Assembly: GCF_000374585.1 (NCBI RefSeq)
Contig: NZ_KB894644.1
Coordinates: 124,001 to 188,000 of the forward strand
DNA length: 64,000 nucleotides
DNA from: Phocaeicola barnesiae DSM 18169 = JCM 13652
GTDB lineage: Bacteria > Bacteroidota > Bacteroidia > Bacteroidales > Bacteroidaceae
Direction of reading: 5' to 3'
Notes under the pieces: model-generated
What the model was told of the DNA's origin: nothing
Databases searched by the model: none
What the model saw: only the letters and a program-made list of their open reading frames with translations
Made by a program: the position numbers and the translations under genes
Shown: in pieces, positions 1 through 64,000 of the stretch
Numbering within the stretch: position 1 is the first letter of the stretch
Layout: each line of letters starts with the position of its first letter

Positions 1-1047
1 CGGAAGAAACTGGTAGGGGTACAGGCTTTGAAACAGAAAGTGGCTGCTTGGGGTAAAATTTATACCGGTATCAGTGCCCGCGATTACATGGACGGGACTT
101 CCAATTTTTATGGTGTACATTCTGTGACGTTGTTTGTCGATTCTGTACAGGTGTTCCGAAGTGTGACAGATAAAGTGGCACCCGAAGAAAACCGGATGAT
201 CAACGGATTTACGGATTACGATGAATTACGGCGGACCAAGCGCCTGATTATGCGTTCGTACATTGCACCCGGAAACCGGTTGCGTATCTTGCAGGCGGAT
301 ACGGCACGTGGAGTTGTCCTTATAGACGAAGAACGTGATTATCGCTTCCGCTATGTACTGGAAGATAATTTCGGGAATAAGCGTACTTATTCCTTTGTTG
401 TACAGGGGAAGAAAGAAAATATACCCGCTTATCAGCACAAAGGTAACCGGATGCTGTATTGGAACCGGACAAATGTAATTCAAGCTCCCGGGCTGGAATT
501 TGTCGTACCTAAATATTATGTGTACGAAGATACCGGGTTGAGTGTATCGGTAGAAGGTGACAGTACAGGTATCGCATTCGATTATGTACTTGATGCCGGC
601 AATACTCCATTGCAAAGCTATTGTCCGTTGTCGATTGGCATACGTCACTTGCCGGTTGCCGATACTACGAAATATTATGTCGTGCAGAAAGTCGGGCGTT
701 GGCGTGCACCGGCAGGTGGAACGTTTGAAAACGGATGGATGAAGACCCGTGTTCGTGAGTTTGCTACCTATTCTGTGGCTGTCGATACCATTGCTCCCCG
801 TATCATACCTGTGGGACAGTCTGGTTGGCGTGCTTCCCGGAATGTCCGGTTTAAAATATCGGATTCCGAAAGCGGCATCGGTACCTACAAGGTTTTTGTC
901 GATGGTGAATTCGTGTTATTCGGCCTGAAAAAGGGAATACTTGTTATTCAGGATCCGGAAAAAATAAAGAAGGGGGTTCCCCACAAGGTAGAAGTTGTAG
1001 TGACGGACAACTGCAAGAATGAAACCCGTAAATTATTTCATTTTTAA
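1..1047 (+). CDS. M23-family metallopeptidase, C-terminal part (5' end outside window)
   Basis: The reading frame is open from the first base, so the start codon and N-terminus lie outside the window; the TTG at 28 is internal. The visible ~348 residues look like the beta-rich C-terminal region found after the peptidase domain in Bacteroidetes M23 (LytM-type) cell-wall endopeptidases, with Ig-like stretches (VDTIAPRIIPVGQ, then a GIGTYKVFVDGE-type strand). The catalytic HxxxD / HxH segment is not in the window, so the family call rests on recall of the tail region and is inference. It ends 14 bp before the dipeptidase ORF and is probably co-transcribed with it. An alternative is another secreted protein with repeated Ig-like domains. 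Confidence 0.6.
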   Translation, partial: RKKLVGVQALKQKVAAWGKIYTGISARDYMDGTSNFYGVHSVTLFVDSVQVFRSVTDKVAPEENRMINGFTDYDELRRTKRLIMRSYIAPGNRLRILQADTARGVVLIDEERDYRFRYVLEDNFGNKRTYSFVVQGKKENIPAYQHKGNRMLYWNRTNVIQAPGLEFVVPKYYVYEDTGLSVSVEGDSTGIAFDYVLDAGNTPLQSYCPLSIGIRHLPVADTTKYYVVQKVGRWRAPAGGTFENGWMKTRVREFATYSVAVDTIAPRIIPVGQSGWRASRNVRFKISDSESGIGTYKVFVDGEFVLFGLKKGILVIQDPEKIKKGVPHKVEVVVTDNCKNETRKLFHF

Positions 1048-1061
1048 AAATAAAAGACTAG

Positions 1062-2714
1062 ATGTTTATGATGAAGAGAGTGCTGACAGCCGTTGTCTTG
1101 TTGACGGCTTTTGTGCTGAATGGCTGGACTTGTACCAATCTGATAGTGGGCAAGAAAGCTTCGGCAGACGGTTCTGTGATTGTTTCTTATTCGGCCGATT
1201 CATACGGCCTGTTCGGTTTTCTGTGTCATTATCCGGCTGCCAAACACCCGGATGGAGCCATGCGTTCCATTTATGACTGGGATTCAGGAAAGTACCTGGG
1301 GCAGATAAAGGAAGCAAAAGAAACTTATAATGTCATCGGAAATATGAACGAGTTTCAGGTGACGATCGGTGAAACGACTTTCGGCGGCCGTCCGGAACTG
1401 GTGGATACTACCGGTGTGATGGATTACGGAAGTCTGATTTACGTGGCTTTGCAGCGCTCCCGTTCTGCCAAAGAGGCTATTAAGGTTATGACTGATCTGG
1501 TGAAGGAATACGGATATTACAGTAGCGGGGAGTCTTTCTCAATAGCCGATCCGAATGAAGTATGGATTATGGAAATGATAGGGAAAGGTCCCGGTGTAAA
1601 AGGGGCTGTCTGGGTAGCTGTCCGCATTCCGGACGACTGTATTGCTGCTCATGCTAACCAGAGCCGTATCCATCAGTTCAATCTGAATGATAAGGAGAAT
1701 TGCCTGTATGCGCCGGATGTGATTTCGTTTGCCCGTGAAAAAGGTTATTTCTCTGGAGCGAACAAGGATTTCAGCTTTGCCGATGCATACTGCCCGTTGG
1801 ATTTCAGTGGCCTTCGTTTCTGCGAAGCCCGTGTATGGAGTTATTATAACATGTTCAGTAAAGCTACCGGTCAGGCATACCTTTCTTATATACAGGGAGA
1901 GAGTAAGGAGCCGATGCCGTTGTATGTAAAACCGGATCAGAAAGTGTCTGTCCGTGACATTCAGCGTGCTATGCGCGACCACTATGAAGGAACTGCTCTT
2001 GATATAACCAAAGATATGGGTGCCGGAGCCTTCAATATGCCGTATCGTCTTTCTCCATTGACTTTCAAGGTGGATAATGAAGAATATTTCAATGAGCGGC
2101 CGATTTCTACCCAGCAGACTGCCTTTACATTTGTGGCTCAGATGCGTGCCAACCTGCCGGATGTAGTAGGAGGTGTATTGTGGTTCGGACTTGACGATGC
2201 GAACATGACTGTCTTTACTCCGGTATACTGTAACACCAATCAGGTTCCGGATGTATATGCTGAAGGAAACGGTGACTGTGTGACATTCTCATGGAATTCG
2301 GCTTTCTGGGTCTATAACTGGGTAGCCGATATGATTCGTCCGCGTTATAGTCTGATGGTAGGCGATATGCAGCAGGTACAGACCGGATTGGAGGATATGT
2401 ATGCCAATGCTCAGGAAGGAATTGAAGCTACGGCTATGAAACTGTATCAACAGGATCCGCTGAAAGCACGTGATTTTCTGACCCGTTATACCGCCATGGC
2501 TGCAAAGGATGCGGTAGACAGTTGGAAGAAACTTGGAGAGTTTTTGATTGTCCGTTACAATGATGGTGCAGTGAAACTTGTAAAGAACGGCCGTATTGTC
2601 GCTCCTGAAACAGGAAACTGCGCTCCATTGGACCGTCCGGGTTACAGTCAGGAGTTCCTGAAGGAACTGGTGAAGGCTACAGGCGACCGTTATAAGATGA
2701 AAGAACTGAAGTAA
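1062..2714 (+). CDS. Secreted C69-family dipeptidase
   Basis: A 550-residue protein with a hydrophobic N-terminal segment (MKRVLTAVVLLTAFVLNG) followed at residue ~24 by the conserved CTNLIVGKKASADGS block. In family C69 (PepD-like, Ntn-hydrolase fold) this Cys becomes the N-terminal nucleophile after processing. The length fits the family (about 470-560). The usual start is uncertain: ATG occurs at 1062, 1068 and 1071, and 1068 or 1071 gives a more typical signal peptide. Expected role: release of dipeptides from peptides in the periplasm or at the cell surface. A strong terminator follows at 2763-2806. Its position just after a cell-wall peptidase-like gene suggests a two-gene unit. Confidence 0.88.
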   Translation: MFMMKRVLTAVVLLTAFVLNGWTCTNLIVGKKASADGSVIVSYSADSYGLFGFLCHYPAAKHPDGAMRSIYDWDSGKYLGQIKEAKETYNVIGNMNEFQVTIGETTFGGRPELVDTTGVMDYGSLIYVALQRSRSAKEAIKVMTDLVKEYGYYSSGESFSIADPNEVWIMEMIGKGPGVKGAVWVAVRIPDDCIAAHANQSRIHQFNLNDKENCLYAPDVISFAREKGYFSGANKDFSFADAYCPLDFSGLRFCEARVWSYYNMFSKATGQAYLSYIQGESKEPMPLYVKPDQKVSVRDIQRAMRDHYEGTALDITKDMGAGAFNMPYRLSPLTFKVDNEEYFNERPISTQQTAFTFVAQMRANLPDVVGGVLWFGLDDANMTVFTPVYCNTNQVPDVYAEGNGDCVTFSWNSAFWVYNWVADMIRPRYSLMVGDMQQVQTGLEDMYANAQEGIEATAMKLYQQDPLKARDFLTRYTAMAAKDAVDSWKKLGEFLIVRYNDGAVKLVKNGRIVAPETGNCAPLDRPGYSQEFLKELVKATGDRYKMKELK

Positions 2715-2762
2715 AAGAACGGATGTAACTTCTTTCGTTTCAGTTTTTTTACTGGAATCTTG

Positions 2763-2806
2763 AAAAGGTGTGTTTTTCAACTTTTTATTGAAAAACACAC
2801 CTTTTT
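2763..2806 (+). terminator. Rho-independent terminator after the dipeptidase gene
   Basis: A long perfect inverted repeat (arm AAAAGGTGTGTTTTTCAA at 2763-2780, complementary arm from 2788) with a 7-nt loop runs directly into a T tract. Confidence 0.9.
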
Positions 2807-2832
2807 TATTAGGATATTTTAAAGTAATCTTT

Positions 2833-2840
2833 TATTTTTG
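2833..2840 (+). promoter_or_regulatory. Bacteroides-type -7 element before the phosphohexomutase gene
   Basis: TATTTTTG matches TAnnTTTG and lies 53 bp before the ATG, just after the preceding terminator. No clear TTTG was found at the -33 distance. Confidence 0.5.
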
Positions 2841-2893
2841 CTATGAATAATACGAGAATAATCAAACTTAAATAATAATCTAACTTAATAATC

Positions 2894-4639
2894 ATGGAAA
2901 ACGAAGAATTGATTAAACAGTGTACAGAGAAAGCTCAAAAATGGTTAGCCCCTGAGTACGATGCTGAAACACAGGCTGAAGTAAAGCGTATGTTGGAAAA
3001 CCCCGATAAGACCGATTTGATTGAGGCATTTTATAAAGACCTGGAATTCGGTACCGGTGGTCTGCGCGGTATCATGGGAGTCGGTTCCAACCGTATGAAC
3101 ATTTATACAGTGGGCGCGGCTACTCAGGGCTTGTCTAATTACCTGAACAAATGTTTCGCCGGTAAGGATAACATCTCTGTCGTTGTTGGTTATGACTGCC
3201 GTAACAACAGCCAGAAATTCGCAGAAATCTCTGCAAATATCTTCTCTGCAAACGGTATCAAAGTATACTTGTTCGAAGATATGCGTCCTACTCCGGAAAT
3301 GTCTTTCGCTATCCGTCGTTTGGGATGTCAGAGCGGTATTATCTTGACTGCTTCGCATAATCCGAAGGAATATAACGGTTACAAGGCATATTGGGATGAT
3401 GGCGCTCAGGTTTTGGCTCCGCATGACAAGGGTATCATCGACGAAGTGAATAAGATCAATTCGGCTGCCGATATCAAGTTTGAAGGCGACAAGGATTTGA
3501 TTCAGGTTATCGGTAAGGAAGTGGATGATGATTACCTGAACCAGGTACATTCTATTTCTATCGATCCGGAAGTTATCAAGCGTCAGAAAGACTTGAAGAT
3601 TGTGTATACTCCGATTCACGGTACAGGTATGATGTTGATTCCGCAGTCTCTGAAACTGTGGGGCTTCGAAAATGTTCATTGTGTGGCTGAACAGATGGTG
3701 AAGAGCGGTGATTTCCCGACAGTTGTATCTCCGAATCCGGAAAATGCTGAGGCTTTGACTTTGGCTATCAAACTGGCTAAGGAAATTGATGCCGACATCG
3801 TTATGGCTTCTGACCCGGATGCAGACCGTGTAGGTATGGCATGTAAAGACAGCAAGGGCGAATGGGTACTGGTTAACGGTAACCAGACTTGCTTGATTTT
3901 CTTGTACTACATCATCAAGAACCGCATTGCAATGGGTAAGATGAAAGGCAATGAATTCATCGTTAAGACCATTGTTACTACAGAACTGATCAAGAAGGTA
4001 GCCGATAAGAATAACATCGAAATGTATGACTGCTATACAGGTTTCAAATGGATTGCTCGTCAGATTCGTTTGAACGAAGGTATCAAACAGTACATCGGTG
4101 GTGGTGAAGAAAGCTACGGCTTCCTGGCTGAAGATTTCGTTCGTGACAAAGATGCTGTTTCTGCTTGTTCTTTGCTGGCTGAGATCTGTGCTTGGGCAAA
4201 AGACCAGGGCAAGACATTGTATGATATCCTGATGGAAATCTATGTAGAATATGGTTTCTCAAAAGAATTGACAGTGAATGTCGTGAAACCGGGTAAGAGC
4301 GGCGCCGATGAAATCAAGGCTATGATGGAAAACTTCCGTGCTTGTCCTCCGAAGGAACTGGGAGGTTCTCAGGTCGTTCTGGTAAAAGACTACAAGACTC
4401 TGAAAGCTACCGATGCGGCAGGCAATGCTACTGACATCGATATGCCGGAACCGTCTAACGTACTGCAGTTCTTTACAGCTGACGGAACAAAGGTGTCTGT
4501 ACGTCCTTCAGGAACAGAACCGAAAATCAAGTTCTACATGGAAATCAAGGGCGAAATGGGATGTCCGAAGTGTTATGCCAGCGCTAATGCTACCGCTACA
4601 GAAAAGGCAGAAGCTGTCAAGAAATCTTTGGGTATCTGA
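2894..4639 (+). CDS. Phosphoglucomutase / phosphomannomutase (alpha-D-phosphohexomutase family)
   Basis: A 581-residue cytosolic enzyme with all four hallmarks of the alpha-phosphohexomutases: the phosphoserine loop TASHNPKEYNGYK (~residue 153), the Mg-binding DPDADR (~306), the sugar-binding GGGEESYGF (~403) and the phosphate-binding RPSGTEPKIKFYME near the C-terminus. The length of 580 matches the PGM2/PMM-like bacterial subgroup rather than the ~460-residue PMM/PGM or GlmM. It should interconvert hexose 1- and 6-phosphates for glycogen, capsule or glycolysis; exact sugar preference cannot be read from sequence. It is monocistronic: own -7 element upstream, strong terminator at 4676-4713. 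Confidence 0.93.
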   Translation: MENEELIKQCTEKAQKWLAPEYDAETQAEVKRMLENPDKTDLIEAFYKDLEFGTGGLRGIMGVGSNRMNIYTVGAATQGLSNYLNKCFAGKDNISVVVGYDCRNNSQKFAEISANIFSANGIKVYLFEDMRPTPEMSFAIRRLGCQSGIILTASHNPKEYNGYKAYWDDGAQVLAPHDKGIIDEVNKINSAADIKFEGDKDLIQVIGKEVDDDYLNQVHSISIDPEVIKRQKDLKIVYTPIHGTGMMLIPQSLKLWGFENVHCVAEQMVKSGDFPTVVSPNPENAEALTLAIKLAKEIDADIVMASDPDADRVGMACKDSKGEWVLVNGNQTCLIFLYYIIKNRIAMGKMKGNEFIVKTIVTTELIKKVADKNNIEMYDCYTGFKWIARQIRLNEGIKQYIGGGEESYGFLAEDFVRDKDAVSACSLLAEICAWAKDQGKTLYDILMEIYVEYGFSKELTVNVVKPGKSGADEIKAMMENFRACPPKELGGSQVVLVKDYKTLKATDAAGNATDIDMPEPSNVLQFFTADGTKVSVRPSGTEPKIKFYMEIKGEMGCPKCYASANATATEKAEAVKKSLGI

Positions 4640-4675
4640 TAAAATCTGAAGATTTTTCTATCGCAATATGAGTGG

Positions 4676-4722
4676 GTCACGGATTCGGAAATGTGTATTT
4701 TCGGATTCGTGACTTTCTTTTT
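4676..4722 (+). terminator. Rho-independent terminator after the phosphohexomutase gene
   Basis: A 16-bp stem (5' arm from GTCACGGATTCGGAAA at 4676, 3' arm ending GTGAC at 4713, three G-T pairs) with a short loop, followed by TTTCTTTTT. The 4723-4905 stretch after it shows no gene. Confidence 0.85.
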
Positions 4723-4905
4723 GTCTTATGGCTCTGATATAAAGGGGGTTGAATGGCTTTCAGCGCTACTGATCGCCTTTTTGCGGTGATGTTTCTGCAG
4801 AATCTTCTACCCTTTGCGTTATCGATATGTCTTCTGATAAACTGACAATAAAAGGCAATTATTTGTTACGAATAATAATTTATAAGAAAAAAAACTATCA
4901 TTTTA

Positions 4906-4936
4906 TTTGTAAGTTACAAAAAAGCCTTTACCTTTG
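4906..4936 (+). promoter_or_regulatory. Promoter of the ilv operon
   Basis: TTTG at 4906-4909, a 19-bp spacer, and TACCTTTG at 4929-4936 match the Bacteroides primary-sigma promoter consensus exactly. Transcription should start near 4943, about 28 nt before the leader-peptide ATG and about 200 nt before ilvD, which leaves room for the attenuator. Confidence 0.8.
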
Positions 4937-4970
4937 TAGCCGTAAACAAGACAAGTAAAAACAAAAAATT

Positions 4971-5066
4971 ATGATGGCAACTGATATTCGAATTAACCTG
5001 GCAGTCCTGCAGATTGTACGCGTCGTGGTGGAAGTACCAAGAGGTGAGAAAGGTTCGTGTATGTAG
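4971..5066 (+). CDS. ilv leader peptide (31 aa, rich in Ile/Leu/Val codons)
   Basis: A short ORF from ATG 4971 to TAG 5064-5066. Eleven of its 31 residues are branched-chain: Ile at 6, 8, 15; Leu at 10, 13; Val at 12, 16, 18, 19, 20, 22, the core being LAVLQIVRVVVEV. This is the composition expected of a leader whose translation senses charged tRNA-Ile, -Leu and -Val. The ORF sits between a consensus promoter and a terminator hairpin upstream of ilvD, and its last codons (5043-5053) form the strand that can pair with the terminator. The role as a regulatory leader is inference from composition and layout; no homologue was searched. Confidence 0.8.
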   Translation: MMATDIRINLAVLQIVRVVVEVPRGEKGSCM

Positions 5067-5124
5067 TTGTACGTAAAAGATATGTATGGAAGCCTTTCTC
5101 ACCGGACGATGAGAGAGGCTTTTT
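5043..5124 (+). promoter_or_regulatory. Transcription attenuator: antiterminator versus terminator upstream of ilvD
   Basis: Two structures compete. Terminator: AGCCTTTCTC (5091-5100) pairs over 10 bp (one G-T) with GAGAGAGGCT (5111-5120), followed by TTTTT. Antiterminator: GGTGAGAAAGG (5043-5053) is the exact reverse complement of CCTTTCTCACC (5093-5103) and so sequesters the terminator's 5' arm. The first strand lies inside the last codons of the leader peptide. A ribosome stalled on the upstream Ile/Leu/Val codons leaves it free (antitermination); a ribosome reaching the stop covers it (termination). The pairing is read from sequence; the mechanism is inferred by analogy with enterobacterial ilv/his attenuators. 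Confidence 0.82.
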
Positions 5125-5147
5125 AATTGATAAAGAAGGATTTTGAT

Positions 5148-6950
5148 ATGAAACACCAGTTACGCAGTTCGATGAGTACGGAAGGTCGCCGTATGGCAGG
5201 TGCAAGAGCACTCTGGGTGGCCAATGGTATGAAAAGAGAGATGATGGGTAAGCCGATCATTGCGATTGTGAATTCGTTTACACAGTTTGTTCCCGGACAT
5301 ACACATTTGCATGAAATCGGTCAGTTAGTGAAGGCTGAAATCGAAAAACTGGGTTGCTATGCAGCCGAGTTCAATACAATTGCCATCGACGATGGTATTG
5401 CAATGGGACACGATGGAATGCTTTATTCACTGCCTTCACGTGACTTGATTGCCGATAGCGTAGAATACATGGTGAACGCCCACAAGGCAGATGCCATGAT
5501 CTGCATTTCGAACTGCGATAAGATTACTCCGGGTATGCTGATGGCTGCCATGCGTCTGAATATTCCGGCTGTATTCGTATCAGGTGGACCGATGGAAGCG
5601 CATAAGATAAACGGTGAAAATGCCGATTTGATTACTGCAATGATTAAAGCGGCCGATGCTTCCGTCAGCGATGAGGAAGTGACCCGTATCGAAAATTGCG
5701 CGTGTCCGGGTTGCGGCAGCTGTTCCGGAATGTTTACCGCCAACTCCATGAACTCGTTGACTGAAGCCATCGGACTTTCATTGCCGGGTAACGGTACTAT
5801 TCTGGCTACGCATACCAACCGTATCCAGCTCTTCAAGGATGCTGCCCAGCTGATTGTCAAGAACGCGTTCAAGTATTATGAAGAGGGCGATGACAGTGTA
5901 TTGCCCCGTAGCATCGCTACGCGTCAGGCTTTTATGAATGCAATGACCCTGGATATAGCGATGGGCGGTTCCACCAATACCATTCTGCACTTGCTGGCTA
6001 TTGCCAACGAGGGTGGGGTAGACTTCAAAATGGCTGATATCGACCAATTGAGCCGTCGCGTTCCTTGTCTTTGTAAACTGGCTCCTAATACGCAGCGGTT
6101 TTCTATCCAGGAATGTAACCGTGCCGGCGGTATCCTGAATATCCTGGGAGAACTGAACAAAGGCGGATTGCTGGATACCACGTGCCGCCGTGTCAACGGA
6201 CATACTTTGGCTGAGGATATCGAGGAATACAGCATCATGAAAGAAACGGTTTCTTCGGAAGCCAAGCGTATTTATTCGAGTGCGCCGGGAGGGGTCTTCA
6301 GTAATAAGATGGGCTCTCAAAGCAAGACCTACGATACGCTTGATACGGATCGTGCTGACGGTTGTATCCGCGACATCGAGCATGCGTACAGCAAAGATGG
6401 TGGTCTGGCCGTACTTTTCGGTAATATCGCTCAGAATGGCTGTGTGGTTAAGACAGCCGGTGTAGACGCCAGTATCTGGAAATTCTCCGGACCGGCGAAG
6501 GTCTTCGATTCTCAGGAAGCTGCCTGTGAAGGAGTCTTGGGTGGAAAAGTGGTCAGTGGTGACGTGGTGGTCATTACACACGAAGGACCGAAAGGCGGAC
6601 CGGGCATGCAGGAAATGCTTTATCCCACTTCTTATATCAAATCAAAACATTTGGGAAAAGAATGTGCTTTGATTACGGACGGACGTTTCAGTGGAGGTAC
6701 TTCCGGTTTGAGTATCGGACATATTTCTCCGGAAGCGGCAGCCGGTGGCAATATCGGTAAGATTGTGGACGGTGATATCATCGATATTGATATTCCGAAC
6801 CGCAGCATCAATGTCAGACTGAGTGATGAAGAGCTGGCAGCCCGTCCGATGACGCCGGTAACCCGTAACCGTCAGGTATCGAAAGCATTGAAAGCTTACG
6901 CCAGCATGGTAAGTTCGGCCGATATGGGAGGCGTGAGAATTATTGATTAA
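5148..6950 (+). CDS. ilvD: Dihydroxy-acid dehydratase
   Basis: Converts 2,3-dihydroxy-isovalerate and -methylvalerate to the 2-oxo acids of Val/Leu and Ile synthesis. The ~600-residue protein carries the Fe-S/active-site segments [10 protein letters not shown] (~residue 121) and [17 protein letters not shown] (~186) and the C-terminal [20 protein letters not shown] block of the IlvD/Edd family. The frame is open to a TTG at 5127, but the ATG at 5148 follows AAGAAGGA (5132-5139) at proper spacing and is chosen. First structural gene of the operon; 19 bp separate its stop from the ilvB ATG. Expression is probably governed by the upstream leader attenuator. Confidence 0.96.
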
Positions 6951-6969
6951 CTGGAAGAAAGAAGAGACT

Positions 6970-8673
6970 ATGAGTAAAGAAAAAATAACAGGATCTGAAG
7001 CCTTGATGCGCTCGTTGGAACATGAAGGGGTAAAGACCATCTTCGGTTACCCCGGAGGAGCCATCATGCCGGTGTACGATGCGCTGTATGACCATCGGGA
7101 TAAGTTGAACCATATACTAGTCCGTCATGAACAGGGAGCTGTACACGCGGCTCAAGGATTTGCCCGTGTTTCGGGTGAGGTCGGTGTCTGTCTGGTTACC
7201 AGCGGACCGGGAGCTACCAATACAATTACCGGTGTGGCCGATGCCATGATTGACAGTACGCCGATTGTAGTCATTGCTGGACAGGTGGGTGCCAGCCTGT
7301 TGGGTACCGATGCCTTTCAGGAAGTTGACCTGGTGGGTGTTACGCAGCCTATCTCCAAGTGGAGTTATCAGATTCGTCGGGCAGAAGATGTAGCTTGGGC
7401 CGTTTCACGGGCTTTCTATATTGCGCGTAGCGGTCGTCCGGGTCCGGTTGTCCTGGACTTCGCCAAGAATGCTCAGGTTGATTTGACTGAGTTCGAACCG
7501 ATGATTACCGATTTCATCCGCAGTTATGACCCGGATCCGGAGACAGATCCGAAAGCTGTAGCCGAAGCAGTGGCTTTGATTAATGAGGCAAAGAGACCTT
7601 TGGTGCTGGTCGGACAAGGCGTTGAACTGGGAGGTGCTCAGCAGGAACTGAAGGCTTTTGTCGAAAAGGCTGATATTCCGTGCGGCTGTACGTTGCTGGG
7701 ATTGTCTGCTTTACATTCCGATCATCCTTTGAACAAAGGAATGTTGGGTATGCACGGGAATCTTGGTCCGAACGTTAAGACCAACGAATGCGACGTATTG
7801 ATTGCCGTCGGTATGCGTTTCGATGACCGTGTGACCGGCAAACTGGAAACCTATGCCAAGCAGGCAAAGGTTATCCACCTGGATATCGACCCTTCTGAAA
7901 TCAGCAAGAATGTGAAGGCTGATGTCGCTATCTTGGGTAATTGTAAGCGTACCTTGGCTCTGCTTACCGAACTGATTCAGTCGCATAAGCATACAGAATG
8001 GATTGAAAGTTTCCAGTCGTACGCCGATAAGGAGTTCCAGGAGGTCATCGAGAAAGAAGTTTATCCGGGCGAAGGTCCTATCAATATGGGTGAGGTAGTG
8101 CATGCTGTAAGCGAAGCTACCCACAATGAAGCTATCCTTGTGACAGACGTAGGTCAGAATCAGATGTTTGCTTGCCGTTATTTCAAGTTTTCCAAGGATC
8201 GGAGCATCGTTACCTCCGGCGGTATGGGAACCATGGGATTCTGTTTGCCGGCAGCTATCGGCGCTACCTTCGGAAGACCGGACCGTACGGTCTGTGCCTT
8301 TATGGGCGATGGCGGTCTGCAGATGACGATGCAGGAATTGGGAACACTGATGGAACAGCGCTGTCCGGTCAAGATGATTCTGATGAATAACAATTACCTG
8401 GGTAATGTACGTCAGTGGCAGGCAATGTTCTTCAACCGCCGCTATTCATTTACTCCGATGATGAATCCGGATTATATGCAGATTGCTGCTGCATACGGTA
8501 TTCCTTCACGTCGTGTAACCGAGCGTGAAGCATTGAATGACGGTATTCAGGAGATGCTGCAGACTTCCGGACCGTTCTTGTTGGAGGTTTGTGTGGTGGA
8601 AGAAGGCAATGTATTGCCGATGACTCCTCCGGGAAGTTCCGTCAATTACATGATGTTGAATTTGGATTGCTAA
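6970..8673 (+). CDS. ilvB: Acetolactate synthase, large (catalytic) subunit
   Basis: A thiamine-diphosphate enzyme that condenses pyruvate with pyruvate or 2-oxobutyrate. It shows the N-terminal PYR-domain glutamate in VRHEQGAVHAAQGFAR (~residue 54), the central domain, and the C-terminal PP domain with the GDGGLQMTMQELGTLMEQ...NNN Mg/ThDP motif (~446). Length ~567 is normal for biosynthetic AHAS. The start is ATG 6970 after the GGAAGAAAGAAGAGA stretch; a TTG at 6943 overlapping the ilvD stop is less likely. The small subunit follows 14 bp later, as expected for a complex made in equal amounts. Confidence 0.96.
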   Translation: MSKEKITGSEALMRSLEHEGVKTIFGYPGGAIMPVYDALYDHRDKLNHILVRHEQGAVHAAQGFARVSGEVGVCLVTSGPGATNTITGVADAMIDSTPIVVIAGQVGASLLGTDAFQEVDLVGVTQPISKWSYQIRRAEDVAWAVSRAFYIARSGRPGPVVLDFAKNAQVDLTEFEPMITDFIRSYDPDPETDPKAVAEAVALINEAKRPLVLVGQGVELGGAQQELKAFVEKADIPCGCTLLGLSALHSDHPLNKGMLGMHGNLGPNVKTNECDVLIAVGMRFDDRVTGKLETYAKQAKVIHLDIDPSEISKNVKADVAILGNCKRTLALLTELIQSHKHTEWIESFQSYADKEFQEVIEKEVYPGEGPINMGEVVHAVSEATHNEAILVTDVGQNQMFACRYFKFSKDRSIVTSGGMGTMGFCLPAAIGATFGRPDRTVCAFMGDGGLQMTMQELGTLMEQRCPVKMILMNNNYLGNVRQWQAMFFNRRYSFTPMMNPDYMQIAAAYGIPSRRVTEREALNDGIQEMLQTSGPFLLEVCVVEEGNVLPMTPPGSSVNYMMLNLDC

Positions 8674-8687
8674 AAAGGAACTGGATT

Positions 8688-9242
8688 ATGGAAAATAAGA
8701 AATTATATACGATTATCGTTCATTCGGAAAACATCGCAGGTATCCTGAACCAGATAACCGCCGTGTTTACCCGTCGTCAGATCAACATTGAAAGTCTGAA
8801 TGTATCGGCTTCTTCCATCAAAGGAGTACACAAGTATACCATTACCTGCTGGACTACTCCGGATTCTATCGAGAAGGTAGTCCGTCAGATTGAAAAGAAG
8901 ATGGATGTCATCCAGGCCCATTACTTTACAGACGATGAAATTTTCCAGCAGGAGGTAGCCATGTACAAGGTCTCTACACCGGAGTTTCAGGGAAATCCCG
9001 AAGCGTCAAAGGTCGTACGCCGTTACAGTGCCCACATCGTCGAGGTGAACCCTACTTTTTCGATTGTAGAGCTGACCGGTATGAGTGATGACATTACCTC
9101 GCTGTATCAGGAACTGAGAGGCTTGAAGTGTGTGCTTCAGTTTGTCCGTTCAGGACGCATCGCTGTTTCTACCAGCTGTTTCGAGCGGGTAAATGAATAC
9201 CTGGCTCATCGGGAAGAAAGATATTTACAGGAAAAGAAATAA
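8688..9242 (+). CDS. ilvN: Acetolactate synthase, small (regulatory) subunit
   Basis: A 184-residue protein beginning MENKKLYTIIVHSENIAGIL, an ACT domain (residues ~5-80) followed by a second ALS_ss_C-type domain. It binds the catalytic subunit and usually confers valine feedback inhibition. The frame is open further upstream inside ilvB (from 8589), but ATG 8688, 14 bp after the ilvB stop and preceded by AAAAAGGAACTGG, is the sensible start and puts the ACT domain at the N-terminus. The length is close to other long-form IlvH/IlvN proteins (~160-185). Confidence 0.93.
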   Translation: MENKKLYTIIVHSENIAGILNQITAVFTRRQINIESLNVSASSIKGVHKYTITCWTTPDSIEKVVRQIEKKMDVIQAHYFTDDEIFQQEVAMYKVSTPEFQGNPEASKVVRRYSAHIVEVNPTFSIVELTGMSDDITSLYQELRGLKCVLQFVRSGRIAVSTSCFERVNEYLAHREERYLQEKK

Positions 9243-9251
9243 TGTATCGGT

Positions 9252-9995
9252 ATGACTGAAGAGAATAAAATAGGAACTTATTCATTTGTGGCAGAGCCTT
9301 TCCACGTTGACTTCACCGGAAGGCTCACCATGGGAGTCTTGGGAAACCATCTGCTGAACTGTGCCGGCTTTCATGCGACAGAGCGTGGCTTCGGTATCGC
9401 AACGTTGAATGAAAGTAACTATACGTGGGTCTTGTCCCGTCTGGCTATTGAGTTGGAAGAAATGCCTCTTCAGTACGAATCCTTCAGTGTACAGACGTGG
9501 ATAGAAAACGTGTATCGCCTGTTTACTGACCGCAATTTCGCTATTCTGAACAAGGATGGGAAACCAATCGGTTATGCCCGTTCCATCTGGGCGATGATCA
9601 GCATGGATACCCGTAAACCAGCCGACTTGCTTTCCTTGCATAATGGAAGTATAGTCGATTACATCTGCCAGAAGGAATGTCCGATCGAAAAACCTGGAAG
9701 AATCAAGGTCAATCAGAAGGAACTGGCCGGTGAGGTGGTAACCAAGTACAGTGACATCGATATCAACGGACATGTAAACAGTATCCGGTATATCGAACAT
9801 ATTCTGGACCTTTTCCCGCTGGAGATTTTCCGGGAAAAGCGTATCCGCCGCTTCGAAATGGCTTACAATGCCGAAAGTTATTACGGCGATACACTGGCTT
9901 TCTATAAGGAGCAGGTGTCAGAAAACGAATACGATATAGAAGTCAAGAAGAACGGCCAGGAGGTCGTTGTTCGCAGCAAAGTGATATTTATTTAA
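9252..9995 (+). CDS. Acyl-ACP thioesterase (FatA-like, double hotdog fold)
   Basis: A 247-residue cytosolic protein. The first half contains a hotdog domain with an RLAIELEEMPLQYESFSVQTW strand region; the second half has YSDIDINGHVNSIRYIEHIL, the conserved N-x-H-x-N-x-x-Y block of plant-type acyl-ACP thioesterases (Pfam Acyl-ACP_TE). It should hydrolyse acyl-ACP to free fatty acid. It lies inside the ilv operon, 9 bp after ilvN and 45 bp before ilvC, with the same strand and no terminator on either side, so it is very likely co-transcribed. Substrate chain length or branching cannot be read. The operon position hints at a link between branched-chain keto acids and fatty acids (inference). 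Confidence 0.88.
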   Translation: MTEENKIGTYSFVAEPFHVDFTGRLTMGVLGNHLLNCAGFHATERGFGIATLNESNYTWVLSRLAIELEEMPLQYESFSVQTWIENVYRLFTDRNFAILNKDGKPIGYARSIWAMISMDTRKPADLLSLHNGSIVDYICQKECPIEKPGRIKVNQKELAGEVVTKYSDIDINGHVNSIRYIEHILDLFPLEIFREKRIRRFEMAYNAESYYGDTLAFYKEQVSENEYDIEVKKNGQEVVVRSKVIFI

Positions 9996-10040
9996 TTATT
10001 AATTACATGCAGCGGAAGCTGTGATAAAAAGATTGAAAAA

Positions 10041-11084
10041 ATGGCAAAATTGAATTTTGGCGGTGTAATCGAAAATGTAGAGACCCGCGAAGAATTTCCA
10101 TTGGAAAAAGCACGTGAAATCTTGAAAGATGAAACAATTGCTGTCATCGGTTATGGGGTACAGGGTCCAGGTCAGTCTTTGAACCTGCGCGACAACGGTT
10201 TCAATGTAATCGTTGGTCAACGTCAGGGCAAGACTTATGAAAAGGCTGTTGCCGACGGTTGGGTACCGGGTGAAACACTTTTCGATATTGAAACAGCTTG
10301 CGAAAAAGGTACTATCATTATGTGTCTGCTTTCAGACGCAGCTGTCATGTCTGTATGGCCTACCATCAAGAAATACCTGACTCCGGGTAAGGCTCTGTAT
10401 TTCTCTCATGGTTTTGCTATCACTTGGAACGACCGTACCGGTGTAGTTCCTCCAGCAGACATCGATGTCATCATGGTGGCTCCGAAGGGTTCAGGTACTT
10501 CTTTGCGTACCATGTTCCTCGAAGGCCGTGGCTTGAACTCTTCATACGCAGTTTACCAGGATGCTACCGGTAAGGCAATGGACCGTACATTGGCCTTGGG
10601 TATCGGTATCGGTTCCGGTTACCTGTTCGAAACAACTTTCCAGCGTGAAGCTACTTCTGACTTGACCGGTGAACGCGGTTCTTTGATGGGAGCTATCCAG
10701 GGATTGCTGTTGGCACAGTACGAAGTTTTGCGTGAAAACGGTCACTCTCCTTCTGAAGCTTTCAATGAAACGGTAGAAGAGTTGACTCAGTCACTGATGC
10801 CGCTGTTCGCAAAGAACGGTATGGACTGGATGTACGCTAACTGCTCTACAACTGCTCAGCGTGGTGCTTTGGACTGGATGGGCCCGTTCCACGATGCTAT
10901 CAAGCCGGTAGTACAGAAATTGTATGAAAGTGTGAAGAGCGGTAACGAAGCTCAGATTTCTATCGACTCCAACTCTCAGCCGGATTATCGTGAGAAACTG
11001 AATGCCGAACTGAAGGCATTGCGTGAAAGCGAAATGTGGCAGACTGCAGTTACAGTGCGTCAGCTTCGTCCTGAAAACAACTGA
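10041..11084 (+). CDS. ilvC: Ketol-acid reductoisomerase (NADP+)
   Basis: Catalyses the alkyl migration and NADPH reduction that turn acetohydroxy acids into dihydroxy acids. The 347-residue protein has a Rossmann domain (VIGYGVQGPGQSLNLRDNGF, residues ~35-55) and the knotted C-terminal domain with Mg ligands in TSDLTGERGSLMGAIQG. It is a class I (short) enzyme, extended slightly at the N-terminus, as is common in Bacteroidetes. The Rossmann loop reads VIVGQRQGKTYEKA, with arginine and serine/threonine-type residues suited to NADPH. Last gene of the operon; a terminator follows. Confidence 0.96.
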   Translation: MAKLNFGGVIENVETREEFPLEKAREILKDETIAVIGYGVQGPGQSLNLRDNGFNVIVGQRQGKTYEKAVADGWVPGETLFDIETACEKGTIIMCLLSDAAVMSVWPTIKKYLTPGKALYFSHGFAITWNDRTGVVPPADIDVIMVAPKGSGTSLRTMFLEGRGLNSSYAVYQDATGKAMDRTLALGIGIGSGYLFETTFQREATSDLTGERGSLMGAIQGLLLAQYEVLRENGHSPSEAFNETVEELTQSLMPLFAKNGMDWMYANCSTTAQRGALDWMGPFHDAIKPVVQKLYESVKSGNEAQISIDSNSQPDYREKLNAELKALRESEMWQTAVTVRQLRPENN

Positions 11085-11114
11085 TAATTGATAAATTCTG
11101 TATTGAAAAGCCTC

Positions 11115-11140
11115 AGCCCCTTTGGGTTTGGGGCTTTTTC
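11115..11140 (+). terminator. Rho-independent terminator of the ilv operon
   Basis: AGCCCC (11115-11120), a 9-nt loop and GGGGCT (11130-11135) followed by TTTTC. It lies 31 bp after the ilvC stop. Confidence 0.8.
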
Positions 11141-11163
11141 TTACTTCATTAAATCGGAACATT

Positions 11164-11691
11164 ATGGAAAAGAATGAATGTCTGGAAATCATCAAAACAC
11201 GTCGCAGCTGTAGAAAGTACCGTCCGGAACAGATTACGGACGAAGAGTTGAAGCTGGTATTGGAGGCCGGTACCTTTGCTCCTACTTCCAGAGGCTTGCA
11301 GGCACCTTATATCGTGGCTGTACAGAACGACGGACAGAAGGCGCAACTGGCTGCCATGAATGCGGCAGTGATGGGAGTTACCTCGAATCCCTACTACGAT
11401 GCGCCTACCTATGTACTTGTATTGGCTCCTGCTGACGCTCCTAATCCGGTTCAGGACGGAAGCTGTATTCTGGAGAATATGATGCTGGCAGCTCATGCCA
11501 TCGGTCTGGGCAGTTGCTGGATTCACCGGGAGCGGGAAATATTCGAGAAACCCGAAGCCAAAGAATTGTTGGCTGCCTGGGGATTACCTCAGAATCTGGT
11601 AGGAATCGGCGCGTTGTCATTGGGCTATCCGGCTGGAGAACCGGCACCGGCTAAGCCTCGGAAAGCGGATTATTATCGAATCATCAAGTAA
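11164..11691 (+). CDS. Nitroreductase-family flavoprotein
   Basis: A 175-residue protein starting MEKNECLEIIKTRRSCRKYR, the FMN-phosphate-binding RRSxRxY motif typical of the nitroreductase superfamily, and later SCILENMMLAAHAIGLGSCWIHRER, the second FMN-binding segment. The short length matches compact anaerobe nitroreductases acting as FMN-dependent NAD(P)H oxidoreductases; substrate unknown. The ATG at 11164 is chosen because the upstream frame runs into the ilvC terminator. No promoter consensus is evident, so it may depend on read-through or a weak promoter. A strong hairpin terminator follows at 11716-11758. Confidence 0.88.
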   Translation: MEKNECLEIIKTRRSCRKYRPEQITDEELKLVLEAGTFAPTSRGLQAPYIVAVQNDGQKAQLAAMNAAVMGVTSNPYYDAPTYVLVLAPADAPNPVQDGSCILENMMLAAHAIGLGSCWIHREREIFEKPEAKELLAAWGLPQNLVGIGALSLGYPAGEPAPAKPRKADYYRIIK

Positions 11692-11715
11692 TACAGGATT
11701 GGATGGTAAGACGGA

Positions 11716-11758
11716 AGGTGGGTCTTGTTACGGGAACGTAGCAGAACCCACCTTTTTC
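11716..11758 (+). terminator. Rho-independent terminator after the nitroreductase
   Basis: AGGTGGGT (11716-11723) and ACCCACCT (11746-11753) form the stem base, followed by TTTTTCTT. Confidence 0.85.
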
Positions 11759-11832
11759 TTGATATGGGTCAATTATTTGTCAGATAAATTCAGATAGTCT
11801 GTTTTGCCGTAGCCGTCTTTCCTGTAAATTTG

Positions 11833-11840
11833 TATCTTTG
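11833..11840 (+). promoter_or_regulatory. -7 element driving the 11.85-12.2 kb transcript
   Basis: TATCTTTG matches TAnnTTTG exactly. A TTTTG lies at 11802-11806, somewhat farther than the ideal -33 spacing. Transcription would run toward the small ORF and the terminator at 12171-12201. Confidence 0.55.
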
Positions 11841-12000
11841 CAATGTGAAAGCAAGATTGTTTAGATAGGATAAAGTTGAAGTTGAATACTCGTACATTGT
11901 GGCTAAATTAGACTTTTAATTATATATAGCTTTCTTTTTGTATGGAAAGCCTACATAGCTTCCTTATTGGAGTTATCGCATAGAAGAAAGGATAAACACG

Positions 12001-12120
12001 ATGAAAAAGGTAGAAAGATTGTTACGATGGATTCGGATAAACTTAGACTGTACGGGCATTGTACCGTATGATGAGTCAAGATTTATCTCTGATTGCAGTG
12101 AAAAAGGTGAATTGTGCTGA
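12001..12120 (+). CDS. Small ORF (39 aa), function unknown
   Basis: ATG 12001 to TGA 12118-12120 encodes a 39-residue peptide beginning MKKVERLLRWIRINLDCTG and ending in Cys. An AAAGGA stretch lies about 10 nt before the ATG. A -7 box upstream (11833) and a strong terminator downstream (12171-12201) bracket it, so this is a self-contained transcription unit of about 360 nt. The long 5' leader (~155 nt) leaves open that the product is a non-coding RNA with only an incidental ORF. I do not recognise the peptide. It is Arg/Lys-rich with three cysteines and has no membrane segment. Confidence 0.4.
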   Translation: MKKVERLLRWIRINLDCTGIVPYDESRFISDCSEKGELC

Positions 12121-12170
12121 GTTGCTTTCACAGAAGAAAAACTCGGCTGATTCAAAGTTTGAATGTCATG

Positions 12171-12201
12171 CGCTAGGGAAGTTTTCTCTAGCGTTTTTTT
12201 T
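12171..12201 (+). terminator. Strong Rho-independent terminator after the small ORF
   Basis: CGCTAGGGAA (12171-12180) pairs over 10 bp (one G-T) with TTCTCTAGCG (12184-12193) across a 3-nt loop, followed by eight Ts. Confidence 0.9.
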
Positions 12202-12219
12202 GTTTGTATGGGTATGTTT

Positions 12220-12305
12220 AAAACGTCCGGACATTTTAATCGGAACGGGCGTTCGTTTGCATGAAAACGTCTAGACGAACAAGGGAAAACGAACGTTCGT
12301 TTTTC
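12220..12305. repeat. Intergenic palindromic repeat, copy A
   Basis: A modular block of palindromes: ACGTCCGGAC near its left end, the exact palindrome CGTCTAGACG at 12268-12277 and AAACGAACGTTCGTTT at 12287-12302, plus a degenerate ACGGGCGTTCGT at ~12245. The same two core palindromes, at similar spacing, recur at 35601-35688. It lies between a terminator and the 3' end of the LytTR operon, so it is not coding. Confidence 0.75.
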
Positions 12306-12487
12306 ATGGGAGATGTTTTTCAGGCATATCGGTTGGGCGATACTTCTGCCGACACTTTTATTTTGTAAGGATATTTCGTTTTCTGTGCCAGCCGGAAAGA
12401 GCTTTCGGACTGTACCTGTCGGTCATCTTTCGGATAACCGGTAGGAGTACATTGTAAAGTAGGTCCGTAGGAATATCGGTAGATACA

Positions 12488-12528
12488 TAAAAAAGATACT
12501 CCAGCCATTCTCTAATGGTTGGAGTATC
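12488..12528 (-). terminator. Terminator of the minus-strand LytS/LytTR operon
   Basis: A 15-bp inverted repeat (GATACTCCAGCCATT at 12495-12509 against 12514-12528, one G-T pair, 4-nt loop). On the minus strand it is followed by a T run (12488-12494 read as A on plus). It lies about 170 nt beyond the response-regulator stop. The stretch 12306-12487 holds no gene that I can support. Confidence 0.75.
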
Positions 12529-12700
12529 ACAACACAAAAACTAAACTAGACTTAACTAAACTATTCTAATAAGGAAATTTCACAACTTCCTGTCTTATTA
12601 TGTACACCACAAATATAAGCCTTATATTTAGTCTGTCCAAAAAAATCAAGATAAAAGTTGGGATTAGTTGCAAAAAAAAACGTTGTATTTAAAACTTTCC

Positions 12701-13435
12701 TCAAATAATATGTTCGTTAACATAATTCTGAAGTTCTTGTTTGTAACTGTCGGAAACAGGAATGTACTCTTTGCCAAAAACGATTCGTCCCTTGTCGATG
12801 ATTTTTATTTTCTGTTTCTGCACAATGTACGACCGATGGACGCGGATGAACCGGTTGGAAGGGAGTTTTTCTTCCATGGTTTTCATACTCGTCAGGGACA
12901 GGATGGGACGTGGATTGTCTTCTGTGTAGATTTTGATATAGTCCTTCAGTCCTTCGATGTATAAAATTTTATCCAACTCTATTTGTACAATTTTGTAATC
13001 ACTTTTTACGTAAATATGATTTGAGTCGGTAGGTAGTGAGGTCTGGACACTATCCGGTGTTTCCGCTTTTTTCCTTAACTCGAACCATTGCAGCGCCTTG
13101 TTGACGGCTTCGATGAAATCATTGTAGCTGATAGGTTTCAGCAGGTAATCCAACGCATTGACCCGATAGCCGTCGATGGCGTATTGTTCGAATGCTGTGG
13201 TGAAGATAATCCGGGTATTGTCAGAGACCATGCGTGAGAATTCCAGGCCGTTCAGTTCCGGCATCTGGATATCCAAAAACAGGAGGTCTACCGGATGTTC
13301 CGGAAGGCTTTTCATGGCCTGGATGGCACTCGAATAGGAACCGCACAGTTCCAGACTGTCTGTTTTCCGTACATAACTTTCCAAAAGGCTCAGAGCCAAC
13401 GGCTCATCGTCAACTAATGCGCAGCGTAAAATCAT
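12701..13435 (-). CDS. LytTR-family response regulator
   Basis: A 244-residue protein: an N-terminal receiver domain with phospho-acceptor Asp55 in FLDIQMPELNG and the acidic pair DD at residues 9-10, then a C-terminal LytTR DNA-binding domain (residues ~140-240) with the typical IEGLKDYIKIYTE and RFIRVHRSYIVQ segments. It lies 39 bp downstream of the histidine kinase and shares its promoter, forming a two-component pair. Because the pair directly follows an efflux operon, control of that operon or of cell-envelope functions is plausible, but it is inference only. Confidence 0.92.
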   Translation of the reverse strand: MILRCALVDDEPLALSLLESYVRKTDSLELCGSYSSAIQAMKSLPEHPVDLLFLDIQMPELNGLEFSRMVSDNTRIIFTTAFEQYAIDGYRVNALDYLLKPISYNDFIEAVNKALQWFELRKKAETPDSVQTSLPTDSNHIYVKSDYKIVQIELDKILYIEGLKDYIKIYTEDNPRPILSLTSMKTMEEKLPSNRFIRVHRSYIVQKQKIKIIDKGRIVFGKEYIPVSDSYKQELQNYVNEHII

Positions 13436-13474
13436 AGGTGGTTCTATTTAGTAGGGTGAATGATTAGGATATAT

Positions 13475-14527
13475 TTATAAGGTGATGCGGATGAACGAAC
13501 TGTATTCTTTCTTGTCGTCACTGAGCCGGATTTGCCATTCATAGCATCCGGGATAAACTAATTCCAGACGTTTGCGTACCTGTTCCAGTCCGATGCCAGA
13601 ACCGCTTTTGTCGCTTTCCGACTTGGGAAAGTTGCTGTTCTTGATGGTGCAGCAGATTTCTTTGTCTCCTTCCGTTATCTCAATGTCTATGTAACTTGGT
13701 TCTGTAGGCGATATTCCGTGTTTGAACGCATTTTCTATCAGTGATATGAATAACAGTGGAGTGATGGGAGTCTGGCTCTTCGGCTTGATGTCGAACCGGG
13801 TGCGGATAGTCACTTGCGGAGAGACACGGATACGCATCAGTTCGATGTAGTTGCGGATAAAGTCTACTTCCTTCTGGAGCGGAACGAACATCTGTTGGTT
13901 GTCGTATAACACATAGCGAAGCAGTTTGCTCAGTTCCTGTACGGCCTGTTGGGCTTTTTCTGTATCGAAGCTGATCAGGGCATAGATGTTGTTCAGGGTG
14001 TTCAGCAGGAAGTGTGGGTTCAGCTGGTTGCGGAGGTTTCTCAATTCGGCTTCTGTCCGGCTTTTTACGGCCTCATTCCAGGCCTCTTCCGTTTCTTTCC
14101 AGCGGATACTCAGGCGGATGGCTACACATACACCGACCGTGAAGCACATGCTCGCAACATCACGCAGGTAGAAAAGGAAACGTGGAGGTAACGGACGGTC
14201 GGGACGAGGAACCGGCATGGGAAGCAGGTGTACCTCGTTGTACCAGCGTATTCCGAATCCGGCCATCAATATCAATATGAGATTGATGGCAAGAAATTTG
14301 GTCGTGTCTTTCTGGAAGAGATACCGGGGTATCAGAATAAAATAATTGATGTAGAAAAGCAGACACAGTATGGCCGGAATCAATGAATGGTGCATGAATG
14401 CGGACCAGTCGATACTGCCGTCGGAGCGTTGGGCGAAGACCAGGGGAAATCCTAAGAACATGCCCCAACAGATGATATGAATGAGTGAAACCAACGAGTG
14501 ATAAGTCGGTTGTTTGATTGATTTCAT
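13475..14527 (-). CDS. Membrane histidine kinase of the LytS/YehU type
   Basis: About 350 residues: four hydrophobic segments in the N-terminal half, then a His_kinase domain with QLNPHFLLNTLNNIYALI (catalytic His ~residue 172) and a HATPase domain with SLIENAFKHGI (N box) and GSGIGLEQVRKRL (G box). The frame extends to an ATG at 14548, but the -7 element at 14564-14571 would place the transcript start almost on it, so the ATG at 14527 (MKSIKQP) is preferred. It passes phosphate to the LytTR regulator encoded next to it. The signal sensed is unknown. Confidence 0.9.
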   Translation of the reverse strand: MKSIKQPTYHSLVSLIHIICWGMFLGFPLVFAQRSDGSIDWSAFMHHSLIPAILCLLFYINYFILIPRYLFQKDTTKFLAINLILILMAGFGIRWYNEVHLLPMPVPRPDRPLPPRFLFYLRDVASMCFTVGVCVAIRLSIRWKETEEAWNEAVKSRTEAELRNLRNQLNPHFLLNTLNNIYALISFDTEKAQQAVQELSKLLRYVLYDNQQMFVPLQKEVDFIRNYIELMRIRVSPQVTIRTRFDIKPKSQTPITPLLFISLIENAFKHGISPTEPSYIDIEITEGDKEICCTIKNSNFPKSESDKSGSGIGLEQVRKRLELVYPGCYEWQIRLSDDKKEYSSFIRITL

Positions 14528-14563
14528 AGGTAATACAGAGTGACTCATACGTTCTATAGGTTA

Positions 14564-14571
14564 CAAAGATA
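14564..14571 (-). promoter_or_regulatory. -7 element of the histidine kinase / response regulator operon
   Basis: Minus-strand TATCTTTG (plus-strand CAAAGATA). It indicates that the two-component pair has its own promoter, separate from the efflux operon that ends 140 bp upstream. Confidence 0.55.
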
Positions 14572-14710
14572 ATGATTTTACTGAAAAAGACCGGCTGTTC
14601 CGTTGCTATTGTTCGGAAGAACGGTAACAACAGGAGGCAGCCGGTCAGGAAACCAAAGTTATGAAGAACAAAGTAGTCTATTAAGACTCGAATTAAGTTT
14701 CCGGATGCCG

Positions 14711-15931
14711 TTATTCGTAGCGTAGCGCTTCTATCGGATCCAGATCGGCTGCTTTCTTGGCCGGATACCATCCGAAGAAAACACCGGTAAAGGTACATAC
14801 GGCGAACGAAAGCAATACACTCCAGGGCTGGATAAATACCGGCCAGTGGGCGACAGATTTGATGATGAAGCTGGCTCCACAGCCCAGAATGACACCTATC
14901 AGACCTCCGGTGATACTGATAAGGATGGATTCTATCAGGAACTGCGAGAGGATGTCTATTCCTCGTGCTCCAACAGACATACGCAGACCGATTTCACGGG
15001 TACGTTCGGTTACACTTACATACATGATGTTCATGATACCGATACCTCCTACTACCAGAGAGATACCTGCGATACAGGCCAGCAGGGTGGTCATCAGGTC
15101 GGTGGTGGTATTCAGCATGGAGCTCAGTTCCTGCTGGGTACGGATGTCGAAGTCATCATCGTCCGTTTCTTTCAGCTTGTGTTCCCTGCGCAGGATTCCG
15201 CTGATTTCGTCTACAGCTTCTTCAGTCATGTCTTCTGTCAGGGCCGAAGCGAAGATTCCGCTCAGGTAGGTCTGTGCCAGCAGTCGTTTCATGACGGTGG
15301 AATAGGGGGCCAGTACGACATCATCCTGGTCCATACCCATGGAGTTGTATCCTTTGGATTCCAGTACTCCGATAACGCGGAGCGGAATCTTGTTGCAACG
15401 GATAATCTTGCCGATGGGGTCACTACCGTCCGGGAAGAGGTTGTCGACGATGGTCTTACCGATGACACAGACTTTGGCGGCTGTCCGTTCATCGTTTTCG
15501 GTGAACATTTCGCCTTGCTCCACCTTCAGCTGACGGATTTTCAGGTAGTCGATGCTGACACCAGTAACGGAAGAAGGGTAGTTGTTTGGGCCGGCAATCA
15601 ATTGTCCGGAAGAAGATACATTCGGACTGATGGCCGACAGGTACATACATTCGTCACGGAGCTTTTCGTAGTTTTCCAGCTTCAGCGTTTGCATGGATGA
15701 GGCATCCTGGCGAACACCGCCTCGCATGTCACCACCCGGGTGAATCATGATCATGTTCGAACCCATCTCGGAAATCTGTTGCTGGATGCTCCGTTTGGAA
15801 CCTTGACCGATGGCAAGCATGGAGATGACCGATGCCACACCGATGATGATACCCAACATGGTGAGGAAGGCACGCATTTTATTGTTGGCCAAGGCCCGTA
15901 AGGCTATTTTAAAAAGATTCGTTCCATTCAT
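14711..15931 (-). CDS. MacB-like ABC transporter permease
   Basis: A 406-residue inner-membrane protein beginning NLFKIALRALANNKMRAFLTMLGIIIGVASVI, the N-terminal transmembrane helix of the MacB_PCD family, then a ~230-residue periplasmic domain and three C-terminal helices (GIMNIMYVSVTERTREIGLRMSVGA is the FtsX-like coupling region). Unlike E. coli MacB, the ATPase is a separate protein, encoded immediately upstream in transcription order. Together with MacA- and TolC-like proteins it should form a tripartite efflux or export system. The substrate (macrolide, peptide, lipid) cannot be told from sequence. Confidence 0.92.
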   Translation of the reverse strand: MNGTNLFKIALRALANNKMRAFLTMLGIIIGVASVISMLAIGQGSKRSIQQQISEMGSNMIMIHPGGDMRGGVRQDASSMQTLKLENYEKLRDECMYLSAISPNVSSSGQLIAGPNNYPSSVTGVSIDYLKIRQLKVEQGEMFTENDERTAAKVCVIGKTIVDNLFPDGSDPIGKIIRCNKIPLRVIGVLESKGYNSMGMDQDDVVLAPYSTVMKRLLAQTYLSGIFASALTEDMTEEAVDEISGILRREHKLKETDDDDFDIRTQQELSSMLNTTTDLMTTLLACIAGISLVVGGIGIMNIMYVSVTERTREIGLRMSVGARGIDILSQFLIESILISITGGLIGVILGCGASFIIKSVAHWPVFIQPWSVLLSFAVCTFTGVFFGWYPAKKAADLDPIEALRYE

Positions 15932-15975
15932 TGTGATTTGTTTTTTAGATGATTGACTGTACGGTCGTTTGCATC

Positions 15976-16731
15976 TTATTCATCATCGTTTTTCGGAAGG
16001 GCAGCCAGTGCTTCGGCGGCCGAAAGAATGTGAGGGTTGACGCAGTCTTCGATGACATGTCCGTCCCGTAACCGGATGTTCCGACTGCTGTATTGCGAAA
16101 GTTCCGGGTTGTGTGTCACGAAGATGATGGTTCTCCCTTCGGCATGCAGTTTCTGGAAAAGTACCAGAATCTCGAAAGAAGTCCGGGTATCCAGGTTACC
16201 GGTCGCCTCGTCCGCCAGAATGACTGCCGGGTTGTTGACCAGGGCACGGGCAATGGCCACACGCTGCATCTGTCCACCTGACATCTGGTTGGACTTGTGT
16301 TCCAGACGGTCGCCCAGTCCCACGGCTATCAGAGCTTCGGTGGCTCTGCGGCGACGCTCTGCGGCACTGACCGATGAATTGTACATCAGCGGCAGTTCCA
16401 CGTTCTCTACTGCGGTCGTTTTCGGCAGCAGGTTGTAGTTCTGGAAAACGAAACCGATTTTCCGGTTGCGCAGTACGGCACGCTGAGGTTTCGACATGGT
16501 ACGGACTGATACACCGTCCAGCAGATACTCTCCGCTGGTAGGGGTGTCCAGACATCCCAAGGTGTTCAGCAGGGTGGATTTTCCGGACCCGGAGGTTCCC
16601 ATGATGGTCACAAATTCTCCTTCCTGTATGCTGAAGCTGATACCTCTCAGAGCATGTACCACTTCGTCGCCCACCAGAAAGTTCCGTTTGATATTCTGAA
16701 GTTCAATGACAGTCTTGCTCATAGTGTTCAA
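15976..16731 (-). CDS. MacB-like ABC transporter ATP-binding protein
   Basis: A 251-residue ATPase with Walker A GTSGSGKST (~residue 45), Q loop FVFQNYNLLP, signature LSGGQMQRVAIARAL, Walker B ILADEATGNLD and the H-loop FVTHNPEL. It belongs to the LolD/MacB/FtsE group of cytoplasmic ATPases. It lies between the MacA-like adaptor (12 bp gap) and the permease (44 bp gap). The start could be 16731 or the ATG three codons in (16722). Confidence 0.93.
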   Translation of the reverse strand: MNTMSKTVIELQNIKRNFLVGDEVVHALRGISFSIQEGEFVTIMGTSGSGKSTLLNTLGCLDTPTSGEYLLDGVSVRTMSKPQRAVLRNRKIGFVFQNYNLLPKTTAVENVELPLMYNSSVSAAERRRRATEALIAVGLGDRLEHKSNQMSGGQMQRVAIARALVNNPAVILADEATGNLDTRTSFEILVLFQKLHAEGRTIIFVTHNPELSQYSSRNIRLRDGHVIEDCVNPHILSAAEALAALPKNDDE

Positions 16732-16743
16732 ATTTAACCTCGG

Positions 16744-17964
16744 TTATTTTTTCTTGTTACGGTCAGGAGGACCAGGCATGAAAGGACTCCGTTCGCTTTC
16801 GCCTCCCGGCACGGCTTCACCCGTCATGACATCTTCGTTGCCTTTGATGACAGTCTCGGTCACAACAGCTGTTCCTTCATTGACGCCGCTCAGGATTTCT
16901 GTGTTCGTTCCGTCGCTCATACCTGTCTTGACCGGATGTGCTGTAAAGACATCATTTTCGAGTGTCCATACTTTGTGGCTGCCTTGACAGTCTTTGACGG
17001 TCCGTTTACCGATGATCTGTTTTTCCGGTGTGAAGCGGAGCGCTTTGTTAGGAACAACAAGTACATTCTCACGTACATCGGTGTAGATGGTCACGTTGGC
17101 AGTCAGACGAGGTTTCAGTTTCAGATCCGGATTGTCGGCGGTGATGACTACTTCGTAGGTTACGACTGTTTCTGTCGTTGTACTCGAGCTGCTGGAACTG
17201 CTGTTGGTACTTCCCAGACGGATTTGTTGTACAGTACCTTCGAATACATCGTTCGGATAGGCATCTACTGTAAAGGTACATTTGGAACCGTCTCTTACAC
17301 CGGCAATGTCAGCCTCGTCAATGTCGGCTACTACCTGCATCTTGGTCAGGTCGGCGGCGATGGTGAAGAGGGTCGGAGTCTCGAAGCCGGAAGCTACGGT
17401 CTGTCCTTCTTCTACATCTTTACTGGTCACTACTCCGTCAATCGGCGAAGTGATGGTAGCGTATGACAGGTTACGTTCCGCCTTGGCCAATGCGGCCTGA
17501 GACTGGTTGTAGGTACTTTGGGCACGCTGGTAATTGTATACACATTCCTCGTAGTCCGTTTCACTGATCAACTGCTTTTCGTGCAGCTTCTGGTTCCGTT
17601 CATACAGTTTCTTCTGATATTCGTATTCGGCTTTGGCACCGTCAAAGGTAGCTTGTGCCGATTGTAGGTCGCTCAGCAGTGTCACTTTATCCATCTCGGC
17701 GATGATTTCACCTTTCTTTACGATAGAATTGTAATCGATATAAATCTTGTCAATGATACCGGACACCTGAGTACCGACCTCAACTTCGGTTACCGGTTCG
17801 ATGGTACCTGTCGCGGTAATGGAGTTGCTGACGCTGCCTCGCTTGACAGGTTCGGTTGCGAAATCTACCTGGTTGTGGGCTTTGCTTCCACCGAAAGCCC
17901 AAATTCCGGCTGCTACAAGGATAATGACGGCAGCACTTCCGATAAGGATTTTCTTCTTGTTCAT
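16744..17964 (-). CDS. MacA-like periplasmic adaptor (membrane fusion protein)
   Basis: A 406-residue protein with an N-terminal membrane anchor (KKKILIGSAAVIILVAAGIWAFGG), a beta-barrel/lipoyl region (GTQVSGIIDKIYIDYNSIVKKGEIIAEMD), a long alpha-hairpin (residues ~95-175, DLQSAQATFDGAKAEYEYQKKLY region) and the second lipoyl half (ATITSPIDGVVTSKDVEEGQTV). It links the inner-membrane ABC permease to the outer-membrane channel. A Ser/Thr-rich insert (TNSSSSSSSTTTETV) interrupts the barrel domain. It lies 12 bp after the TolC-like gene. Confidence 0.93.
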   Translation of the reverse strand: MNKKKILIGSAAVIILVAAGIWAFGGSKAHNQVDFATEPVKRGSVSNSITATGTIEPVTEVEVGTQVSGIIDKIYIDYNSIVKKGEIIAEMDKVTLLSDLQSAQATFDGAKAEYEYQKKLYERNQKLHEKQLISETDYEECVYNYQRAQSTYNQSQAALAKAERNLSYATITSPIDGVVTSKDVEEGQTVASGFETPTLFTIAADLTKMQVVADIDEADIAGVRDGSKCTFTVDAYPNDVFEGTVQQIRLGSTNSSSSSSSTTTETVVTYEVVITADNPDLKLKPRLTANVTIYTDVRENVLVVPNKALRFTPEKQIIGKRTVKDCQGSHKVWTLENDVFTAHPVKTGMSDGTNTEILSGVNEGTAVVTETVIKGNEDVMTGEAVPGGESERSPFMPGPPDRNKKK

Positions 17965-17976
17965 ATGATGTATTTT

Positions 17977-19320
17977 TTAGATTTTAATGGGTTCTCCTGC
18001 ATAGAAATCGAGCAGGGTACGATTCAGGATGGCCATGTATTTGGCCTGGATACGCTGCTGTTGGGCACTCAACAGGTTGTTCTTTTCTGTCAGCAGTTCT
18101 ACGGTATTTTTCATGCCGAGGCTGAACTGTTCGTTTACCAGATCGAAACTGGTCTGGCTGCTTTTCAGTTTCGAATCGGCAGCTGCGAACTGCTGTTGGG
18201 CGTTCAGGGCATCCAGCCACAGGCTTTCGATGGTCTTATACAATTCTTTTTCCTGGTTGGTCAGTGACAGCAGACTGTTGTCGTATTGGATGCGTGCTTT
18301 CTGTACAGCTGTCTTGTTCTGTCGGTTGTCGAAGATGGGAATACTCAGGGTAACTCCCAGCATGTTGTTCCATCCGTACTTCATCTGTTCCGCCCAGTTG
18401 TTTTGGCTGGCATTGTTTGTCATACTGGAAGTGGAGGCTGATAAGCTGATTGTTGGAAGATAACCGGCTTTAGCCGATGAAATAGCCAGTTTGGCGTTTT
18501 CGATGCTGAGTTTGCTGCTTTGGATTTCCGGACGTTGTGCCAAAGCTGCCTGATAGATGTCCTGCTGGTTCGGCAGCAGCTGCATCACCTTCGTTTCATC
18601 CAGTGTAGGAATGACCAAATCCATTTCTGCCGTACCGTCCAGTTCCAGCAGTTGTTTCAATTGGAGCTTGTAGTCACGGAGTGAACTTTCCGAGGTAATC
18701 AGCTGGTATTCATCGTTGCTTACCTGAGCCTCCAGCTGAGCCAGATCGGCCTTTGAGATACTTCCTTCGTTGAACAATTCTTTGGCACGTTCGTAGGTCG
18801 CTTTGCTGACTTCCAATGTACCTTTGTTGATGGCAACCGATTCATCGGCATACAGAATTTGCAGATAAAGTTGGGTAATCTGTTCCTGTAGCGTATTGCT
18901 GGTGGTCGAAATGGCCAGTTCGGCAATGTCGCGGTTGGTCTGTTGTTGTTTGATGTTGTTCAACCGCTGACCACCGTTCCAGATAGTCCACTGGGCCCGC
19001 AAATCGTAGCTTCCGTTGTAGGTGGTCTTACTGTTACTGGTAATGATTTCCGTTCCGCTGACCGTAGCACTCTGTTCCTGGTAAGGGCGGTTTACCACGT
19101 TGTGACTGGTACTGAATGAGAGGCTGGGGAAGAGGGCTGCTTTGGCGCTTTTCACATCTTCTTCTGTTTCCTGGAGAGACAATCTGTTTTGCTGCAGCTG
19201 AATATTCTTTTCGAGTGCATAGGTTATACAGTCGTCCAGAGTCCACTGCTTCTTTTCTTGTGCACCAGCCTGCATGGCCAAGGCCATTGTGGCAATGAGA
19301 AATAAACTTCGCTGTTTCAT
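17977..19320 (-). CDS. TolC-family outer-membrane efflux protein
   Basis: A 447-residue protein with a signal peptide (RSLFLIATMALAMQAGAQ) and two OEP repeats made of long amphipathic helices, e.g. DIAELAISTTSNTLQEQIT and the second-repeat VQKARIQYDNSLLSLTNQE. It forms the outer-membrane exit duct for the MacAB-like pump. First gene of the operon; the -7 element lies 27-34 bp upstream of its ATG. The order TolC, MacA, ATPase, permease is the usual Bacteroidetes arrangement. Confidence 0.92.
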   Translation of the reverse strand: MKQRSLFLIATMALAMQAGAQEKKQWTLDDCITYALEKNIQLQQNRLSLQETEEDVKSAKAALFPSLSFSTSHNVVNRPYQEQSATVSGTEIITSNSKTTYNGSYDLRAQWTIWNGGQRLNNIKQQQTNRDIAELAISTTSNTLQEQITQLYLQILYADESVAINKGTLEVSKATYERAKELFNEGSISKADLAQLEAQVSNDEYQLITSESSLRDYKLQLKQLLELDGTAEMDLVIPTLDETKVMQLLPNQQDIYQAALAQRPEIQSSKLSIENAKLAISSAKAGYLPTISLSASTSSMTNNASQNNWAEQMKYGWNNMLGVTLSIPIFDNRQNKTAVQKARIQYDNSLLSLTNQEKELYKTIESLWLDALNAQQQFAAADSKLKSSQTSFDLVNEQFSLGMKNTVELLTEKNNLLSAQQQRIQAKYMAILNRTLLDFYAGEPIKI

Positions 19321-19346
19321 AATCTGATTACTGTTTTTTGTTGTTA

Positions 19347-19354
19347 CAAAAATA
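19347..19354 (-). promoter_or_regulatory. -7 element of the tolC-macAB-like operon
   Basis: Minus-strand TATTTTTG (plus CAAAAATA), 27 bp upstream of the TolC-like ATG. Confidence 0.5.
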
Positions 19355-19468
19355 GGAACAACCCTAATCTTTCACAAAAGAGATAGATTGCTCCGCAATT
19401 AATCGGGACAAATCGTTGTTTTTTCCCGATAAATCGCTTTCTTTGTAATTATTATAAAAACGGTTTCA

Positions 19469-19702
19469 ATGAAAAAACAGATTATTACCATTTTTCAATT
19501 TTATCGGGACGGTTTCCGTGAGATGACATGGGGACGGACATTGTGGTGGCTCATCCTGGTCAAGCTGTTTGTCATCTTCGTGATTCTGAAGCTTTTCTTT
19601 TTCCCTTCCTTCCTGAAAGGGAAGACCGAACAGGAAAAACAGGAATATGTAGGGACCGAACTGATAGACAGGGCGTTGGAAGAATCAAAAGAAATTCACT
19701 AA
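19469..19702 (+). CDS. DUF4492 small membrane protein linked to cytochrome bd
   Basis: 77 residues with one transmembrane helix (TLWWLILVKLFVIFVILKLFFF, residues ~25-46) flanked by charged ends. Bacteroidetes DUF4492 proteins commonly precede cydA, and here the gene ends 31 bp before it. A role as an accessory small subunit comparable to CydX is plausible but unproven; it is longer than CydX (~37) and unrelated in sequence as far as I can see. Confidence 0.8.
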   Translation: MKKQIITIFQFYRDGFREMTWGRTLWWLILVKLFVIFVILKLFFFPSFLKGKTEQEKQEYVGTELIDRALEESKEIH

Positions 19703-19733
19703 TAATTAACTGTATCATTTAATTCTAAATTTT

Positions 19734-21230
19734 ATGTTTGAAACGATTGACACATCGATGATTGATTGGTCTCGTGCACAGTTTGCACTGACGGCCATGT
19801 ATCATTGGCTTTTTGTGCCTTTGACCCTGGGACTCGCTGTGGTGATGGGTACGATGGAGACCTTGTATGTTGTGACAGGTAAAGAGTTCTGGAAACGTAC
19901 GGCCCAGTTCTGGATGAAGCTGTTCGGTATCAACTTCGCGGTGGGCGTAGCTACCGGACTGATTCTGGAGTTTGAGTTCGGAACGAACTGGAGTAATTAT
20001 TCCTGGTTTGTAGGTGATATATTCGGAGCACCGCTGGCCATTGAGGGGATTCTGGCCTTTTTCATGGAAGCTACGTTCGTAGCTGTGATGTTTTTCGGGT
20101 GGAAGAAGGTGAGCAAAGGTTTTCACCTGGCTTCTACTTGGCTTACCGGACTGGGAGCTACCATTTCTGCGTGGTGGATTCTGGTGGCCAATGCCTGGAT
20201 GCAGCATCCGGTAGGTATGGCTTTCAATCCGGATACCATGCGAAACGAGATGGTAGATTTCTTGGCAGTAGCTTTTTCACCGGTAGCTGTCATGAAGTTC
20301 CTGCATACGGTGTTGAGTAGTTGGGTGTTGGGGGCCGTTTTCGTAATAGGTATCAGTGCCTGGTACTTGCTCCGCAAGCGTGAGACCGAATTTGCTGTTG
20401 CCAGCATTAAGGTAGCTTCTTACATCGGGTTGTTCGCTGCTTTGGTGACAGCCGGTACAGGCGACAAGTCCGCTTATCAGGTGGCACACGTACAGCCGAT
20501 GAAGCTGGCTGCTATGGAAGGCCTGTATGACGGAGGTTACAGAGAACCTCTCACAGTGGTGGGTTCTTTGAAGATTCCTTACATGCTTTCGTTCCTGGCT
20601 ACTCACGATACGAACGGTTATGTTCCCGGTATCAACGATTTGTTGAACGGTGGGTACGAGCAGGCTGACGGTACAGTGGCTATCTCAGCCGAAGAGAAGA
20701 TAGCCCGTGGAAAACTGGCTATTGAGGCATTGGGACAATACCGACAGGCCAAGCAGGCGGGCGATGAGGCTGCAGCAGGTATTTCGCGTCGTACTCTGGA
20801 AGAGAACATGCCTTATTTCGGCTATGGATACATCAAGGATCCGGCTACTTTGGTACCGCATGTGGGGCTGATGTTCTGGTCTTTCCGTATTATGGTAGGT
20901 TTAGGCTGTTATTTCATCCTCTTCTTTGCCGTGATGTTGTTCCTGGCTTACAAGAAGGAACTGGCCCGTTTCTCTTGGTTGCATCATATTGCCCTGTGGA
21001 GTATTCCGTTGGCTTACATTGCCAGTCAGGCCGGATGGATTGTAGCCGAAGTCGGTCGTCAGCCTTGGACCATTCAGGATATGCTTCCGGTGAATGCGGC
21101 TATTTCCCGTCTGGAAGCCGGTTCGGTACAGACTACCTTCTTCATCTTCCTGGTTATGTTTACCGTACTGATGATTGCTGAAATCGGTATCATGGTAAAG
21201 GCTATCCGGAAAGGTCCGGAACATGTATGA
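19734..21230 (+). CDS. cydA: Cytochrome bd ubiquinol oxidase subunit I
   Basis: A 498-residue integral membrane subunit carrying hemes b558, b595 and d. Visible landmarks are the N-terminal RAQFALTAMYHWLFVPLTLG with the heme-ligand His, and the conserved GRQPWTIQDMLPVNAAIS block (~residue 441). It reduces O2 to water with quinol as donor and gives anaerobes such as Bacteroides tolerance of nanomolar O2. It lies between the DUF4492 gene and cydB as one operon. Confidence 0.96.
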   Translation: MFETIDTSMIDWSRAQFALTAMYHWLFVPLTLGLAVVMGTMETLYVVTGKEFWKRTAQFWMKLFGINFAVGVATGLILEFEFGTNWSNYSWFVGDIFGAPLAIEGILAFFMEATFVAVMFFGWKKVSKGFHLASTWLTGLGATISAWWILVANAWMQHPVGMAFNPDTMRNEMVDFLAVAFSPVAVMKFLHTVLSSWVLGAVFVIGISAWYLLRKRETEFAVASIKVASYIGLFAALVTAGTGDKSAYQVAHVQPMKLAAMEGLYDGGYREPLTVVGSLKIPYMLSFLATHDTNGYVPGINDLLNGGYEQADGTVAISAEEKIARGKLAIEALGQYRQAKQAGDEAAAGISRRTLEENMPYFGYGYIKDPATLVPHVGLMFWSFRIMVGLGCYFILFFAVMLFLAYKKELARFSWLHHIALWSIPLAYIASQAGWIVAEVGRQPWTIQDMLPVNAAISRLEAGSVQTTFFIFLVMFTVLMIAEIGIMVKAIRKGPEHV

Positions 21231-21262
21231 TCGGGTATTATTCATTTAAATTTTAGGAAAAT

Positions 21263-22426
21263 ATGATGACTACAATCGATACAACCTATTTGTTTCTGCA
21301 GAACTACTGGTGGTTCCTGGTGTCTTTGTTGGGAGCGATTCTGGTGTTCCTGCTTTTTGTACAGGGAGGTAACTCCTTGTTGTTTAACTTGGGACGTTCG
21401 GAGATGGAACGTACCATGCTGGTCAATTCAACCGGCCGGAAATGGGAGTTTACCTTCACAACTTTGGTGACTTTCGGTGGAGCTTTCTTTGCTTCGTTTC
21501 CTTTGTTTTATAGTACCAGTTTCGGAGGTGCTTACTGGTTATGGATGATTATTCTGTTCAGCTTTGTCTTGCAGGCCGTTTCTTATGAGTTCCAGTCGAA
21601 GCTCGGTAACCTGTTGGGAAAGAAGACTTATCAGGTGTTTCTGGTTATCAACGGAGTTGTCGGTCCTGTGTTGTTGGGTGCGGCGGTAGCTACTTTTTTC
21701 AACGGTTCCAATTTCGTGATCAACAAAGGAAACCTGACCGATGAAATGATGCCTGTCATCAGCCTGTGGGCAAACGGTTGGCACGGACTTGACGCTTTCC
21801 TGGACCCGTGGAATCTGGTGTTGGGGCTGGCTGTCTTTTTCCTGGCCCGGCTGTTGGGTAACTTGTATTTCATCAACAATATTCGCAGTGAAGAACTGAT
21901 TCCCCGATGCCGCCGGCAATTGATTTCGGATGCAGTTCCTTTCCTGATATTCTTCCTGGCTTTCGTTATCCGCACATTGTTGAAGGATGGATTCGCGGTG
22001 AATCCGGAAACAGGAGAAGTATATATGGAGCCTTACAAGTATTTCCAGAATCTGATACAGATGCCTTACCTGTTGGTATTGTTTCTGGTAGGAGTGGTAG
22101 GTGTACTGTATGGGTTAATCAGAAGTGTTTTCTGCAAGACGTTTACGAAAGGTATCTGGTTTGCCGGTATCGGTACTATACTTACTGTATTGGCTTTGCT
22201 GCTAAGCGTCGGTTACAACCATACGGCGTATTATCCTTCGTTGTCAGACCTGCAAAGTTCATTGACATTGGCCAACAGTTGCTCCAGTAAGTTTACGCTG
22301 GAAGTGATGGCTTATGTTTCTATTCTCGTACCGTTTGTGTTGGCTTACATCTTCTATGCCTGGAGGGCTATCGACCGTAAACCGATTACTCCGGAAGAAA
22401 TGAGAAACGACGAGCATACGTATTGA
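21263..22426 (+). CDS. cydB: Cytochrome bd ubiquinol oxidase subunit II
   Basis: A 387-residue membrane protein with about eight or nine hydrophobic segments starting NYWWFLVSLLGAILVFLLFVQGG, the typical CydB N-terminus. It is the structural partner of CydA, encoded 32 bp downstream of it. Start ATG at 21263 or 21266. A perfect 14-bp hairpin terminator follows, shared with the convergent alcohol dehydrogenase gene. Confidence 0.94.
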   Translation: MMTTIDTTYLFLQNYWWFLVSLLGAILVFLLFVQGGNSLLFNLGRSEMERTMLVNSTGRKWEFTFTTLVTFGGAFFASFPLFYSTSFGGAYWLWMIILFSFVLQAVSYEFQSKLGNLLGKKTYQVFLVINGVVGPVLLGAAVATFFNGSNFVINKGNLTDEMMPVISLWANGWHGLDAFLDPWNLVLGLAVFFLARLLGNLYFINNIRSEELIPRCRRQLISDAVPFLIFFLAFVIRTLLKDGFAVNPETGEVYMEPYKYFQNLIQMPYLLVLFLVGVVGVLYGLIRSVFCKTFTKGIWFAGIGTILTVLALLLSVGYNHTAYYPSLSDLQSSLTLANSCSSKFTLEVMAYVSILVPFVLAYIFYAWRAIDRKPITPEEMRNDEHTY

Positions 22427-22454
22427 TAACAAGATTGTCTGATCATTTGCAAGA

Positions 22455-22491
22455 AATGGGCTGTGTCATCGCTTTGACACAGCCCATTTTG
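22455..22491. terminator. Bidirectional hairpin between cydB and the alcohol dehydrogenase gene
   Basis: AATGGGCTGTGTCA and TGACACAGCCCATT are perfect complements around a 6-nt loop. They lie between two convergent genes; the T run is short in either direction. Confidence 0.75.
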
Positions 22492-22571
22492 TGAATCAAG
22501 GTTTTGTCGGTGTTCCGAATATTCCTTATTGATGCAACTTCGTTCAAGTCGGCTATTGGTGGTGACGAGGG

Positions 22572-23717
22572 TTAGCGTACCCGTTCCAGTATTTCTTTGG
22601 CTGTTTTTCCGTCTACCAGTCCGTCTTCGCCGAAATGAACCTGACGTTCATTGAATCGCTTTTCGATTTCTTCAATAACCGTTGTACCGATGTTTTCTTC
22701 GTGCAGACGGGTGGTCAATCCCAGAGAGCGGAAGAAGGCTTCTGTCCTTTGAATGGTTTTTTCGATGCGTTCCTCTTCTGTGCCGGAGGTTATACCGAAT
22801 ACACGAGCTCCCAATTGGAGTAACTTACTTTTTTTCGGTTCCCGCAATACCCACATGGTACCCGGTAGAACGATTGCCAACGTATGTCCGTGGGTCAATC
22901 CTGTCAGAGCGGTGATTTCATGGCCTATCATGTGGGTAGACCAGTCTTCGGTTACTCCCAAAGCGATGAAACCGTTCAGTCCCATGGTGGCACACATCAT
23001 GAAATCGGCCATCAACTGGTAGTCGTTTTTGTTTTCATGTATCTGTGGAGCGATTTCAACCAGTGTCTGAAGGATGCCTTCTGCCCAACGGTCCATTACA
23101 CGGGATTCACCGGTTTTGGTCAGGTATTGCTCCATGACGTGTACGAATGTATCGGCCATGCCACAGGCTATTTGGTATGGTGGTAATGAGAAGGTGACTT
23201 CCGGATCCAAAATAGAGAACACAGGGAAATGAGCGTAGAAAGGATATTTCTCTTGGGTTTCTCGGCATGAGATAACTGCGCCATTGTTCATTTCAGAACC
23301 TGTTGCCGGCAAAGTCAATACGGTAGCTAAAGGAACGGTATGTGTAGCGCTTCCTTTCTGTACCAGTTCCCAGGCGTCACCTTCATACAGCAGACCGGCA
23401 GAAATCAGTTTTGTACCGTCAATGACGGAACCACCTCCTACAGCCAGCAGAAAATCTACGTTTTCTTCTTTACCCAAGGCAATGGCTTTCCGCAGGGTCT
23501 CGATGGCTGGATTGGGCTCTATTCCCCAGAATTCTACTGTCTGATAATCTTTTAAGGCAGCTTTCACCTGGTCGTATACTCCGTTTTTCTTGACACTACC
23601 ACCCCCGAAGGTAATCATTACTTTTTTCCCGGCAGGGATTTCTTCGCTCAATCGGGCGATAGTACCTTTTCCCATAATCAGTCTTGTCAGGTTCTGGAAA
23701 CTAAAGTTATTCATCAT
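22572..23717 (-). CDS. Iron-containing alcohol dehydrogenase (YqhD/BDH-like)
   Basis: A 381-residue group III dehydrogenase. The coenzyme-binding FGGGSVKKNGVYDQV and the GGGSVIDGTKLIS motif are followed by metal-binding residues in IACGMADTFVHVMEQYL (Asp and His) and GLTHGHTLAIVLPG (His). The sequence resembles NADPH-dependent butanol dehydrogenase / YqhD aldehyde reductases, which clear reactive aldehydes or make alcohols in fermentation. It is monocistronic, convergent with cydB. The start could be the first or second ATG (23717 or 23714). Confidence 0.92.
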   Translation of the reverse strand: MMNNFSFQNLTRLIMGKGTIARLSEEIPAGKKVMITFGGGSVKKNGVYDQVKAALKDYQTVEFWGIEPNPAIETLRKAIALGKEENVDFLLAVGGGSVIDGTKLISAGLLYEGDAWELVQKGSATHTVPLATVLTLPATGSEMNNGAVISCRETQEKYPFYAHFPVFSILDPEVTFSLPPYQIACGMADTFVHVMEQYLTKTGESRVMDRWAEGILQTLVEIAPQIHENKNDYQLMADFMMCATMGLNGFIALGVTEDWSTHMIGHEITALTGLTHGHTLAIVLPGTMWVLREPKKSKLLQLGARVFGITSGTEEERIEKTIQRTEAFFRSLGLTTRLHEENIGTTVIEEIEKRFNERQVHFGEDGLVDGKTAKEILERVR

Positions 23718-23841
23718 GATGTTATAAGTTTAAATGAATGTTGGATTTCTGAAAACAAAGACATGTTCCCATTTGTTTTCCTATAAGCAAAAATAAGGAT
23801 TTTTTTGTATCCGCAGCAAGGATGTAATGCCTTTTATGATG

Positions 23842-23849
23842 TATCTTTG
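23842..23849 (+). promoter_or_regulatory. -7 element of the hemerythrin / LuxR-type operon
   Basis: TATCTTTG matches the consensus exactly. It places the transcript start near 23856, which excludes the in-frame upstream start at 23849 and supports ATG 23933. Confidence 0.6.
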
Positions 23850-23932
23850 TGCAAATACGTGCCCCTGAATATACCTATAAGTGGGGATTGTATACGCTGA
23901 TTGAATTTACTTATTTTGCACTCAAGAAAAAT

Positions 23933-24646
23933 ATGAATAGTGTATTGACCATGTTTAGACCAAGAACGTACAAGCCTATCGATAAGATGAGTGACCTCAT
24001 CTGCGAAAATTATGTGATGCTCCAAGTGTTGAGCCGTTTCGGGCTTTCGTTAGGTTTTGGAGACAAGACGATACAGGAAGTATGCGAAGGAAATGGAGTT
24101 GATTACAAGACCTTTCTCATTGTCGTGAATTTCCTGCTCGAGGACAGTGACCGGATGCAGGATCATTTGAAGGACCTTTCCATTCCGGCGTTGATGAGTT
24201 ACCTGAAGCAGGCGCATCATTATTTTCTGGACTTCCAGTTGCCGGCTATCCGTCGAAAATTGATAGAAGCCATCAGCGGTTCGCCGGAACAGCAGGTTGT
24301 CTTTCTGATTATCCAGTTTTACGATGCTTATGTGGCTGAGGTCCGTAAGCACATGGAATACGAGAATCAGAAGGTTTTTACTTATGTAGAGCAATTGCTT
24401 CAGGGGCAGAATCCGGACGCTTATAACATCGGAGTGTTTGCCCGCCATCATGATCAGATAAATGCCAAACTCACGGAATTGAAAAATATTATCATAAAAT
24501 ATTATCCGACCAACGGTGACAACCAACTGTTGAACGCGACTTTGTTCGACATATTCAGTTGCGAAGAGGATTTGGCCTCGCACAATCGGGTAGAAGATTA
24601 CTTGTTTGTGCCTGCCATCATGGAGTTGGAAAAGGAGGTGAAATGA
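23933..24646 (+). CDS. Hemerythrin-domain protein (possible Fe-S repair / NO-O2 sensor)
   Basis: About 237 residues. An N-terminal helical region (PIDKMSDLICENYVMLQVLSRFGLSLGFGDKTIQEVC) resembles the ScdA_N-like part of RIC/YtfE-type di-iron proteins (DUF542), including the CENYVMLQVLSRF...LGFGDKTI pattern. It is followed by a hemerythrin-like helical bundle with spaced His and Glu (YLKQAHHYFLDFQLP, HMEYENQKVF, ARHHDQI, HNRVEDYLFVPAI). RIC proteins repair Fe-S clusters after nitric oxide or oxygen stress. Its stop overlaps the next gene's ATG, so the two are co-translated. Confidence 0.75.
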   Translation: MNSVLTMFRPRTYKPIDKMSDLICENYVMLQVLSRFGLSLGFGDKTIQEVCEGNGVDYKTFLIVVNFLLEDSDRMQDHLKDLSIPALMSYLKQAHHYFLDFQLPAIRRKLIEAISGSPEQQVVFLIIQFYDAYVAEVRKHMEYENQKVFTYVEQLLQGQNPDAYNIGVFARHHDQINAKLTELKNIIIKYYPTNGDNQLLNATLFDIFSCEEDLASHNRVEDYLFVPAIMELEKEVK

Positions 24647-25251
24647 AATCTCAGGAAACAATACATATAGCTGTAGCCGATACTTCAATCATTGTCCGTA
24701 GCGGGCTGGTTGCGGTATTGAAGCGGTTGCCCGATTTGAATATTCAGACGATTGAAGTGACTTCCAAAGAAGGGTTGCAGCATTGTATGGATGCACATCG
24801 ACCGGATTTGCTGATTGTCAGTCCTCAATTTGAAGGCTGGTTTGACTTGGACGGGTTTAAACAGACTTATGGAGTGCATGAACTGAAAGTCGTGGCATTG
24901 GTTTCGGTAGTAATGGATGCCAATCAGCTGAAGGATTATGATGAGCAGATTAATCTGTTCGACGATGTGGAAAAGTTGACTCAGAAAATCTCTTCGCTGA
25001 TGAATGTTGCTGAAGAGGATGAGAATGAACTCGACACACTGAGTCAGCGGGAAAAGGAAATCATTGGATGCGTGGTAAGAGGAATGACCAATAAGGAAAT
25101 TGCCGAAAAGCTGTTTATTTCGGTACATACTGTCATTACCCACCGCCGGAATATTACCCGGAAACTGCAGATTCATTCTGCTGCAGGTCTGACTATCTAT
25201 GCTATCGTGAATAAGCTGGTAGAATTGGGGGAGGTCAAGATGAACCTTTGA
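24643..25251 (+). CDS. LuxR/NarL-type regulator with a degenerate receiver domain
   Basis: 202 residues: a receiver-like N-terminal domain (residues ~5-115) and a LuxR HTH (LSQREKEIIGCVVRGMTNKEIAEKLFISVHTVITHRRNI). Where canonical receivers have the phospho-accepting Asp, this one reads PDLLIVSPQFEG, with Ser in that place, so phosphorylation is unlikely. It overlaps the hemerythrin gene by 4 bp (ATGA) behind AAAGGAGGTG, a strong Shine-Dalgarno. A simple reading is a regulator whose input comes from its translationally coupled di-iron partner rather than from a kinase (inference). Confidence 0.85.
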   Translation: MKSQETIHIAVADTSIIVRSGLVAVLKRLPDLNIQTIEVTSKEGLQHCMDAHRPDLLIVSPQFEGWFDLDGFKQTYGVHELKVVALVSVVMDANQLKDYDEQINLFDDVEKLTQKISSLMNVAEEDENELDTLSQREKEIIGCVVRGMTNKEIAEKLFISVHTVITHRRNITRKLQIHSAAGLTIYAIVNKLVELGEVKMNL

Positions 25252-25330
25252 ATTTGATTCTGGCCACTGCCTTATCTGGATTGTTTCTAAATACCTAATT
25301 TTAGGTATTGCCTGATTGGCTGAAACCCGG

Positions 25331-25338
25331 TATCTTTG
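25331..25338 (+). promoter_or_regulatory. -7 element between the LuxR-type gene and lutA
   Basis: TATCTTTG, exact consensus. It lies about 62 nt upstream of the 14-bp hairpin at 25401-25432 and might drive a short RNA. Confidence 0.4.
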
Positions 25339-25400
25339 CAGTGTTAGTCATATAGAAATTACGTAAACCACAAAAGTAAAAGAAGTTAGTTATTAGTTGG

Positions 25401-25438
25401 GTGCGCCCTGCGAAGTGATTCGCGGGGCGCACGCATTT
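25401..25438 (+). terminator. GC-rich 14-bp hairpin upstream of lutA
   Basis: GTGCGCCCTGCGAA (25401-25414) pairs with TTCGCGGGGCGCAC (25419-25432; one G-T) over a GTGA loop, followed by GCATTTTAGG. It may end the hemerythrin-luxR transcript or a short transcript from 25331. Confidence 0.6.
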
Positions 25439-25502
25439 TAGGTTCTTGGAAAGGTTCTCTTTCTTTTTTCGGCAATCTCTTTTTTCATTCATGAATATCC
25501 TA

Positions 25503-25510
25503 TAAATTTG
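25503..25510 (+). promoter_or_regulatory. -7 element of the lut operon
   Basis: TAAATTTG, exact TAnnTTTG, 28 bp before the lutA ATG. Confidence 0.5.
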
Positions 25511-25538
25511 TTGTTTGAAAACCAAAAACTGAAATACA

Positions 25539-26279
25539 ATGAAAGTAGGATTGTTCATTCCCTGCTACATCAATGCAGTTTATCCTCAAGTAGGAGTAGC
25601 TTCATACAAGCTGCTGAAGAGTTTGGGCGTTGATGTGGACTATCCGCTTGACCAGACCTGTTGTGGACAGCCGATGGCCAATGCCGGATTTGAAGATGAA
25701 GCGGTGGAACTTGCCAAACGTTTCGACCGTCTGTTCGAGCATTATGATTATATCGTAGGGCCGTCGGCCAGTTGTGTGGTGTTTGTGCGCGACCATTATG
25801 GTAATTTACTGGCGAAAGAGCAGCACCGTTGTGCCAGTGAAGGGAAGATTTATGATATCTGTGAGTTCATTCATGATGTGGTGAAACCTACTTCTCTTGC
25901 AGCCTCTTTCCCACATAAAGTCAGTATACAGAACAGTTGCCACGGTGTACGCTTGATGCATTTGTCTGCTCCCAGTGAACTGAATATTCCTTATTACAAC
26001 AAATTGCGTGATTTGCTTTCATTGGTAAAAGGCATTGAGATTGTGGAACCGGAACGTCCTGATGAATGTTGTGGATTCGGAGGTATGTTTGCCGTTGAGG
26101 AACATGCGGTTTCCGGTCGGATGGGGCGTGACAAAGTACAGCGTCATATCGATACCGGTGCTGAATATATTGTAGGTGCCGACAGTTCTTGTCTGATGCA
26201 TCAGACCGGTATTATTAACCGTGATCACCTTCCAATCAAGACTATCCATATTGTTGAAATCTTAGCTTCCGGATTATGA
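25539..26279 (+). CDS. lutA: Lactate-utilisation protein LutA-like (two CCG domains)
   Basis: 246 residues with two cysteine-rich CCG domains: TCCGQPMANAG (~residue 42) following an N-terminal PCYINAVYP, and ECCGFGGMFAVEEHA (~residue 180) after QNSCHGVR. These domains bind Fe-S or heterodisulfide-like clusters as in GlpC/HdrB. With the next two genes it forms the LutABC set, which in Bacillus oxidises L-lactate. The 4-bp ATGA overlap with lutB indicates coupled translation. Confidence 0.9.
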   Translation: MKVGLFIPCYINAVYPQVGVASYKLLKSLGVDVDYPLDQTCCGQPMANAGFEDEAVELAKRFDRLFEHYDYIVGPSASCVVFVRDHYGNLLAKEQHRCASEGKIYDICEFIHDVVKPTSLAASFPHKVSIQNSCHGVRLMHLSAPSELNIPYYNKLRDLLSLVKGIEIVEPERPDECCGFGGMFAVEEHAVSGRMGRDKVQRHIDTGAEYIVGADSSCLMHQTGIINRDHLPIKTIHIVEILASGL

Positions 26280-27643
26280 GTACAAAACATTCCATTGCAG
26301 CCGAGAAATTCCAGGAAAACCGGGAATTGGCATCCTGGCATGACCAGACCTTGTGGATGGTACGTGCCAAACGAGATAAAATCAGTAAAGAAGTACCAGA
26401 GTGGGAGAAGCTCCGTGACATGTCCTGTGCCATCAAGCAATACAGTAACAGCCACTTGGACTTGTTGCTTCAGGAGTTCGAAAAGAATGCTATCGCCAAT
26501 GGCGCCCATGTTTATTGGGCGAAAGATGCCGATGAATATTGTTCGATTATCCACCATATTCTGGAAGGACACCACGTCAAGCATTTCATCAAAAGCAAAT
26601 CCATGCTGGCAGAGGAGTGCGGGCTGAATGAATATTTGGAGGAAAAGGGCATTGAGGTTGTGGAAAGTGATTTGGGTGAGCGTATTCTTCAATTGATGCA
26701 TAAGCGGCCGAGTCATATCGTCATGCCTGCCATTCATATCAAGAAAGAGGAAATCGGTGAACTGTTTGTCAAGGAGATGGGGACTGAACCCGGAAACAAT
26801 GACCAGACGTATCTGACCCATGCGGCCCGTAAGAACCTTCGTCATAAGTTTATTGAAGCCGAGGCTGCCATGACAGGAGCGAATTTTGCGGTTGCTTCGA
26901 CCGGCGAATGTGTTGTCTGCACCAATGAAGGGAATGCGGACATGGGAACTTCACAGCCGAAGTTACAGATTACTGCTTTCGGAATGGAGAAGATTGTACC
27001 CGACCGTGACGCATTGGGTGTTTTTACCCGTCTGTTGGCCCGTTCGGGAACAGGGCAGCCGATTACCACCTATACTTCTCATTACCGGAAACCGCGTAAG
27101 GGTGGTGAGCTGCATATCATCATTGTAGATAATGGCCGTAGTCAGATTCTGGCCGATCCGGACCATGTGAAGACACTGAACTGTCTACGCTGTGGTGCCT
27201 GTATGAATACCTGTCCGGTTTATCGCCGGAGTGGGGGATATTCCTATACTTATTTCATTCCCGGACCGATTGGCATCAATTTAGGAATGCTGAAGGCTCC
27301 GTTGCATTATTATGATAATGTATCGGCTTGTTCGCTTTGTCATTCCTGTCAGAATGTTTGTCCTGCCAAGGTCGATTTGGCCGACCAGATTTACCGTTGG
27401 CGACAGAAGCTTCACGGTTTAGGTGTGGCCAGTTCTTCCAAGAAATATCTTTCCGGTGGAATGAAGATGCTGATGGAACATCCTCATCTCTTCAATCTGG
27501 CACTGAAGAGTGCGCCGATAGCCAATGCGTTACCTCATTGGATGGTATATAATGGACTGAACGACTGGGGCAAGGAGCATGAGATGCCGGAATTTGCCAA
27601 AGAGAGCTTTAATGAAATGTGGAAGAATAACAAAGTGAAGTGA
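26276..27643 (+). CDS. lutB: Lactate-utilisation iron-sulfur protein LutB-like
   Basis: 455 residues. The LUD-type N-terminal region (HVYWAKDADEYCSIIHHIL) is followed by two 4Fe-4S motifs, CLRCGACMNTCPVYRRSGG and CSLCHSCQNVCPAKVDL (~residues 303-365). It is the electron-transfer subunit of the LutABC complex. Overlaps with lutA (ATGA) and lies 2 bp from the lutC ATG, so the three are one tight operon. Confidence 0.92.
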   Translation: MSTKHSIAAEKFQENRELASWHDQTLWMVRAKRDKISKEVPEWEKLRDMSCAIKQYSNSHLDLLLQEFEKNAIANGAHVYWAKDADEYCSIIHHILEGHHVKHFIKSKSMLAEECGLNEYLEEKGIEVVESDLGERILQLMHKRPSHIVMPAIHIKKEEIGELFVKEMGTEPGNNDQTYLTHAARKNLRHKFIEAEAAMTGANFAVASTGECVVCTNEGNADMGTSQPKLQITAFGMEKIVPDRDALGVFTRLLARSGTGQPITTYTSHYRKPRKGGELHIIIVDNGRSQILADPDHVKTLNCLRCGACMNTCPVYRRSGGYSYTYFIPGPIGINLGMLKAPLHYYDNVSACSLCHSCQNVCPAKVDLADQIYRWRQKLHGLGVASSSKKYLSGGMKMLMEHPHLFNLALKSAPIANALPHWMVYNGLNDWGKEHEMPEFAKESFNEMWKNNKVK

Positions 27644-27645
27644 TC

Positions 27646-28260
27646 ATGAGCAGTAGAGAAGATATTTTGCAGAGTATTCGTCGGAATACAAGAGTCCGTT
27701 ATGAAAAACCGGATTATTTGCCGCTGGAGCAAGAAGCAATGACTTATCTCGATAAATTGGCCCGCTTTCAGGAAGTCATGACTCAAGTGGGTGGTCGTGC
27801 TGTCATCTTGCAGGAGGGCGAAGACTTGAATACAGTTATCCGGAAATTGTATCCGGAAGCGGTACGGGTGGCTGCCTATATGTCTGAAGTGACTTGTGGT
27901 ACGGGAGTGCAGTGTCTGTCATGTGCTACTTTCCATCCGGACGATGTGGAGAAACCGGCTGATTTGGATGGAACGGATTTGGCCATTATACGGGGTAGTG
28001 TAGGGGTTTGCGAGAACGGTGCTGTGTGGATTTGTCAGGAAGTTGAGCAGCGTGCCGTTTATTTCATCTCGGAAGCGCTGGTGATTCTATTGGACCGGAA
28101 GAATCTGGTGAATAATATGCACGAGGCCTATAAACGAATCGATACCGGCGATTATGGATACGGAGTCTTTATCTCCGGTCCTTCCAAAACGGCCGATATC
28201 GAGCAGGCATTGGTAATGGGAGCTCATGGAGCCCGTGATGTTACCGTTATCCTGCTGTAA
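27646..28260 (+). CDS. lutC: Lactate-utilisation protein LutC-like (LUD domain)
   Basis: 204 residues of the LUD (YkgG) domain, with VGVCENGAVWI and a C-terminal VFISGPSKTADIEQALVMGAHG, the conserved GPSxTADIE block. ATG at 27646 is chosen; an in-frame GTG at 27640 overlaps the lutB stop. It completes the LutABC complex. A hairpin with a 11-bp stem follows at 28280-28324. Confidence 0.92.
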   Translation: MSSREDILQSIRRNTRVRYEKPDYLPLEQEAMTYLDKLARFQEVMTQVGGRAVILQEGEDLNTVIRKLYPEAVRVAAYMSEVTCGTGVQCLSCATFHPDDVEKPADLDGTDLAIIRGSVGVCENGAVWICQEVEQRAVYFISEALVILLDRKNLVNNMHEAYKRIDTGDYGYGVFISGPSKTADIEQALVMGAHGARDVTVILL

Positions 28261-28279
28261 TAGTCGATATAAAATATAA

Positions 28280-28330
28280 GGGCGATACCATTGGATTTGT
28301 CTTTGGTATCGCCCTGTATTGTTTCAGAAT
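28280..28330. terminator. Hairpin between lutC and the convergent outer-membrane protein gene
   Basis: GGGCGATACCA (28280-28290) and TGGTATCGCCC (28314-28324) are perfect complements. The T run is weak on the plus strand. Confidence 0.65.
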
Positions 28331-28341
28331 TTATCTTTTAT

Positions 28342-29070
28342 TTAGAAGATACGTCCGCTTAGCCGGAGTTTCAATACCGGATAAACTGTCAATTTGTTGA
28401 TGAGGTCTGTGTATTCATTATCAGCTTCATCTACCAGGTTACCTAAATCTCCTGTATCAGAATATACTTTGGGCGTTCCATGGAATTGAACACCTACTTC
28501 AAAAGCTACGTTGATTCTGTTTTTAGGTACGAGGCGTCCGATACCTAAACCCAAATAAGGACGGAAACCGGCAACCTTCAATCCACCGGATACATTACCG
28601 TTTTCATCTACCGGAATGGTATAGTCACCGATTTCGATACCATAGTCACCTCCATCCGGCAAATCATTGGTATGTCCTGTGAGCTGTACCAGTTTGCTTC
28701 CACCGAAATAAGCACCGGCTGCCACAAAGAAACTGGATGATTTGAACGGATAAACGTTCAATAACAAGTTTCCAGATGTTCTTTTTAAGGTTCCTTCTGC
28801 ATTGAGGGTACCGTAATAAGGTGTACCATTAGCTTCACCGCTGACGTCTACATCTCCATTCATGGAGAAGCCAGGCATAAAGTCAACACCAGCTCTTAAT
28901 GCCAGATAATTACCTATAGGAGTGGCCACATCAAAACCGATACCTGTAGTTCCTACATTCAACCCCACCGCAACAGAATTAAAATACCCATAATTGTGTT
29001 CTTGTGCATACAGCTTACTGCTTCCTATTCCAGCTAGCAGTAGCAAACAACTAAAAATAAATCTTTTCAT
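28342..29070 (-). CDS. Outer-membrane beta-barrel protein, function unknown
   Basis: About 242 residues with a signal peptide (KRFIFSCLLLLAGIGSSKLYAQ) and alternating beta-strand pattern through to the C-terminus (VYPVLKLRLSGRIF, ending in an aromatic residue as for Omp85-inserted barrels). It looks like an OmpW/PorT-type small barrel with conserved LGIGRLVPKNRINVAFEVGVQF. The upstream frame to 29094 is excluded because the -7 element (29092-29099) puts the transcript start at about 29085. Ligand or role unknown. Confidence 0.75.
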   Translation of the reverse strand: MKRFIFSCLLLLAGIGSSKLYAQEHNYGYFNSVAVGLNVGTTGIGFDVATPIGNYLALRAGVDFMPGFSMNGDVDVSGEANGTPYYGTLNAEGTLKRTSGNLLLNVYPFKSSSFFVAAGAYFGGSKLVQLTGHTNDLPDGGDYGIEIGDYTIPVDENGNVSGGLKVAGFRPYLGLGIGRLVPKNRINVAFEVGVQFHGTPKVYSDTGDLGNLVDEADNEYTDLINKLTVYPVLKLRLSGRIF

Positions 29071-29091
29071 ATTCATTAAATATAGATGGTA

Positions 29092-29099
29092 CAAATTTA
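29092..29099 (-). promoter_or_regulatory. -7 element of the outer-membrane barrel gene
   Basis: Minus-strand TAAATTTG (plus CAAATTTA). Confidence 0.5.
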
Positions 29100-29205
29100 A
29101 TATTTATTTAACTTTCTTCCAAATGGATATCTTATAAATTGTATCTATGTGGTTGGATTTATATACTATACAGGTTTATTTGTTTGTTAAGTGGTTAGAA
29201 TTAAA

Positions 29206-29940
29206 TCAGTTTATGTATACAGTTTTAAAGAATTGTTGAAATAGCTTTCTGGCTTCCTCTAACTGTTCGGGCGTATTTTGTTTTACATCTTTCAGTTTGT
29301 ATTCCAGGTTCATCGCTTCATACTTGTGGACTCCGAGTGTGTGGTATGGAAGAATTTCCACACGCTGTATCATCTGGTAATGCTGGAAATGTTGTCCCAA
29401 AGCTTCGATGTCTTCCTGGAAGAAACTATAGCCGGGCACCAGTACGTAACGCAGCCAGAACGGTTTCCCGTGTTCCTCCAGCCAGGCTGCAGTTTTCAGA
29501 GTCTGCTCGTTGCTGCGGCTGGTCAGCGCCTGATGGCGTTCGTTATTGAACTCCTTTACATCGAGTAAGACCAGGTCTGCCAGGGTGAAAAGCTCTTCTA
29601 CGTCTTTGTTCCAGATGCCTCCATTGGTATCTACACAGATGTGGATACCGGCCTCTTTCAGTTGACGGAACAGTGGAACCAATGCCTTGGCCTGGAAAGT
29701 CGGTTCACCTCCACTGAAAGTGATTCCCCCTTTCTTGCCGAAGAACGGTTTCTGGCTCACAGCCATCCGTACGATTTCTTCGGGAGTGGTTTCTTTGCTT
29801 TCTCCTTTGGCATCGATGGTATCAGGGTTGGCACAATACAGGCAACGGAAGTTGCAGCCTTGCAGGAACACAACCAAGCGTATGCCCGGTCCGTCGTAAG
29901 TACCCAGTGATTCGTAGGAATGTACTCTAATCATAGTCAT
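29206..29940 (-). CDS. pflA: Pyruvate formate-lyase activating enzyme (radical SAM)
   Basis: 244 residues with the radical-SAM cluster motif C-x3-C-x2-C in GCNFRCLYCANPD and the glycine-radical activase signature YDGPGIRLVVFLQGC. It installs the glycyl radical on PflB using SAM and a 4Fe-4S cluster. It lies downstream of pflB on the minus strand, but a strong terminator stands between them (29954-29998), so its level is probably kept well below that of PflB. The start may be 29940 or 29934. Confidence 0.95.
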   Translation of the reverse strand: MTMIRVHSYESLGTYDGPGIRLVVFLQGCNFRCLYCANPDTIDAKGESKETTPEEIVRMAVSQKPFFGKKGGITFSGGEPTFQAKALVPLFRQLKEAGIHICVDTNGGIWNKDVEELFTLADLVLLDVKEFNNERHQALTSRSNEQTLKTAAWLEEHGKPFWLRYVLVPGYSFFQEDIEALGQHFQHYQMIQRVEILPYHTLGVHKYEAMNLEYKLKDVKQNTPEQLEEARKLFQQFFKTVYIN

Positions 29941-29953
29941 AATAATTGGAATG

Positions 29954-29998
29954 AAAAAATAAATGCCACTCAGGAGACAAAGCTCCTGAATGACATTT
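29954..29998 (-). terminator. Strong terminator between pflB and pflA
   Basis: On the minus strand a 16-bp stem (AAATGTCATTCAGGAG and its partner, two G-T pairs, 6-nt loop) is followed by ATTTTTTC. It lies 22 nt past the pflB stop and just before the pflA start. Confidence 0.85.
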
Positions 29999-30019
29999 GT
30001 ATCGATAAAGTAGGGATGA

Positions 30020-32242
30020 TTACATGCGTTCGTGGAAACTGCGTGAAATCACTTCCAGCTGATGTTCACGGCTCAATTTGATGAAGTTCACGGCATAACC
30101 GGAAACACGGATAGTCAGCTGCGGATATTTTTCCGGATGTTCCATCGCGTCTTCCAGCATTTCACGGTTCAGTACGTTCACGTTCAAGTGGTGTGCGCCT
30201 TTCACAAAGTAACCGTCCATCATAGTCACCAGGTTCTCAATACGGCTTTCCTTGTCAACACCCAAGGATTTCGGAACGATGGAGAATGTATTACTGATAC
30301 CGTCCTGAGAGTCACGGTAACGCAGTTTGGCTACCGAGCTCAGCGAAGCGATGGCACCGTTCTTGTCGCGTCCGTGCATCGGGTTGGCACCTGGTGCGAA
30401 AGCTACACCTTTGGCACGTCCGTCCGGAGTAGCACCAGTCTTCTTACCATACATTACGTTTGAAGTAATGGTCAGGATAGAAAGGGTCGGTTTGGCATTC
30501 TTGTAAACCGGAAGTTTCTTCAGTTCCTCGTCGAAGTAATAAATCAGGTCTACAGCCAAGTGGTCTACACGGTCATCGTCGTTACCGAAGCAAGGATATT
30601 CTCCTTCGATGTCGAATCCTTCAGTTAGACCGATATCGTTACGTTTGGCAGTTACTTTCGCATATTTGATGGCGGACAGAGAGTCGACTGCGATTGACAT
30701 ACCGGCTACACCGTAAGCCAGGTTGATGGCCGGGTCAGTATCTACGAAAGCCATCTGAGCCTTTTCGTAATAATACTTGTCGTGCATGTAGTGAATGATA
30801 TTCATTGCCTCATTATATACACGGGCCATTTCCTTCAGTACCTTCTTATAGTTAGCCAACACTTCTTCGAAGTTAAGTTCGTCGCTGCTCAACATCGGGA
30901 TATCCTTCACCATCAAAGTACCGGTATTTTCGCAACGTCCGCCGTTGATGGCCAGCAACAGAGCTTTGGCCAGGTTGCAACGTGCGCCGAAGAACTGGAT
31001 GTGACGGCCGATATCCTGGTAAGATACACAGCAGGCGATACCATAGTCGTCCGAGTTACGTACTTCGCGCATCAGCTCATCGTTTTCGTACTGGATGGAA
31101 GAAGTGTCGATAGAAACCTGTGCGCAGAAATCCTTGAAACCTTCCGGCAGCTGCGGGCTCCACAGTACGGTCAAGTTCGGTTCCGGTGAGGGGCCGAGGT
31201 TGTACAGGGTCTGCAGGAAACGGAACGAAGTCTTGGTCACTTTGGTGCGTCCGTCATTGAAGCGTCCACCGATGGCTTCGGTCACCCAAGTCGGGTCGCC
31301 GGCAAAGATGTCGGTATAAGCCTGCATACGCAGGTGGCGTACCATACGCAATTTGATGACGAACTGGTCAATCAACTCCTGGGCATGCAGTTCGTCCAGA
31401 CCGTTATGAGCCATATCGTATTCGATGTAGATATCCAGGAAAGAAGAAACGTTACCCAGTGACATGGCGGCACCGTCCTGCTCTTTTACAGCAGCCAGAT
31501 AAGCCATGTATACCCATTGAACAGCTTCGCGGGCATTTGTTGCCGGACGGCTTAAATCCAGGCCGTACTGTTCGCCCATAATCTTGATTTCCTTCAGGGC
31601 CTTGATTTGTTCGGCTACTTCTTCACGCAAGCGGATGCGTGCATCAGTCATCGGTCCGGTCAGATGGCGGAGGTCGTTCTGCTTGGCTTCAATCAGACGG
31701 TCCAGACCATACAATGCCAGACGGCGGTAGTCACCGATGATACGTCCACGGGCGTAGTTGTCAGGAAGACCTGTCAGGAATCCCAGTGAACGGAATGAGC
31801 GGATTTCTTCAGTATATGCGTCGAAAACACCGTCGTTATGTGTTTTCCGATAATGTGTAAAGATATCTTTTACTTTAGGGTCGACTTCCACACCGTTTTC
31901 ACGGCAGGCTTTTTCTACGACTTTGATGCCACCGAAAGGTTTGATGGCGCGTCGGAGCAGTTCATCGGTCTGAAGTCCGACAATCACTTCGTTCTCCTTG
32001 TCTATATAGCCGGGAGCAAAAGAAGTGATGGTTGATACGGTCGATGGGTCCAACGAGCGTACGCCGTTGTTTGCACGTTCTTCGGCCAACGCTTCCAGAC
32101 ATTTGTTCCATACTGCTTTTGTTCGTTCGGTCGGACCGGCCAGAAATGATGCATCGCCTTCGTAAGGAGTGATGTTCAGTTTTACGAAATCGGTTACATT
32201 GATTTCATGGTTCCAGCGTCCTTCTTTAAAGTTCATTGTCAT
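30020..32242 (-). CDS. pflB: Formate acetyltransferase (pyruvate formate-lyase)
   Basis: 740 residues. It cleaves pyruvate with CoA to acetyl-CoA and formate. The catalytic adjacent cysteines are in [11 protein letters not shown] (~residue 405) and the glycyl-radical loop is [17 protein letters not shown] near the C-terminus. Length and motifs match true PflB rather than glycerol dehydratase or choline lyase paralogues. The gene is separated from its activase by a terminator. A -7 element lies 35 bp upstream of the start. Confidence 0.96.
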
Positions 32243-32276
32243 AGGTGAAAAGTTAAGGGGTTTTCTATATCTGCTG

Positions 32277-32284
32277 CAAAGTTA
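32277..32284 (-). promoter_or_regulatory. -7 element of pflB
   Basis: Minus-strand TAACTTTG (plus CAAAGTTA). No good -33 TTTG was seen. Confidence 0.5.
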
Positions 32285-32449
32285 CATAATGCGTTTTGAT
32301 TACACAATACCTAGAATTAGTTAGATTGTTAAATTGAAATAATTACAATTTAAAGATGCCGCTCTATCTTGGCGGAAGTATTAATCGCTTTACTATCAGA
32401 TTCCTATTGAGGGGCTTGTTAAAAGCGGATAAAAAAAGTGTTCAAAATG

Positions 32450-32481
32450 TTTGCACATCTCGAAAAGTCCCTCTATATTTG
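32450..32481 (+). promoter_or_regulatory. Promoter of the tRNA cluster
   Basis: TTTG at 32450-32453, a 20-bp spacer and TATATTTG at 32474-32481: full Bacteroides consensus about 42 bp before the first tRNA. Confidence 0.75.
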
Positions 32482-32522
32482 CACCGCGTTTGAGAGAAAA
32501 CGCAACCGAAACTTGGAGTTTT

Positions 32523-32609
32523 GGAAGTTTGGGTGAGTGGCTGAAACCAGCAGTTTGCTAAACTGCCGTACGGGTAACCGTACCGGGGGTTCGAATCCCC
32601 CAGCTTCCG
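32523..32609 (+). tRNA. tRNA-Ser (GCT), copy 1
   Basis: 87 nt, class II. The acceptor stem GGAAGTT pairs with AGCTTCC; the anticodon loop in CAGTTTGCTAAACTG reads GCT; the variable arm is CCGTACGGGTAACCGTACC; the T arm is GGGGGTTCGAATCCCCC. No CCA is encoded. It is identical to the copy at 32707-32793. Confidence 0.95.
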
Positions 32610-32627
32610 CTTCGGTTTTTGAAACAT

Positions 32628-32700
32628 GGCGCTTTCGTCTAGTGGCCTAGGACGCGGCCCTCTCACGGCTGAAACACGGGTTCGATTCCCGTATGCGCTA
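32628..32700 (+). tRNA. tRNA-Glu (CTC)
   Basis: 73 nt. Anticodon stem CGGCC/GGCTG with loop CTCTCAC gives anticodon CTC; D arm CGTCTAGTGGCCTAGGACG and T arm CGGGTTCGATTCCCG are typical of tRNA-Glu. The acceptor stem is less regular than the others (a G-T end pair and one mismatch). No CCA encoded. Confidence 0.88.
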
Positions 32701-32706
32701 CTTATT

Positions 32707-32793
32707 GGAAGTTTGGGTGAGTGGCTGAAACCAGCAGTTTGCTAAACTGCCGTACGGGTAACCGTACCGGGGGTTCGAATCCCCCAGCTTCCG
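32707..32793 (+). tRNA. tRNA-Ser (GCT), copy 2
   Basis: Same 87-nt sequence as 32523-32609, lying 6 bp after the tRNA-Glu gene. The identical copies suggest a local duplication or gene conversion. Confidence 0.95.
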
Positions 32794-32810
32794 CTTCCAT
32801 TTCTAGAGAT

Positions 32811-32846
32811 ACTCCCGCAGATTCATTTCTGTCGGGAGTTTTTTAT
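32811..32846 (+). terminator. Terminator of the tRNA cluster
   Basis: ACTCCCG (32811-32817) and CGGGAGT (32833-32839) form the stem with additional pairing inside, followed by six Ts. Confidence 0.85.
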
Positions 32847-32923
32847 TGGGTATGTGCCTGTTTCCAGAGGCTTCCGCAGCCTTTTGGCCCCAGTAATTCT
32901 CATCTTACATTGATAATCGTTTG

Positions 32924-33874
32924 TTATTTTTCTCCGTTACATCCGCAGCATCCTTCTTCTCCACAGGTATGCCCTGTTCGTTCGCATTCGATGGTGCTGT
33001 GGTGGATACCCTTTTCACGCAGGGCATGTTTCAATGCATGTGTAACGGTTTCCAGTTCTTCCAGATCTTTCAGGACAATGTGTAGTGTAGCGGCATTCTC
33101 GGTAGTACTTACTGCCCACACATGCAGGTGATGCCAGCTTTCGATACCCGGTGTCTCATCGATGGCTGTTTCCACTTCTTTCATATCAATTCCTTCGGGT
33201 ACTCCGTCCAGGGTAAGAAAAAGGCTTTCTTTCAGCAGATTCCAAGTAGAAAGCAGGATGATGAAAGCAATACTTAGTCCGATAATCGGGTCAATCCATT
33301 CCCATCCCGTATAACTGATAATCAGTCCTGAAATGACTACTCCTACAGATACCAGTGTATCCATGGCCATGTGGAGGTATGCACCTTTCACGTTCAGGTC
33401 ATTTCCTTGTTGCTTCATGAGCAGCCAGGCTGTCAGTCCGTTTACTAGTATGCCGGCTCCGGCGACCCATGAAATCACTTCGCCCGATACCGGTTCCGGG
33501 TGTCGAAGTTTGTCAATACTTTCTATCAGGATGGCACCCACAGCTACCAGCAGGATAATGGCATTTACCAAAGATACCAGAATGGTACTCTTCTTATAGC
33601 CGTAGGTGAAATGTCGGTTGCTGCGATGCATGGCCATGCGGATGGCAAAGAGTGAAAGCAGCAGACTGAACACATCGCTGAGGTTATGTCCGGCATCAGA
33701 GAGGAGCCCCAAGGAGTTCGTGTAGAGGCCGGCGCCGGCTTCTACTGCTACAAACAGCAGATTAAGTATGATACAGGTGATGAAGATACCGCTCAGTGTA
33801 GTAGGAACGGCATGATGGTGATGATGGTGGTGATGTGCATGTCCGTGTGAATGTTGGTGCTGGTTTGTTTCCAT
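32924..33874 (-). CDS. Cation diffusion facilitator (zinc efflux, CzcD/ZitB-like)
   Basis: About 316 residues. It starts METNQHQHSHGHAHHHHHHHH, a His-rich cytoplasmic tail that binds zinc, followed by six transmembrane helices with the CDF motifs LLSDAGHNLSDVF (HxxxD, helix II) and HMAMDTLVSVGVV (helix V), and a cytoplasmic C-terminal domain ending in CERTGHTCGEEGCCGC. It exports Zn2+ or similar ions in exchange for protons. The frame is open to 33952, but the -7 element at 33902-33909 fixes the start at 33874. Confidence 0.93.
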   Translation of the reverse strand: METNQHQHSHGHAHHHHHHHHAVPTTLSGIFITCIILNLLFVAVEAGAGLYTNSLGLLSDAGHNLSDVFSLLLSLFAIRMAMHRSNRHFTYGYKKSTILVSLVNAIILLVAVGAILIESIDKLRHPEPVSGEVISWVAGAGILVNGLTAWLLMKQQGNDLNVKGAYLHMAMDTLVSVGVVISGLIISYTGWEWIDPIIGLSIAFIILLSTWNLLKESLFLTLDGVPEGIDMKEVETAIDETPGIESWHHLHVWAVSTTENAATLHIVLKDLEELETVTHALKHALREKGIHHSTIECERTGHTCGEEGCCGCNGEK

Positions 33875-33901
33875 GGTTTTTCGGCTTATTGTTATCTGCC
33901 A

Positions 33902-33909
33902 CAAAGGTA
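33902..33909 (-). promoter_or_regulatory. -7 element of the zinc efflux gene
   Basis: Minus-strand TACCTTTG (plus CAAAGGTA), 28 bp upstream of the chosen ATG. Confidence 0.55.
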
Positions 33910-34070
33910 GAAGTTTTTTCCGTGTGTTGAGCCGCTGAAGGTAGAATAACAACCCGGTTGCATCCGGAAACTCCGGTTACTAGAGAAGCAGGTTTGTATA
34001 TAATCGGTAGCAGATTCCGGGAAATGACCGTTACGAAAGAAAGTAACCGATGAAATATCCGATAAATTTG

Positions 34071-34102
34071 TTTGCAGGAAATCAAAACTGTTTCTACATT
34101 TG
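34071..34102 (+). promoter_or_regulatory. Promoter of the Cys-rich / DUF4230 gene group
   Basis: TTTG at 34071-34074, a 20-bp spacer and TACATTTG at 34095-34102. Confidence 0.7.
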
Positions 34103-34135
34103 TTGTAATTCATGGAAATCCTATTTTGTTATCAG

Positions 34136-34342
34136 ATGAAGAAAATGTTATGTCCGCAGTGTAAGATAGCTGCCATGTATGTAAAGAACGAATCAGGAGA
34201 ACGTAGATTGGTGTATGTCACCGACCAGGCTGAGGTGATACCGAAGAATCCCGATGAGACATTGGAAGGTTTCGACGTTTCGGAGGTCTTTTGTCTGGGA
34301 TGTTCCTGGCACGGTTCTCCCAAGAAATTGGTCAGATATTGA
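34136..34342 (+). CDS. Small zinc-ribbon-like conserved protein (68 aa), unknown function
   Basis: 68 residues with two CxxC pairs: MLCPQCK near the N-terminus and FCLGCSWHG near the C-terminus, the pattern of a zinc ribbon. The frame opens at 34112, but the promoter predicts a transcript start near 34110, so ATG 34136 (MKKMLCPQC) is preferred. The position 17 bp before the DUF4230 pair and the same strand suggest co-transcription. The residues between the pairs are not diagnostic. Confidence 0.7.
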   Translation: MKKMLCPQCKIAAMYVKNESGERRLVYVTDQAEVIPKNPDETLEGFDVSEVFCLGCSWHGSPKKLVRY

Positions 34343-34359
34343 AATGGGGGAGGTAAGCA

Positions 34360-34968
34360 ATGAGGAAGTGTAGATTATGGATAGGGTGTATCGCCTGGTT
34401 GTGTCTGTCGGCTGGCTGTTCATCGGGTGGGGGGCAGGAAGATGTGGCCGAACCGGTTCAGGACGTCGTGTCGGCTCTGAACGATATCCCCAAACTGTAT
34501 CTGGTAGAGGCCAAAGTAGATAAGGTACTTCTGATGAACGACCAGGAATGGTATACCATCGGTAACCGTAAGTGCATGATTCCGGTGACGGCACAGGTTA
34601 AGGCCGGCATTGATTTGAGTAAGCTGAAAGATATCCGGATAGAAGGAGAGGATGTATACCTTACGCTTCCGGCGCCTTTCATTGAGATAGAAAGCTCCGA
34701 AATCAAACACGATGAGGTGCAGACCTCCGTGGGATTGTTGCGCAGCAATTTCACGCAGGATGAGTTCTCGCAGTTCGCCAATCGCGGCCGCCGTTCCATC
34801 GAGCAGGCTTTGCCCGGCATGGGACTGGTGGAGCAGTGTCAGGACCAGGCGCGTACCATGCTGTCTCTGATGATTCGCAAGCTGGGTAAGAATCCGGTCA
34901 TTGAGGTACCTCGATACAATACGGAAGAAGTGAAGAAAATGATTATCTATAAGGACAAGCAGAAATGA
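34360..34968 (+). CDS. DUF4230 lipoprotein
   Basis: 202 residues with a lipoprotein signal (LWIGCIAWLCLSAGCSS, lipobox LSAGC) and a DUF4230 domain (LYLVEAKVDKVLLMND...IPVTAQVKAGIDLSKL...DVYLTLPAPFIEIESSEIKHDE). The function of DUF4230 is not established. It is exported and membrane-anchored. Its stop overlaps the ATG of a second DUF4230 gene by 4 bp, so the two probably work as a pair. Confidence 0.82.
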   Translation: MRKCRLWIGCIAWLCLSAGCSSGGGQEDVAEPVQDVVSALNDIPKLYLVEAKVDKVLLMNDQEWYTIGNRKCMIPVTAQVKAGIDLSKLKDIRIEGEDVYLTLPAPFIEIESSEIKHDEVQTSVGLLRSNFTQDEFSQFANRGRRSIEQALPGMGLVEQCQDQARTMLSLMIRKLGKNPVIEVPRYNTEEVKKMIIYKDKQK

Positions 34969-35579
34969 GTAAGAAGAATCTTTTTCGGATAGTGTTGCTG
35001 GTGGTAATCATCCTGGTTGCAGGGTTGGCAGGATATCGTTGGGCCTCGATGGAGGACGATGAAGTATCCCGTGAACCGGTAATGGAACCTACCGCTGTCA
35101 TTGTTGACGAAGTACGTGCCATTGCCCAGTTGAGTGTGCTTACCTGCTACAAGGATATGGTGGTGAGCCGTGAAAAGAAAGTGCCCGGCATTCTGTTCGA
35201 TTCAAAGTGCCGGATTACGGTGGTTTATCCTTGCCGTATGAATCTGGGAGCCGATTTGTCTGAACTCCGTAATGAGGATGTACAGATGGATGCTTCTACC
35301 GGTCGTATTACCGTGCAGCTTCCTCCGGTCCGGATGCTGAATAAGGACGGTAAGGTGGTAGACGAACTGGCACGGAAATCCATTTCGGACGGCGATACGA
35401 AGGTCTGGACACCTGTGGATATGAAATCCATGCGCGATGAGGCCGAACGTCGCTTCTTGGACCAGTGTAAACGTGAAGGCGTATATACTAAAGCCCGTCA
35501 GAAAGTAATTGATACGGTCGGGCGAATGTTGCAATCTATTGGATACCAGAATATTACTATTCTGTCTCCCGAAGACTGA
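34965..35579 (+). CDS. DUF4230 membrane-anchored protein
   Basis: 204 residues with an N-terminal transmembrane anchor (LFRIVLLVVIILVAGLAGYRWA) and a DUF4230 domain (AQLSVLTCYKDMVVSREKKVPG...CRMNLGADLSEL...ITVQLPPVRML). It is a diverged paralogue of the preceding lipoprotein, fused by an ATGA overlap. One member is lipid-anchored and the other has a transmembrane helix, which suggests a complex (inference). Confidence 0.82.
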   Translation: MSKKNLFRIVLLVVIILVAGLAGYRWASMEDDEVSREPVMEPTAVIVDEVRAIAQLSVLTCYKDMVVSREKKVPGILFDSKCRITVVYPCRMNLGADLSELRNEDVQMDASTGRITVQLPPVRMLNKDGKVVDELARKSISDGDTKVWTPVDMKSMRDEAERRFLDQCKREGVYTKARQKVIDTVGRMLQSIGYQNITILSPED

Positions 35580-35600
35580 CAGCGACCGGTTTTCGATGGA

Positions 35601-35688
35601 AAAAACGTCCTCACGTTTTGATTGAAACGTCTAGACGGATGAAAGAAAACGAACGTTTGTTTCAAGGAAGACGAACGTTCGTTTTTTT
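35601..35688. repeat. Intergenic palindromic repeat, copy B
   Basis: Contains AACGTCCTCACGTT, CGTCTAGACG (35628-35637), a degenerate ACGAACGTTTGTT (~35650) and ACGAACGTTCGT (35671-35682). It shares both core palindromes with the copy at 12220-12305 but in a different module count. The rest of 35580-35934 holds no gene. Confidence 0.72.
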
Positions 35689-35934
35689 GCTTACTTGAAA
35701 CCGGAATGTTTCTATAACAACGACATGTCCCGTTCGTTCGTCAGGTTGGACTTCTGCCTACAAGAATAAGGATTAATCTGCCTATCCGCACAAACATTTC
35801 AATAAAAAGGTCGCCATCGGCTGTCTGTCAACAAAAAGCATCCACAAATACGCAGCGTTGCTTCTTTCTTTCGCTATTTTTAAATAAAATAGGATGCGGC
35901 TCGGCATAGTCAAACTGAAAAACTTTGTTTTTCG

Positions 35935-35966
35935 TTTGTCTCTGCTCTCGCCTTTCACTATTTTTG
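35935..35966 (+). promoter_or_regulatory. Promoter of the AAA-ATPase/PD-(D/E)XK gene
   Basis: TTTG at 35935-35938, a 20-bp spacer and TATTTTTG at 35959-35966. Confidence 0.65.
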
Positions 35967-35995
35967 CAAAAACAATCACTTATCACAGAGAAGCC

Positions 35996-37546
35996 ATGAG
36001 CAAGATTTATCCGGTAGGCATACAGAGTTTTGAAAAAATACGTGAAGGCGGTTATTGTTACATCGACAAGACTTCGCTTATTTACAGCCTGGTAAAATCC
36101 GGGCAATATTACTTCCTGAGTCGTCCACGCCGCTTCGGTAAGAGTCTGCTCATCTCTACACTGGAAGCTTACTTCCTGGGAAGGAAGGAACTCTTCAAGG
36201 GACTGGCTATGGAAGGATTGGAAAAGGACTGGACTGTACATCCTGTTTTGCATCTCGATTTGAACACACAGAGATATGATACACCCGAAGCACTGACCAA
36301 CGTACTGGAAGAGAACCTGAGCTATTGGGAAAGCCTCTACGGTGCTTCGGAGAGTGAAATCGGAGTAGCCCGCCGCTTCAACGGCATCATCCGCCGTGCG
36401 GCAGAGAAGACAGGACGGAAAGTGGTGGTGTTGGTGGACGAATATGATAAGCCCATGCTCCAGGCTATCGGCAACGAACCGCTGCTTACCGACTACCGCA
36501 ATACGCTGAAAGCCTTTTACGGCGCGCTGAAGTCTAATGACAACTACCTGCGTTTCGCCCTGCTGACGGGTGTGACGAAGTTCAGTAAGGTCAGCGTGTT
36601 CAGCGACCTGAATAACCTGATGGATATTTCCATCGACGACCGGTTTGCCAGTATCTGCGGCATCACGGAACACGAACTGCATACCGATTTCAAAGAAGAT
36701 ATCCTGACGCTGGCCCAGAAAAACCGGATGACAGAAGACGAAGCCAAACAGCAACTGAAAGAACAATACGACGGATACCATTTTGTAGAAGACAGCGAAG
36801 ACATCTACAACCCGTTCAGCCTGCTCAACACATTTGCCAAGATGAAGTTCGGAAGCTACTGGTTCGAAACAGGCACGCCTACTTTCCTCGTGGAACTGCT
36901 CCAGCGCAGTAAGTACGACTTGCACCGTCTGACCGAAGAAATGGCTACTGCCGATTCTCTGGGCGGCATCGATACGATGGAAACCAATCCCGTCCCCATC
37001 CTTTACCAGAGCGGATACCTCACCATCAAGGGGTTCGACAACCGTTTCAGAACCTATACCTTAGGTTTCCCCAATCTGGAAGTGGAGGAAGGCTTTATCC
37101 GTTTCCTGCTACCTTTCTACTCCAACACTTCGAAGTCCGATTCGGCTTTCGAAATCGTTCACTTTGTCCGCGAAGTGGAAAGCGGTAACATCGATGCCTT
37201 TATGCGCCGCCTCCAGAGCTTCTTTGCCGACACGCCCTACGAGTTGGCGCGCGACTTGGAACGGCACTACCAGAACGTGCTCTTCATCGTCTTCAAGCTG
37301 CTGGGTTTCTACACCCAGGCAGAATACCGTACATCCAACGGTCGCATAGACATGGTGGTGAAGACCGACCGCTACATCTACGTCATGGAGTTCAAGCTGA
37401 ATGGCAGTGCCGAAGAAGCCATCCGCCAAATCAATGAGAAAGGCTACGCTGCCCCCTTTGCCTCTGATGGCAGAACCCTTTATAAGATAGGTGTAAATTT
37501 CAGTAACGAAATCCGGGGGATAGAGGGATGGATTGTCGAAGAATAA
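35996..37546 (+). CDS. AAA-ATPase-like / PD-(D/E)XK nuclease-like protein, paralogue 1
   Basis: 516 residues: an AAA-ATPase_like domain (YPVGIQSFEKIREGGYCYIDKT, P-loop-like SRPRRFGKSLLISTLEAYF, Walker-B-like VVVLVDEYDKPML) and a C-terminal PD-(D/E)XK-type domain (DMVVKTDRYIYVMEFKLNG; Pfam PF09820 and PF08011 by recall). The family is common in Bacteroidetes in many paralogues; its role is unknown (defence or transposon-derived functions have been suggested). The start at ATG 35996 follows its promoter by 30 bp. An inverted paralogue lies at 55557-57104. Confidence 0.85.
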   Translation: MSKIYPVGIQSFEKIREGGYCYIDKTSLIYSLVKSGQYYFLSRPRRFGKSLLISTLEAYFLGRKELFKGLAMEGLEKDWTVHPVLHLDLNTQRYDTPEALTNVLEENLSYWESLYGASESEIGVARRFNGIIRRAAEKTGRKVVVLVDEYDKPMLQAIGNEPLLTDYRNTLKAFYGALKSNDNYLRFALLTGVTKFSKVSVFSDLNNLMDISIDDRFASICGITEHELHTDFKEDILTLAQKNRMTEDEAKQQLKEQYDGYHFVEDSEDIYNPFSLLNTFAKMKFGSYWFETGTPTFLVELLQRSKYDLHRLTEEMATADSLGGIDTMETNPVPILYQSGYLTIKGFDNRFRTYTLGFPNLEVEEGFIRFLLPFYSNTSKSDSAFEIVHFVREVESGNIDAFMRRLQSFFADTPYELARDLERHYQNVLFIVFKLLGFYTQAEYRTSNGRIDMVVKTDRYIYVMEFKLNGSAEEAIRQINEKGYAAPFASDGRTLYKIGVNFSNEIRGIEGWIVEE

Positions 37547-37651
37547 ACAGACACGGGAAAAAGTTCCTGACAATATCATCGTGAAAATCTTACGCCGACA
37601 TCTGCTTTACACTTTCCTGTTGAGTACTCTTATTCTGGCCATAACTTAATG

Positions 37652-37975
37652 ACAGACTGGTGAAGGAACTTGGAGAGAAATGCCGTGTTCTGGATGATAT
37701 GGAAGGAGACTTTGGAAAAAATGTGTGAAAGTACGTACGGTAATTTCGTGAGCCGTCTTCAGGGTATCTGCCCGACACTGACCAAGCAGGAACTTCATCT
37801 TTGTATTTTGATCAAGCTCCGTTTCAGCAACGCACAGATGTCAGATATATTCGGTGTCAGTGTCTCTTCCGTATCCCAGAAGAAGTTCCGGCTGAAGAAG
37901 CATTTGAGTGATTCGTTGGAAGGCGTTCTTCCTGAGGAGATGACACTCGACAGATGGTTGGCAGAGTTCTGTAAA
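37652..37975 (+). pseudogene. Decayed 3' copy of the TPR/HTH regulator gene
   Basis: This stretch is nearly identical at DNA level to the last ~320 bp of the regulator gene at 38081-39943, starting GACAGACTGGTGAAGGAAC. Relative to the intact copy, ATGGAATGGGAG has become ATGGAAGGAG, a 2-bp deletion that shifts the frame, and everything upstream is missing. Downstream residues STYGNFVSRLQGICPTLT and QKKFRLKKHLSDSLEG remain. It is a duplication scar. No promoter or receptor gene follows it directly. Confidence 0.82.
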
Positions 37976-38080
37976 ATACAAATTTCGAAACGGACGTTTC
38001 GTTGGCTAGCCTTAACAAAATGCGCACACTAATGTGTATAGTGCCGGAATATTTTTATTTTTGCCGGAAATTTTTGTGAA

Positions 38081-39943
38081 ATGAAAAAGATAACCCACTA
38101 TATACTGTACATTCTGATTGCTTGTACAGCCCTTTTGAATATTCAATGCAGCGGAAACGGCAAGGAGAAAACTCCGCTTCCGGAACTGGTTCATGCGGAG
38201 TCCGTGATGTTTGACCACCCGGACAGTGCGCTTCATATCCTGGAGGACATGCCGATGCCTTCAGCACGCCGGGATAAGGAGAACCATGCGCTGTGGTGTC
38301 TGTTGTTGACACAGGCGCAGTACAAACAGGTGATGAAAATCTCTTCTGATTCCCTTGTGAGGATAGCATACGATTATTACAAACCAACAAACAATGCCCG
38401 AAGAAAAGCGATAGCAGCCCTATATATGGGTTGTATAAATTATGATCTTGGGAATATAGAAGAAGCGATGCAGTATTATCTGGAGGGTAAAACGGAAGTG
38501 GATAAGACGGATGATTATAAGACCGGATATCTGATAATGTCTTCTTTGACAAATCTCTATTTATTCCGTGATTTTGCTGATTATGCACTTGATGCTTGTA
38601 TGAAGACATACGATTATGCTGTGAAAGATTCTAACAGTCGCTATCAGATGACATCTTTAGGATTGTTGTCCAGATGTTATTGCATATCAAATGAATTTCC
38701 AAAAGCTATAGAAACCTATCAGAAAACTGCTGCAAAAGCCGTTGAACTCGGATTTGAAAACGATGAATATTATTATTCAATACAAAAAGAAATTGCTTTG
38801 GTTTATACGAACAGTTGGAAGTTTGAAAAGTCATTGGAAATTCTAAAAGCATTACCTAAGATGTATCAGCCATCATTGCTGATTGGTACAAATTATTTAA
38901 TGCTAAATCAGTATGATTCTGCATATTTATATTTGAATAAGGACTTAAATACGGATAATGTTTATACCAAAAAATCTATATATAAAGCTCTGTATCAATT
39001 GGGTGATACACCTGAATACCGTAAATATCTGAAAACCTACTGTGATTCACTTCTTTTCTATACCGACTCTGTCATGTCCTTAGATAAAGGCAAGGAAATC
39101 ATCGCCTACAAGGAGAAGTACGACCACCAGAAACTCATTACCGAACAGCAGCGTCTGAAGCTGGAGAAGGCAGATGCACAGCGTATGATGTTCATCATCA
39201 CAATATGCCTGATTGTGGTTATAGCTGTTGTAGCATATTTTTACCAGAAACGTCTTGTCCGTAAGGAAACGACTATTCGCAAACAGTCTGAGCAGCTACA
39301 GGACTTCATGCTTCAACTTCACGAATACGAGACACGCCTCATGCAGAACAACCGCTATATGGAGGAACTGAGGGAACAGCTCTCCGGTCAGGAAATGAAC
39401 TCTGAAGAACTGCATGAATACCGTGAACAGATAGACAGCCTTCAGGTTGAGAACAGCAGGCTGTCTGAAAAGATAAACTCTCTTCAACATCATATTAACG
39501 ACTATTCTTCCAAACTGGATAAGGCCAGACGTGAGGCAGATAAGTTCCGCAACTTATCGGAAGAAAATCTCTACCTGAAGCAGCGTGAACGTGTGCTTAC
39601 CGACTATGTGGTGGACAACGACAGACTGGTGAAGGAACTGAGAGAAAAATGCCGTGTTTTGGATGATATGGAATGGGAGACTTTGGAACAAATGTGTGAA
39701 AGTACTTACGGCAATTTCGTGAGCCGTCTTCAAAGTATCTGCCCGACACTGACTAAGCAGGAACTTCATCTTTGTATCCTAATCAAGCTCCGTTTCAGCA
39801 ACAGTCAGATGTCGGAGATATTCGGTGTAAGTGTCTCTTCCGTATCCCAGAAGAAGTTCCGTCTGAAAAAGCATTTGAGTGATTCGTTGGAAGGCGTTCT
39901 TCCTGAGGATATGACACTCGACAGGTGGGTGGCAGAGTTCTAA
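38081..39943 (+). CDS. Membrane-anchored TPR regulator with C-terminal HTH
   Basis: 620 residues: a lipoprotein-like signal (HYILYILIACTALLNIQCSG), TPR-like helical repeats (residues ~70-330), one transmembrane helix (MFIITICLIVVIAVVAYFY, ~370-388), a coiled coil (~395-540) and a C-terminal HTH (QMSEIFGVSVSSVSQKKFRLKKHL). This layout would put a periplasmic sensor and a cytoplasmic DNA-binding domain on one chain, as in some Bacteroidetes one-component regulators. It lies 156 bp upstream of a beta-barrel receptor gene, its likely target. Partial copies of its end lie at 37652-37975 and 44543-44582. The signal is unknown. Confidence 0.82.
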   Translation: MKKITHYILYILIACTALLNIQCSGNGKEKTPLPELVHAESVMFDHPDSALHILEDMPMPSARRDKENHALWCLLLTQAQYKQVMKISSDSLVRIAYDYYKPTNNARRKAIAALYMGCINYDLGNIEEAMQYYLEGKTEVDKTDDYKTGYLIMSSLTNLYLFRDFADYALDACMKTYDYAVKDSNSRYQMTSLGLLSRCYCISNEFPKAIETYQKTAAKAVELGFENDEYYYSIQKEIALVYTNSWKFEKSLEILKALPKMYQPSLLIGTNYLMLNQYDSAYLYLNKDLNTDNVYTKKSIYKALYQLGDTPEYRKYLKTYCDSLLFYTDSVMSLDKGKEIIAYKEKYDHQKLITEQQRLKLEKADAQRMMFIITICLIVVIAVVAYFYQKRLVRKETTIRKQSEQLQDFMLQLHEYETRLMQNNRYMEELREQLSGQEMNSEELHEYREQIDSLQVENSRLSEKINSLQHHINDYSSKLDKARREADKFRNLSEENLYLKQRERVLTDYVVDNDRLVKELREKCRVLDDMEWETLEQMCESTYGNFVSRLQSICPTLTKQELHLCILIKLRFSNSQMSEIFGVSVSSVSQKKFRLKKHLSDSLEGVLPEDMTLDRWVAEF

Positions 39944-39952
39944 AATAGAAAA

Positions 39953-40041
39953 TGTAGAGATTGATATAATTGTATAATACGGCATAATGCACATATAATC
40001 AGTGTGTTATGCCGTATTTTGTTAATAGCTAAATGTAGAGA
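39953..40041. promoter_or_regulatory. Paired TGTAGAGA octamers upstream of the receptor gene
   Basis: TGTAGAGA at 39953-39960 and again at 40034-40041. The second is 39 bp before the start of the -7 box at 40073. The same octamer pair, with the proximal one at the same 39-bp distance, precedes the second receptor copy (44592-44599, 44670-44677). Confidence 0.5.
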
Positions 40042-40072
40042 TACTTTTTAAATGGTGTATTGTTATATGTTC

Positions 40073-40080
40073 TAATTTTG
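40073..40080 (+). promoter_or_regulatory. -7 element of the intact receptor gene
   Basis: TAATTTTG, exact consensus, 52 bp before the preferred ATG. Confidence 0.55.
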
Positions 40081-40131
40081 CATTCGGAGATATAAACCAT
40101 GAGCAATAATAACCTAAAAAGTATCTTTATA

Positions 40132-42459
40132 ATGAAAGCGATTAAAACTTTTTTATTTACATCTTTAATGGTCTTCTTGCCGGTAATTTTATCCGCACAG
40201 ACCGTAAGCGGAAAATTGATTGACGAGAAGGAAAAACCACTGCCTTTTGCTAATGTTGTATTGCTGTCGCTACCGGATTCTGCATTTGTGAGCGGAACCA
40301 TCAGCGGAGAGGACGGATCTTTCACTCTGGAGGCAACTTCGGAAAACCAGATAGTGAGAATATCCTCCATCGGATATAAGACCGTATTTAAGCCTGTATC
40401 TCCAGCCAATATTGGTACAGTTCAGCTCGTATCGGACGCACAACAATTAGGAGAAGTAGTGGTAAAGGCAGACTTGCCTAAAACACGTGTAAAAGGCAAT
40501 GCTATGGTGACGACTGTGACAGGAAGTGTGCTTGAAAAAGCAGGAACGGGAAATGACCTGCTCGACAAGATACCTGGCTTATCGGCAAATAATGGCTCGG
40601 TTAACGTATTCGGAAGCGGAAAGGCTGAAATCTATATCAACGGAAGAAAAATGAGAAACAGCTCTGAGCTTGACCAACTGTCGTCCGAAAATATTAAAAG
40701 CGTAGAGGTCCTCCGCAATCCTGGTGCCAGATATGATGCTTCAGTGAAGGCTGTAGTGCGTATAATAACCAAAAAGCCACAGGGAGAAGGATTCGGTTTC
40801 AACAACCGTACATATTTGGGATACCAATATGACCTTGCTTTGCTCGACCAGTTCAACTTCAATTACCGCAAGGGAGGATTCGACCTCGGAGGAATGCTAT
40901 TAGGAAGCGACTACAAGTTCGAAAACAACAAGATTATTACACAGAAAACATACCTGGATAAAGTCTGGACACAAAATTCAGATATGAAAAATCCGACTCA
41001 TAGCCAGTACCTTTCTGCTATGCTTTCCTTCAATTACCAGTTCAATGAAAATCATGTGATGGGGGTAAGGTATGATTTTAGCAGAAGTCCTAAAATTGAG
41101 ATGCGAGCGTATATGAACTCTTCCATTCATGTGGATAATCTACTTGAAGAAGAAAGCAAAAGTAAACTACATTCATTAACCACAAACAACAGTCATACTG
41201 TGAATGCCTACTATAATGGAAGTTTCAATGACTGGAAAGTGGATTTTAATGTGGATGGAATGTGGATAGATAACAATAATCCAACTGTTTCAGAAGAAAA
41301 TGTCAAGAAACCGGACAATACTGAAGACAATCGCATTATCCATACATTAGGGAATAGTAGTAATGAACTTTACGCCGCCAAACTGATAATGGATCATCCA
41401 TTATGGGGTGGTAGTTTCTCCATCGGTAGTGAATACACCTACAGCAACCGTATAGACAGATACGCAAACGATGAGAATATTATCCCTGACAACGAGAATA
41501 GAATCAGGGAAAATGCCATATCTGCATTTGCCATGTACGCACGCAGTTTCGGCCAGTTGCAAGCTCAGGCTGGTGTGAGATACGAGCATCTGGGTTCCGA
41601 CTACTATGAGTTCGGCAAAAGAATGGATGAGCAAAGCCGTACATACGACAATGTATTTCCTTCAATATCCGTATCATATCCTATTGGTAAAGTCCAGATG
41701 ATGCTGAGTTATTCAGGTAATATAGAACGACCAAGCTACAACAAACTGTCAAGTTCTATAATATACGCCAACAAATATACATACGAGAGTGGAAATCCGT
41801 TTCTGCGTTCTTCCATACTAAATACGTTGTCGTTCAACACTTCATGGAAATGGCTCTATTTCAGTATGAATTACAGCCATATCAAGGATATGCAGACACA
41901 GATAAGCCAGTCATATTCGGATGAAGATCCTTCCATCTCTCTGTTCACTCATACCAATGTCCCTAAAATGGACAAGCTGAATGCCACTTTATCTGCATCG
42001 CCTACGATAGGTATATGGTCACCGCAGTTCACAGCCATGTACAGCCAGCAATGGCTTGTGATGGACACACCGGACGGTCCAGAAAATCTTAATAATCCTA
42101 TCGGATACTTCCAATGGAACAATACATTCAGCTTTCGCAAAGATTTCCAGTTCAGTATAGATCTGGAGACTTCAACACGAGGTGAAGACATCACCTACCG
42201 TACAATCAAGCCAGGAAGTTCGGTAAACCTTTCATTATATAAAGGATTCTTGGATGGAAAACTGGCCGTGCAACTGCAAGCTAACGACATTTTCAATACT
42301 TCATCTTCGGACTTACTGTTGTACAGCGGTAACCGCATTATGATATATAAGCCAGAATCTCGCCGTAGCTTTGGTATGACAGTACGATACAAGTTCAATG
42401 CAGCCAAGAGCAAGTACAAGGGTACCGGAGCCGGAGAAAGCCAGAAGAGCCGTATGTAG
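40132..42459 (+). CDS. Outer-membrane beta-barrel receptor (TonB-dependent receptor superfamily, OMP_b-brl_3 type)
   Basis: About 775 residues: signal peptide (KTFLFTSLMVFLPVILSAQ), an N-terminal carboxypeptidase-regulatory-like domain (VSGKLIDEKEKPLPFANVVL...ISSIGYKTV), a plug-like region (GNAMVTTVTGSVLEKAGTG...EIYINGRKMRNSSELDQL...VEVLRNPGARYD) and a long C-terminal barrel. No SusD partner lies nearby, so this is not a standard polysaccharide pair. ATG 40132 is chosen over 40099 as it begins the signal peptide. It is probably controlled by the upstream regulator. A broken paralogue is found at 44761-54375. Confidence 0.87.
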   Translation: MKAIKTFLFTSLMVFLPVILSAQTVSGKLIDEKEKPLPFANVVLLSLPDSAFVSGTISGEDGSFTLEATSENQIVRISSIGYKTVFKPVSPANIGTVQLVSDAQQLGEVVVKADLPKTRVKGNAMVTTVTGSVLEKAGTGNDLLDKIPGLSANNGSVNVFGSGKAEIYINGRKMRNSSELDQLSSENIKSVEVLRNPGARYDASVKAVVRIITKKPQGEGFGFNNRTYLGYQYDLALLDQFNFNYRKGGFDLGGMLLGSDYKFENNKIITQKTYLDKVWTQNSDMKNPTHSQYLSAMLSFNYQFNENHVMGVRYDFSRSPKIEMRAYMNSSIHVDNLLEEESKSKLHSLTTNNSHTVNAYYNGSFNDWKVDFNVDGMWIDNNNPTVSEENVKKPDNTEDNRIIHTLGNSSNELYAAKLIMDHPLWGGSFSIGSEYTYSNRIDRYANDENIIPDNENRIRENAISAFAMYARSFGQLQAQAGVRYEHLGSDYYEFGKRMDEQSRTYDNVFPSISVSYPIGKVQMMLSYSGNIERPSYNKLSSSIIYANKYTYESGNPFLRSSILNTLSFNTSWKWLYFSMNYSHIKDMQTQISQSYSDEDPSISLFTHTNVPKMDKLNATLSASPTIGIWSPQFTAMYSQQWLVMDTPDGPENLNNPIGYFQWNNTFSFRKDFQFSIDLETSTRGEDITYRTIKPGSSVNLSLYKGFLDGKLAVQLQANDIFNTSSSDLLLYSGNRIMIYKPESRRSFGMTVRYKFNAAKSKYKGTGAGESQKSRM

Positions 42460-42512
42460 AAATTGTCTAAAATCCAAGAATGAACTTGAATAAATAATTT
42501 TATATTTTATAT

Positions 42513-43730
42513 ATGAGGAAGTTATTGTTTTTTATTTTCAGTGCTTTTACAGCCATTGCATTAAAGGCACAGACACCCTCTATTGAGGCGTTGCGTACAT
42601 GCGCAGCTGAAAAGGGAATGTCTCCCAAAGAATACATATTCAAACAGTTTGAGAAATCGGATATAGTAGTGCTGGGCGAGCGCGACCACCGCGACACGGT
42701 ACAATACGACCTGATTCACGACATTCTGGCCGATCCCCGTTTTGCTGAACAGATAGGATATGTTTATACCGAAGTAGGCTCGTACAACATGAACGATGAT
42801 GTGAACCGCCTGCTGCAAGGCAGTTATCCAACGGAGGCGGCTTTCATGGACAGACTGTATGCCTATTATAGAAAGTCAGAGACCTTCTATCCGATTTGGG
42901 AGAAGTACAACCGCATTAAATTCCTGAAAGGTATATATGAAATAAACCGTACTTCTTCAAGGAAAATTAAGCTCGGACTAACCGACCGAGAGTTCTCATG
43001 GGATGAGATTCGTACTGTAGAAGACTACAAGAAATTCTGGGAATCTCGTACAGTGAACTATCGCGACAGTTTAATGGCTGCCCATATTTCGGAAATGTTT
43101 GCCCGCCAGACACCCTTGAACGGTAAGCGCAAGGCATTGGTGATAACCAGTCAGCCGCATGCCATCAACTATTCGATGATTCTCAAAAAGAAAAATACGG
43201 TTTATGGAACACAGGGATGGTGGATGAAGAAAATCTTTGGAGAAGAAAAAGTCAGAATCGTGATACTGAATTGGTTTGATTACAACCTGTTTGACGGAAG
43301 TAATTTCCCGATGACGGGCGAAGGACATTGGGATGCAGCCTTTGAACTGATGGAATGCCGCCCGTTCGCTATTGATTTGAAAAACACGCCATACGGAGAA
43401 ACTGCATACAACGGTCACGTCGGAGGTACTACGATTAATGTAAAGAACAAGTCTTGGCAAGATGTGGCCGATGGGCTTATCTACTATGCACCCCTCTACG
43501 ACCATGTTGCTGCATGGGGTATTGAAGGCCTTATAACCAAAGAGTTTGAACCTGAAATCAAACGCCGTCTGACCCTATTTTTCCAAGCAACACAACCCGG
43601 CGCAGAAATACCCATGGAGGCTGCCATAGAAGAATACAATGTTTTTCATGCCCATCCAGCTGCCATCAAAAGCAAAGAGGAAGTGAAGGAAATCATTCAG
43701 GAAGTACTGGAGAAGAATATTCGACAATAA
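42513..43730 (+). CDS. Secreted protein resembling erythromycin-esterase / ChaN-TraB hydrolases
   Basis: 405 residues with a signal peptide (KLLFFIFSAFTAIALKAQ). The early motif SDIVVLGERDHRDTVQYDLI resembles the GE-x-H segment of the EreA/ChaN/Tiki superfamily, and later FPMTGEGHWDAAFELM and ITSQPHAINYS supply further His and Glu. These proteins are metal-independent esterases or heme/metal-binding peptidases. I recognise the fold-level pattern only. It lies 53 bp after the receptor gene and is probably in the same operon. Confidence 0.5.
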   Translation: MRKLLFFIFSAFTAIALKAQTPSIEALRTCAAEKGMSPKEYIFKQFEKSDIVVLGERDHRDTVQYDLIHDILADPRFAEQIGYVYTEVGSYNMNDDVNRLLQGSYPTEAAFMDRLYAYYRKSETFYPIWEKYNRIKFLKGIYEINRTSSRKIKLGLTDREFSWDEIRTVEDYKKFWESRTVNYRDSLMAAHISEMFARQTPLNGKRKALVITSQPHAINYSMILKKKNTVYGTQGWWMKKIFGEEKVRIVILNWFDYNLFDGSNFPMTGEGHWDAAFELMECRPFAIDLKNTPYGETAYNGHVGGTTINVKNKSWQDVADGLIYYAPLYDHVAAWGIEGLITKEFEPEIKRRLTLFFQATQPGAEIPMEAAIEEYNVFHAHPAAIKSKEEVKEIIQEVLEKNIRQ

Positions 43731-43810
43731 TGTAGTGGTATTGAATTATTAGCCCTACATTTATAGTCCAAGCAATCCTATTGACAACTACTTTTTAAAC
43801 AGAACACACA

Positions 43811-44443
43811 ATGAAAAGACTGAAAGGCATCAAACGCATCCTGACCTATATCCACAACAAGATACGCCACGACGGGCAGAACGGTAATCCGAAGGGTGGA
43901 AACAACTCCATCAACTTTGCTGAGGCCTGCAAGGACGGCAGCCGAGGTCTGAACTGCCGCGGACTGGCTACGGTGCTGAACGAGTGTTACCTGTCGATGG
44001 GTATTCCGTCGCGCGTCATCACCTGCATGCCAAAGACGTACATCAACGATTGCCACGTCATTAACGCTGTCTATTCGTCCACCCTCGGCAAGTGGCTTTG
44101 GATAGACCCTACGAACAACGCCTGGGTGACCGACGAACAGGGCAACCTGCTGAGCGTGCAGGAAGTGCGTGTACGTCTCAGGAGCGGCCAGCCCGTCCGG
44201 GTGAACGAAGAGGCCAACTGGAACAATGAAAAGAAGACCACGACGGAAGACTATCTGTACGAGTACATGGCCAAGAACCTGTTTTATCTGGAAAGTTGGA
44301 CGCGCTACGGGTTCAATACGGAAAGCGACCGAGAGAACCTTATCAACTACATCTTTCTGCAACCCACCGGCTGCGACAGCGACCAACGGAACCCGGGGAA
44401 CTTTTCTGTCAACGACGACCGGTACTTCTGGCAGGTTCCCTAG
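43811..44443 (+). CDS. Transglutaminase-like protein, probably N-terminally short
   Basis: 210 residues with the transglutaminase-like triad: Cys in GSRGLNCRGLATVLNECYL (~residue 60), His in DCHVINAVYS, and Asp in WLWIDPTNNAWVTDEQ. Bacteroidetes homologues are usually longer and exported, while this ORF lacks a signal peptide and begins only about 60 residues before the Cys, so its 5' end may have been lost. Its base composition is visibly more GC-rich than its neighbours, which suggests a separate origin. In bacteria this fold acts mostly as a cysteine protease or amidase. Confidence 0.7.
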   Translation: MKRLKGIKRILTYIHNKIRHDGQNGNPKGGNNSINFAEACKDGSRGLNCRGLATVLNECYLSMGIPSRVITCMPKTYINDCHVINAVYSSTLGKWLWIDPTNNAWVTDEQGNLLSVQEVRVRLRSGQPVRVNEEANWNNEKKTTTEDYLYEYMAKNLFYLESWTRYGFNTESDRENLINYIFLQPTGCDSDQRNPGNFSVNDDRYFWQVP

Positions 44444-44542
44444 TAAGAGGTATCACATTTGTCAAGTAACTCAATTACATGATTTCTCCTGGCTACAAAT
44501 TCTTTCAGAGAGTTGTTGAGTCTTCCTTTCAGAATGTTTTGC

Positions 44543-44582
44543 AGAAGATATGACGTTGGACCGGTAGCGGGCAGAGTATTGA
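44543..44582 (+). pseudogene. Remnant of a third regulator copy (last ~13 codons)
   Basis: The frame beginning GAAGATATGACG reads EDMTLDR, then TAG where the intact regulator has TGG, then RAEY and a stop. This matches the regulator C-terminus EDMTLDRWVAEF almost exactly. Upstream bases to about 44460 show weaker similarity to the same gene. It lies 178 bp before the broken receptor copy, the same relation as the intact regulator to the intact receptor. The rest of 44444-44760 holds no gene. Confidence 0.7.
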
Positions 44583-44591
44583 AAATGCAAT

Positions 44592-44716
44592 TGTAGAGAT
44601 GATAATTTGTGGATATAATGGTAATGATCAGAAAATCAGATGAATATAAGTATATGCTATAAGCCGGCTTGTAGAGACGTTTTTCATTTTTGTTCCGATA
44701 ATTCATTCTATCTTTG
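44592..44716 (+). promoter_or_regulatory. Octamer pair and -7 box of the broken receptor copy
   Basis: TGTAGAGA at 44592-44599 and 44670-44677, and TATCTTTG at 44709-44716. Spacing of the proximal octamer to the -7 box is identical to that of the intact receptor promoter, although the bases in between have diverged. Confidence 0.5.
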
Positions 44717-44760
44717 TCGGTGAAGAACTTACAACAGAAATACAAAATAATACATACAGC

Positions 44761-45108
44761 ATGAAAACACTTAGGAAAACACTACTGCTACTATGCACTT
44801 TGGCATCTTCTTTCGGTTTGTCGGCACAGACCGTCAGTGGGAAGCTAGTAGACGAACAGAACCAACCGTTACCGTATGCAAACGTCGTATTATTGTCTCT
44901 TCCGGATTCAGCGTTTGTAAATGGAACTATCAGTGGTGAGGACGGAACATTCACTCTGGATGCAACATCGCAAAACCAGATAGTGAAAATATCCTCCATA
45001 GGATATAAAACAGTTTGTAAGCCGGTACCTCCGGCTGATATGGGTATCGTGCAGCTCGTATCGGATGCACAGATGCTTGGTGAAGTGGTGGTAAAAGCCG
45101 GTCTGCCA
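44761..45108 (+). pseudogene. 5' fragment of a second beta-barrel receptor gene
   Basis: Encodes the signal peptide and N-terminal domain (ISSIGYKTVCKPVPPADMG...LGEVVVKAGLP), ~65-70% identical to the intact receptor at 40132-42459. After GLP the homology stops abruptly; the frame reads on through foreign DNA to a TGA at 45232-45234. The matching 3' part lies at 52992-54375. Between the two fragments is about 7.9 kb of inserted DNA with an integrase gene. Confidence 0.88.
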
Positions 45109-45374
45109 CAATGGAACAGAACCCACAAAGCAGCCGCCAGCAAACAAGTAACGATAAAACGTAACCCGTTTGAAATGAGCGGTTCTTCATTATTCTGCCA
45201 GATGCAGGAAACGCAACGAAGTGCGGAATATTGAGCCATTTCAGTTACCAAGCCGTTAGCCGTCAGTTACCGAAGCAAGGACAGGTAACGCACGGAAAAT
45301 GAAATTGTTGCAAGCCCGTGCCGATTGCGCCGATACACACCGTTCTGCAAATCAATGGACGCTTACTCATAAGT

Positions 45375-45382
45375 TAATTTTG
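45375..45382 (+). promoter_or_regulatory. -7 element of the integrase gene
   Basis: TAATTTTG, 20 bp before the integrase ATG. Confidence 0.5.
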
Positions 45383-45401
45383 CGACAAAAACAGTAAGCG
45401 T

Positions 45402-46397
45402 ATGAAAGTGGAAAAATTCAAGGTGCTGCTCTACCTGAAAAAGAGCGGAACGGACAAGTCGGGCAAAGCCCCGATAATGGGAAGGATAACGGTGAACCGT
45501 ACGATGGCGCAGTTCGGATGCAAGCTGTCGTGCAAGCCGGAGTTGTGGAACGCACGGGAAAGCCGTCTGGATGGCAAGAGCCGCGAGGCGGTGGAAACCA
45601 ACGCGAAACTGGACAAGCTGCTGCTTGCGGTCAATGCGGCGTTTGATACGTTGGTGGAGCGTGGGCAGGACTTTGACGCTACGGCGGTCAAGGACTTGTT
45701 TCAGGGAAGCATGGACACGCAGATGACATTGCTGAGAATGACCGACCGCATCTGCGAGGACTTGAAGGCACGTATCGGCATCGACCGTGCCAAAGGAACC
45801 TATCCCGGCTATTACTACATGAGAAAGAGATTGGGCGAGTTCATCGAGTGGCAGTTCAAGACGAAGGACATTGCTTTCGGGCAGCTTTCCGAACAATTCA
45901 TACACGATTACCAGAACTACGTTATGGACGTGAAAGGCTTGGCGGTGGATACCGTACGCCACTATCTCGCTATCTTGAAAAAAGTCTGCCGCATCGCCTA
46001 CAAGGAGGGGTATGCCGAAAGATGCCATTTCGCCAATTTCACCTTACCGCAAAAGACAGAGCGTACACCAAGGGCGTTGAGCCGTGAGGACTTCGAGAAA
46101 ATCCGTGACGTGGAGATACCCGCATGGCGCACCACGCACATCCTTGTGCGTGACCTCTTCCTATTTGCCTGTTATACGGGGACCGCCTATGCGGATGCGG
46201 TGAGCGTGACAAGGGACAATCTGTACGCCGATGACAAGGGATGCCTTTGGCTGAAATACAGCCGCCAGAAGAACGAGCTTCGGGCGAGCGTGAAACTGCT
46301 GCCGGAAGCCCTTGCCCTGATTGAGAAGTACCATGATGACAACCGCCCGACGCTGTTCCCGATGGTATACCATCCGAACCAACGAAATCTTTTTTAG
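45402..46397 (+). pseudogene. Tyrosine recombinase (integrase), C-terminally truncated
   Basis: The N-terminal arm-binding and SAM-like domains are intact (FKVLLYLKKSGTDKSGKAPI; TYPGYYYMRKRLGEFIEWQF), as is the start of the catalytic domain (DLFLFACYTGTAYADAVSVT). After TLFPMVYHPN the sequence leaves the family: the expected HxxR...H/W and Tyr nucleophile are absent, and the frame ends after a few unrelated codons at a TAG. Homologues run ~400 residues; here ~330. It resembles integrases of Bacteroides conjugative elements. Inactive as encoded. Confidence 0.88.
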
Positions 46398-47259
46398 CGA
46401 GCATGGATTGACCTCTACTTCGGCATCCCATCTGGCGGATATCGCACAAGAAGTCATAGCCGGTTGTGAGGCAAAACTGAAAAATTTGACCTTTGTCACT
46501 ACAAAAGTCGATATTGTAGGCTCTGCTTCCGAATCGGGCAAGACCGTCAACATCGGCTATGATGAAAAAATGTTGGAGCAAGTGCGCCCGCTTTTGGAGG
46601 AAATTTCTTCTATGAACGCTTTCTGCGCTTGGATGAGGGAAGCGGTCAAAGCCAAAGACAAGGAACTGAAACGGATAGCCAACCAGACTTTTGAGGAATG
46701 GTGTACAGACAAAGGGATTGAACTCCCTTCCAAACCGAAATATCCGGAAGAAATCAAGGACGCGGATATAATTTCGCTGCTGAACATCAAAGAACGTAAC
46801 CGCTATTTCCAACTGGAAGCCGTGGCCGCTACTATTGGCAAATACATTCATCCGGGTGGCGCGTTCTCTACAGCCCGTGAAGAATTGCAGAATAAAATGG
46901 TGAAACCTTATAGCACGGACGGCAATGGGAAAGACACGCTGATTTATGCACATACTCCATCCGTAAACCCGCAAAAGGTGGAAGACGTGTTCTTTGAACT
47001 TCAGAAATGGCATCGCCAAAATGAACGTGAGCTGAACAGGGTGAAGTTTGCCATCAAGAAACAAACGGAAAAGAAGACCTTGGAGGACATCCAGCAATTC
47101 AAGCAGGCATTGGAACAGGAGAAACAGCGTCACATGCAGCTTTTTACCCAATACAAAGAGTGGCAATTGGAAGAACGGGAACGTATTTCCCGCTTGAAGA
47201 TTGTGGTGCCGGAAGCCTTGCAAGATACTTATGAGAGATTGAATAAATTGGAAGAATAA
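46380..47259 (+). CDS. Uncharacterised alpha-helical protein, start lost or fused
   Basis: The frame is open from 46321, but codons before ~46380 overlap the integrase and are chance. From NEIFFSEHGLTSTSASHLAD the protein is coherent for ~290 residues, with a Glu/Lys/Gln-rich helical C-terminal third (KKQTEKKTLEDIQQFKQALE, a likely coiled coil). I do not recognise it. The junction with the integrase has removed its own start codon and upstream signals. It could be expressed only as a fusion or from an internal start, so it is perhaps a pseudogene. Confidence 0.5.
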
Positions 47260-47514
47260 AACAAGGTGCTGTGAACCTGCTTCTCAATGGAAGCTAATCA
47301 TGGCTTTGATGGAACGGAAGCTGTCAGTCCTATTGTGTGTGTAAAAAGTACGAAGGTACAAGGTATGTCTAATAAAAAAACGGCGGATGTAGCTAATGCC
47401 TGCATGATGCACATCCGGTCTGAGCCTTTGCCGTAGTCTTTGTCTGTGTCTTGATGTTCCGGAATGGACATCGTTCGGACAGCTCCGTTCCTAACTTGAA
47501 ATATCTGGTCGTAT

Positions 47515-47715
47515 ATGGAATCATTAAGAAATGCGATACAACATCCCAAAGAACCATCCACTCTTGTTGAGAAAATTAAGATATGCCTGTTGTCTGTCTT
47601 TTTGTGTATAGGTCTGATGGCTCATATTTGTATGAGAATGTTAGGAATAAGAAAAACATCAGCTTGTCATCCAATGTCTCTTGCCAGATTGTTTGGGAAT
47701 AAACGGAGGAATTAG
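47515..47715 (+). CDS. Possible small membrane protein (66 aa), unknown
   Basis: MESLRNAIQHPKEPSTLVEK followed by one hydrophobic stretch (ICLLSVFLCIGLMAHICM) and a basic tail. It has no recognised relative and no convincing promoter or ribosome-binding site, and may be chance. It lies in the otherwise gene-poor part of the island. Confidence 0.22.
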   Translation: MESLRNAIQHPKEPSTLVEKIKICLLSVFLCIGLMAHICMRMLGIRKTSACHPMSLARLFGNKRRN

Positions 47716-47732
47716 TGTCATCCGTTATTCAG

Positions 47733-47893
47733 GTTGCCCGACTTCGGAGGAGCAACCAAGCGGCAAGGCTTTCGGGAGTAACCCGGAAGGTTTTGAGTAA
47801 CTCGAAACATACCTTGCTGCTGCCACTTTTCGGCAGTAACCGAAAAGCCTTCGGGTAACCCGAAGGACACCTTGCTGATTTCTCGTGAAATCA
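47733..47893. repeat. Array of six small hairpins
   Basis: Six consecutive inverted repeats: GGTTGC...GCAACC (47733-47758); TTTCGGGAGTAACCCGGAA (47771-47789); TTTTGAGTAACTCGAAA (47792-47808); TTTTCGGCAGTAACCGAAAA (47828-47847); CCTTCGGGTAACCCGAAGG (47849-47867); GATTTC-TCGT-GAAATC (47878-47893). The four middle ones share a GTAAC centre. Similar GTTAC/GTAAC motifs occur at 45241-45290, near the left island end. A minus-strand ORF through this region is a by-product of the repeats. Confidence 0.75.
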
Positions 47894-47899
47894 ATAATC

Positions 47900-48532
47900 C
47901 GTCAGCAAACGGTTTGGAATTTGTGCTGTTATTTCGGCTTTCAAAGCATCGTTTCCCGATGCCCAAGCTGCCCAAAAGAAGAAAGGGAATGAGGACGGTG
48001 TGCAAGCCTGCATCTTATTGAGATTACAGGAAACAAAGCCGGCTTAGAAACTGGCAATAGTGTCAATTCGATGTAAATATGTGCCAATCACAGCCAAAAC
48101 TGACATTAGACTAATAAGGAAATGTTATTTTGAGCAAATATATCCTCGCTTGTTTACAAGCTCAGCGAACCAATGATTTGCTAAAACAATGAAGAACAGA
48201 ACCCGACAACCAAGAAAGTAATTCAATGCAGATAGGAAGCAAGATAGTTTCAATGATATGCTGGTTTGCTGTCGTGCTGTTGTGCTGGTTTACAACAGCG
48301 AAACTTCAAATAAAGGTATCAGCAATGGAGTGCGGATTTAGAGGAGTAGAGTTCAGATGAAGTAAATCGGTGGTACAATGAGTTCGCCTTTCAATGTGGC
48401 GATATCAAAGGAATAATTGAAATGAAAACATCCTGAAGTTCTTTCTAATCCAAGAAAATGTGTATATTTGCAGATGTAATAATCTTGAATATGTGAAATA
48501 TTAATTAGATAATAAAGGCAAATACGTGAATT
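47900..48532. other. Gene-poor stretch of the island
   Basis: No supported gene. The region 48240-48290 has iterated GCTGGTTTGCTG / GTGCTGTTGTGCTGG motifs resembling the noncoding DNA before partition or mobilisation genes of Bacteroides conjugative elements (recall only). A -7 box TATATTTG at 48463-48470 serves the next gene. Much of 48353-48532 also reads as ORF on the minus strand, which is a shadow. Confidence 0.5.
48463..48470 (+). promoter_or_regulatory. -7 element of the AAA/TOTE unit
   Basis: TATATTTG, exact consensus, 63 bp before the ATG. Confidence 0.5.
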
Positions 48533-49903
48533 ATGAGAAGAAAGATATATGATAAACTGTTGGAATGGAAGAAGAACCATAAGGGTGATACTGCCCTTTT
48601 GATAGAAGGAGCCAGGCGTATAGGGAAAAGTTATATCGTGGAAGAATTTGCACGCAAAGAATACGAGTCTTACATTCTGGTGGACTTCAGCAAGGTAAAT
48701 CCTCAGGTAATGGAGTTTTTCAATCTTTATTTGGATGACCTTGATATGCTTTTCATGAATCTGGAACTTTACTTCAGGCGGAAACTTACTCCACGCCAGA
48801 CGAAAGGCGAGGAAGCCCGTTCCTTGGTCATATTCGACGAAGTACAGTTCTGCCCCCGTGCCCGTGCAGCCATCAAGCACTTGGTCGCAGACAGGCGTTA
48901 TGACTATATTGAGACTGGCTCGCTTATTTCCATTAAGAAGAATGTCAAGGACATCATGTTGCCATCCGAAGAACATGCCATTGAAATGTTTCCGATGGAC
49001 TTTGAGGAATTCCTGTGGGCAATGGGTGATGAAATGCTGATGCCTTACATCCGGATGCGGTTTGACAAACGTCTTCCGATGGAGGCTTTCCACCGCCGGG
49101 CAATGGACTATTTCCGGCAATATCTGATTGTCGGAGGAATGCCACAGGCTGTACAGAAATTTGTGGAAACGCGGGATTTTGAAAAGGTGGATGAGGTGAA
49201 GCGCGATATATTGGCTCTTTACCGCAATGACATTCACAAATATGCGGACAATCAGGAAACGAAAGTTGCCGCTATCTTTGAGGAGATTCCGGGGCAATTG
49301 CAGAAACACGAAAAGAAGTTTGTCTTATCCGCATTGCAGAGTGAAGCCCGTATGCGTGATTATTCGCAGGCTTTCTTTTGGCTGAGTGATGCTAAAATAA
49401 TTAACTGTTGTTATAATTCGACCGAGCCGAGTATCGGCTTGAAACTGAATGAAGAACGTACAACGCTGAAATGCTATATGGGTGATACCGGGCTGCTCAT
49501 CAGCCACGCCTTTGACGAACGTGGAATAGTAAGCGCAGACCTTTACCGGAAACTGATGTTCGGCAAGCTGGAAGTGAACGAGGGAATGTTGGTGGAGAAT
49601 ATCGTGGCGCAAATGCTTCGGGCGGCAGGACACAAACTCTACTTTTTCAGCAATAGTTCCCGGACATCAGCCGAAGACCGTATGGAAATTGACTTCCTGA
49701 TAGCCAAACCTGTAACGACCAGCAGGCATAACATTTCACCTATTGAGGTAAAATCCGGACAGCGCTACACACTGAACTCATTGAGAAAATGTATCTCCAA
49801 ATACGGCTCCCAGTTATCCACACCCTACGTGCTTCACGATAAGGATGTGAAAATCGAAGATGGAATCGCGTACCTGCCTTTATATATGACACCGTTGCTT
49901 TGA
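48533..49903 (+). CDS. ATPase of the AAA_14/DUF4143 family
   Basis: 456 residues: P-loop LIEGARRIGKSYIVEEFA (~residue 26), Walker B SLVIFDEVQFCPRARA (~100), and a C-terminal DUF4143 domain with PD-(D/E)XK-like residues (EIDFLIAKP...SPIEVKSGQRYTLNSL). Family members are widespread in Bacteroidetes and often sit in mobile islands; biochemical roles are not settled. It lies 5 bp before the ATG of the primase-helicase gene, so they form one operon. The protein appears intact. Confidence 0.88.
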   Translation: MRRKIYDKLLEWKKNHKGDTALLIEGARRIGKSYIVEEFARKEYESYILVDFSKVNPQVMEFFNLYLDDLDMLFMNLELYFRRKLTPRQTKGEEARSLVIFDEVQFCPRARAAIKHLVADRRYDYIETGSLISIKKNVKDIMLPSEEHAIEMFPMDFEEFLWAMGDEMLMPYIRMRFDKRLPMEAFHRRAMDYFRQYLIVGGMPQAVQKFVETRDFEKVDEVKRDILALYRNDIHKYADNQETKVAAIFEEIPGQLQKHEKKFVLSALQSEARMRDYSQAFFWLSDAKIINCCYNSTEPSIGLKLNEERTTLKCYMGDTGLLISHAFDERGIVSADLYRKLMFGKLEVNEGMLVENIVAQMLRAAGHKLYFFSNSSRTSAEDRMEIDFLIAKPVTTSRHNISPIEVKSGQRYTLNSLRKCISKYGSQLSTPYVLHDKDVKIEDGIAYLPLYMTPLL

Positions 49904-49908
49904 ACGAT

Positions 49909-52751
49909 ATGGGAACACAGCTTACATATCAAGAACTATTGGCTGCATACAACAAACTTCTTAGGGTGAATGAGTTTCTTCATAAGGAGGTGGATAGGCT
50001 ACAGGCATTACTAAACAACAAGGATATTCCTTTGGAACAACAAACCATAAAGCAACATTTGTCTTTGGAAGAAAAAGTGGATGTGTTCCGCAATCTGTTC
50101 AAGGGACGCGAGGATGTGTTTGCACGGAGATGGCACAGTAGGACAAGCGGAAAATCAGGTTACCAGCCTGTGTGTCGGAACGAATGGGACAGGCAATTGT
50201 GTAACAAGAAAAAGTATAAGTGCGCGGAATGTCCCAACAGGTTGTTCAAACCGTTGGAGTATGAGGATATATACCGGCATCTTGAAGGGAAAACCCCGGA
50301 CGGGCAGGATGTAATCGGTGCCTATGCCATTCTTGCCGACAGCAACTGCAATTTTCTGTGTGCGGATTTCGATGACAAGTCTTGCGAACATGGATATAAG
50401 AAAGATGTGTTGGCATATGTCGGGGTCTGTAAAGATTGGGATATTCCTTGTTCCATCGAGCGCTCCCGCTCCGGAAACGGTGCACATGTATGGATATTCT
50501 TTGAACAGTCATTGCCTGCTTCCAAAGCGCGAAGACTTGGAAATACAATATTGACAGAAGCGATGGAAAGATACGGGCGGATGACTTTCAAATCATACGA
50601 CCGCTTCTTCCCCAATCAAGACAGGTTGCCTGAAGGTGGTTTCGGGAATCTGGTAGCCTTGCCGTTACAAGGGAAAGCACGTAAAGAAGGGAACAGCGTA
50701 TTTGTGGACGAGAATTTTATGGTTTATGAAGACCAATGGAACTATCTGCTTCAGATAAAACGGATTTCCGAAACAACGATTGACGTGATATTGGCTAAAC
50801 ATGGAACGGATTCCGAATTGGGCGAATTGTCCACTACCAGTGAATCCACACCGTGGGAGACCCCGGTACCTCAGAAAATCACTCCTAAGGATTTTCCTGC
50901 TAATCCTATTCTCATACGCTCCAATATGCTATACATCCCTTTGTCTGGGTTTTCCGCAAGAGCAATCAACCATCTGAAACGGATTGCCTCATTCAAGAAT
51001 CCGGAGTTCCATGCCAGACAAGGCATGCACTTGTCCACCTACAACATACCCCGTATCATTTCATGTGCTGATATGGAAGCGGATTACATTGCCCTGCCTC
51101 GTGGATGTGAAGATGCGGTCGTTGCTTTTTGGAAAGACAATCAAACCGCATACCGAATAGAGGACAAGACCAATCACGGGAAGAACGTAACCGTAAGGTT
51201 TAAAGGCGAACTTCGTGAAGAGCAGAAAGCAGCCATAGCTGACTTGACGGCGCATGACAACGGGGTATTGAATGCTACTACCGCATTTGGCAAAACGGTC
51301 ACGGCTATCGGTTTGATTGCTGAACGAAAAATAAACACGCTGATACTAGTACACACCAAAGCTTTGTTAGACCAATGGAAATCCCGCTTGGAAGAATTTC
51401 TAGAAATAGACTTTACGAAAGAAGACCTTCCAAAGAAACGTGGTCGTAAAAAAGACTTTTCGCCGTTCGGCACATTGGATTCGAAGGGAAATTCACTGCA
51501 CGGGAGAATAGATATAGCCTTGATGCAATCCTGTTTGGAGGACAATGGGGTGAAACCTTTTGTGCGAAATTATGGAATGTTGATTGTGGACGAGTGCCAC
51601 ATGTATCAGCGGTAAATTTTGAGCGGATATTGAAGTATGCCAATGCCCGTTATGTCTATGGACTGACAGCCACTTCAATCCGCAAGGACGGACATCAGCC
51701 TATCATTTTCATGCAATGTGGACCTATCCGCTATTCAGCAGACGCAAAAGCTCAAATGGCATCCCAAACATTCGCACGTCTGCTTGTTCCCCGTTTCACT
51801 TCTTACAGGGAATTGACAGATGATAAGTTCACTTATGCCAGAATGATTCAAAAAATGGCTGAAGATGAAAATCGAAACAATCTTATCATAGACGATGTGC
51901 GCAAGGCATTAACAGAAGGACGTTCCCCCATTGTATTGACCAATCTTACCGCTCATGCCGAAACATTGGCAAATGCCTTGGCTCTCCATTGCAAGCATAT
52001 CGTTACTCTCATCGGTTCTGAATCAGTAAGAGAAAAGCGGCAGAAAATGGAATTGCTACAAAATATTTCTCCTACAGAACCGCTTGTCATAGTGGCGACA
52101 GGAAAATATGTGGGCGAAGGTTTCGACTATCCACGGTTGGATACTCTGTTTTTAGCCTTGCCAGTTTCTTGGAAAGGTATTATCGCACAATATGCAGGGC
52201 GTTTGCATCGGGAATATCCGGGCAAGAAAGAAGTTCGGATTTACGATTACATCGACATTCGCGTATCGATGTGTGATGTCATGTACAAACGAAGACTACG
52301 AGGGTATGCTTCTGTAGGCTATCAAATAATGTCCAATGCACCAATGGATTTATTCAACGAAAGTCATAGCATTATTTTTAATGGGCATACATACCAAAAT
52401 GAGTTCTTCAAAGATTTGTCCCAAGCGAAACATTCGGTGGTTATTTCTGCGACAAAACTTTGGTTTGCCAAACATTCGCCTACACTTGATATACTAAGGA
52501 ATTTGTCGACGCGGGGCGTGGAGGTTATCGCATTAATCAAGAGTAACTTTGAAAAGGAAGAAAGGCTAAGAAAAATAGGAGTCAGTATCAAGATTAACGA
52601 CGCATTGGCTATTGATGTTGCAATCATTGACAAATCCTTGATATGGTATGGCAGTGTCAACTATCTTGGTTACAACACTGATGAAAATAACGCCATACGC
52701 ATTTATGATTCGGCATTGGCAGAGAATGTCTTAGAAGTACTTTATACTTAA
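49909..52751 (+). pseudogene. TOTE-type primase-helicase-PLD protein, broken by a one-base deletion
   Basis: Two overlapping frames (to a TAA at 51613-51615, and onward to 52751) together make a ~947-residue protein: a Zn-type Cys cluster (CNKKKYKCAECPN), an archaeo-eukaryotic primase domain (LCADFDD, ~150; SGNGAHVWIFF, ~190; SYDRFFPNQDRLP), a superfamily-2 helicase (TTAFGKTVTAIG, ~458; DECH, ~561; RKDG and YAGRLHRE motifs) and a C-terminal PLD-like domain (AIIDKSLIWYGSVNYLG) whose usual His/Lys are replaced. The family is known as the TOTE conflict-system primase (by recall). The frame breaks right after DECH at 51600/51601, where homologues have DECHHVSAV: one C is missing. The helicase ATP-binding and C-terminal halves are therefore uncoupled. 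A restart at an ATG just downstream could yield the second half. Confidence 0.85.
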
Positions 52752-52991
52752 CGCAGATTTTTTTCGCTAATAGGGCTTATTATGTTGTGGGAGTGTAATT
52801 TTCGCTATTTTTCAGAGGAATAATTTTGGCAATGAGGGAGAAAAATACTACTTTTGCAAATGAGGAAAGCGTTCTTTTGATTGATGCAGAACATTGCAGA
52901 ATAGAGAAGCCCGCTGGTTTCCAAATCGTTACCTGTCAAGCTGACAATCTTTGTAAGTTCTTTGTTTTCAATGAGTAAGAGAAAGTAATAT
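52752..52991. other. Right end of the island, no gene
   Basis: About 240 bp after the primase-helicase gene. A TACTTTTG box occurs at ~52848-52855 but no ORF follows it. The receptor sequence resumes at 52992. Confidence 0.5.
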
Positions 52992-54375
52992 GTCTTCCCA
53001 AGATGCAACTGAAAGGGGATGCTATGGTTACTACTGTACAGGGTAGCATCCTTGAAAAGGCAGGGACAGAGGAGGATTTGCTGGACAAGCTTCCAGGGGT
53101 ATCAGCCGATGATGGAGAAGTCCGTGTGTTCGGTGCAGGCGCTCCGGAAATTTACATCAACGGTCGTAAGGTACGGGACAATTCTGAACTGAACCAGCTT
53201 TCTTCGGATAACATCAAAAGCGTGGAAGTGGTAAACAATCCCGGTTCACGCTATGACGCGATGGTGAATGCTGTTATCCGCATTCGTACTAAAAAACCGC
53301 AAGGCGAAGGTTTCGGATTCGACAACCGTTTCTATACCGAGTATCGTTATGATTGGACAGTACGCGATGTATTGGATTTCAATTACCGTAAAGGTGGCTT
53401 TGATTTGTCGGGTATGATTTCGGGTAATGACAGGCGTAGCGAAAACAACAAACATATCGAACAGGAAACTTTTCTGGACCGTACATGGACACAGAAATCG
53501 TATTTATATAACTGGAAACATATTCAGAACATGGCTGCCATGCTCTCCCTCAATTACCAGTTCAATGAGAACCATTCATTGGGGATGCGTTACAATTATG
53601 ACCGCACTCCTAAATTTCACGATGATATTGATATGCAGACGGATGTAGCTCAGAACAATATCCCTTATGAGAAAAGCAGCAATGTGGGATGGCAAAATTA
53701 TGAAAGTACCGGTCATACGCTGAATATGTATTATAACGGACAGGTGGGAAACTGGCATATTGACTTTAATGCAGACGGGATTTGGCAAAAGAACAGGATA
53801 CCGCAGGAAATGCTGGAAGAAATACTTTCGGCAGACGGTGAACGGAAAGAACAGACTGTTACCAGTGAGAGCAAGGATAAAAATACGTTATATGCCGCAA
53901 AGCTAGTGGCAGAACATCCGTTGTGGAAAGGAAATTTTTCGTTAGGCGGTGAATATACGTATACCAACCGGCTGAACAATTTGTACCCGGCGGTCTGGAG
54001 AACTTCGATAATCCCATGGGTTCACTTACGTTTCGTAATCACTTCAGTTTGCCGCTCGGATTTGGTCTGGACATAGATTTGGGAGCGGATACTCCGGGGG
54101 ATAATGAAAATGCGTATGTAGCTGAAGGTTGCTGGTATGCTAATGTAGGCTTCTATAAAAGTTTCTTTGATGAGCGTCTGAGTATCAGGCTTCAGGCTGA
54201 TGATTTGTTTAATTCAAGCGCCGCAAAGGCTGTTTTGTATAGTGGAAACCGTGTTATGGCAGTAAACTAGGAAGTGCGTCGCAGCATAGCCTTGACTCTC
54301 CACTACAAGTTTAATGCCACGAAGAGCAAATACAAGGGTACCGGAGCAGGAGAAAGCCAGAAGAGCCGTATGTAA
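52992..54375 (+). pseudogene. 3' part of the second receptor gene, with internal deletion and stop
   Basis: Resumes at LPKMQLKGDAMVTTVQGSILEK, aligning with LPKTRVKGNAMVTTVTGSVLEK of the intact receptor, and runs in frame to about 53985. There the codons jump to GGLENFDNPMGSLTFRNHF, homologous to a region ~210 residues further on in the intact gene, with a frame change. Near the end AAC is followed by TAG (54268-54270), then the homologous tail RRSIALTLHYKFNATKSKYKG continues to TAA 54373-54375. Multiple lesions show that the gene is long dead. Confidence 0.88.
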
Positions 54376-54433
54376 GAATAAGAGTCTCTAAAGGACAGCT
54401 TCGGAAAGAGTTGTCCTTTAGAAAAAGGAGGAT

Positions 54434-55435
54434 TTATGGATTGCATGCTTCTGCAATGCGTTTGACAATTCCAGGTCCTTCGTAAATGAAAGCGGAATAA
54501 ATCTGTACCAGGTGGGCACCGGCTTTCAGCATGGAAGTGGCTTCCAGCGGGGTAAGGATACCTCCGGCTCCGATAATCAACATTTCTTTGGGGGCGTGAG
54601 CCGACAAATATCTGACTACCTCTATGGATTTATGGATGACCGGTAAGCCGCTGATTCCACCGGCACCCGCCTGTTTGATTTCGGTTTCAGCAGAATGGAT
54701 GAGCAGGGAACGGTCCTGAGTAGGTCCGGTAGCGATGAATCCGTCGATGTGATGCCGCCAGGCAAAACTGATGATCTCATCCAACTTGTCGATGGGGACA
54801 TCGGCCGGTAGTTTCAAGAAGACAGGCTTGTGGTATATTTGTTTCTGATGCAGTATGGCAATGAGTACGGCACTCAGAATTTCATCAGATATACTTCCCC
54901 AGTTGATGGTATAATAGTCGGCATATTCGCTGAATGCCTGATAAAGGTCGGCCATTTCGGTTTGGGCCTGTTTCTCATCGTCCGGATGATTGGTGTTGAT
55001 ATTGATTCCCAGAATGTATTTGCCTTTTTGTTTCTGTTGCAGGTTTTTCAGGAAGATGTCTTTTCCCGGATTGTTGAAGCCGGTACGTGAAACCAATGCG
55101 TTATCTTTCGGTAATCGGAAAATGCGGGGTGAGGGATTTCCGGCCACTTTCTCGGGGGTGACTGTACCTACCTCGATGAAACCGAATCCCCAGTCACTCA
55201 GTTCGTCGAAACAGCTTGCTTCCTTGTCGAATCCGGCGGACAGGCCGACACGGTTCTTGAATGTCAGGTTCTCCCATTGGAACGCAGCGGCTTTGGGCTG
55301 ATGGAGTATACGGGTCAGACTTCTAACCGGTGCCAGGTGGCGGTAAAGGTGAAGCAGGGTGATAATCTGGTTGTGGGCTTTTTCCGCATCGATACGGAAC
55401 AGCCAAGGGCGGATAGATTGATACATGTGATGCAA
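54434..55435 (-). CDS. pyrD: Dihydroorotate dehydrogenase (quinone), class 2
   Basis: ~330 residues, the membrane-associated flavoenzyme oxidising dihydroorotate in pyrimidine synthesis. The N-terminal helices (SIRPWLFRIDAEKAHNQIITLL) are the class-2 quinone-binding extension; the core has GLSAGFDKEASCFDELSDWGFGFIEVGTVTP, FNNPG, NINTNH and the phosphate-binding IGAGGILTPLEA. The start is ATG 55435 or more likely 55426 (MYQSIRPW). A -7 box lies at 55455-55462. The gene directly follows the receptor remnant, convergent with it. Confidence 0.94.
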   Translation of the reverse strand: MHHMYQSIRPWLFRIDAEKAHNQIITLLHLYRHLAPVRSLTRILHQPKAAAFQWENLTFKNRVGLSAGFDKEASCFDELSDWGFGFIEVGTVTPEKVAGNPSPRIFRLPKDNALVSRTGFNNPGKDIFLKNLQQKQKGKYILGININTNHPDDEKQAQTEMADLYQAFSEYADYYTINWGSISDEILSAVLIAILHQKQIYHKPVFLKLPADVPIDKLDEIISFAWRHHIDGFIATGPTQDRSLLIHSAETEIKQAGAGGISGLPVIHKSIEVVRYLSAHAPKEMLIIGAGGILTPLEATSMLKAGAHLVQIYSAFIYEGPGIVKRIAEACNP

Positions 55436-55454
55436 TGATTTTGATTCTCTACGG

Positions 55455-55462
55455 CAAAGGTA
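55455..55462 (-). promoter_or_regulatory. -7 element of pyrD
   Basis: Minus-strand TACCTTTG (plus CAAAGGTA). Confidence 0.5.
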
Positions 55463-55556
55463 CGATATCCGGACGAGATTCTGTCATAAAAAAAAGTTAT
55501 CCCTCATTACTTATTAGGAAGAAATCTAGGTATCAGAGATGTATGTCTGAATCTGT

Positions 55557-57104
55557 TCAAGCCACAATCCACTTATCAATGCTCTTTGTCTCTTCACTGA
55601 AGTTTACACCCACCTTGATGACTTTCCTTCCGTCTGCCGCAAAAGGAGCGGCATAGCCTTTCTCTTCAATTTGCCTCATGGCTTCTTCGGCCGTTCCGTC
55701 CAGTTTGAACTCCATGACATAGATGTAGTCGGCGGTTTTCAATACAAGGTCCACCCGTCCCCGTGAGGTACGGTATTCCACCTCGGTATGGAATCCCATC
55801 AGCTTGAAAACGATGTACAGGATGTTCTGGTAATGCACTTCCCGGTAGCGTACCAGTTCGTATGGGGTATCGTCGAAGAAGGTGCGCAGGCGGTTCAGGA
55901 AACCGTCTACATCTCCTTGGCGGACTTCTCCCACGAAACGCTGTATCTCGTAAGGTGACCGGCTGGTACTTACCGAAGCGTAGTGGGGGAGCAGGAAGCG
56001 GAAGAATCCCTGTTCTATTTCACGGTTTGGGAATCCGAGGGTATAGTTCTCGAACTCGGCGTTGTAGTCCTTGATGGTGAGGTAGCCGCTCTGGTAGATG
56101 ACCGGTACAGGGTCGGTGGAAGCCGCGTCGATGGAATCCAGCACAGGGCCGCTGGTGACGATGTGCTCTATCTCTTCCACGTTGTAGTGGTGCAGTTTCA
56201 TGAGTTCCACCAGGTAGGTAGGCGTACCCGTCTCAAACCAGTAGCTTCCTATCTGTCTTTTAGCGAAGGTATTGAGCAAGCTGAAGGGATTGTACATTCC
56301 GGCTGATTTGTAACAGAAATGATAGCCGTCGTAGTTCACTTTCAGCAGTTCGCAGGCATGGGCATAGTCTGTACCGAGCTCATCTGCCAGTGCATGTATG
56401 TCCTCTTCAAAATACTTGTGTAGTTCCGCATCGCTTATGCCGCAAAGTTCCGCATACCGTCTGTCCATGGAAATGTCCATCAGGTTGTTCAGGTCGCTGA
56501 ACACACTTACCTTGCTGAACTTCGTCACTCCGGTGAGCATGGCAAATCGTATGTAGCCGTCGCATGACTTGAGGGCACCATAGAACGCTTTCAGGGTATT
56601 CCGGTATTCGGTCTGTAATTCGGGTTTGGAGATGGTCTGGAGGATGGGCTTGTCGTATTCATCAATCAGGATTACCACATTGCATCCTGTCTTGAGAGCT
56701 GCTCGGCGGATAACTCCTTCAAACCGTGTTGCTACTGAATATTCATCGGGGTTGGAACCGTATTCTTCTTCCCATTGCTTCAAAGTCAGTTCCAGCTTGT
56801 GCTCCAGACTTTCCTCCGTATCATACTTCTCGGTGTTCAGGTCCATGTGCAGTACCGGATGTACAGTCCAGTCCTTCTCCAACTGCTCCATGTCAAGTCC
56901 TTTGAAGAGCTCACGTTTTCCGGTAAAATAAGCCTCAAGGGTAGAAATCGTCAGGCTTTTACCGAACCGTCGGGGGCGGCTCAGAAAATAGTATTGCCCT
57001 GTCTTTACCAACTGATAAAGTAATGCTGTCTTGTCGACATAGATATACCCGTTCTTTCTGATTTTTTCGAAATTCTGTATGCCTACCGGATAGAGTCTGT
57101 TCAT
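55557..57104 (-). CDS. AAA-ATPase-like / PD-(D/E)XK nuclease-like protein, paralogue 2
   Basis: 515 residues, colinear with the protein at 35996-37546 over its whole length, by eye about 60-65% identical in the N-terminal 150 residues (e.g. GQYYFLSRPRRFGKSL, KDWTVHPVLHMDLNTEKYDT). The P-loop RRFGKS, VILIDEYDKPIL and C-terminal DLVLKTADYIYVMEFKLDG are conserved. It is in opposite orientation to paralogue 1, with the variable region between. A -7 box lies at 57136-57143. Confidence 0.85.
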   Translation of the reverse strand: MNRLYPVGIQNFEKIRKNGYIYVDKTALLYQLVKTGQYYFLSRPRRFGKSLTISTLEAYFTGKRELFKGLDMEQLEKDWTVHPVLHMDLNTEKYDTEESLEHKLELTLKQWEEEYGSNPDEYSVATRFEGVIRRAALKTGCNVVILIDEYDKPILQTISKPELQTEYRNTLKAFYGALKSCDGYIRFAMLTGVTKFSKVSVFSDLNNLMDISMDRRYAELCGISDAELHKYFEEDIHALADELGTDYAHACELLKVNYDGYHFCYKSAGMYNPFSLLNTFAKRQIGSYWFETGTPTYLVELMKLHHYNVEEIEHIVTSGPVLDSIDAASTDPVPVIYQSGYLTIKDYNAEFENYTLGFPNREIEQGFFRFLLPHYASVSTSRSPYEIQRFVGEVRQGDVDGFLNRLRTFFDDTPYELVRYREVHYQNILYIVFKLMGFHTEVEYRTSRGRVDLVLKTADYIYVMEFKLDGTAEEAMRQIEEKGYAAPFAADGRKVIKVGVNFSEETKSIDKWIVA

Positions 57105-57135
57105 GGCTGGTTCATTTTATTATGTTTCGCTTAAG

Positions 57136-57143
57136 CAAAGGTA
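57136..57143 (-). promoter_or_regulatory. -7 element of AAA/PD-(D/E)XK paralogue 2
   Basis: Minus-strand TACCTTTG (plus CAAAGGTA), 32 bp upstream of the ATG. Confidence 0.5.
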
Positions 57144-57326
57144 GAATTTATTTGGCGCAATTCCTAATCAGTTAAACATTAAAATAGAGCTCCTTGGTGG
57201 CACTTGCGTATTCTTCCATAGGCGTTGAATGTGATTGGCAACTATGAAACGGAGTCAGGAAGGGTAGTCAGTAAGATGTCAGTGAAATGTCAGGGTCTTT
57301 GGGTGGATGCTTTCGGACGGGTATTG

Positions 57327-57334
57327 TATTTTTG
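57327..57334 (+). promoter_or_regulatory. -7 element before the small ORF and membrane protein
   Basis: TATTTTTG, 24 bp before the small-ORF ATG at 57358. The rest of 57144-57326 shows nothing I can support. Confidence 0.45.
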
Positions 57335-57357
57335 TTGCCGGACAAGCACTGTAAGTC

Positions 57358-57453
57358 ATGAAGAAAACGAATGTAGAATCTTTGAATCGGGAGATAAGCT
57401 GGAGCTTTCCTGAGGAATGCAGGATGAAAGGAGTGACCGATGCTTCAAGGTAG
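57358..57453 (+). CDS. Small upstream ORF (31 aa), overlapping the next gene
   Basis: ATG 57358 to TAG 57451-57453 encodes MKKTNVESLNREISWSFPEE and 11 further residues. It begins about 17 nt after the expected transcript start and overlaps the start of the next gene by 14 nt in another frame. Its last codons include the AAAGGAG ribosome-binding site of the next ATG (57440). This is the layout of a translationally coupled small cistron. Peptide not recognised. Confidence 0.4.
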   Translation: MKKTNVESLNREISWSFPEECRMKGVTDASR

Positions 57454-58123
57454 AAATGGCAACAGACATAGCATCGGTATGCGGCGGTTTATCTTCCTTT
57501 TTTTAGGAAGTATTGTGCTGGTCGCTTTCTTTATTTCACAGCATGAAGAGACGGAAACACCATTGCCGGTGAAGCTGGAGAAGGCCATGAATGTTACGAG
57601 CATGAATGTCTATCGAAACGAATTTTATGGCTATACGGTGTATTATCCTTCCTTTTTTGAGCAGGTACCCGATTCGCTCATAAATGAAACGGGATGTTGT
57701 CAGTTCCGTTTCTGGAATAAGGAAGAAATCGTACAGACGGCTTTCGTACTCTTGAATTCAGACAACCTTACGTTACGCCAGGGAATGGAGCGTTTTGCCC
57801 GGGAACTTTATGCTGATGACTGGCGTTATGGCAATGACTATTTTATCCTTTCTGGTCCGCTTTATATAGCAGGTCAGGCCATCAGGGGGCATCGTTTTCA
57901 TGCCAAATACGTACAACGGCAGAAGCTTTGGTTTGTGCAGTATCTGACTTATCCGGAAAATTGTTCCCAGGCCGTTGCACGGCTTATCCGGTTGATAGAT
58001 GGCTGGCAGGTATGGGAGAATGGAAAGGACGATATTCCTGAACCTCCTGTCCGGCGGTCTAGGCAGACGACCGGTAAGAAAAGGTCGGAACCGGTTTCAC
58101 CCTGGATGCTGTTATCCAACTGA
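57440..58123 (+). CDS. Membrane-anchored hypothetical protein (227 aa)
   Basis: One N-terminal transmembrane segment (FIFLFLGSIVLVAFFISQ) then a ~190-residue soluble part with MNVYRNEFYGYTVYYPSFF and AGQAIRGHRFHAKYVQRQKLWFVQYLTYP. The strand pattern resembles PsbP/DUF1795-like folds (YGYTVYYPSFF is a typical opening), which is a weak resemblance. Start ATG 57440 follows AAAGGAGTGACCG at good spacing; 57479 is an alternative. A Pro/Arg-rich tail closes it. No function assigned. Confidence 0.65.
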   Translation: MLQGRNGNRHSIGMRRFIFLFLGSIVLVAFFISQHEETETPLPVKLEKAMNVTSMNVYRNEFYGYTVYYPSFFEQVPDSLINETGCCQFRFWNKEEIVQTAFVLLNSDNLTLRQGMERFARELYADDWRYGNDYFILSGPLYIAGQAIRGHRFHAKYVQRQKLWFVQYLTYPENCSQAVARLIRLIDGWQVWENGKDDIPEPPVRRSRQTTGKKRSEPVSPWMLLSN

Positions 58124-58191
58124 GTTCATCTGTACGGTTGGGTTTCTATGTTGTATACCGGATGATTGGACCGAAGCTGGCTGGTCAGGGA

Positions 58192-58827
58192 TTATTTCAG
58201 AATTACTACCTCTTTGCCCTCCATACTGATTTTTCCTTCCGCTATCAGTTCCGCCAGTGTACGTGCCAATGAAGGACGGGCTACCCCCAGGATGAAGGCT
58301 ACTTCCTGCTGGTTGCGGATACGTTTGTGGATTTGCAGATAGTTCAGCAGCCGTGATTTCAGGCTTTGCAGGGCAAATTCGTTCAGCTTCTTGCTCAGGA
58401 ACTGGCTCCGGTCCGATATTTCACGCAGGAAGTTCTGCATCACTACCGGGTATTGGTGCATGAACTGCAGGAAGCGGTTCTTGTCCATCAGGAAAACCTC
58501 GCAAGGTTCTAAAGTCTCGATATGTACCGGAAAGCGGTTTTCGGCGGCATAAATAAATGCCGGTGCCAAGACTTCGGGCGCTTTCATGATTTCGATGGTA
58601 AGCAGTTTGCCTTCTGCGCTTTCCATCTGGGCGCGTACTGTTCCGCTGCATAAGATATAGAGGGAACGACAGGTGTCTCCCTGGCGGGCGATGAAGGTAT
58701 CCGTCGGGTATCGGCGTACACTGTTGGGGGCTTCGGCCAGCAGTTGGCGGGCGGCTTCTTCGCTACATCCTTCAAATATCGGCAATCGGGTCAGGGTTCT
58801 TGCATCCATAGGCTTCTTTTTTAACAA
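58192..58827 (-). CDS. Crp/Fnr-family transcription regulator (probable HcpR-like)
   Basis: ~205-211 residues: cyclic-nucleotide-binding-type N-terminal domain (FIARQGDTCRSLYILCSGTVRAQM), a long dimer helix, and a C-terminal winged HTH (RIRNQQEVAFILGVARPSLARTLAELIAEGKI). It lacks an Fnr-type N-terminal Cys cluster. It is divergent from hcp, and a perfect 20-bp palindrome sits between them. By neighbourhood it should control hcp in response to nitrosative stress, like HcpR of other anaerobes (inference). Start may be 58827 or 58809. Confidence 0.87.
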   Translation of the reverse strand: MLKKKPMDARTLTRLPIFEGCSEEAARQLLAEAPNSVRRYPTDTFIARQGDTCRSLYILCSGTVRAQMESAEGKLLTIEIMKAPEVLAPAFIYAAENRFPVHIETLEPCEVFLMDKNRFLQFMHQYPVVMQNFLREISDRSQFLSKKLNEFALQSLKSRLLNYLQIHKRIRNQQEVAFILGVARPSLARTLAELIAEGKISMEGKEVVILK

Positions 58828-58839
58828 TCATTCAGAATC

Positions 58840-58859
58840 TCTGTCACATGGGTGACAGA
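58840..58859. promoter_or_regulatory. Crp/Fnr-type operator between the regulator and hcp
   Basis: TCTGTCAC-ATGG-GTGACAGA is a perfect 8-4-8 inverted repeat. A -7-like CATCTTTG lies at 58879-58886, so the palindrome centre would be about 43 bp upstream of the hcp transcript start, the position used by activating Crp-type regulators. Confidence 0.72.
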
Positions 58860-58923
58860 ATAGGGGAGCGGTTTTCTCCATCTTTGCACAAAGAAAATAG
58901 AAATCATTTTAAAATTCAACGAA

Positions 58924-60582
58924 ATGGAAGGAAATATGTTTTGTTATCAATGTCAGGAAGCCGCCAAGGGAGTGGGATGTGTTCTGAAAGGTGTTTGTGG
59001 AAAGAATGCGTCTACAGCGTGCTCCATGGACCTGTTACTCTTTGTGGTTCGGGGTGTCTCGGTTGCCGCCACAGCATTGCGGAGACAGTCGGTAGACTTT
59101 GACCGGAATCGTGTGGATGTGTTTGTGACAGATGCGTTGTTCTGTACCATCACCAATGCGAACTTTGATGAGGAGAGCATTCTCCGTCGGGTAGAAGCCG
59201 GACTGGAGTTGCGGAATGAACTGGTGGCGCTGGCTGTCCAGGCAGGTATGGCATTGCCGCAGGTAGACGAACTGACGTGGAATGGTAGCCGTACTGATTT
59301 TTCCGATAAGGCGAAAACAGTGGGTGTCTTGCGGGAGCCGAATGTCGATGTGCGTTCGCTGAATGAACTGCTGGTGTACGGACTGAAAGGAATGGCGGCT
59401 TATCACGAACACGCTATGCGTTTGGGGCATTCCGACGAGTCGATACATACGTTCATGCAGGAAGCGCTGGCCCGCATCACGGCCGATTCGTTGTCGGCCG
59501 ATGAACTGGTTGCTTTGGTGCTCCGTACCGGTGAGGTTGGGGTACAGACCATGGCTTTGCTGGACGCAGCCAATACGGGGCGTTACGGTCATCCGGAAAT
59601 GACACGGGTAAATATCGGTGTAGGAAAACGGCCGGGTATCTTGATTAGCGGTCACGACCTGCGTGACCTGGAAGACTTGTTGGAACAGACAGAAGGTACC
59701 GGCATCGATGTCTATACGCACAGCGAGATGCTGCCGGCACATTATTACCCGGCTTTCAAGAAATACAAGCATTTTGTAGGGAACTATGGGAATGCCTGGT
59801 GGAAGCAGCGTGAAGAGTTTGCCGCATTCAACGGACCGATTGTCTTCACTACCAACTGTATTGTGCCGCCCTTGGAGAATGCTGCTTATAAGGAACGTAT
59901 GTTTACCGGTAATTCAACCGGTTATCCGGGATGTCGTCACCTGGAAACAGATGCCAACGGACGCAAGGACTTCTCGGAGGTGATAGCACTGGCACATCAG
60001 TGTGAGCCCCCCACAGAACTGGAAACCGGTGAACTGATAGGTGGATTTGCGCACAATCAGGTGCTTCAATTGGCCGATGCGGTAGTCGGTGCGGTGAAAA
60101 GTGGAGCTATCCGTAAGTTTATCGTCATGGCTGGTTGTGACGGACGGATGAAAAGCCGTGATTACTATACTGAATTTGCCAAGGCGTTGCCACAGGATAC
60201 GGTTATTCTGACAGCAGGTTGTGCCAAATACAAATACAACAAGTTGCCTTTGGGTGATATCAACGGTATCCCCCGGGTGTTGGATGCCGGACAGTGTAAT
60301 GACAGTTACTCGTTGGCACTCATAGCCTTGAAGCTGAAGGAAGTGTTCGGCTTGAATGATATCAATGAGTTGCCTATCGTATACAACATTGCCTGGTATG
60401 AGCAGAAAGCAGTGATTGTACTGTTGGCTTTACTGAGTCTGGGGGTGAAGCAGATTCACCTGGGACCTACTTTGCCTGCTTTCCTTTCGCCGGGTGTTGT
60501 CAAGGTACTGGTCGAGAATTTCGGTATCGGTGGTATTACTTCGGCGGACGAAGACCTGGAAAAGTTCGGCCTGAAAGGTTGA
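58924..60582 (+). CDS. hcp: Hydroxylamine reductase / hybrid-cluster protein
   Basis: 552 residues. The N-terminal [14 protein letters not shown]...GVCG gives the C-x2-C-x8-C-x5-C cluster motif of class I Hcp; the hybrid-cluster ligands follow ([35 protein letters not shown]). It reduces hydroxylamine or acts as an NO reductase and protects against nitrosative stress. Start ATG 58924; 58936 (MFCYQCQ) is also possible. It is divergent from its probable regulator. Confidence 0.95.
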
Positions 60583-60719
60583 TAGCTTCAGAAAAGTCGG
60601 AATTTATTGCACATTTTTCGGAATTGTGTATACTTTTTTAAAATAAATAATCTTTTTGTGCGGAATTTTACTTAAATTTGTCTCGATATAAAGCATTTCG
60701 TTTATTTTAAGAGATAGAT

Positions 60720-61184
60720 ATGAGTAAAGTTATCATCAACTCGTACGAAGAGTTTGAAAAGCTAGTAGGCCAGCAAATCGGCATTTCTGATTGGTTGGAG
60801 ATTCCGCAGGAACGCATCAACCTGTTTGCGGATGCAACTCTCGACCATCAGTGGATTCATGTGGATACGGAACGTGCCAAAGTAGAAAGTCCGTTCAAGA
60901 GTACCATTGTACACGGTTATCTTACCCTGTCACTTCTTCCTTACCTTTGGAATCAGATCATTGAAGTGAATAACCTGAAGATGATGGTGAACTACGGGAT
61001 GGATAAGATGAAGTTCGGTCAGGCCGTCTTGTCGGGACAGAGCGTTCGTCTGACAGCCGATTTGCATTCGTTGGTCAACTTGCGTGGTGTAGCTAAAGCT
61101 GAAATCAAGTTCTCGATTGAAATCAAGGACCAGAAGAAAAAGGCTTTGGAAGGTATCGCTACATTCCTGTATTATTTCAATTGA
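60720..61184 (+). CDS. MaoC-like (R)-specific enoyl-CoA hydratase family protein
   Basis: 154 residues of a single hotdog fold. Residues DWLEIPQERINLFADATLDHQWIHVDTERAK and SPFKSTIVHGYLTLSLLP hold the MaoC catalytic Asp/His pair. Family members hydrate enoyl-CoA or act in fatty-acid and polyhydroxyalkanoate metabolism. The gene stands alone with a terminator at 61220-61246. Confidence 0.88.
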   Translation: MSKVIINSYEEFEKLVGQQIGISDWLEIPQERINLFADATLDHQWIHVDTERAKVESPFKSTIVHGYLTLSLLPYLWNQIIEVNNLKMMVNYGMDKMKFGQAVLSGQSVRLTADLHSLVNLRGVAKAEIKFSIEIKDQKKKALEGIATFLYYFN

Positions 61185-61219
61185 TTAAGCCTGCCCGGTT
61201 TGGGCTCCGGATAAAGAAT

Positions 61220-61246
61220 AAAGCGTCTCTTGTGAGGCGCTTTATT
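61220..61246 (+). terminator. Terminator after the MaoC-like gene
   Basis: AAAGCGTCTC (61220-61229) pairs with GAGGCGCTTT (61234-61243; one G-T), 4-nt loop, followed by ATTTG. Confidence 0.75.
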
Positions 61247-61295
61247 TGTTTGTCTATGGTGAGAATGGAGCTTGTTTGAAACGAGTGCGGGATAA

Positions 61296-61856
61296 CTAGA
61301 ATTTCAGGGAAGCGTAGATTCCGCAGTGCCCGTCGCCGGCTATCGGGCTCAGGGTAAGGTCGTGTTTACGGGCGAAGGGACGGGTGAAGATGTATGAGCT
61401 GGCTGTACCGATAAGGGCACCGGTAGCTACATCTATCCAGTCGTGCTTTTTACCGTACACCCGGCTCCAGCCGACATACGTAGAGACTACATAAGCCGGA
61501 ATTCCCCATTTCCATCCGTAACGTCGCTGGATGAAGGCGGCGGCAGTGAATGATACCGAGGTATGCATCGAAGGGAAAGAGTGGAAATCACTGTGGTCTG
61601 GCCGTTCCTTTTTGACCAGGTACTTCAACGCAAAAGTGACACCCAGCGTAGTCGCGCCGGAAAAGACCCCTTGTTTAAGACCTTCCCAGTCTTTTTCTAT
61701 TAAAATGGCTGTTAGCCCGGCTACAGGCAGCAGGACAGCACCTACATCGCCCGAAGTGCGGACCGCTTTCCGACTACCGGATACTTGCAGTTCCTGACCG
61801 TAGACTGCGGAGCAGCAGCAACTGAAGATGATTAGCGACAATAACAGTTTCTTCAT
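61296..61856 (-). CDS. PAP2-family phosphatase
   Basis: 186 residues with a signal peptide (LLLSLIIFSCCCSAVYGQ) and the acid-phosphatase motifs K-x6-RP (KYLVKKERPD), PSMH (SFPSMHTSVS) and SR-x5-H-x3-D (WSRVYGKKHDWIDV). It dephosphorylates lipid phosphates such as undecaprenyl-PP or phosphatidylglycerol-P. It follows diacylglycerol kinase by 9 bp, both lipid-phosphate enzymes. Confidence 0.9.
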   Translation of the reverse strand: MKKLLLSLIIFSCCCSAVYGQELQVSGSRKAVRTSGDVGAVLLPVAGLTAILIEKDWEGLKQGVFSGATTLGVTFALKYLVKKERPDHSDFHSFPSMHTSVSFTAAAFIQRRYGWKWGIPAYVVSTYVGWSRVYGKKHDWIDVATGALIGTASSYIFTRPFARKHDLTLSPIAGDGHCGIYASLKF

Positions 61857-61865
61857 GTGGTAAGT

Positions 61866-62246
61866 TTATAGTGAAACCGGGAACAGTTTCGGTACAAAGA
61901 TAATAAGTCCTACTACGGCCGCAGCGATGGCCAGTAGTAAGACAGCTCCTGAAGCCAGGTCTTTGGCCCGCTTAATGGCTTCGTCGTACGATTCATTCAC
62001 ACGGTCGGCCAGGGCTTCGATGGCAGAATTGAAGGCTTCGGCAGCCAGTACACTGCCGATGGCAAAAGTGACCGCTATCCATTCGGTGGCTGAAAGTCCG
62101 GTCAGACAACCGGCTACGATGACGCAAACCGCGGCGAAGGTATGAATCCAGGCATTGTGTTCGTAGCGTATAAGCAGTCCGATGCCGTGCCATGCATAGC
62201 GGAAACTCTTCAGACGTTTTTTCAAGGTGAAACCACTGTTCTTCAT
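61866..62246 (-). CDS. dgkA: Diacylglycerol kinase / undecaprenol kinase family
   Basis: 126 residues, three hydrophobic helices and the signatures EAFNSAIEALAD and KRAKDLASGAVLLLAI of the DgkA/UdpK family. It phosphorylates diacylglycerol or undecaprenol in the inner membrane. It lies in a minus-strand set with exonuclease III (16 bp upstream) and PAP2 phosphatase. Confidence 0.92.
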   Translation of the reverse strand: MKNSGFTLKKRLKSFRYAWHGIGLLIRYEHNAWIHTFAAVCVIVAGCLTGLSATEWIAVTFAIGSVLAAEAFNSAIEALADRVNESYDEAIKRAKDLASGAVLLLAIAAAVVGLIIFVPKLFPVSL

Positions 62247-62262
62247 CGGATAGGAGGGAGGT

Positions 62263-63018
62263 TTAGAAATGAACCGTAACTTCTACCGGACAATGGTCGG
62301 AACCGAAGATTTCTGTGTGGATGCGTGCACCTTCCAGTTGAGGCTTCAGGCGTTCGGAAGCCAGAAAGTAATCGATACGCCATCCGGCATTCTTCTCGCG
62401 GGCCTTGAAGCGGTATGACCACCAGGAATAAATGCCTTCCTGGGTTGGATAGAAATGGCGGAAGGTGTCTACGAAGCCGGCATCCAGCAGTTGTTGGAAT
62501 TTTCCGCGTTCCTGGTCGGTGAAGCCGGCATTCATCCGGTTGGTCTTCGGGTTCTTCAGGTCAATTTCCTGATGGGCTACGTTCAAGTCGCCGCATACCA
62601 GTACTGGCTTTTTCCGGTCCAGTTCCTGCAGGTAGTTGCGGAAATCATCGTCCCAGGTCATGCGGTAGTCCAGGCGTTTCAGGCCGTCCTGTGAGTTGGG
62701 GGTATAAACGGTTACCAGATAGAACTGTTCCATTTCCAGGGTGATGACACGTCCTTCGTGGTCGTGTTCATCGATTCCCAGACCGTAGCTTACAGATAGC
62801 GGTTGGTGACGTGTGAAGATGGCGGTTCCGGAATATCCTTTCTTTTCGGCATAATTCCAGTAGGATGAGTAGCCGTCGAACGCTAAATCCAGTTGGCCTT
62901 CCTGCATCTTAGTTTCCTGCAGGCAGAAAAAATCAGCATCGAGTGACAGAAAAGCGTCGCGGAAGCCTTTGTCGCAGCAGGCGCGCAGTCCGTTCACGTT
63001 CCAAGATATCAGTTTCAT
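62263..63018 (-). CDS. xth: Exodeoxyribonuclease III (AP endonuclease)
   Basis: 251 residues with the full EEP-nuclease set: [45 protein letters not shown] and SDHCPVEV. It repairs abasic sites. First soluble gene of the minus-strand group; 26 bp separate it from the upstream outer-membrane gene. Confidence 0.95.
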
Positions 63019-63044
63019 GTACTATAATTTGTTTTAAGTGGATG

Positions 63045-63728
63045 TTATTTTTTCAAGTCGAACAGGTAGGTCACACGTCCTGCGATGTAAGAGTGTCCGG
63101 AACGTTCGAAATAATCTTTCTTCGAGTTGTTGTAAAAATCGCTCAATCCGTAATAATAACGGGCTTCTATCAGGAAGTGTCCGATACCAGTCCGGATTTC
63201 TACACCTCCTCCGCCTACGATACCATAGTCGAGTTTCCGGTCGGCCATCTTCCCATATTGTTCACCGGTGCGTTCGGAGGCCCAGTTGAAAGTCTCTTTC
63301 TCGTTGAGCAGATAGCCGAACTGTGGTCCCAGGTTGACTATGAATCGCAGTCCGTTTCCTTCATCTTTGCCAAAGGCCAGGTGGGCAAGAATCGGAAGTT
63401 CCAGGTAGTTCATGGCACGGTGATAGGTATCTCCCGTTTCATCTTCGTATACTTCTTTCCATCCACGCTGGGAATAGTTCAGCTCCATCTGAATGCCACA
63501 AATCATGCTGAAATATTTTTCAGAGATATAGCGTGCTGTCAATCCGAAGGACGGGCCTATCTGTTTCCCCTCTCTGATGCGGGGCATGAAACTCACAGAA
63601 CTGATGTTGACTCCACCATTCACGCCGATGGAAAAATTGTGGCGCTCATCCTGTAACTGAGCCATGACAGGTTGTACTGCCAGGCAAAGAAACAGTGTCA
63701 ATCCTAAAAGGAGGTATTTTTTCATCAT
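63045..63728 (-). CDS. Outer-membrane beta-barrel protein, PorT/OmpW-like
   Basis: 227 residues: a signal peptide (KKYLLLGLTLFLCLAVQPVMAQ) and an eight-strand-like pattern including FSIGVNGGVNISSVSF, YFSMICGIQMELNYSQRGW and EARYYYGLSDFYNNSK. It fits the Bacteroidetes porin-family/PorT-like barrels of unknown substrate. It overlaps the upstream gene by 4 bp (ATGA on the minus strand), so the two are coupled. Start 63728 or 63725. Confidence 0.82.
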   Translation of the reverse strand: MMKKYLLLGLTLFLCLAVQPVMAQLQDERHNFSIGVNGGVNISSVSFMPRIREGKQIGPSFGLTARYISEKYFSMICGIQMELNYSQRGWKEVYEDETGDTYHRAMNYLELPILAHLAFGKDEGNGLRFIVNLGPQFGYLLNEKETFNWASERTGEQYGKMADRKLDYGIVGGGGVEIRTGIGHFLIEARYYYGLSDFYNNSKKDYFERSGHSYIAGRVTYLFDLKK

Positions 63729-64000
63729 TCGAAATCCATTTTTATCAGTTCATAATCTTTGGTGAAGTGAACGAAGAACACTTTCTGGTTGATGAATCCG
63801 CCCCAGTTGTTTACCCGCTGGAACTTGAATCCGGTCTGTATCGGAGTAACTGATATCCGGTCGAGGTTGTCTTCCAGCTTGTTGCCTTGCTGAGCCAGTC
63901 CTTTCAGGAAGAAATAGGCAGTATCATATCCTAACATGCCATATTTGGGATAAGAGTTAGCCATTTCTTTTCCATACCAGTTACGGTAATTCTTGCTGAA
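63725..64000 (-). CDS. C-terminal end of a LysM/receptor-like binding protein (5' end outside window)
   Basis: The frame is open to the end of the window (FSKNYRNWYGKEMANSYPKYGML...), so only the last ~91 residues are seen. GYDTAYFFLKGLAQQGNKLEDNLDRI resembles the C-terminus of type-1 periplasmic-binding (LivJ-like) domains found in Bacteroidetes LysM-domain proteins. The family call is by recall of the tail and so modest. Confidence 0.6.
   Translation of the reverse strand, partial: FSKNYRNWYGKEMANSYPKYGMLGYDTAYFFLKGLAQQGNKLEDNLDRISVTPIQTGFKFQRVNNWGGFINQKVFFVHFTKDYELIKMDFE

Follow-up and report, generated by a model that had tools for sequence, protein, structure and literature searches.

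A candidate ribosome-mediated attenuator of the ilv operon in Phocaeicola barnesiae and its counterparts in Bacteroidales

Described leader-peptide attenuators

The classical work on attenuation was done in enteric bacteria, whose ribosome-mediated attenuators include ilvL/ivbL, leuL, hisL, pheL and trpL. The classic enteric cases also have a 1:2 protector hairpin. Bacteroidales are dominant gut bacteria, and leaders of this kind in them predict how gut Bacteroides shift from amino-acid uptake to synthesis. Vitreschak et al. 2004 reportedly mention Bacteroidetes/Chlorobi in their abstract, so candidate attenuators from this group may already be in print.

The sequence-only reading of the DNA studied here proposed that the ilv operon of P. 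barnesiae is controlled by the logic of the enterobacterial ilv and his leaders. This likeness holds in substance. As in the enteric attenuators, there is a short ORF with codons cognate to the product, a 2:3 pairing is set against a 3:4 pairing, and the position of the ribosome would be the sensor. The Bacteroidales version differs in its promoter, which is of the Bacteroidales kind, in a leader stop that overlaps or follows segment 2, and in the 1:2 protector, of which no conserved form was found in our alignment.

The closest described system is Rfam family RF01692, Bacteroid-trp (Bacteroidete tryptophan peptide leader RNA), which an excerpt of Weinberg et al. 2010 (PMC2864571) classes as likely cis-regulatory. 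It shares with the ilv leader the phylum, a peptide leader, a terminator and a place before the first gene of a biosynthetic operon, and differs in using Trp codons where the ilv leader uses Ile, Leu and Val. The Flavobacterium psychrophilum leaders belong to the same phylum; the paper reports 'strong clues' for leader-peptide attenuation, and its main text does not mention ilv (PMC9723704). Small ORFs of B. thetaiotaomicron are described, in an excerpt, as 'reminiscent of leader peptides' (PMC7366714). Farther away, the Corynebacterium ilvB-II motif or ilvBNC uORF also combines a uORF rich in branched-chain codons with a terminator and antiterminator before acetolactate synthase genes (excerpts of PMC10272879; see also PMC11857589). 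However, it belongs to Actinobacteria, usually encodes a 15-17 residue peptide and precedes a different first gene (PMC10272879, in part). According to an excerpt of Naville and Gautheret 2010 (PMC2965389), no such attenuators were known outside Proteobacteria and Actinobacteria except their own finds.

The original reading did not recall this arrangement as characterised in Bacteroides. That stands for the ilv leader, on which there was no publication among the literature matches listed in a search with subscription journals mostly outside its coverage, and it is qualified for the phylum by RF01692 and F. psychrophilum. This kind of attenuator is already known in the phylum, RF01692 being a direct precedent; the ilv member appears to be new. 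We believe the ilv leader is of interest as one of a set, seemingly widespread in Bacteroidales.

The ilv leader region and its relatives

The window is the whole 64,000-nt stretch analysed here, from a 3.62-Mb draft assembly. All features below lie on its plus strand. The first operon gene is ilvD, dihydroxy-acid dehydratase (5148-6950; PRK12448 and TIGR00110 above cut-off). It is followed by ilvB and ilvN, the large and small subunits of acetolactate synthase (ORF limits 6943-8673 and 8589-9242; TIGR00118 and TIGR00119 above cut-off), an acyl-ACP thioesterase (9252-9995; PF01643 and PF20791) and ilvC, ketol-acid reductoisomerase (10041-11084; TIGR00465 above cut-off). The spacing of these genes suggests a single transcript.

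Between a promoter and ilvD lies the leader that had been proposed, an ORF of 31 codons (4971-5066), 11 of them Ile, Leu or Val, whose translation is MMATDIRINLAVLQIVRVVVEVPRGEKGSCM. The promoter (4906-4936) consists of TTTG at 4906-4909, a 19-nt spacer and TACCTTTG at 4929-4936, an arrangement that we take to be the Bacteroides promoter consensus; transcription would start near 4944. The main control codons, V12 to V22 (5004-5036), are assigned from conserved Val, Leu and Ile codons and from folding with ribosome edges at V18, V20 and V22. Next comes segment 2, the antiterminator strand GGTGAGAAAGGTT (5043-5055), with its perfect core GGTGAGAAAGG (5043-5053), followed directly by CGTGTATG (5056-5063), an instance of the motif YGYRTR and a putative RNA-polymerase pause element. 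The leader stops at 5064-5066, 81 nt before ilvD. Segment 3, AGCCTTTCTCACC (5091-5103), is the contested strand, whose partner is either segment 2 or segment 4 (5110-5121), the 3' arm of a predicted intrinsic terminator (5090-5124). The consensus fold of 47 sequences supports this terminator. It had been placed at 5091-5124; it is present, and we place the hairpin at 5090-5121 and the T-run at 5120-5124. The stretch of 191 nt beginning at 4945 has a better fold than 200 of 200 shuffles (z -3.84).

The exact 11-nt complementarity claimed between 5043-5053 and 5093-5103 is there: GGTGAGAAAGG is the longest perfect complement of the terminator 5' arm, a length reached in 10 of 20000 shuffled leaders, and the antiterminator can be extended to 13 bp (5043-5055 with 5091-5103). 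The leader composition by itself is weak evidence, as the probability of at least 11 Ile, Leu or Val in 31 codons is 0.067 at the 22.3% of the window's long ORFs; the main weight comes from conservation.

For conservation, ilvD loci were pooled from genomes of relatives and named GTDB contigs (the best 80 among the matches listed), and 80 of the upstream stretches were hand-picked to span genera. The 213 loci with ilvD gave 204 distinct upstream regions, each 180 nt or longer. These were scored by one fixed rule, which asks for an intrinsic terminator, an ORF of 14-50 codons in which Ile, Leu and Val make up 8 or more codons and 30% or more of the total, and a complement to the terminator arm; 98 of the 204 regions pass, and none of 1020 dinucleotide shuffles. 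The loci were selected and include many close relatives, so 98 of 204 should not be read as a prevalence, and relatedness inflates the counts. Among named loci the rule held in 26 of 76. Tiled over both strands of the window it gave 4 matches in 1158 tiles, 2 of which are the ilv leader. The other two tiles overlap and make up one minus-strand spot near 35.5-35.95 kb, as judged on the raw sequence. A promoter of the form TTG-N17-22-TAnnTTTG precedes the leader in 79 of the 94 strict positives with enough upstream DNA (shuffled, 0 of 94).

With a looser scan, named carriers occur in Phocaeicola (L035), Bacteroides (L048), Tannerella (L061), Paludibacter (L072), Alistipes (L083), Prolixibacteraceae (L090) and Odoribacter laneus (L106). 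Among the lineages in which the attenuator is missing are genus g46 (L112-L121), despite its IlvD being closest to that of the window, and nearly all of 11 loci titled Prevotella or Prevotellaceae (L066 has one and L053 is doubtful). Beyond Bacteroidales, 19 upstream regions of distant IlvD relatives (about 35% identical) were scanned. Two (L297, L298) had a clear Ile/Leu/Val leader with a complement, three (L301, L303, L304) had a leader whose pairing is weaker or doubtful, and 12 of the 19 had none; two more (L306, L309) had listed ORFs and were left uncounted. This set says little about spread, because the IlvD proteins in it are only distantly related. A twentieth region from the same sampling, L315, belongs to Bacteroidales and is positive. 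Short ORFs rich in Ile, Leu and Val, the conservation of which the sequence-only reading had suggested looking for, thus recur upstream of ilvD across Bacteroidales together with an antiterminator strand and a terminator. That reading was to fall if relatives conserved neither the leader codons nor the alternative pairings, and both are conserved. On these comparisons the ilv attenuator is seemingly widespread in the order.

The leader appears to be under coding constraint, and its translation is predicted. We aligned 47 Bacteroidaceae-like loci, out of 66 close ones among 108. In segment 3, GCCTTTCTC is invariant across these 47, all of which had been chosen for an arm with CCTTTCTC. Within columns 37-88, which hold the leader body, every one of 441 pairwise indels is in frame (3 nt long in 432 cases, 6 nt in 9), counting pairs that are not independent; of 2320 such indels in the spacer 3' of segment 2, only 139 have a length divisible by three. 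Codon second positions are the least variable (0.064 vs 0.197 and 0.176, in 44 of the 47 sequences). Within Bacteroidaceae the peptide core N-L-A-V-L-H-I-I-R-V-V-V is well conserved. Its three central Val residues are encoded by GTC or GTG (GTT twice) and never by GTA, although the long ORFs of the window use GTA most often for Val. The leader ends come in two types. Leaders of the window's type extend through segment 2 and stop shortly 3' of it. Bacteroides-like leaders, and those of some genus-mates (L008, L010, L011, L014, L017 and L031), carry one extra base just 5' of segment 2, and their stop codon falls within or at that segment (e.g. GCG TGA GAAAGG). With either type a ribosome at the stop codon would still cover segment 2, which suggests that the ribosome serves as a mask and that the peptide C-terminus has no role.

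The antiterminator that excludes the terminator also appears to be conserved with compensating changes, clearly so in 12 of 27 divergent arms. In 109 loci chosen by terminator and ORF, with segment 2 disregarded, shuffled leader regions matched the native duplex in 508 of 10900 cases. The divergent set comprises 27 loci whose arm lacks CCTTTCTC, compared against the foreign leaders of 82 standard loci. The native leader pairs above the foreign mean in 24 of the 27 and better than at least 95% of the standard leaders in 12; the other 15 individually fail this mark, and in L053, L081 and L092 the native pairing is below the foreign mean. Fisher combination over 25 distinct divergent arms gives p = 2.6e-6, uncorrected for relatedness. 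Compensation is clear in L195 (GGAGGGCT/AGCCCTCC), L065 (GGAGGGGCA/TGCCTCTCC), L090 (TGAGAATGGTTT/AAACCATTCTCA), L203 and L032. Swaps among the divergent loci themselves match the native pairing in 94 of 642 cases. An earlier swap test, with 1562 of 6934 swaps matching, tells little, since it treated arms as different even when the differences were confined to the flanks. The sequence-only reading had suggested looking for covariation in both stems; the terminator pairs of the close set vary almost only on one side in RNAalifold, with a single pair changed on both.

The predicted switch and its rivals

We argue that the region is very probably a ribosome-mediated transcription attenuator of ilvDBN-thioesterase-ilvC, as the rule matches, the in-frame indels and the folding switch described here all support. 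RNA polymerase would start near 4944 and a ribosome would enter the leader at 4971. When charged Val, Leu or Ile tRNA is scarce, the ribosome would stall at Ile, Leu or Val codons up to Val20, leaving segment 2 free to pair with segment 3 once that is transcribed; no terminator would form, and the ilv operon would be transcribed. When charged tRNAs are abundant, the ribosome would proceed to the stop codon and mask most of segment 2, and segment 3 would then pair with segment 4, leading to termination at the T-run. We infer the ribosome footprint, the co-transcriptional timing, the response to Val, Leu and Ile and the pause at CGTGTATG. The initial description placed the contested strand beneath the ribosome at the stop of the leader, which is imprecise. 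What is contested is 5093-5103; what the ribosome at the stop would mask is 5043-5053.

The pairings were modelled by folding the RNA outside an assumed ribosome edge, with a modelled footprint that covers about 5046-5076 at the leader stop; the model begins at V18. Without a ribosome the antiterminator forms first (12.4 pairs, before segment 4), and the terminator is favoured at equilibrium, so that in the model read-through for kinetic reasons may occur even when no ribosome is present. With the ribosome at V18-V20 (5022-5030) the antiterminator strand is left unmasked in the model. At Val20 there are 11.9 antiterminator and 0.5 terminator pairs with segment 4 included. At Val18 there are 12.5 antiterminator pairs before segment 4, and 4.4 antiterminator plus 7.1 terminator pairs after it, a mixed full-length equilibrium which means that kinetics must matter. 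At Val22 the 8.2 antiterminator pairs present before segment 4 give way to 0.0, with 11.0 terminator pairs, and a ribosome at the stop likewise gives 0.0 and 11.0. The switch limit of the model therefore lies between Val20 and Val22, and folding around the modelled ribosome supports the claim that the two pairings exclude each other. At least 5 Ile, Leu or Val codons leave segment 2 free in all 98 strict positives, and a ribosome at the stop codon covers at least half of segment 2 in 92 of the 98, both results being partly built into the rule.

RNAalifold on the 47 sequences found no conserved 1:2 protector; besides the terminator it gave only a 4-bp UGGU/ACCA helix. The minimum-energy fold and the RF01692 structure suggested one candidate, a stem P1 between the leader start and the spacer after the stop. 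It is not supported: the native stem scores 16.8 vs 15.4 for swapped partners, and 789 of 2050 swaps match the native.

Other explanations have to account for the same observations. Arrest peptides usually need their C-terminal end, and the leader peptide might itself stall the ribosome, sensing a free amino acid or another signal instead of tRNA charging. The well-conserved core within Bacteroidaceae and the absence of GTA from its central Val codons would fit this. However, the peptides of other families are unrelated and still rich in Ile, Leu and Val (L195 MKQLVNNIVKVLLVVVCE, L205 MTKSILHIILVVVVLVLIPGAT), a frame change replaces the C-terminal end in those leaders that finish with GCG-TGA within segment 2, and the leaders of other operons, described below, use different, pathway-matched amino acids. 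We consider nascent-chain arrest very unlikely for these reasons. Within Bacteroidaceae the leader core is strongly conserved at the nucleotide level, which would fit a ligand-binding riboswitch or T-box with an incidental ORF. Such an element seems more improbable still, since the leader indels are multiples of three, the 47 sequences share only the terminator and the 4-bp helix, and 4850-5250 has no Rfam match at E up to 1, be it to RF01692, a T-box or a known riboswitch.

The uORF might instead stand beside an unrelated partial terminator, with constitutive partial termination and translational re-initiation and no sensing at all. In excerpts of Korolev et al. 2016, leader genes are proposed to increase translation through re-initiation, and the distance peak for Bacteroidetes lies at 11-14 bp. 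The leader stop here is 81 nt from ilvD, beyond that peak, the choice of amino acids tracks the pathway in five operons, and segment 2 tends to follow the terminator arm, so we give this idea the least credence of the three. The ribosome-mediated attenuator accordingly remains the reading we prefer. Ribosome-mediated attenuation works only if the ribosome keeps up with RNA polymerase, and these leaders therefore offer a direct test of transcription-translation coupling in Bacteroidota; the phylum list for runaway transcription in a 2026 paper omits Bacteroidota, as far as its excerpt goes (PMC13323073).

Leaders of other operons and a shared motif

Pathway-matched leaders also lie 5' of leuA, hisG, pheA and trpB in the host genome. 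The hisG leader, MIYTAAHHHPHHYLRK, has 5 His in 16 codons, and its ACGGTAGGCT is complementary to GGCTTGCCGT; leaders with 3-6 His occur in 10 of the 12 genomes having hisG, the host included. The pheA leader, MKTFATYFFFYFFYFYFSNEVKREFACVY, has 14 Phe or Tyr among 29 codons, pairs GAAGCGGGA with TCCCGCTTC and is found in 12 of 12 genomes, again with the host. The leuA leader, MNNWFLHILLCGLINLLGTPVGSESRAC, has 6 Leu in 28 codons and pairs GGGAAGTGAG with CTCACTTCCC. The trpB leader, MKQSMAYTFFWWRLLQLQKS, contains Trp-Trp and matches RF01692 (54.2 bits, gathering 49), which 3 of 7 trp loci match at gathering score. No Rfam match at gathering score was found for hisG (L215, L216), pheA (L265, L267), leuA (L283, L285, L287, L289, L294, L295) or ilv (L002, L146, L198). 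In Bacteroidales, attenuation appears to be old and widespread and to control four or five biosynthetic operons at least.

Swapping arms and leaders among the five operons (a 5 x 5 matrix) showed that the arms of ilv, his and phe pair best with their own leaders. The leu arm prefers the ilv leader (33.6 vs 26.0), because the leu and ilv arms are alike. The trp arm showed no preference for its own leader in this simple matrix (13.6; others 13.4-16.6). By eye, the GTCGTAAG strand of the trp leader would pair with the loop and 3' arm and not with the 5' arm.

Of 103 ilv spacers, 77 carry the motif YGYRTR immediately after segment 2, against 5.8 expected from mononucleotide shuffling; in the next 18 nt it occurs in 6 of 79. 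It also occurs in leu (5/5), trp (4/4), his (7/11), phe (6/10) and thr (3/5) leaders. The leu count covers 5 of 7 leuA stretches, L291 falling short of the leader and L295 having a different one; the search patterns missed 2/6 trp, 1/12 his, 2/12 phe and 1/6 thr loci; and 4 of the 10 phe spacers were read on the wrong strand, the remaining 6 of 6 all carrying the motif by eye. These counts are exploratory, because the pattern was chosen after the data were seen. A spacer hairpin was tried as the cause of the motif and rejected, since dinucleotide shuffles of the 94 spacers fold as well as the spacers do (on average a fraction of 0.47 is at least as good).

The E. coli trp and his leaders contain RNA-polymerase pauses that let the ribosome catch up, and we propose that YGYRTR is such a site. 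It is conceivable, though we would not call it probable, that the Bacteroidales ilv, leu, his, phe, trp and perhaps thr leaders are one attenuator design whose common part is a short YGYRTR timing element and not an RNA fold. If this is true, the element would point to transcription-translation coupling at these Bacteroidota leaders.

For thrA the same scan gave no clear attenuator in 6 loci; ORFs were listed in 2 of the 6, with 0/16 and 5/30 Thr or Ile. By eye the thrA leader region looks conserved, ending in MTPRG or TTPRG in most of these loci.

Codon choice in the ilv leader and ancestry of ilvD

The three central valine codons of the ilv leader (V18-V20, 5022-5030) are GTC or GTG across 44 relatives, with GTT found twice and GTA never. 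This contrasts with the long ORFs of the window, where GTA is the commonest valine codon at 0.33. The IlvD that follows (5148-6950) is 84-90% identical to its counterparts in genus g46 (11 genomes), versus 80-86% to those of genus-mates, and in g46 ilvD has no leader. A gene exchange with an end point near the start of ilvD is possible.

Leaders of other operons

The same genome carries leader peptides matched to the pathway upstream of hisG (locus L215), pheA (L267), leuA (L283) and trpB (L282). A motif, YGYRTR, lies directly 3' of the antiterminator strand in several operons (5056-5063 in the window), in the spacers of the ilv, leu, trp, his and phe leaders; it is a candidate RNA-polymerase pause element. 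Upstream of thrA (six loci, L276-L281) there is a leader-like region, which in most loci has MTPRG or TTPRG at its end; these regions have RNA in common, for example TTTCTACGTGATACACGC. An attenuator scan of the six found no clear one.

Variant regions upstream of ilvD

In genus g38 (L130-L134) no leader ORF was seen by eye in front of ilvD; several of the regions have a hairpin, also seen by eye, that lies shortly 3' of the promoter and possibly represents a different control. By eye, the terminator arm GCGCTTGCCTGCG of L078 and L201 has no clear pairing partner, but the loop of this terminator contains GGATTC(C), to which a GGAATCC located 3' of the leader could pair.

Other features of the window

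Within the ilv operon lies the gene of an acyl-ACP thioesterase (9252-9995), which would therefore come under the same attenuator; a connection of this enzyme with branched fatty acids is guesswork. Elsewhere, on the minus strand (12489-12598), is an Rfam match to the Bacteroides sRNA BTnc049 (84.4 bits, gathering threshold 81.9).
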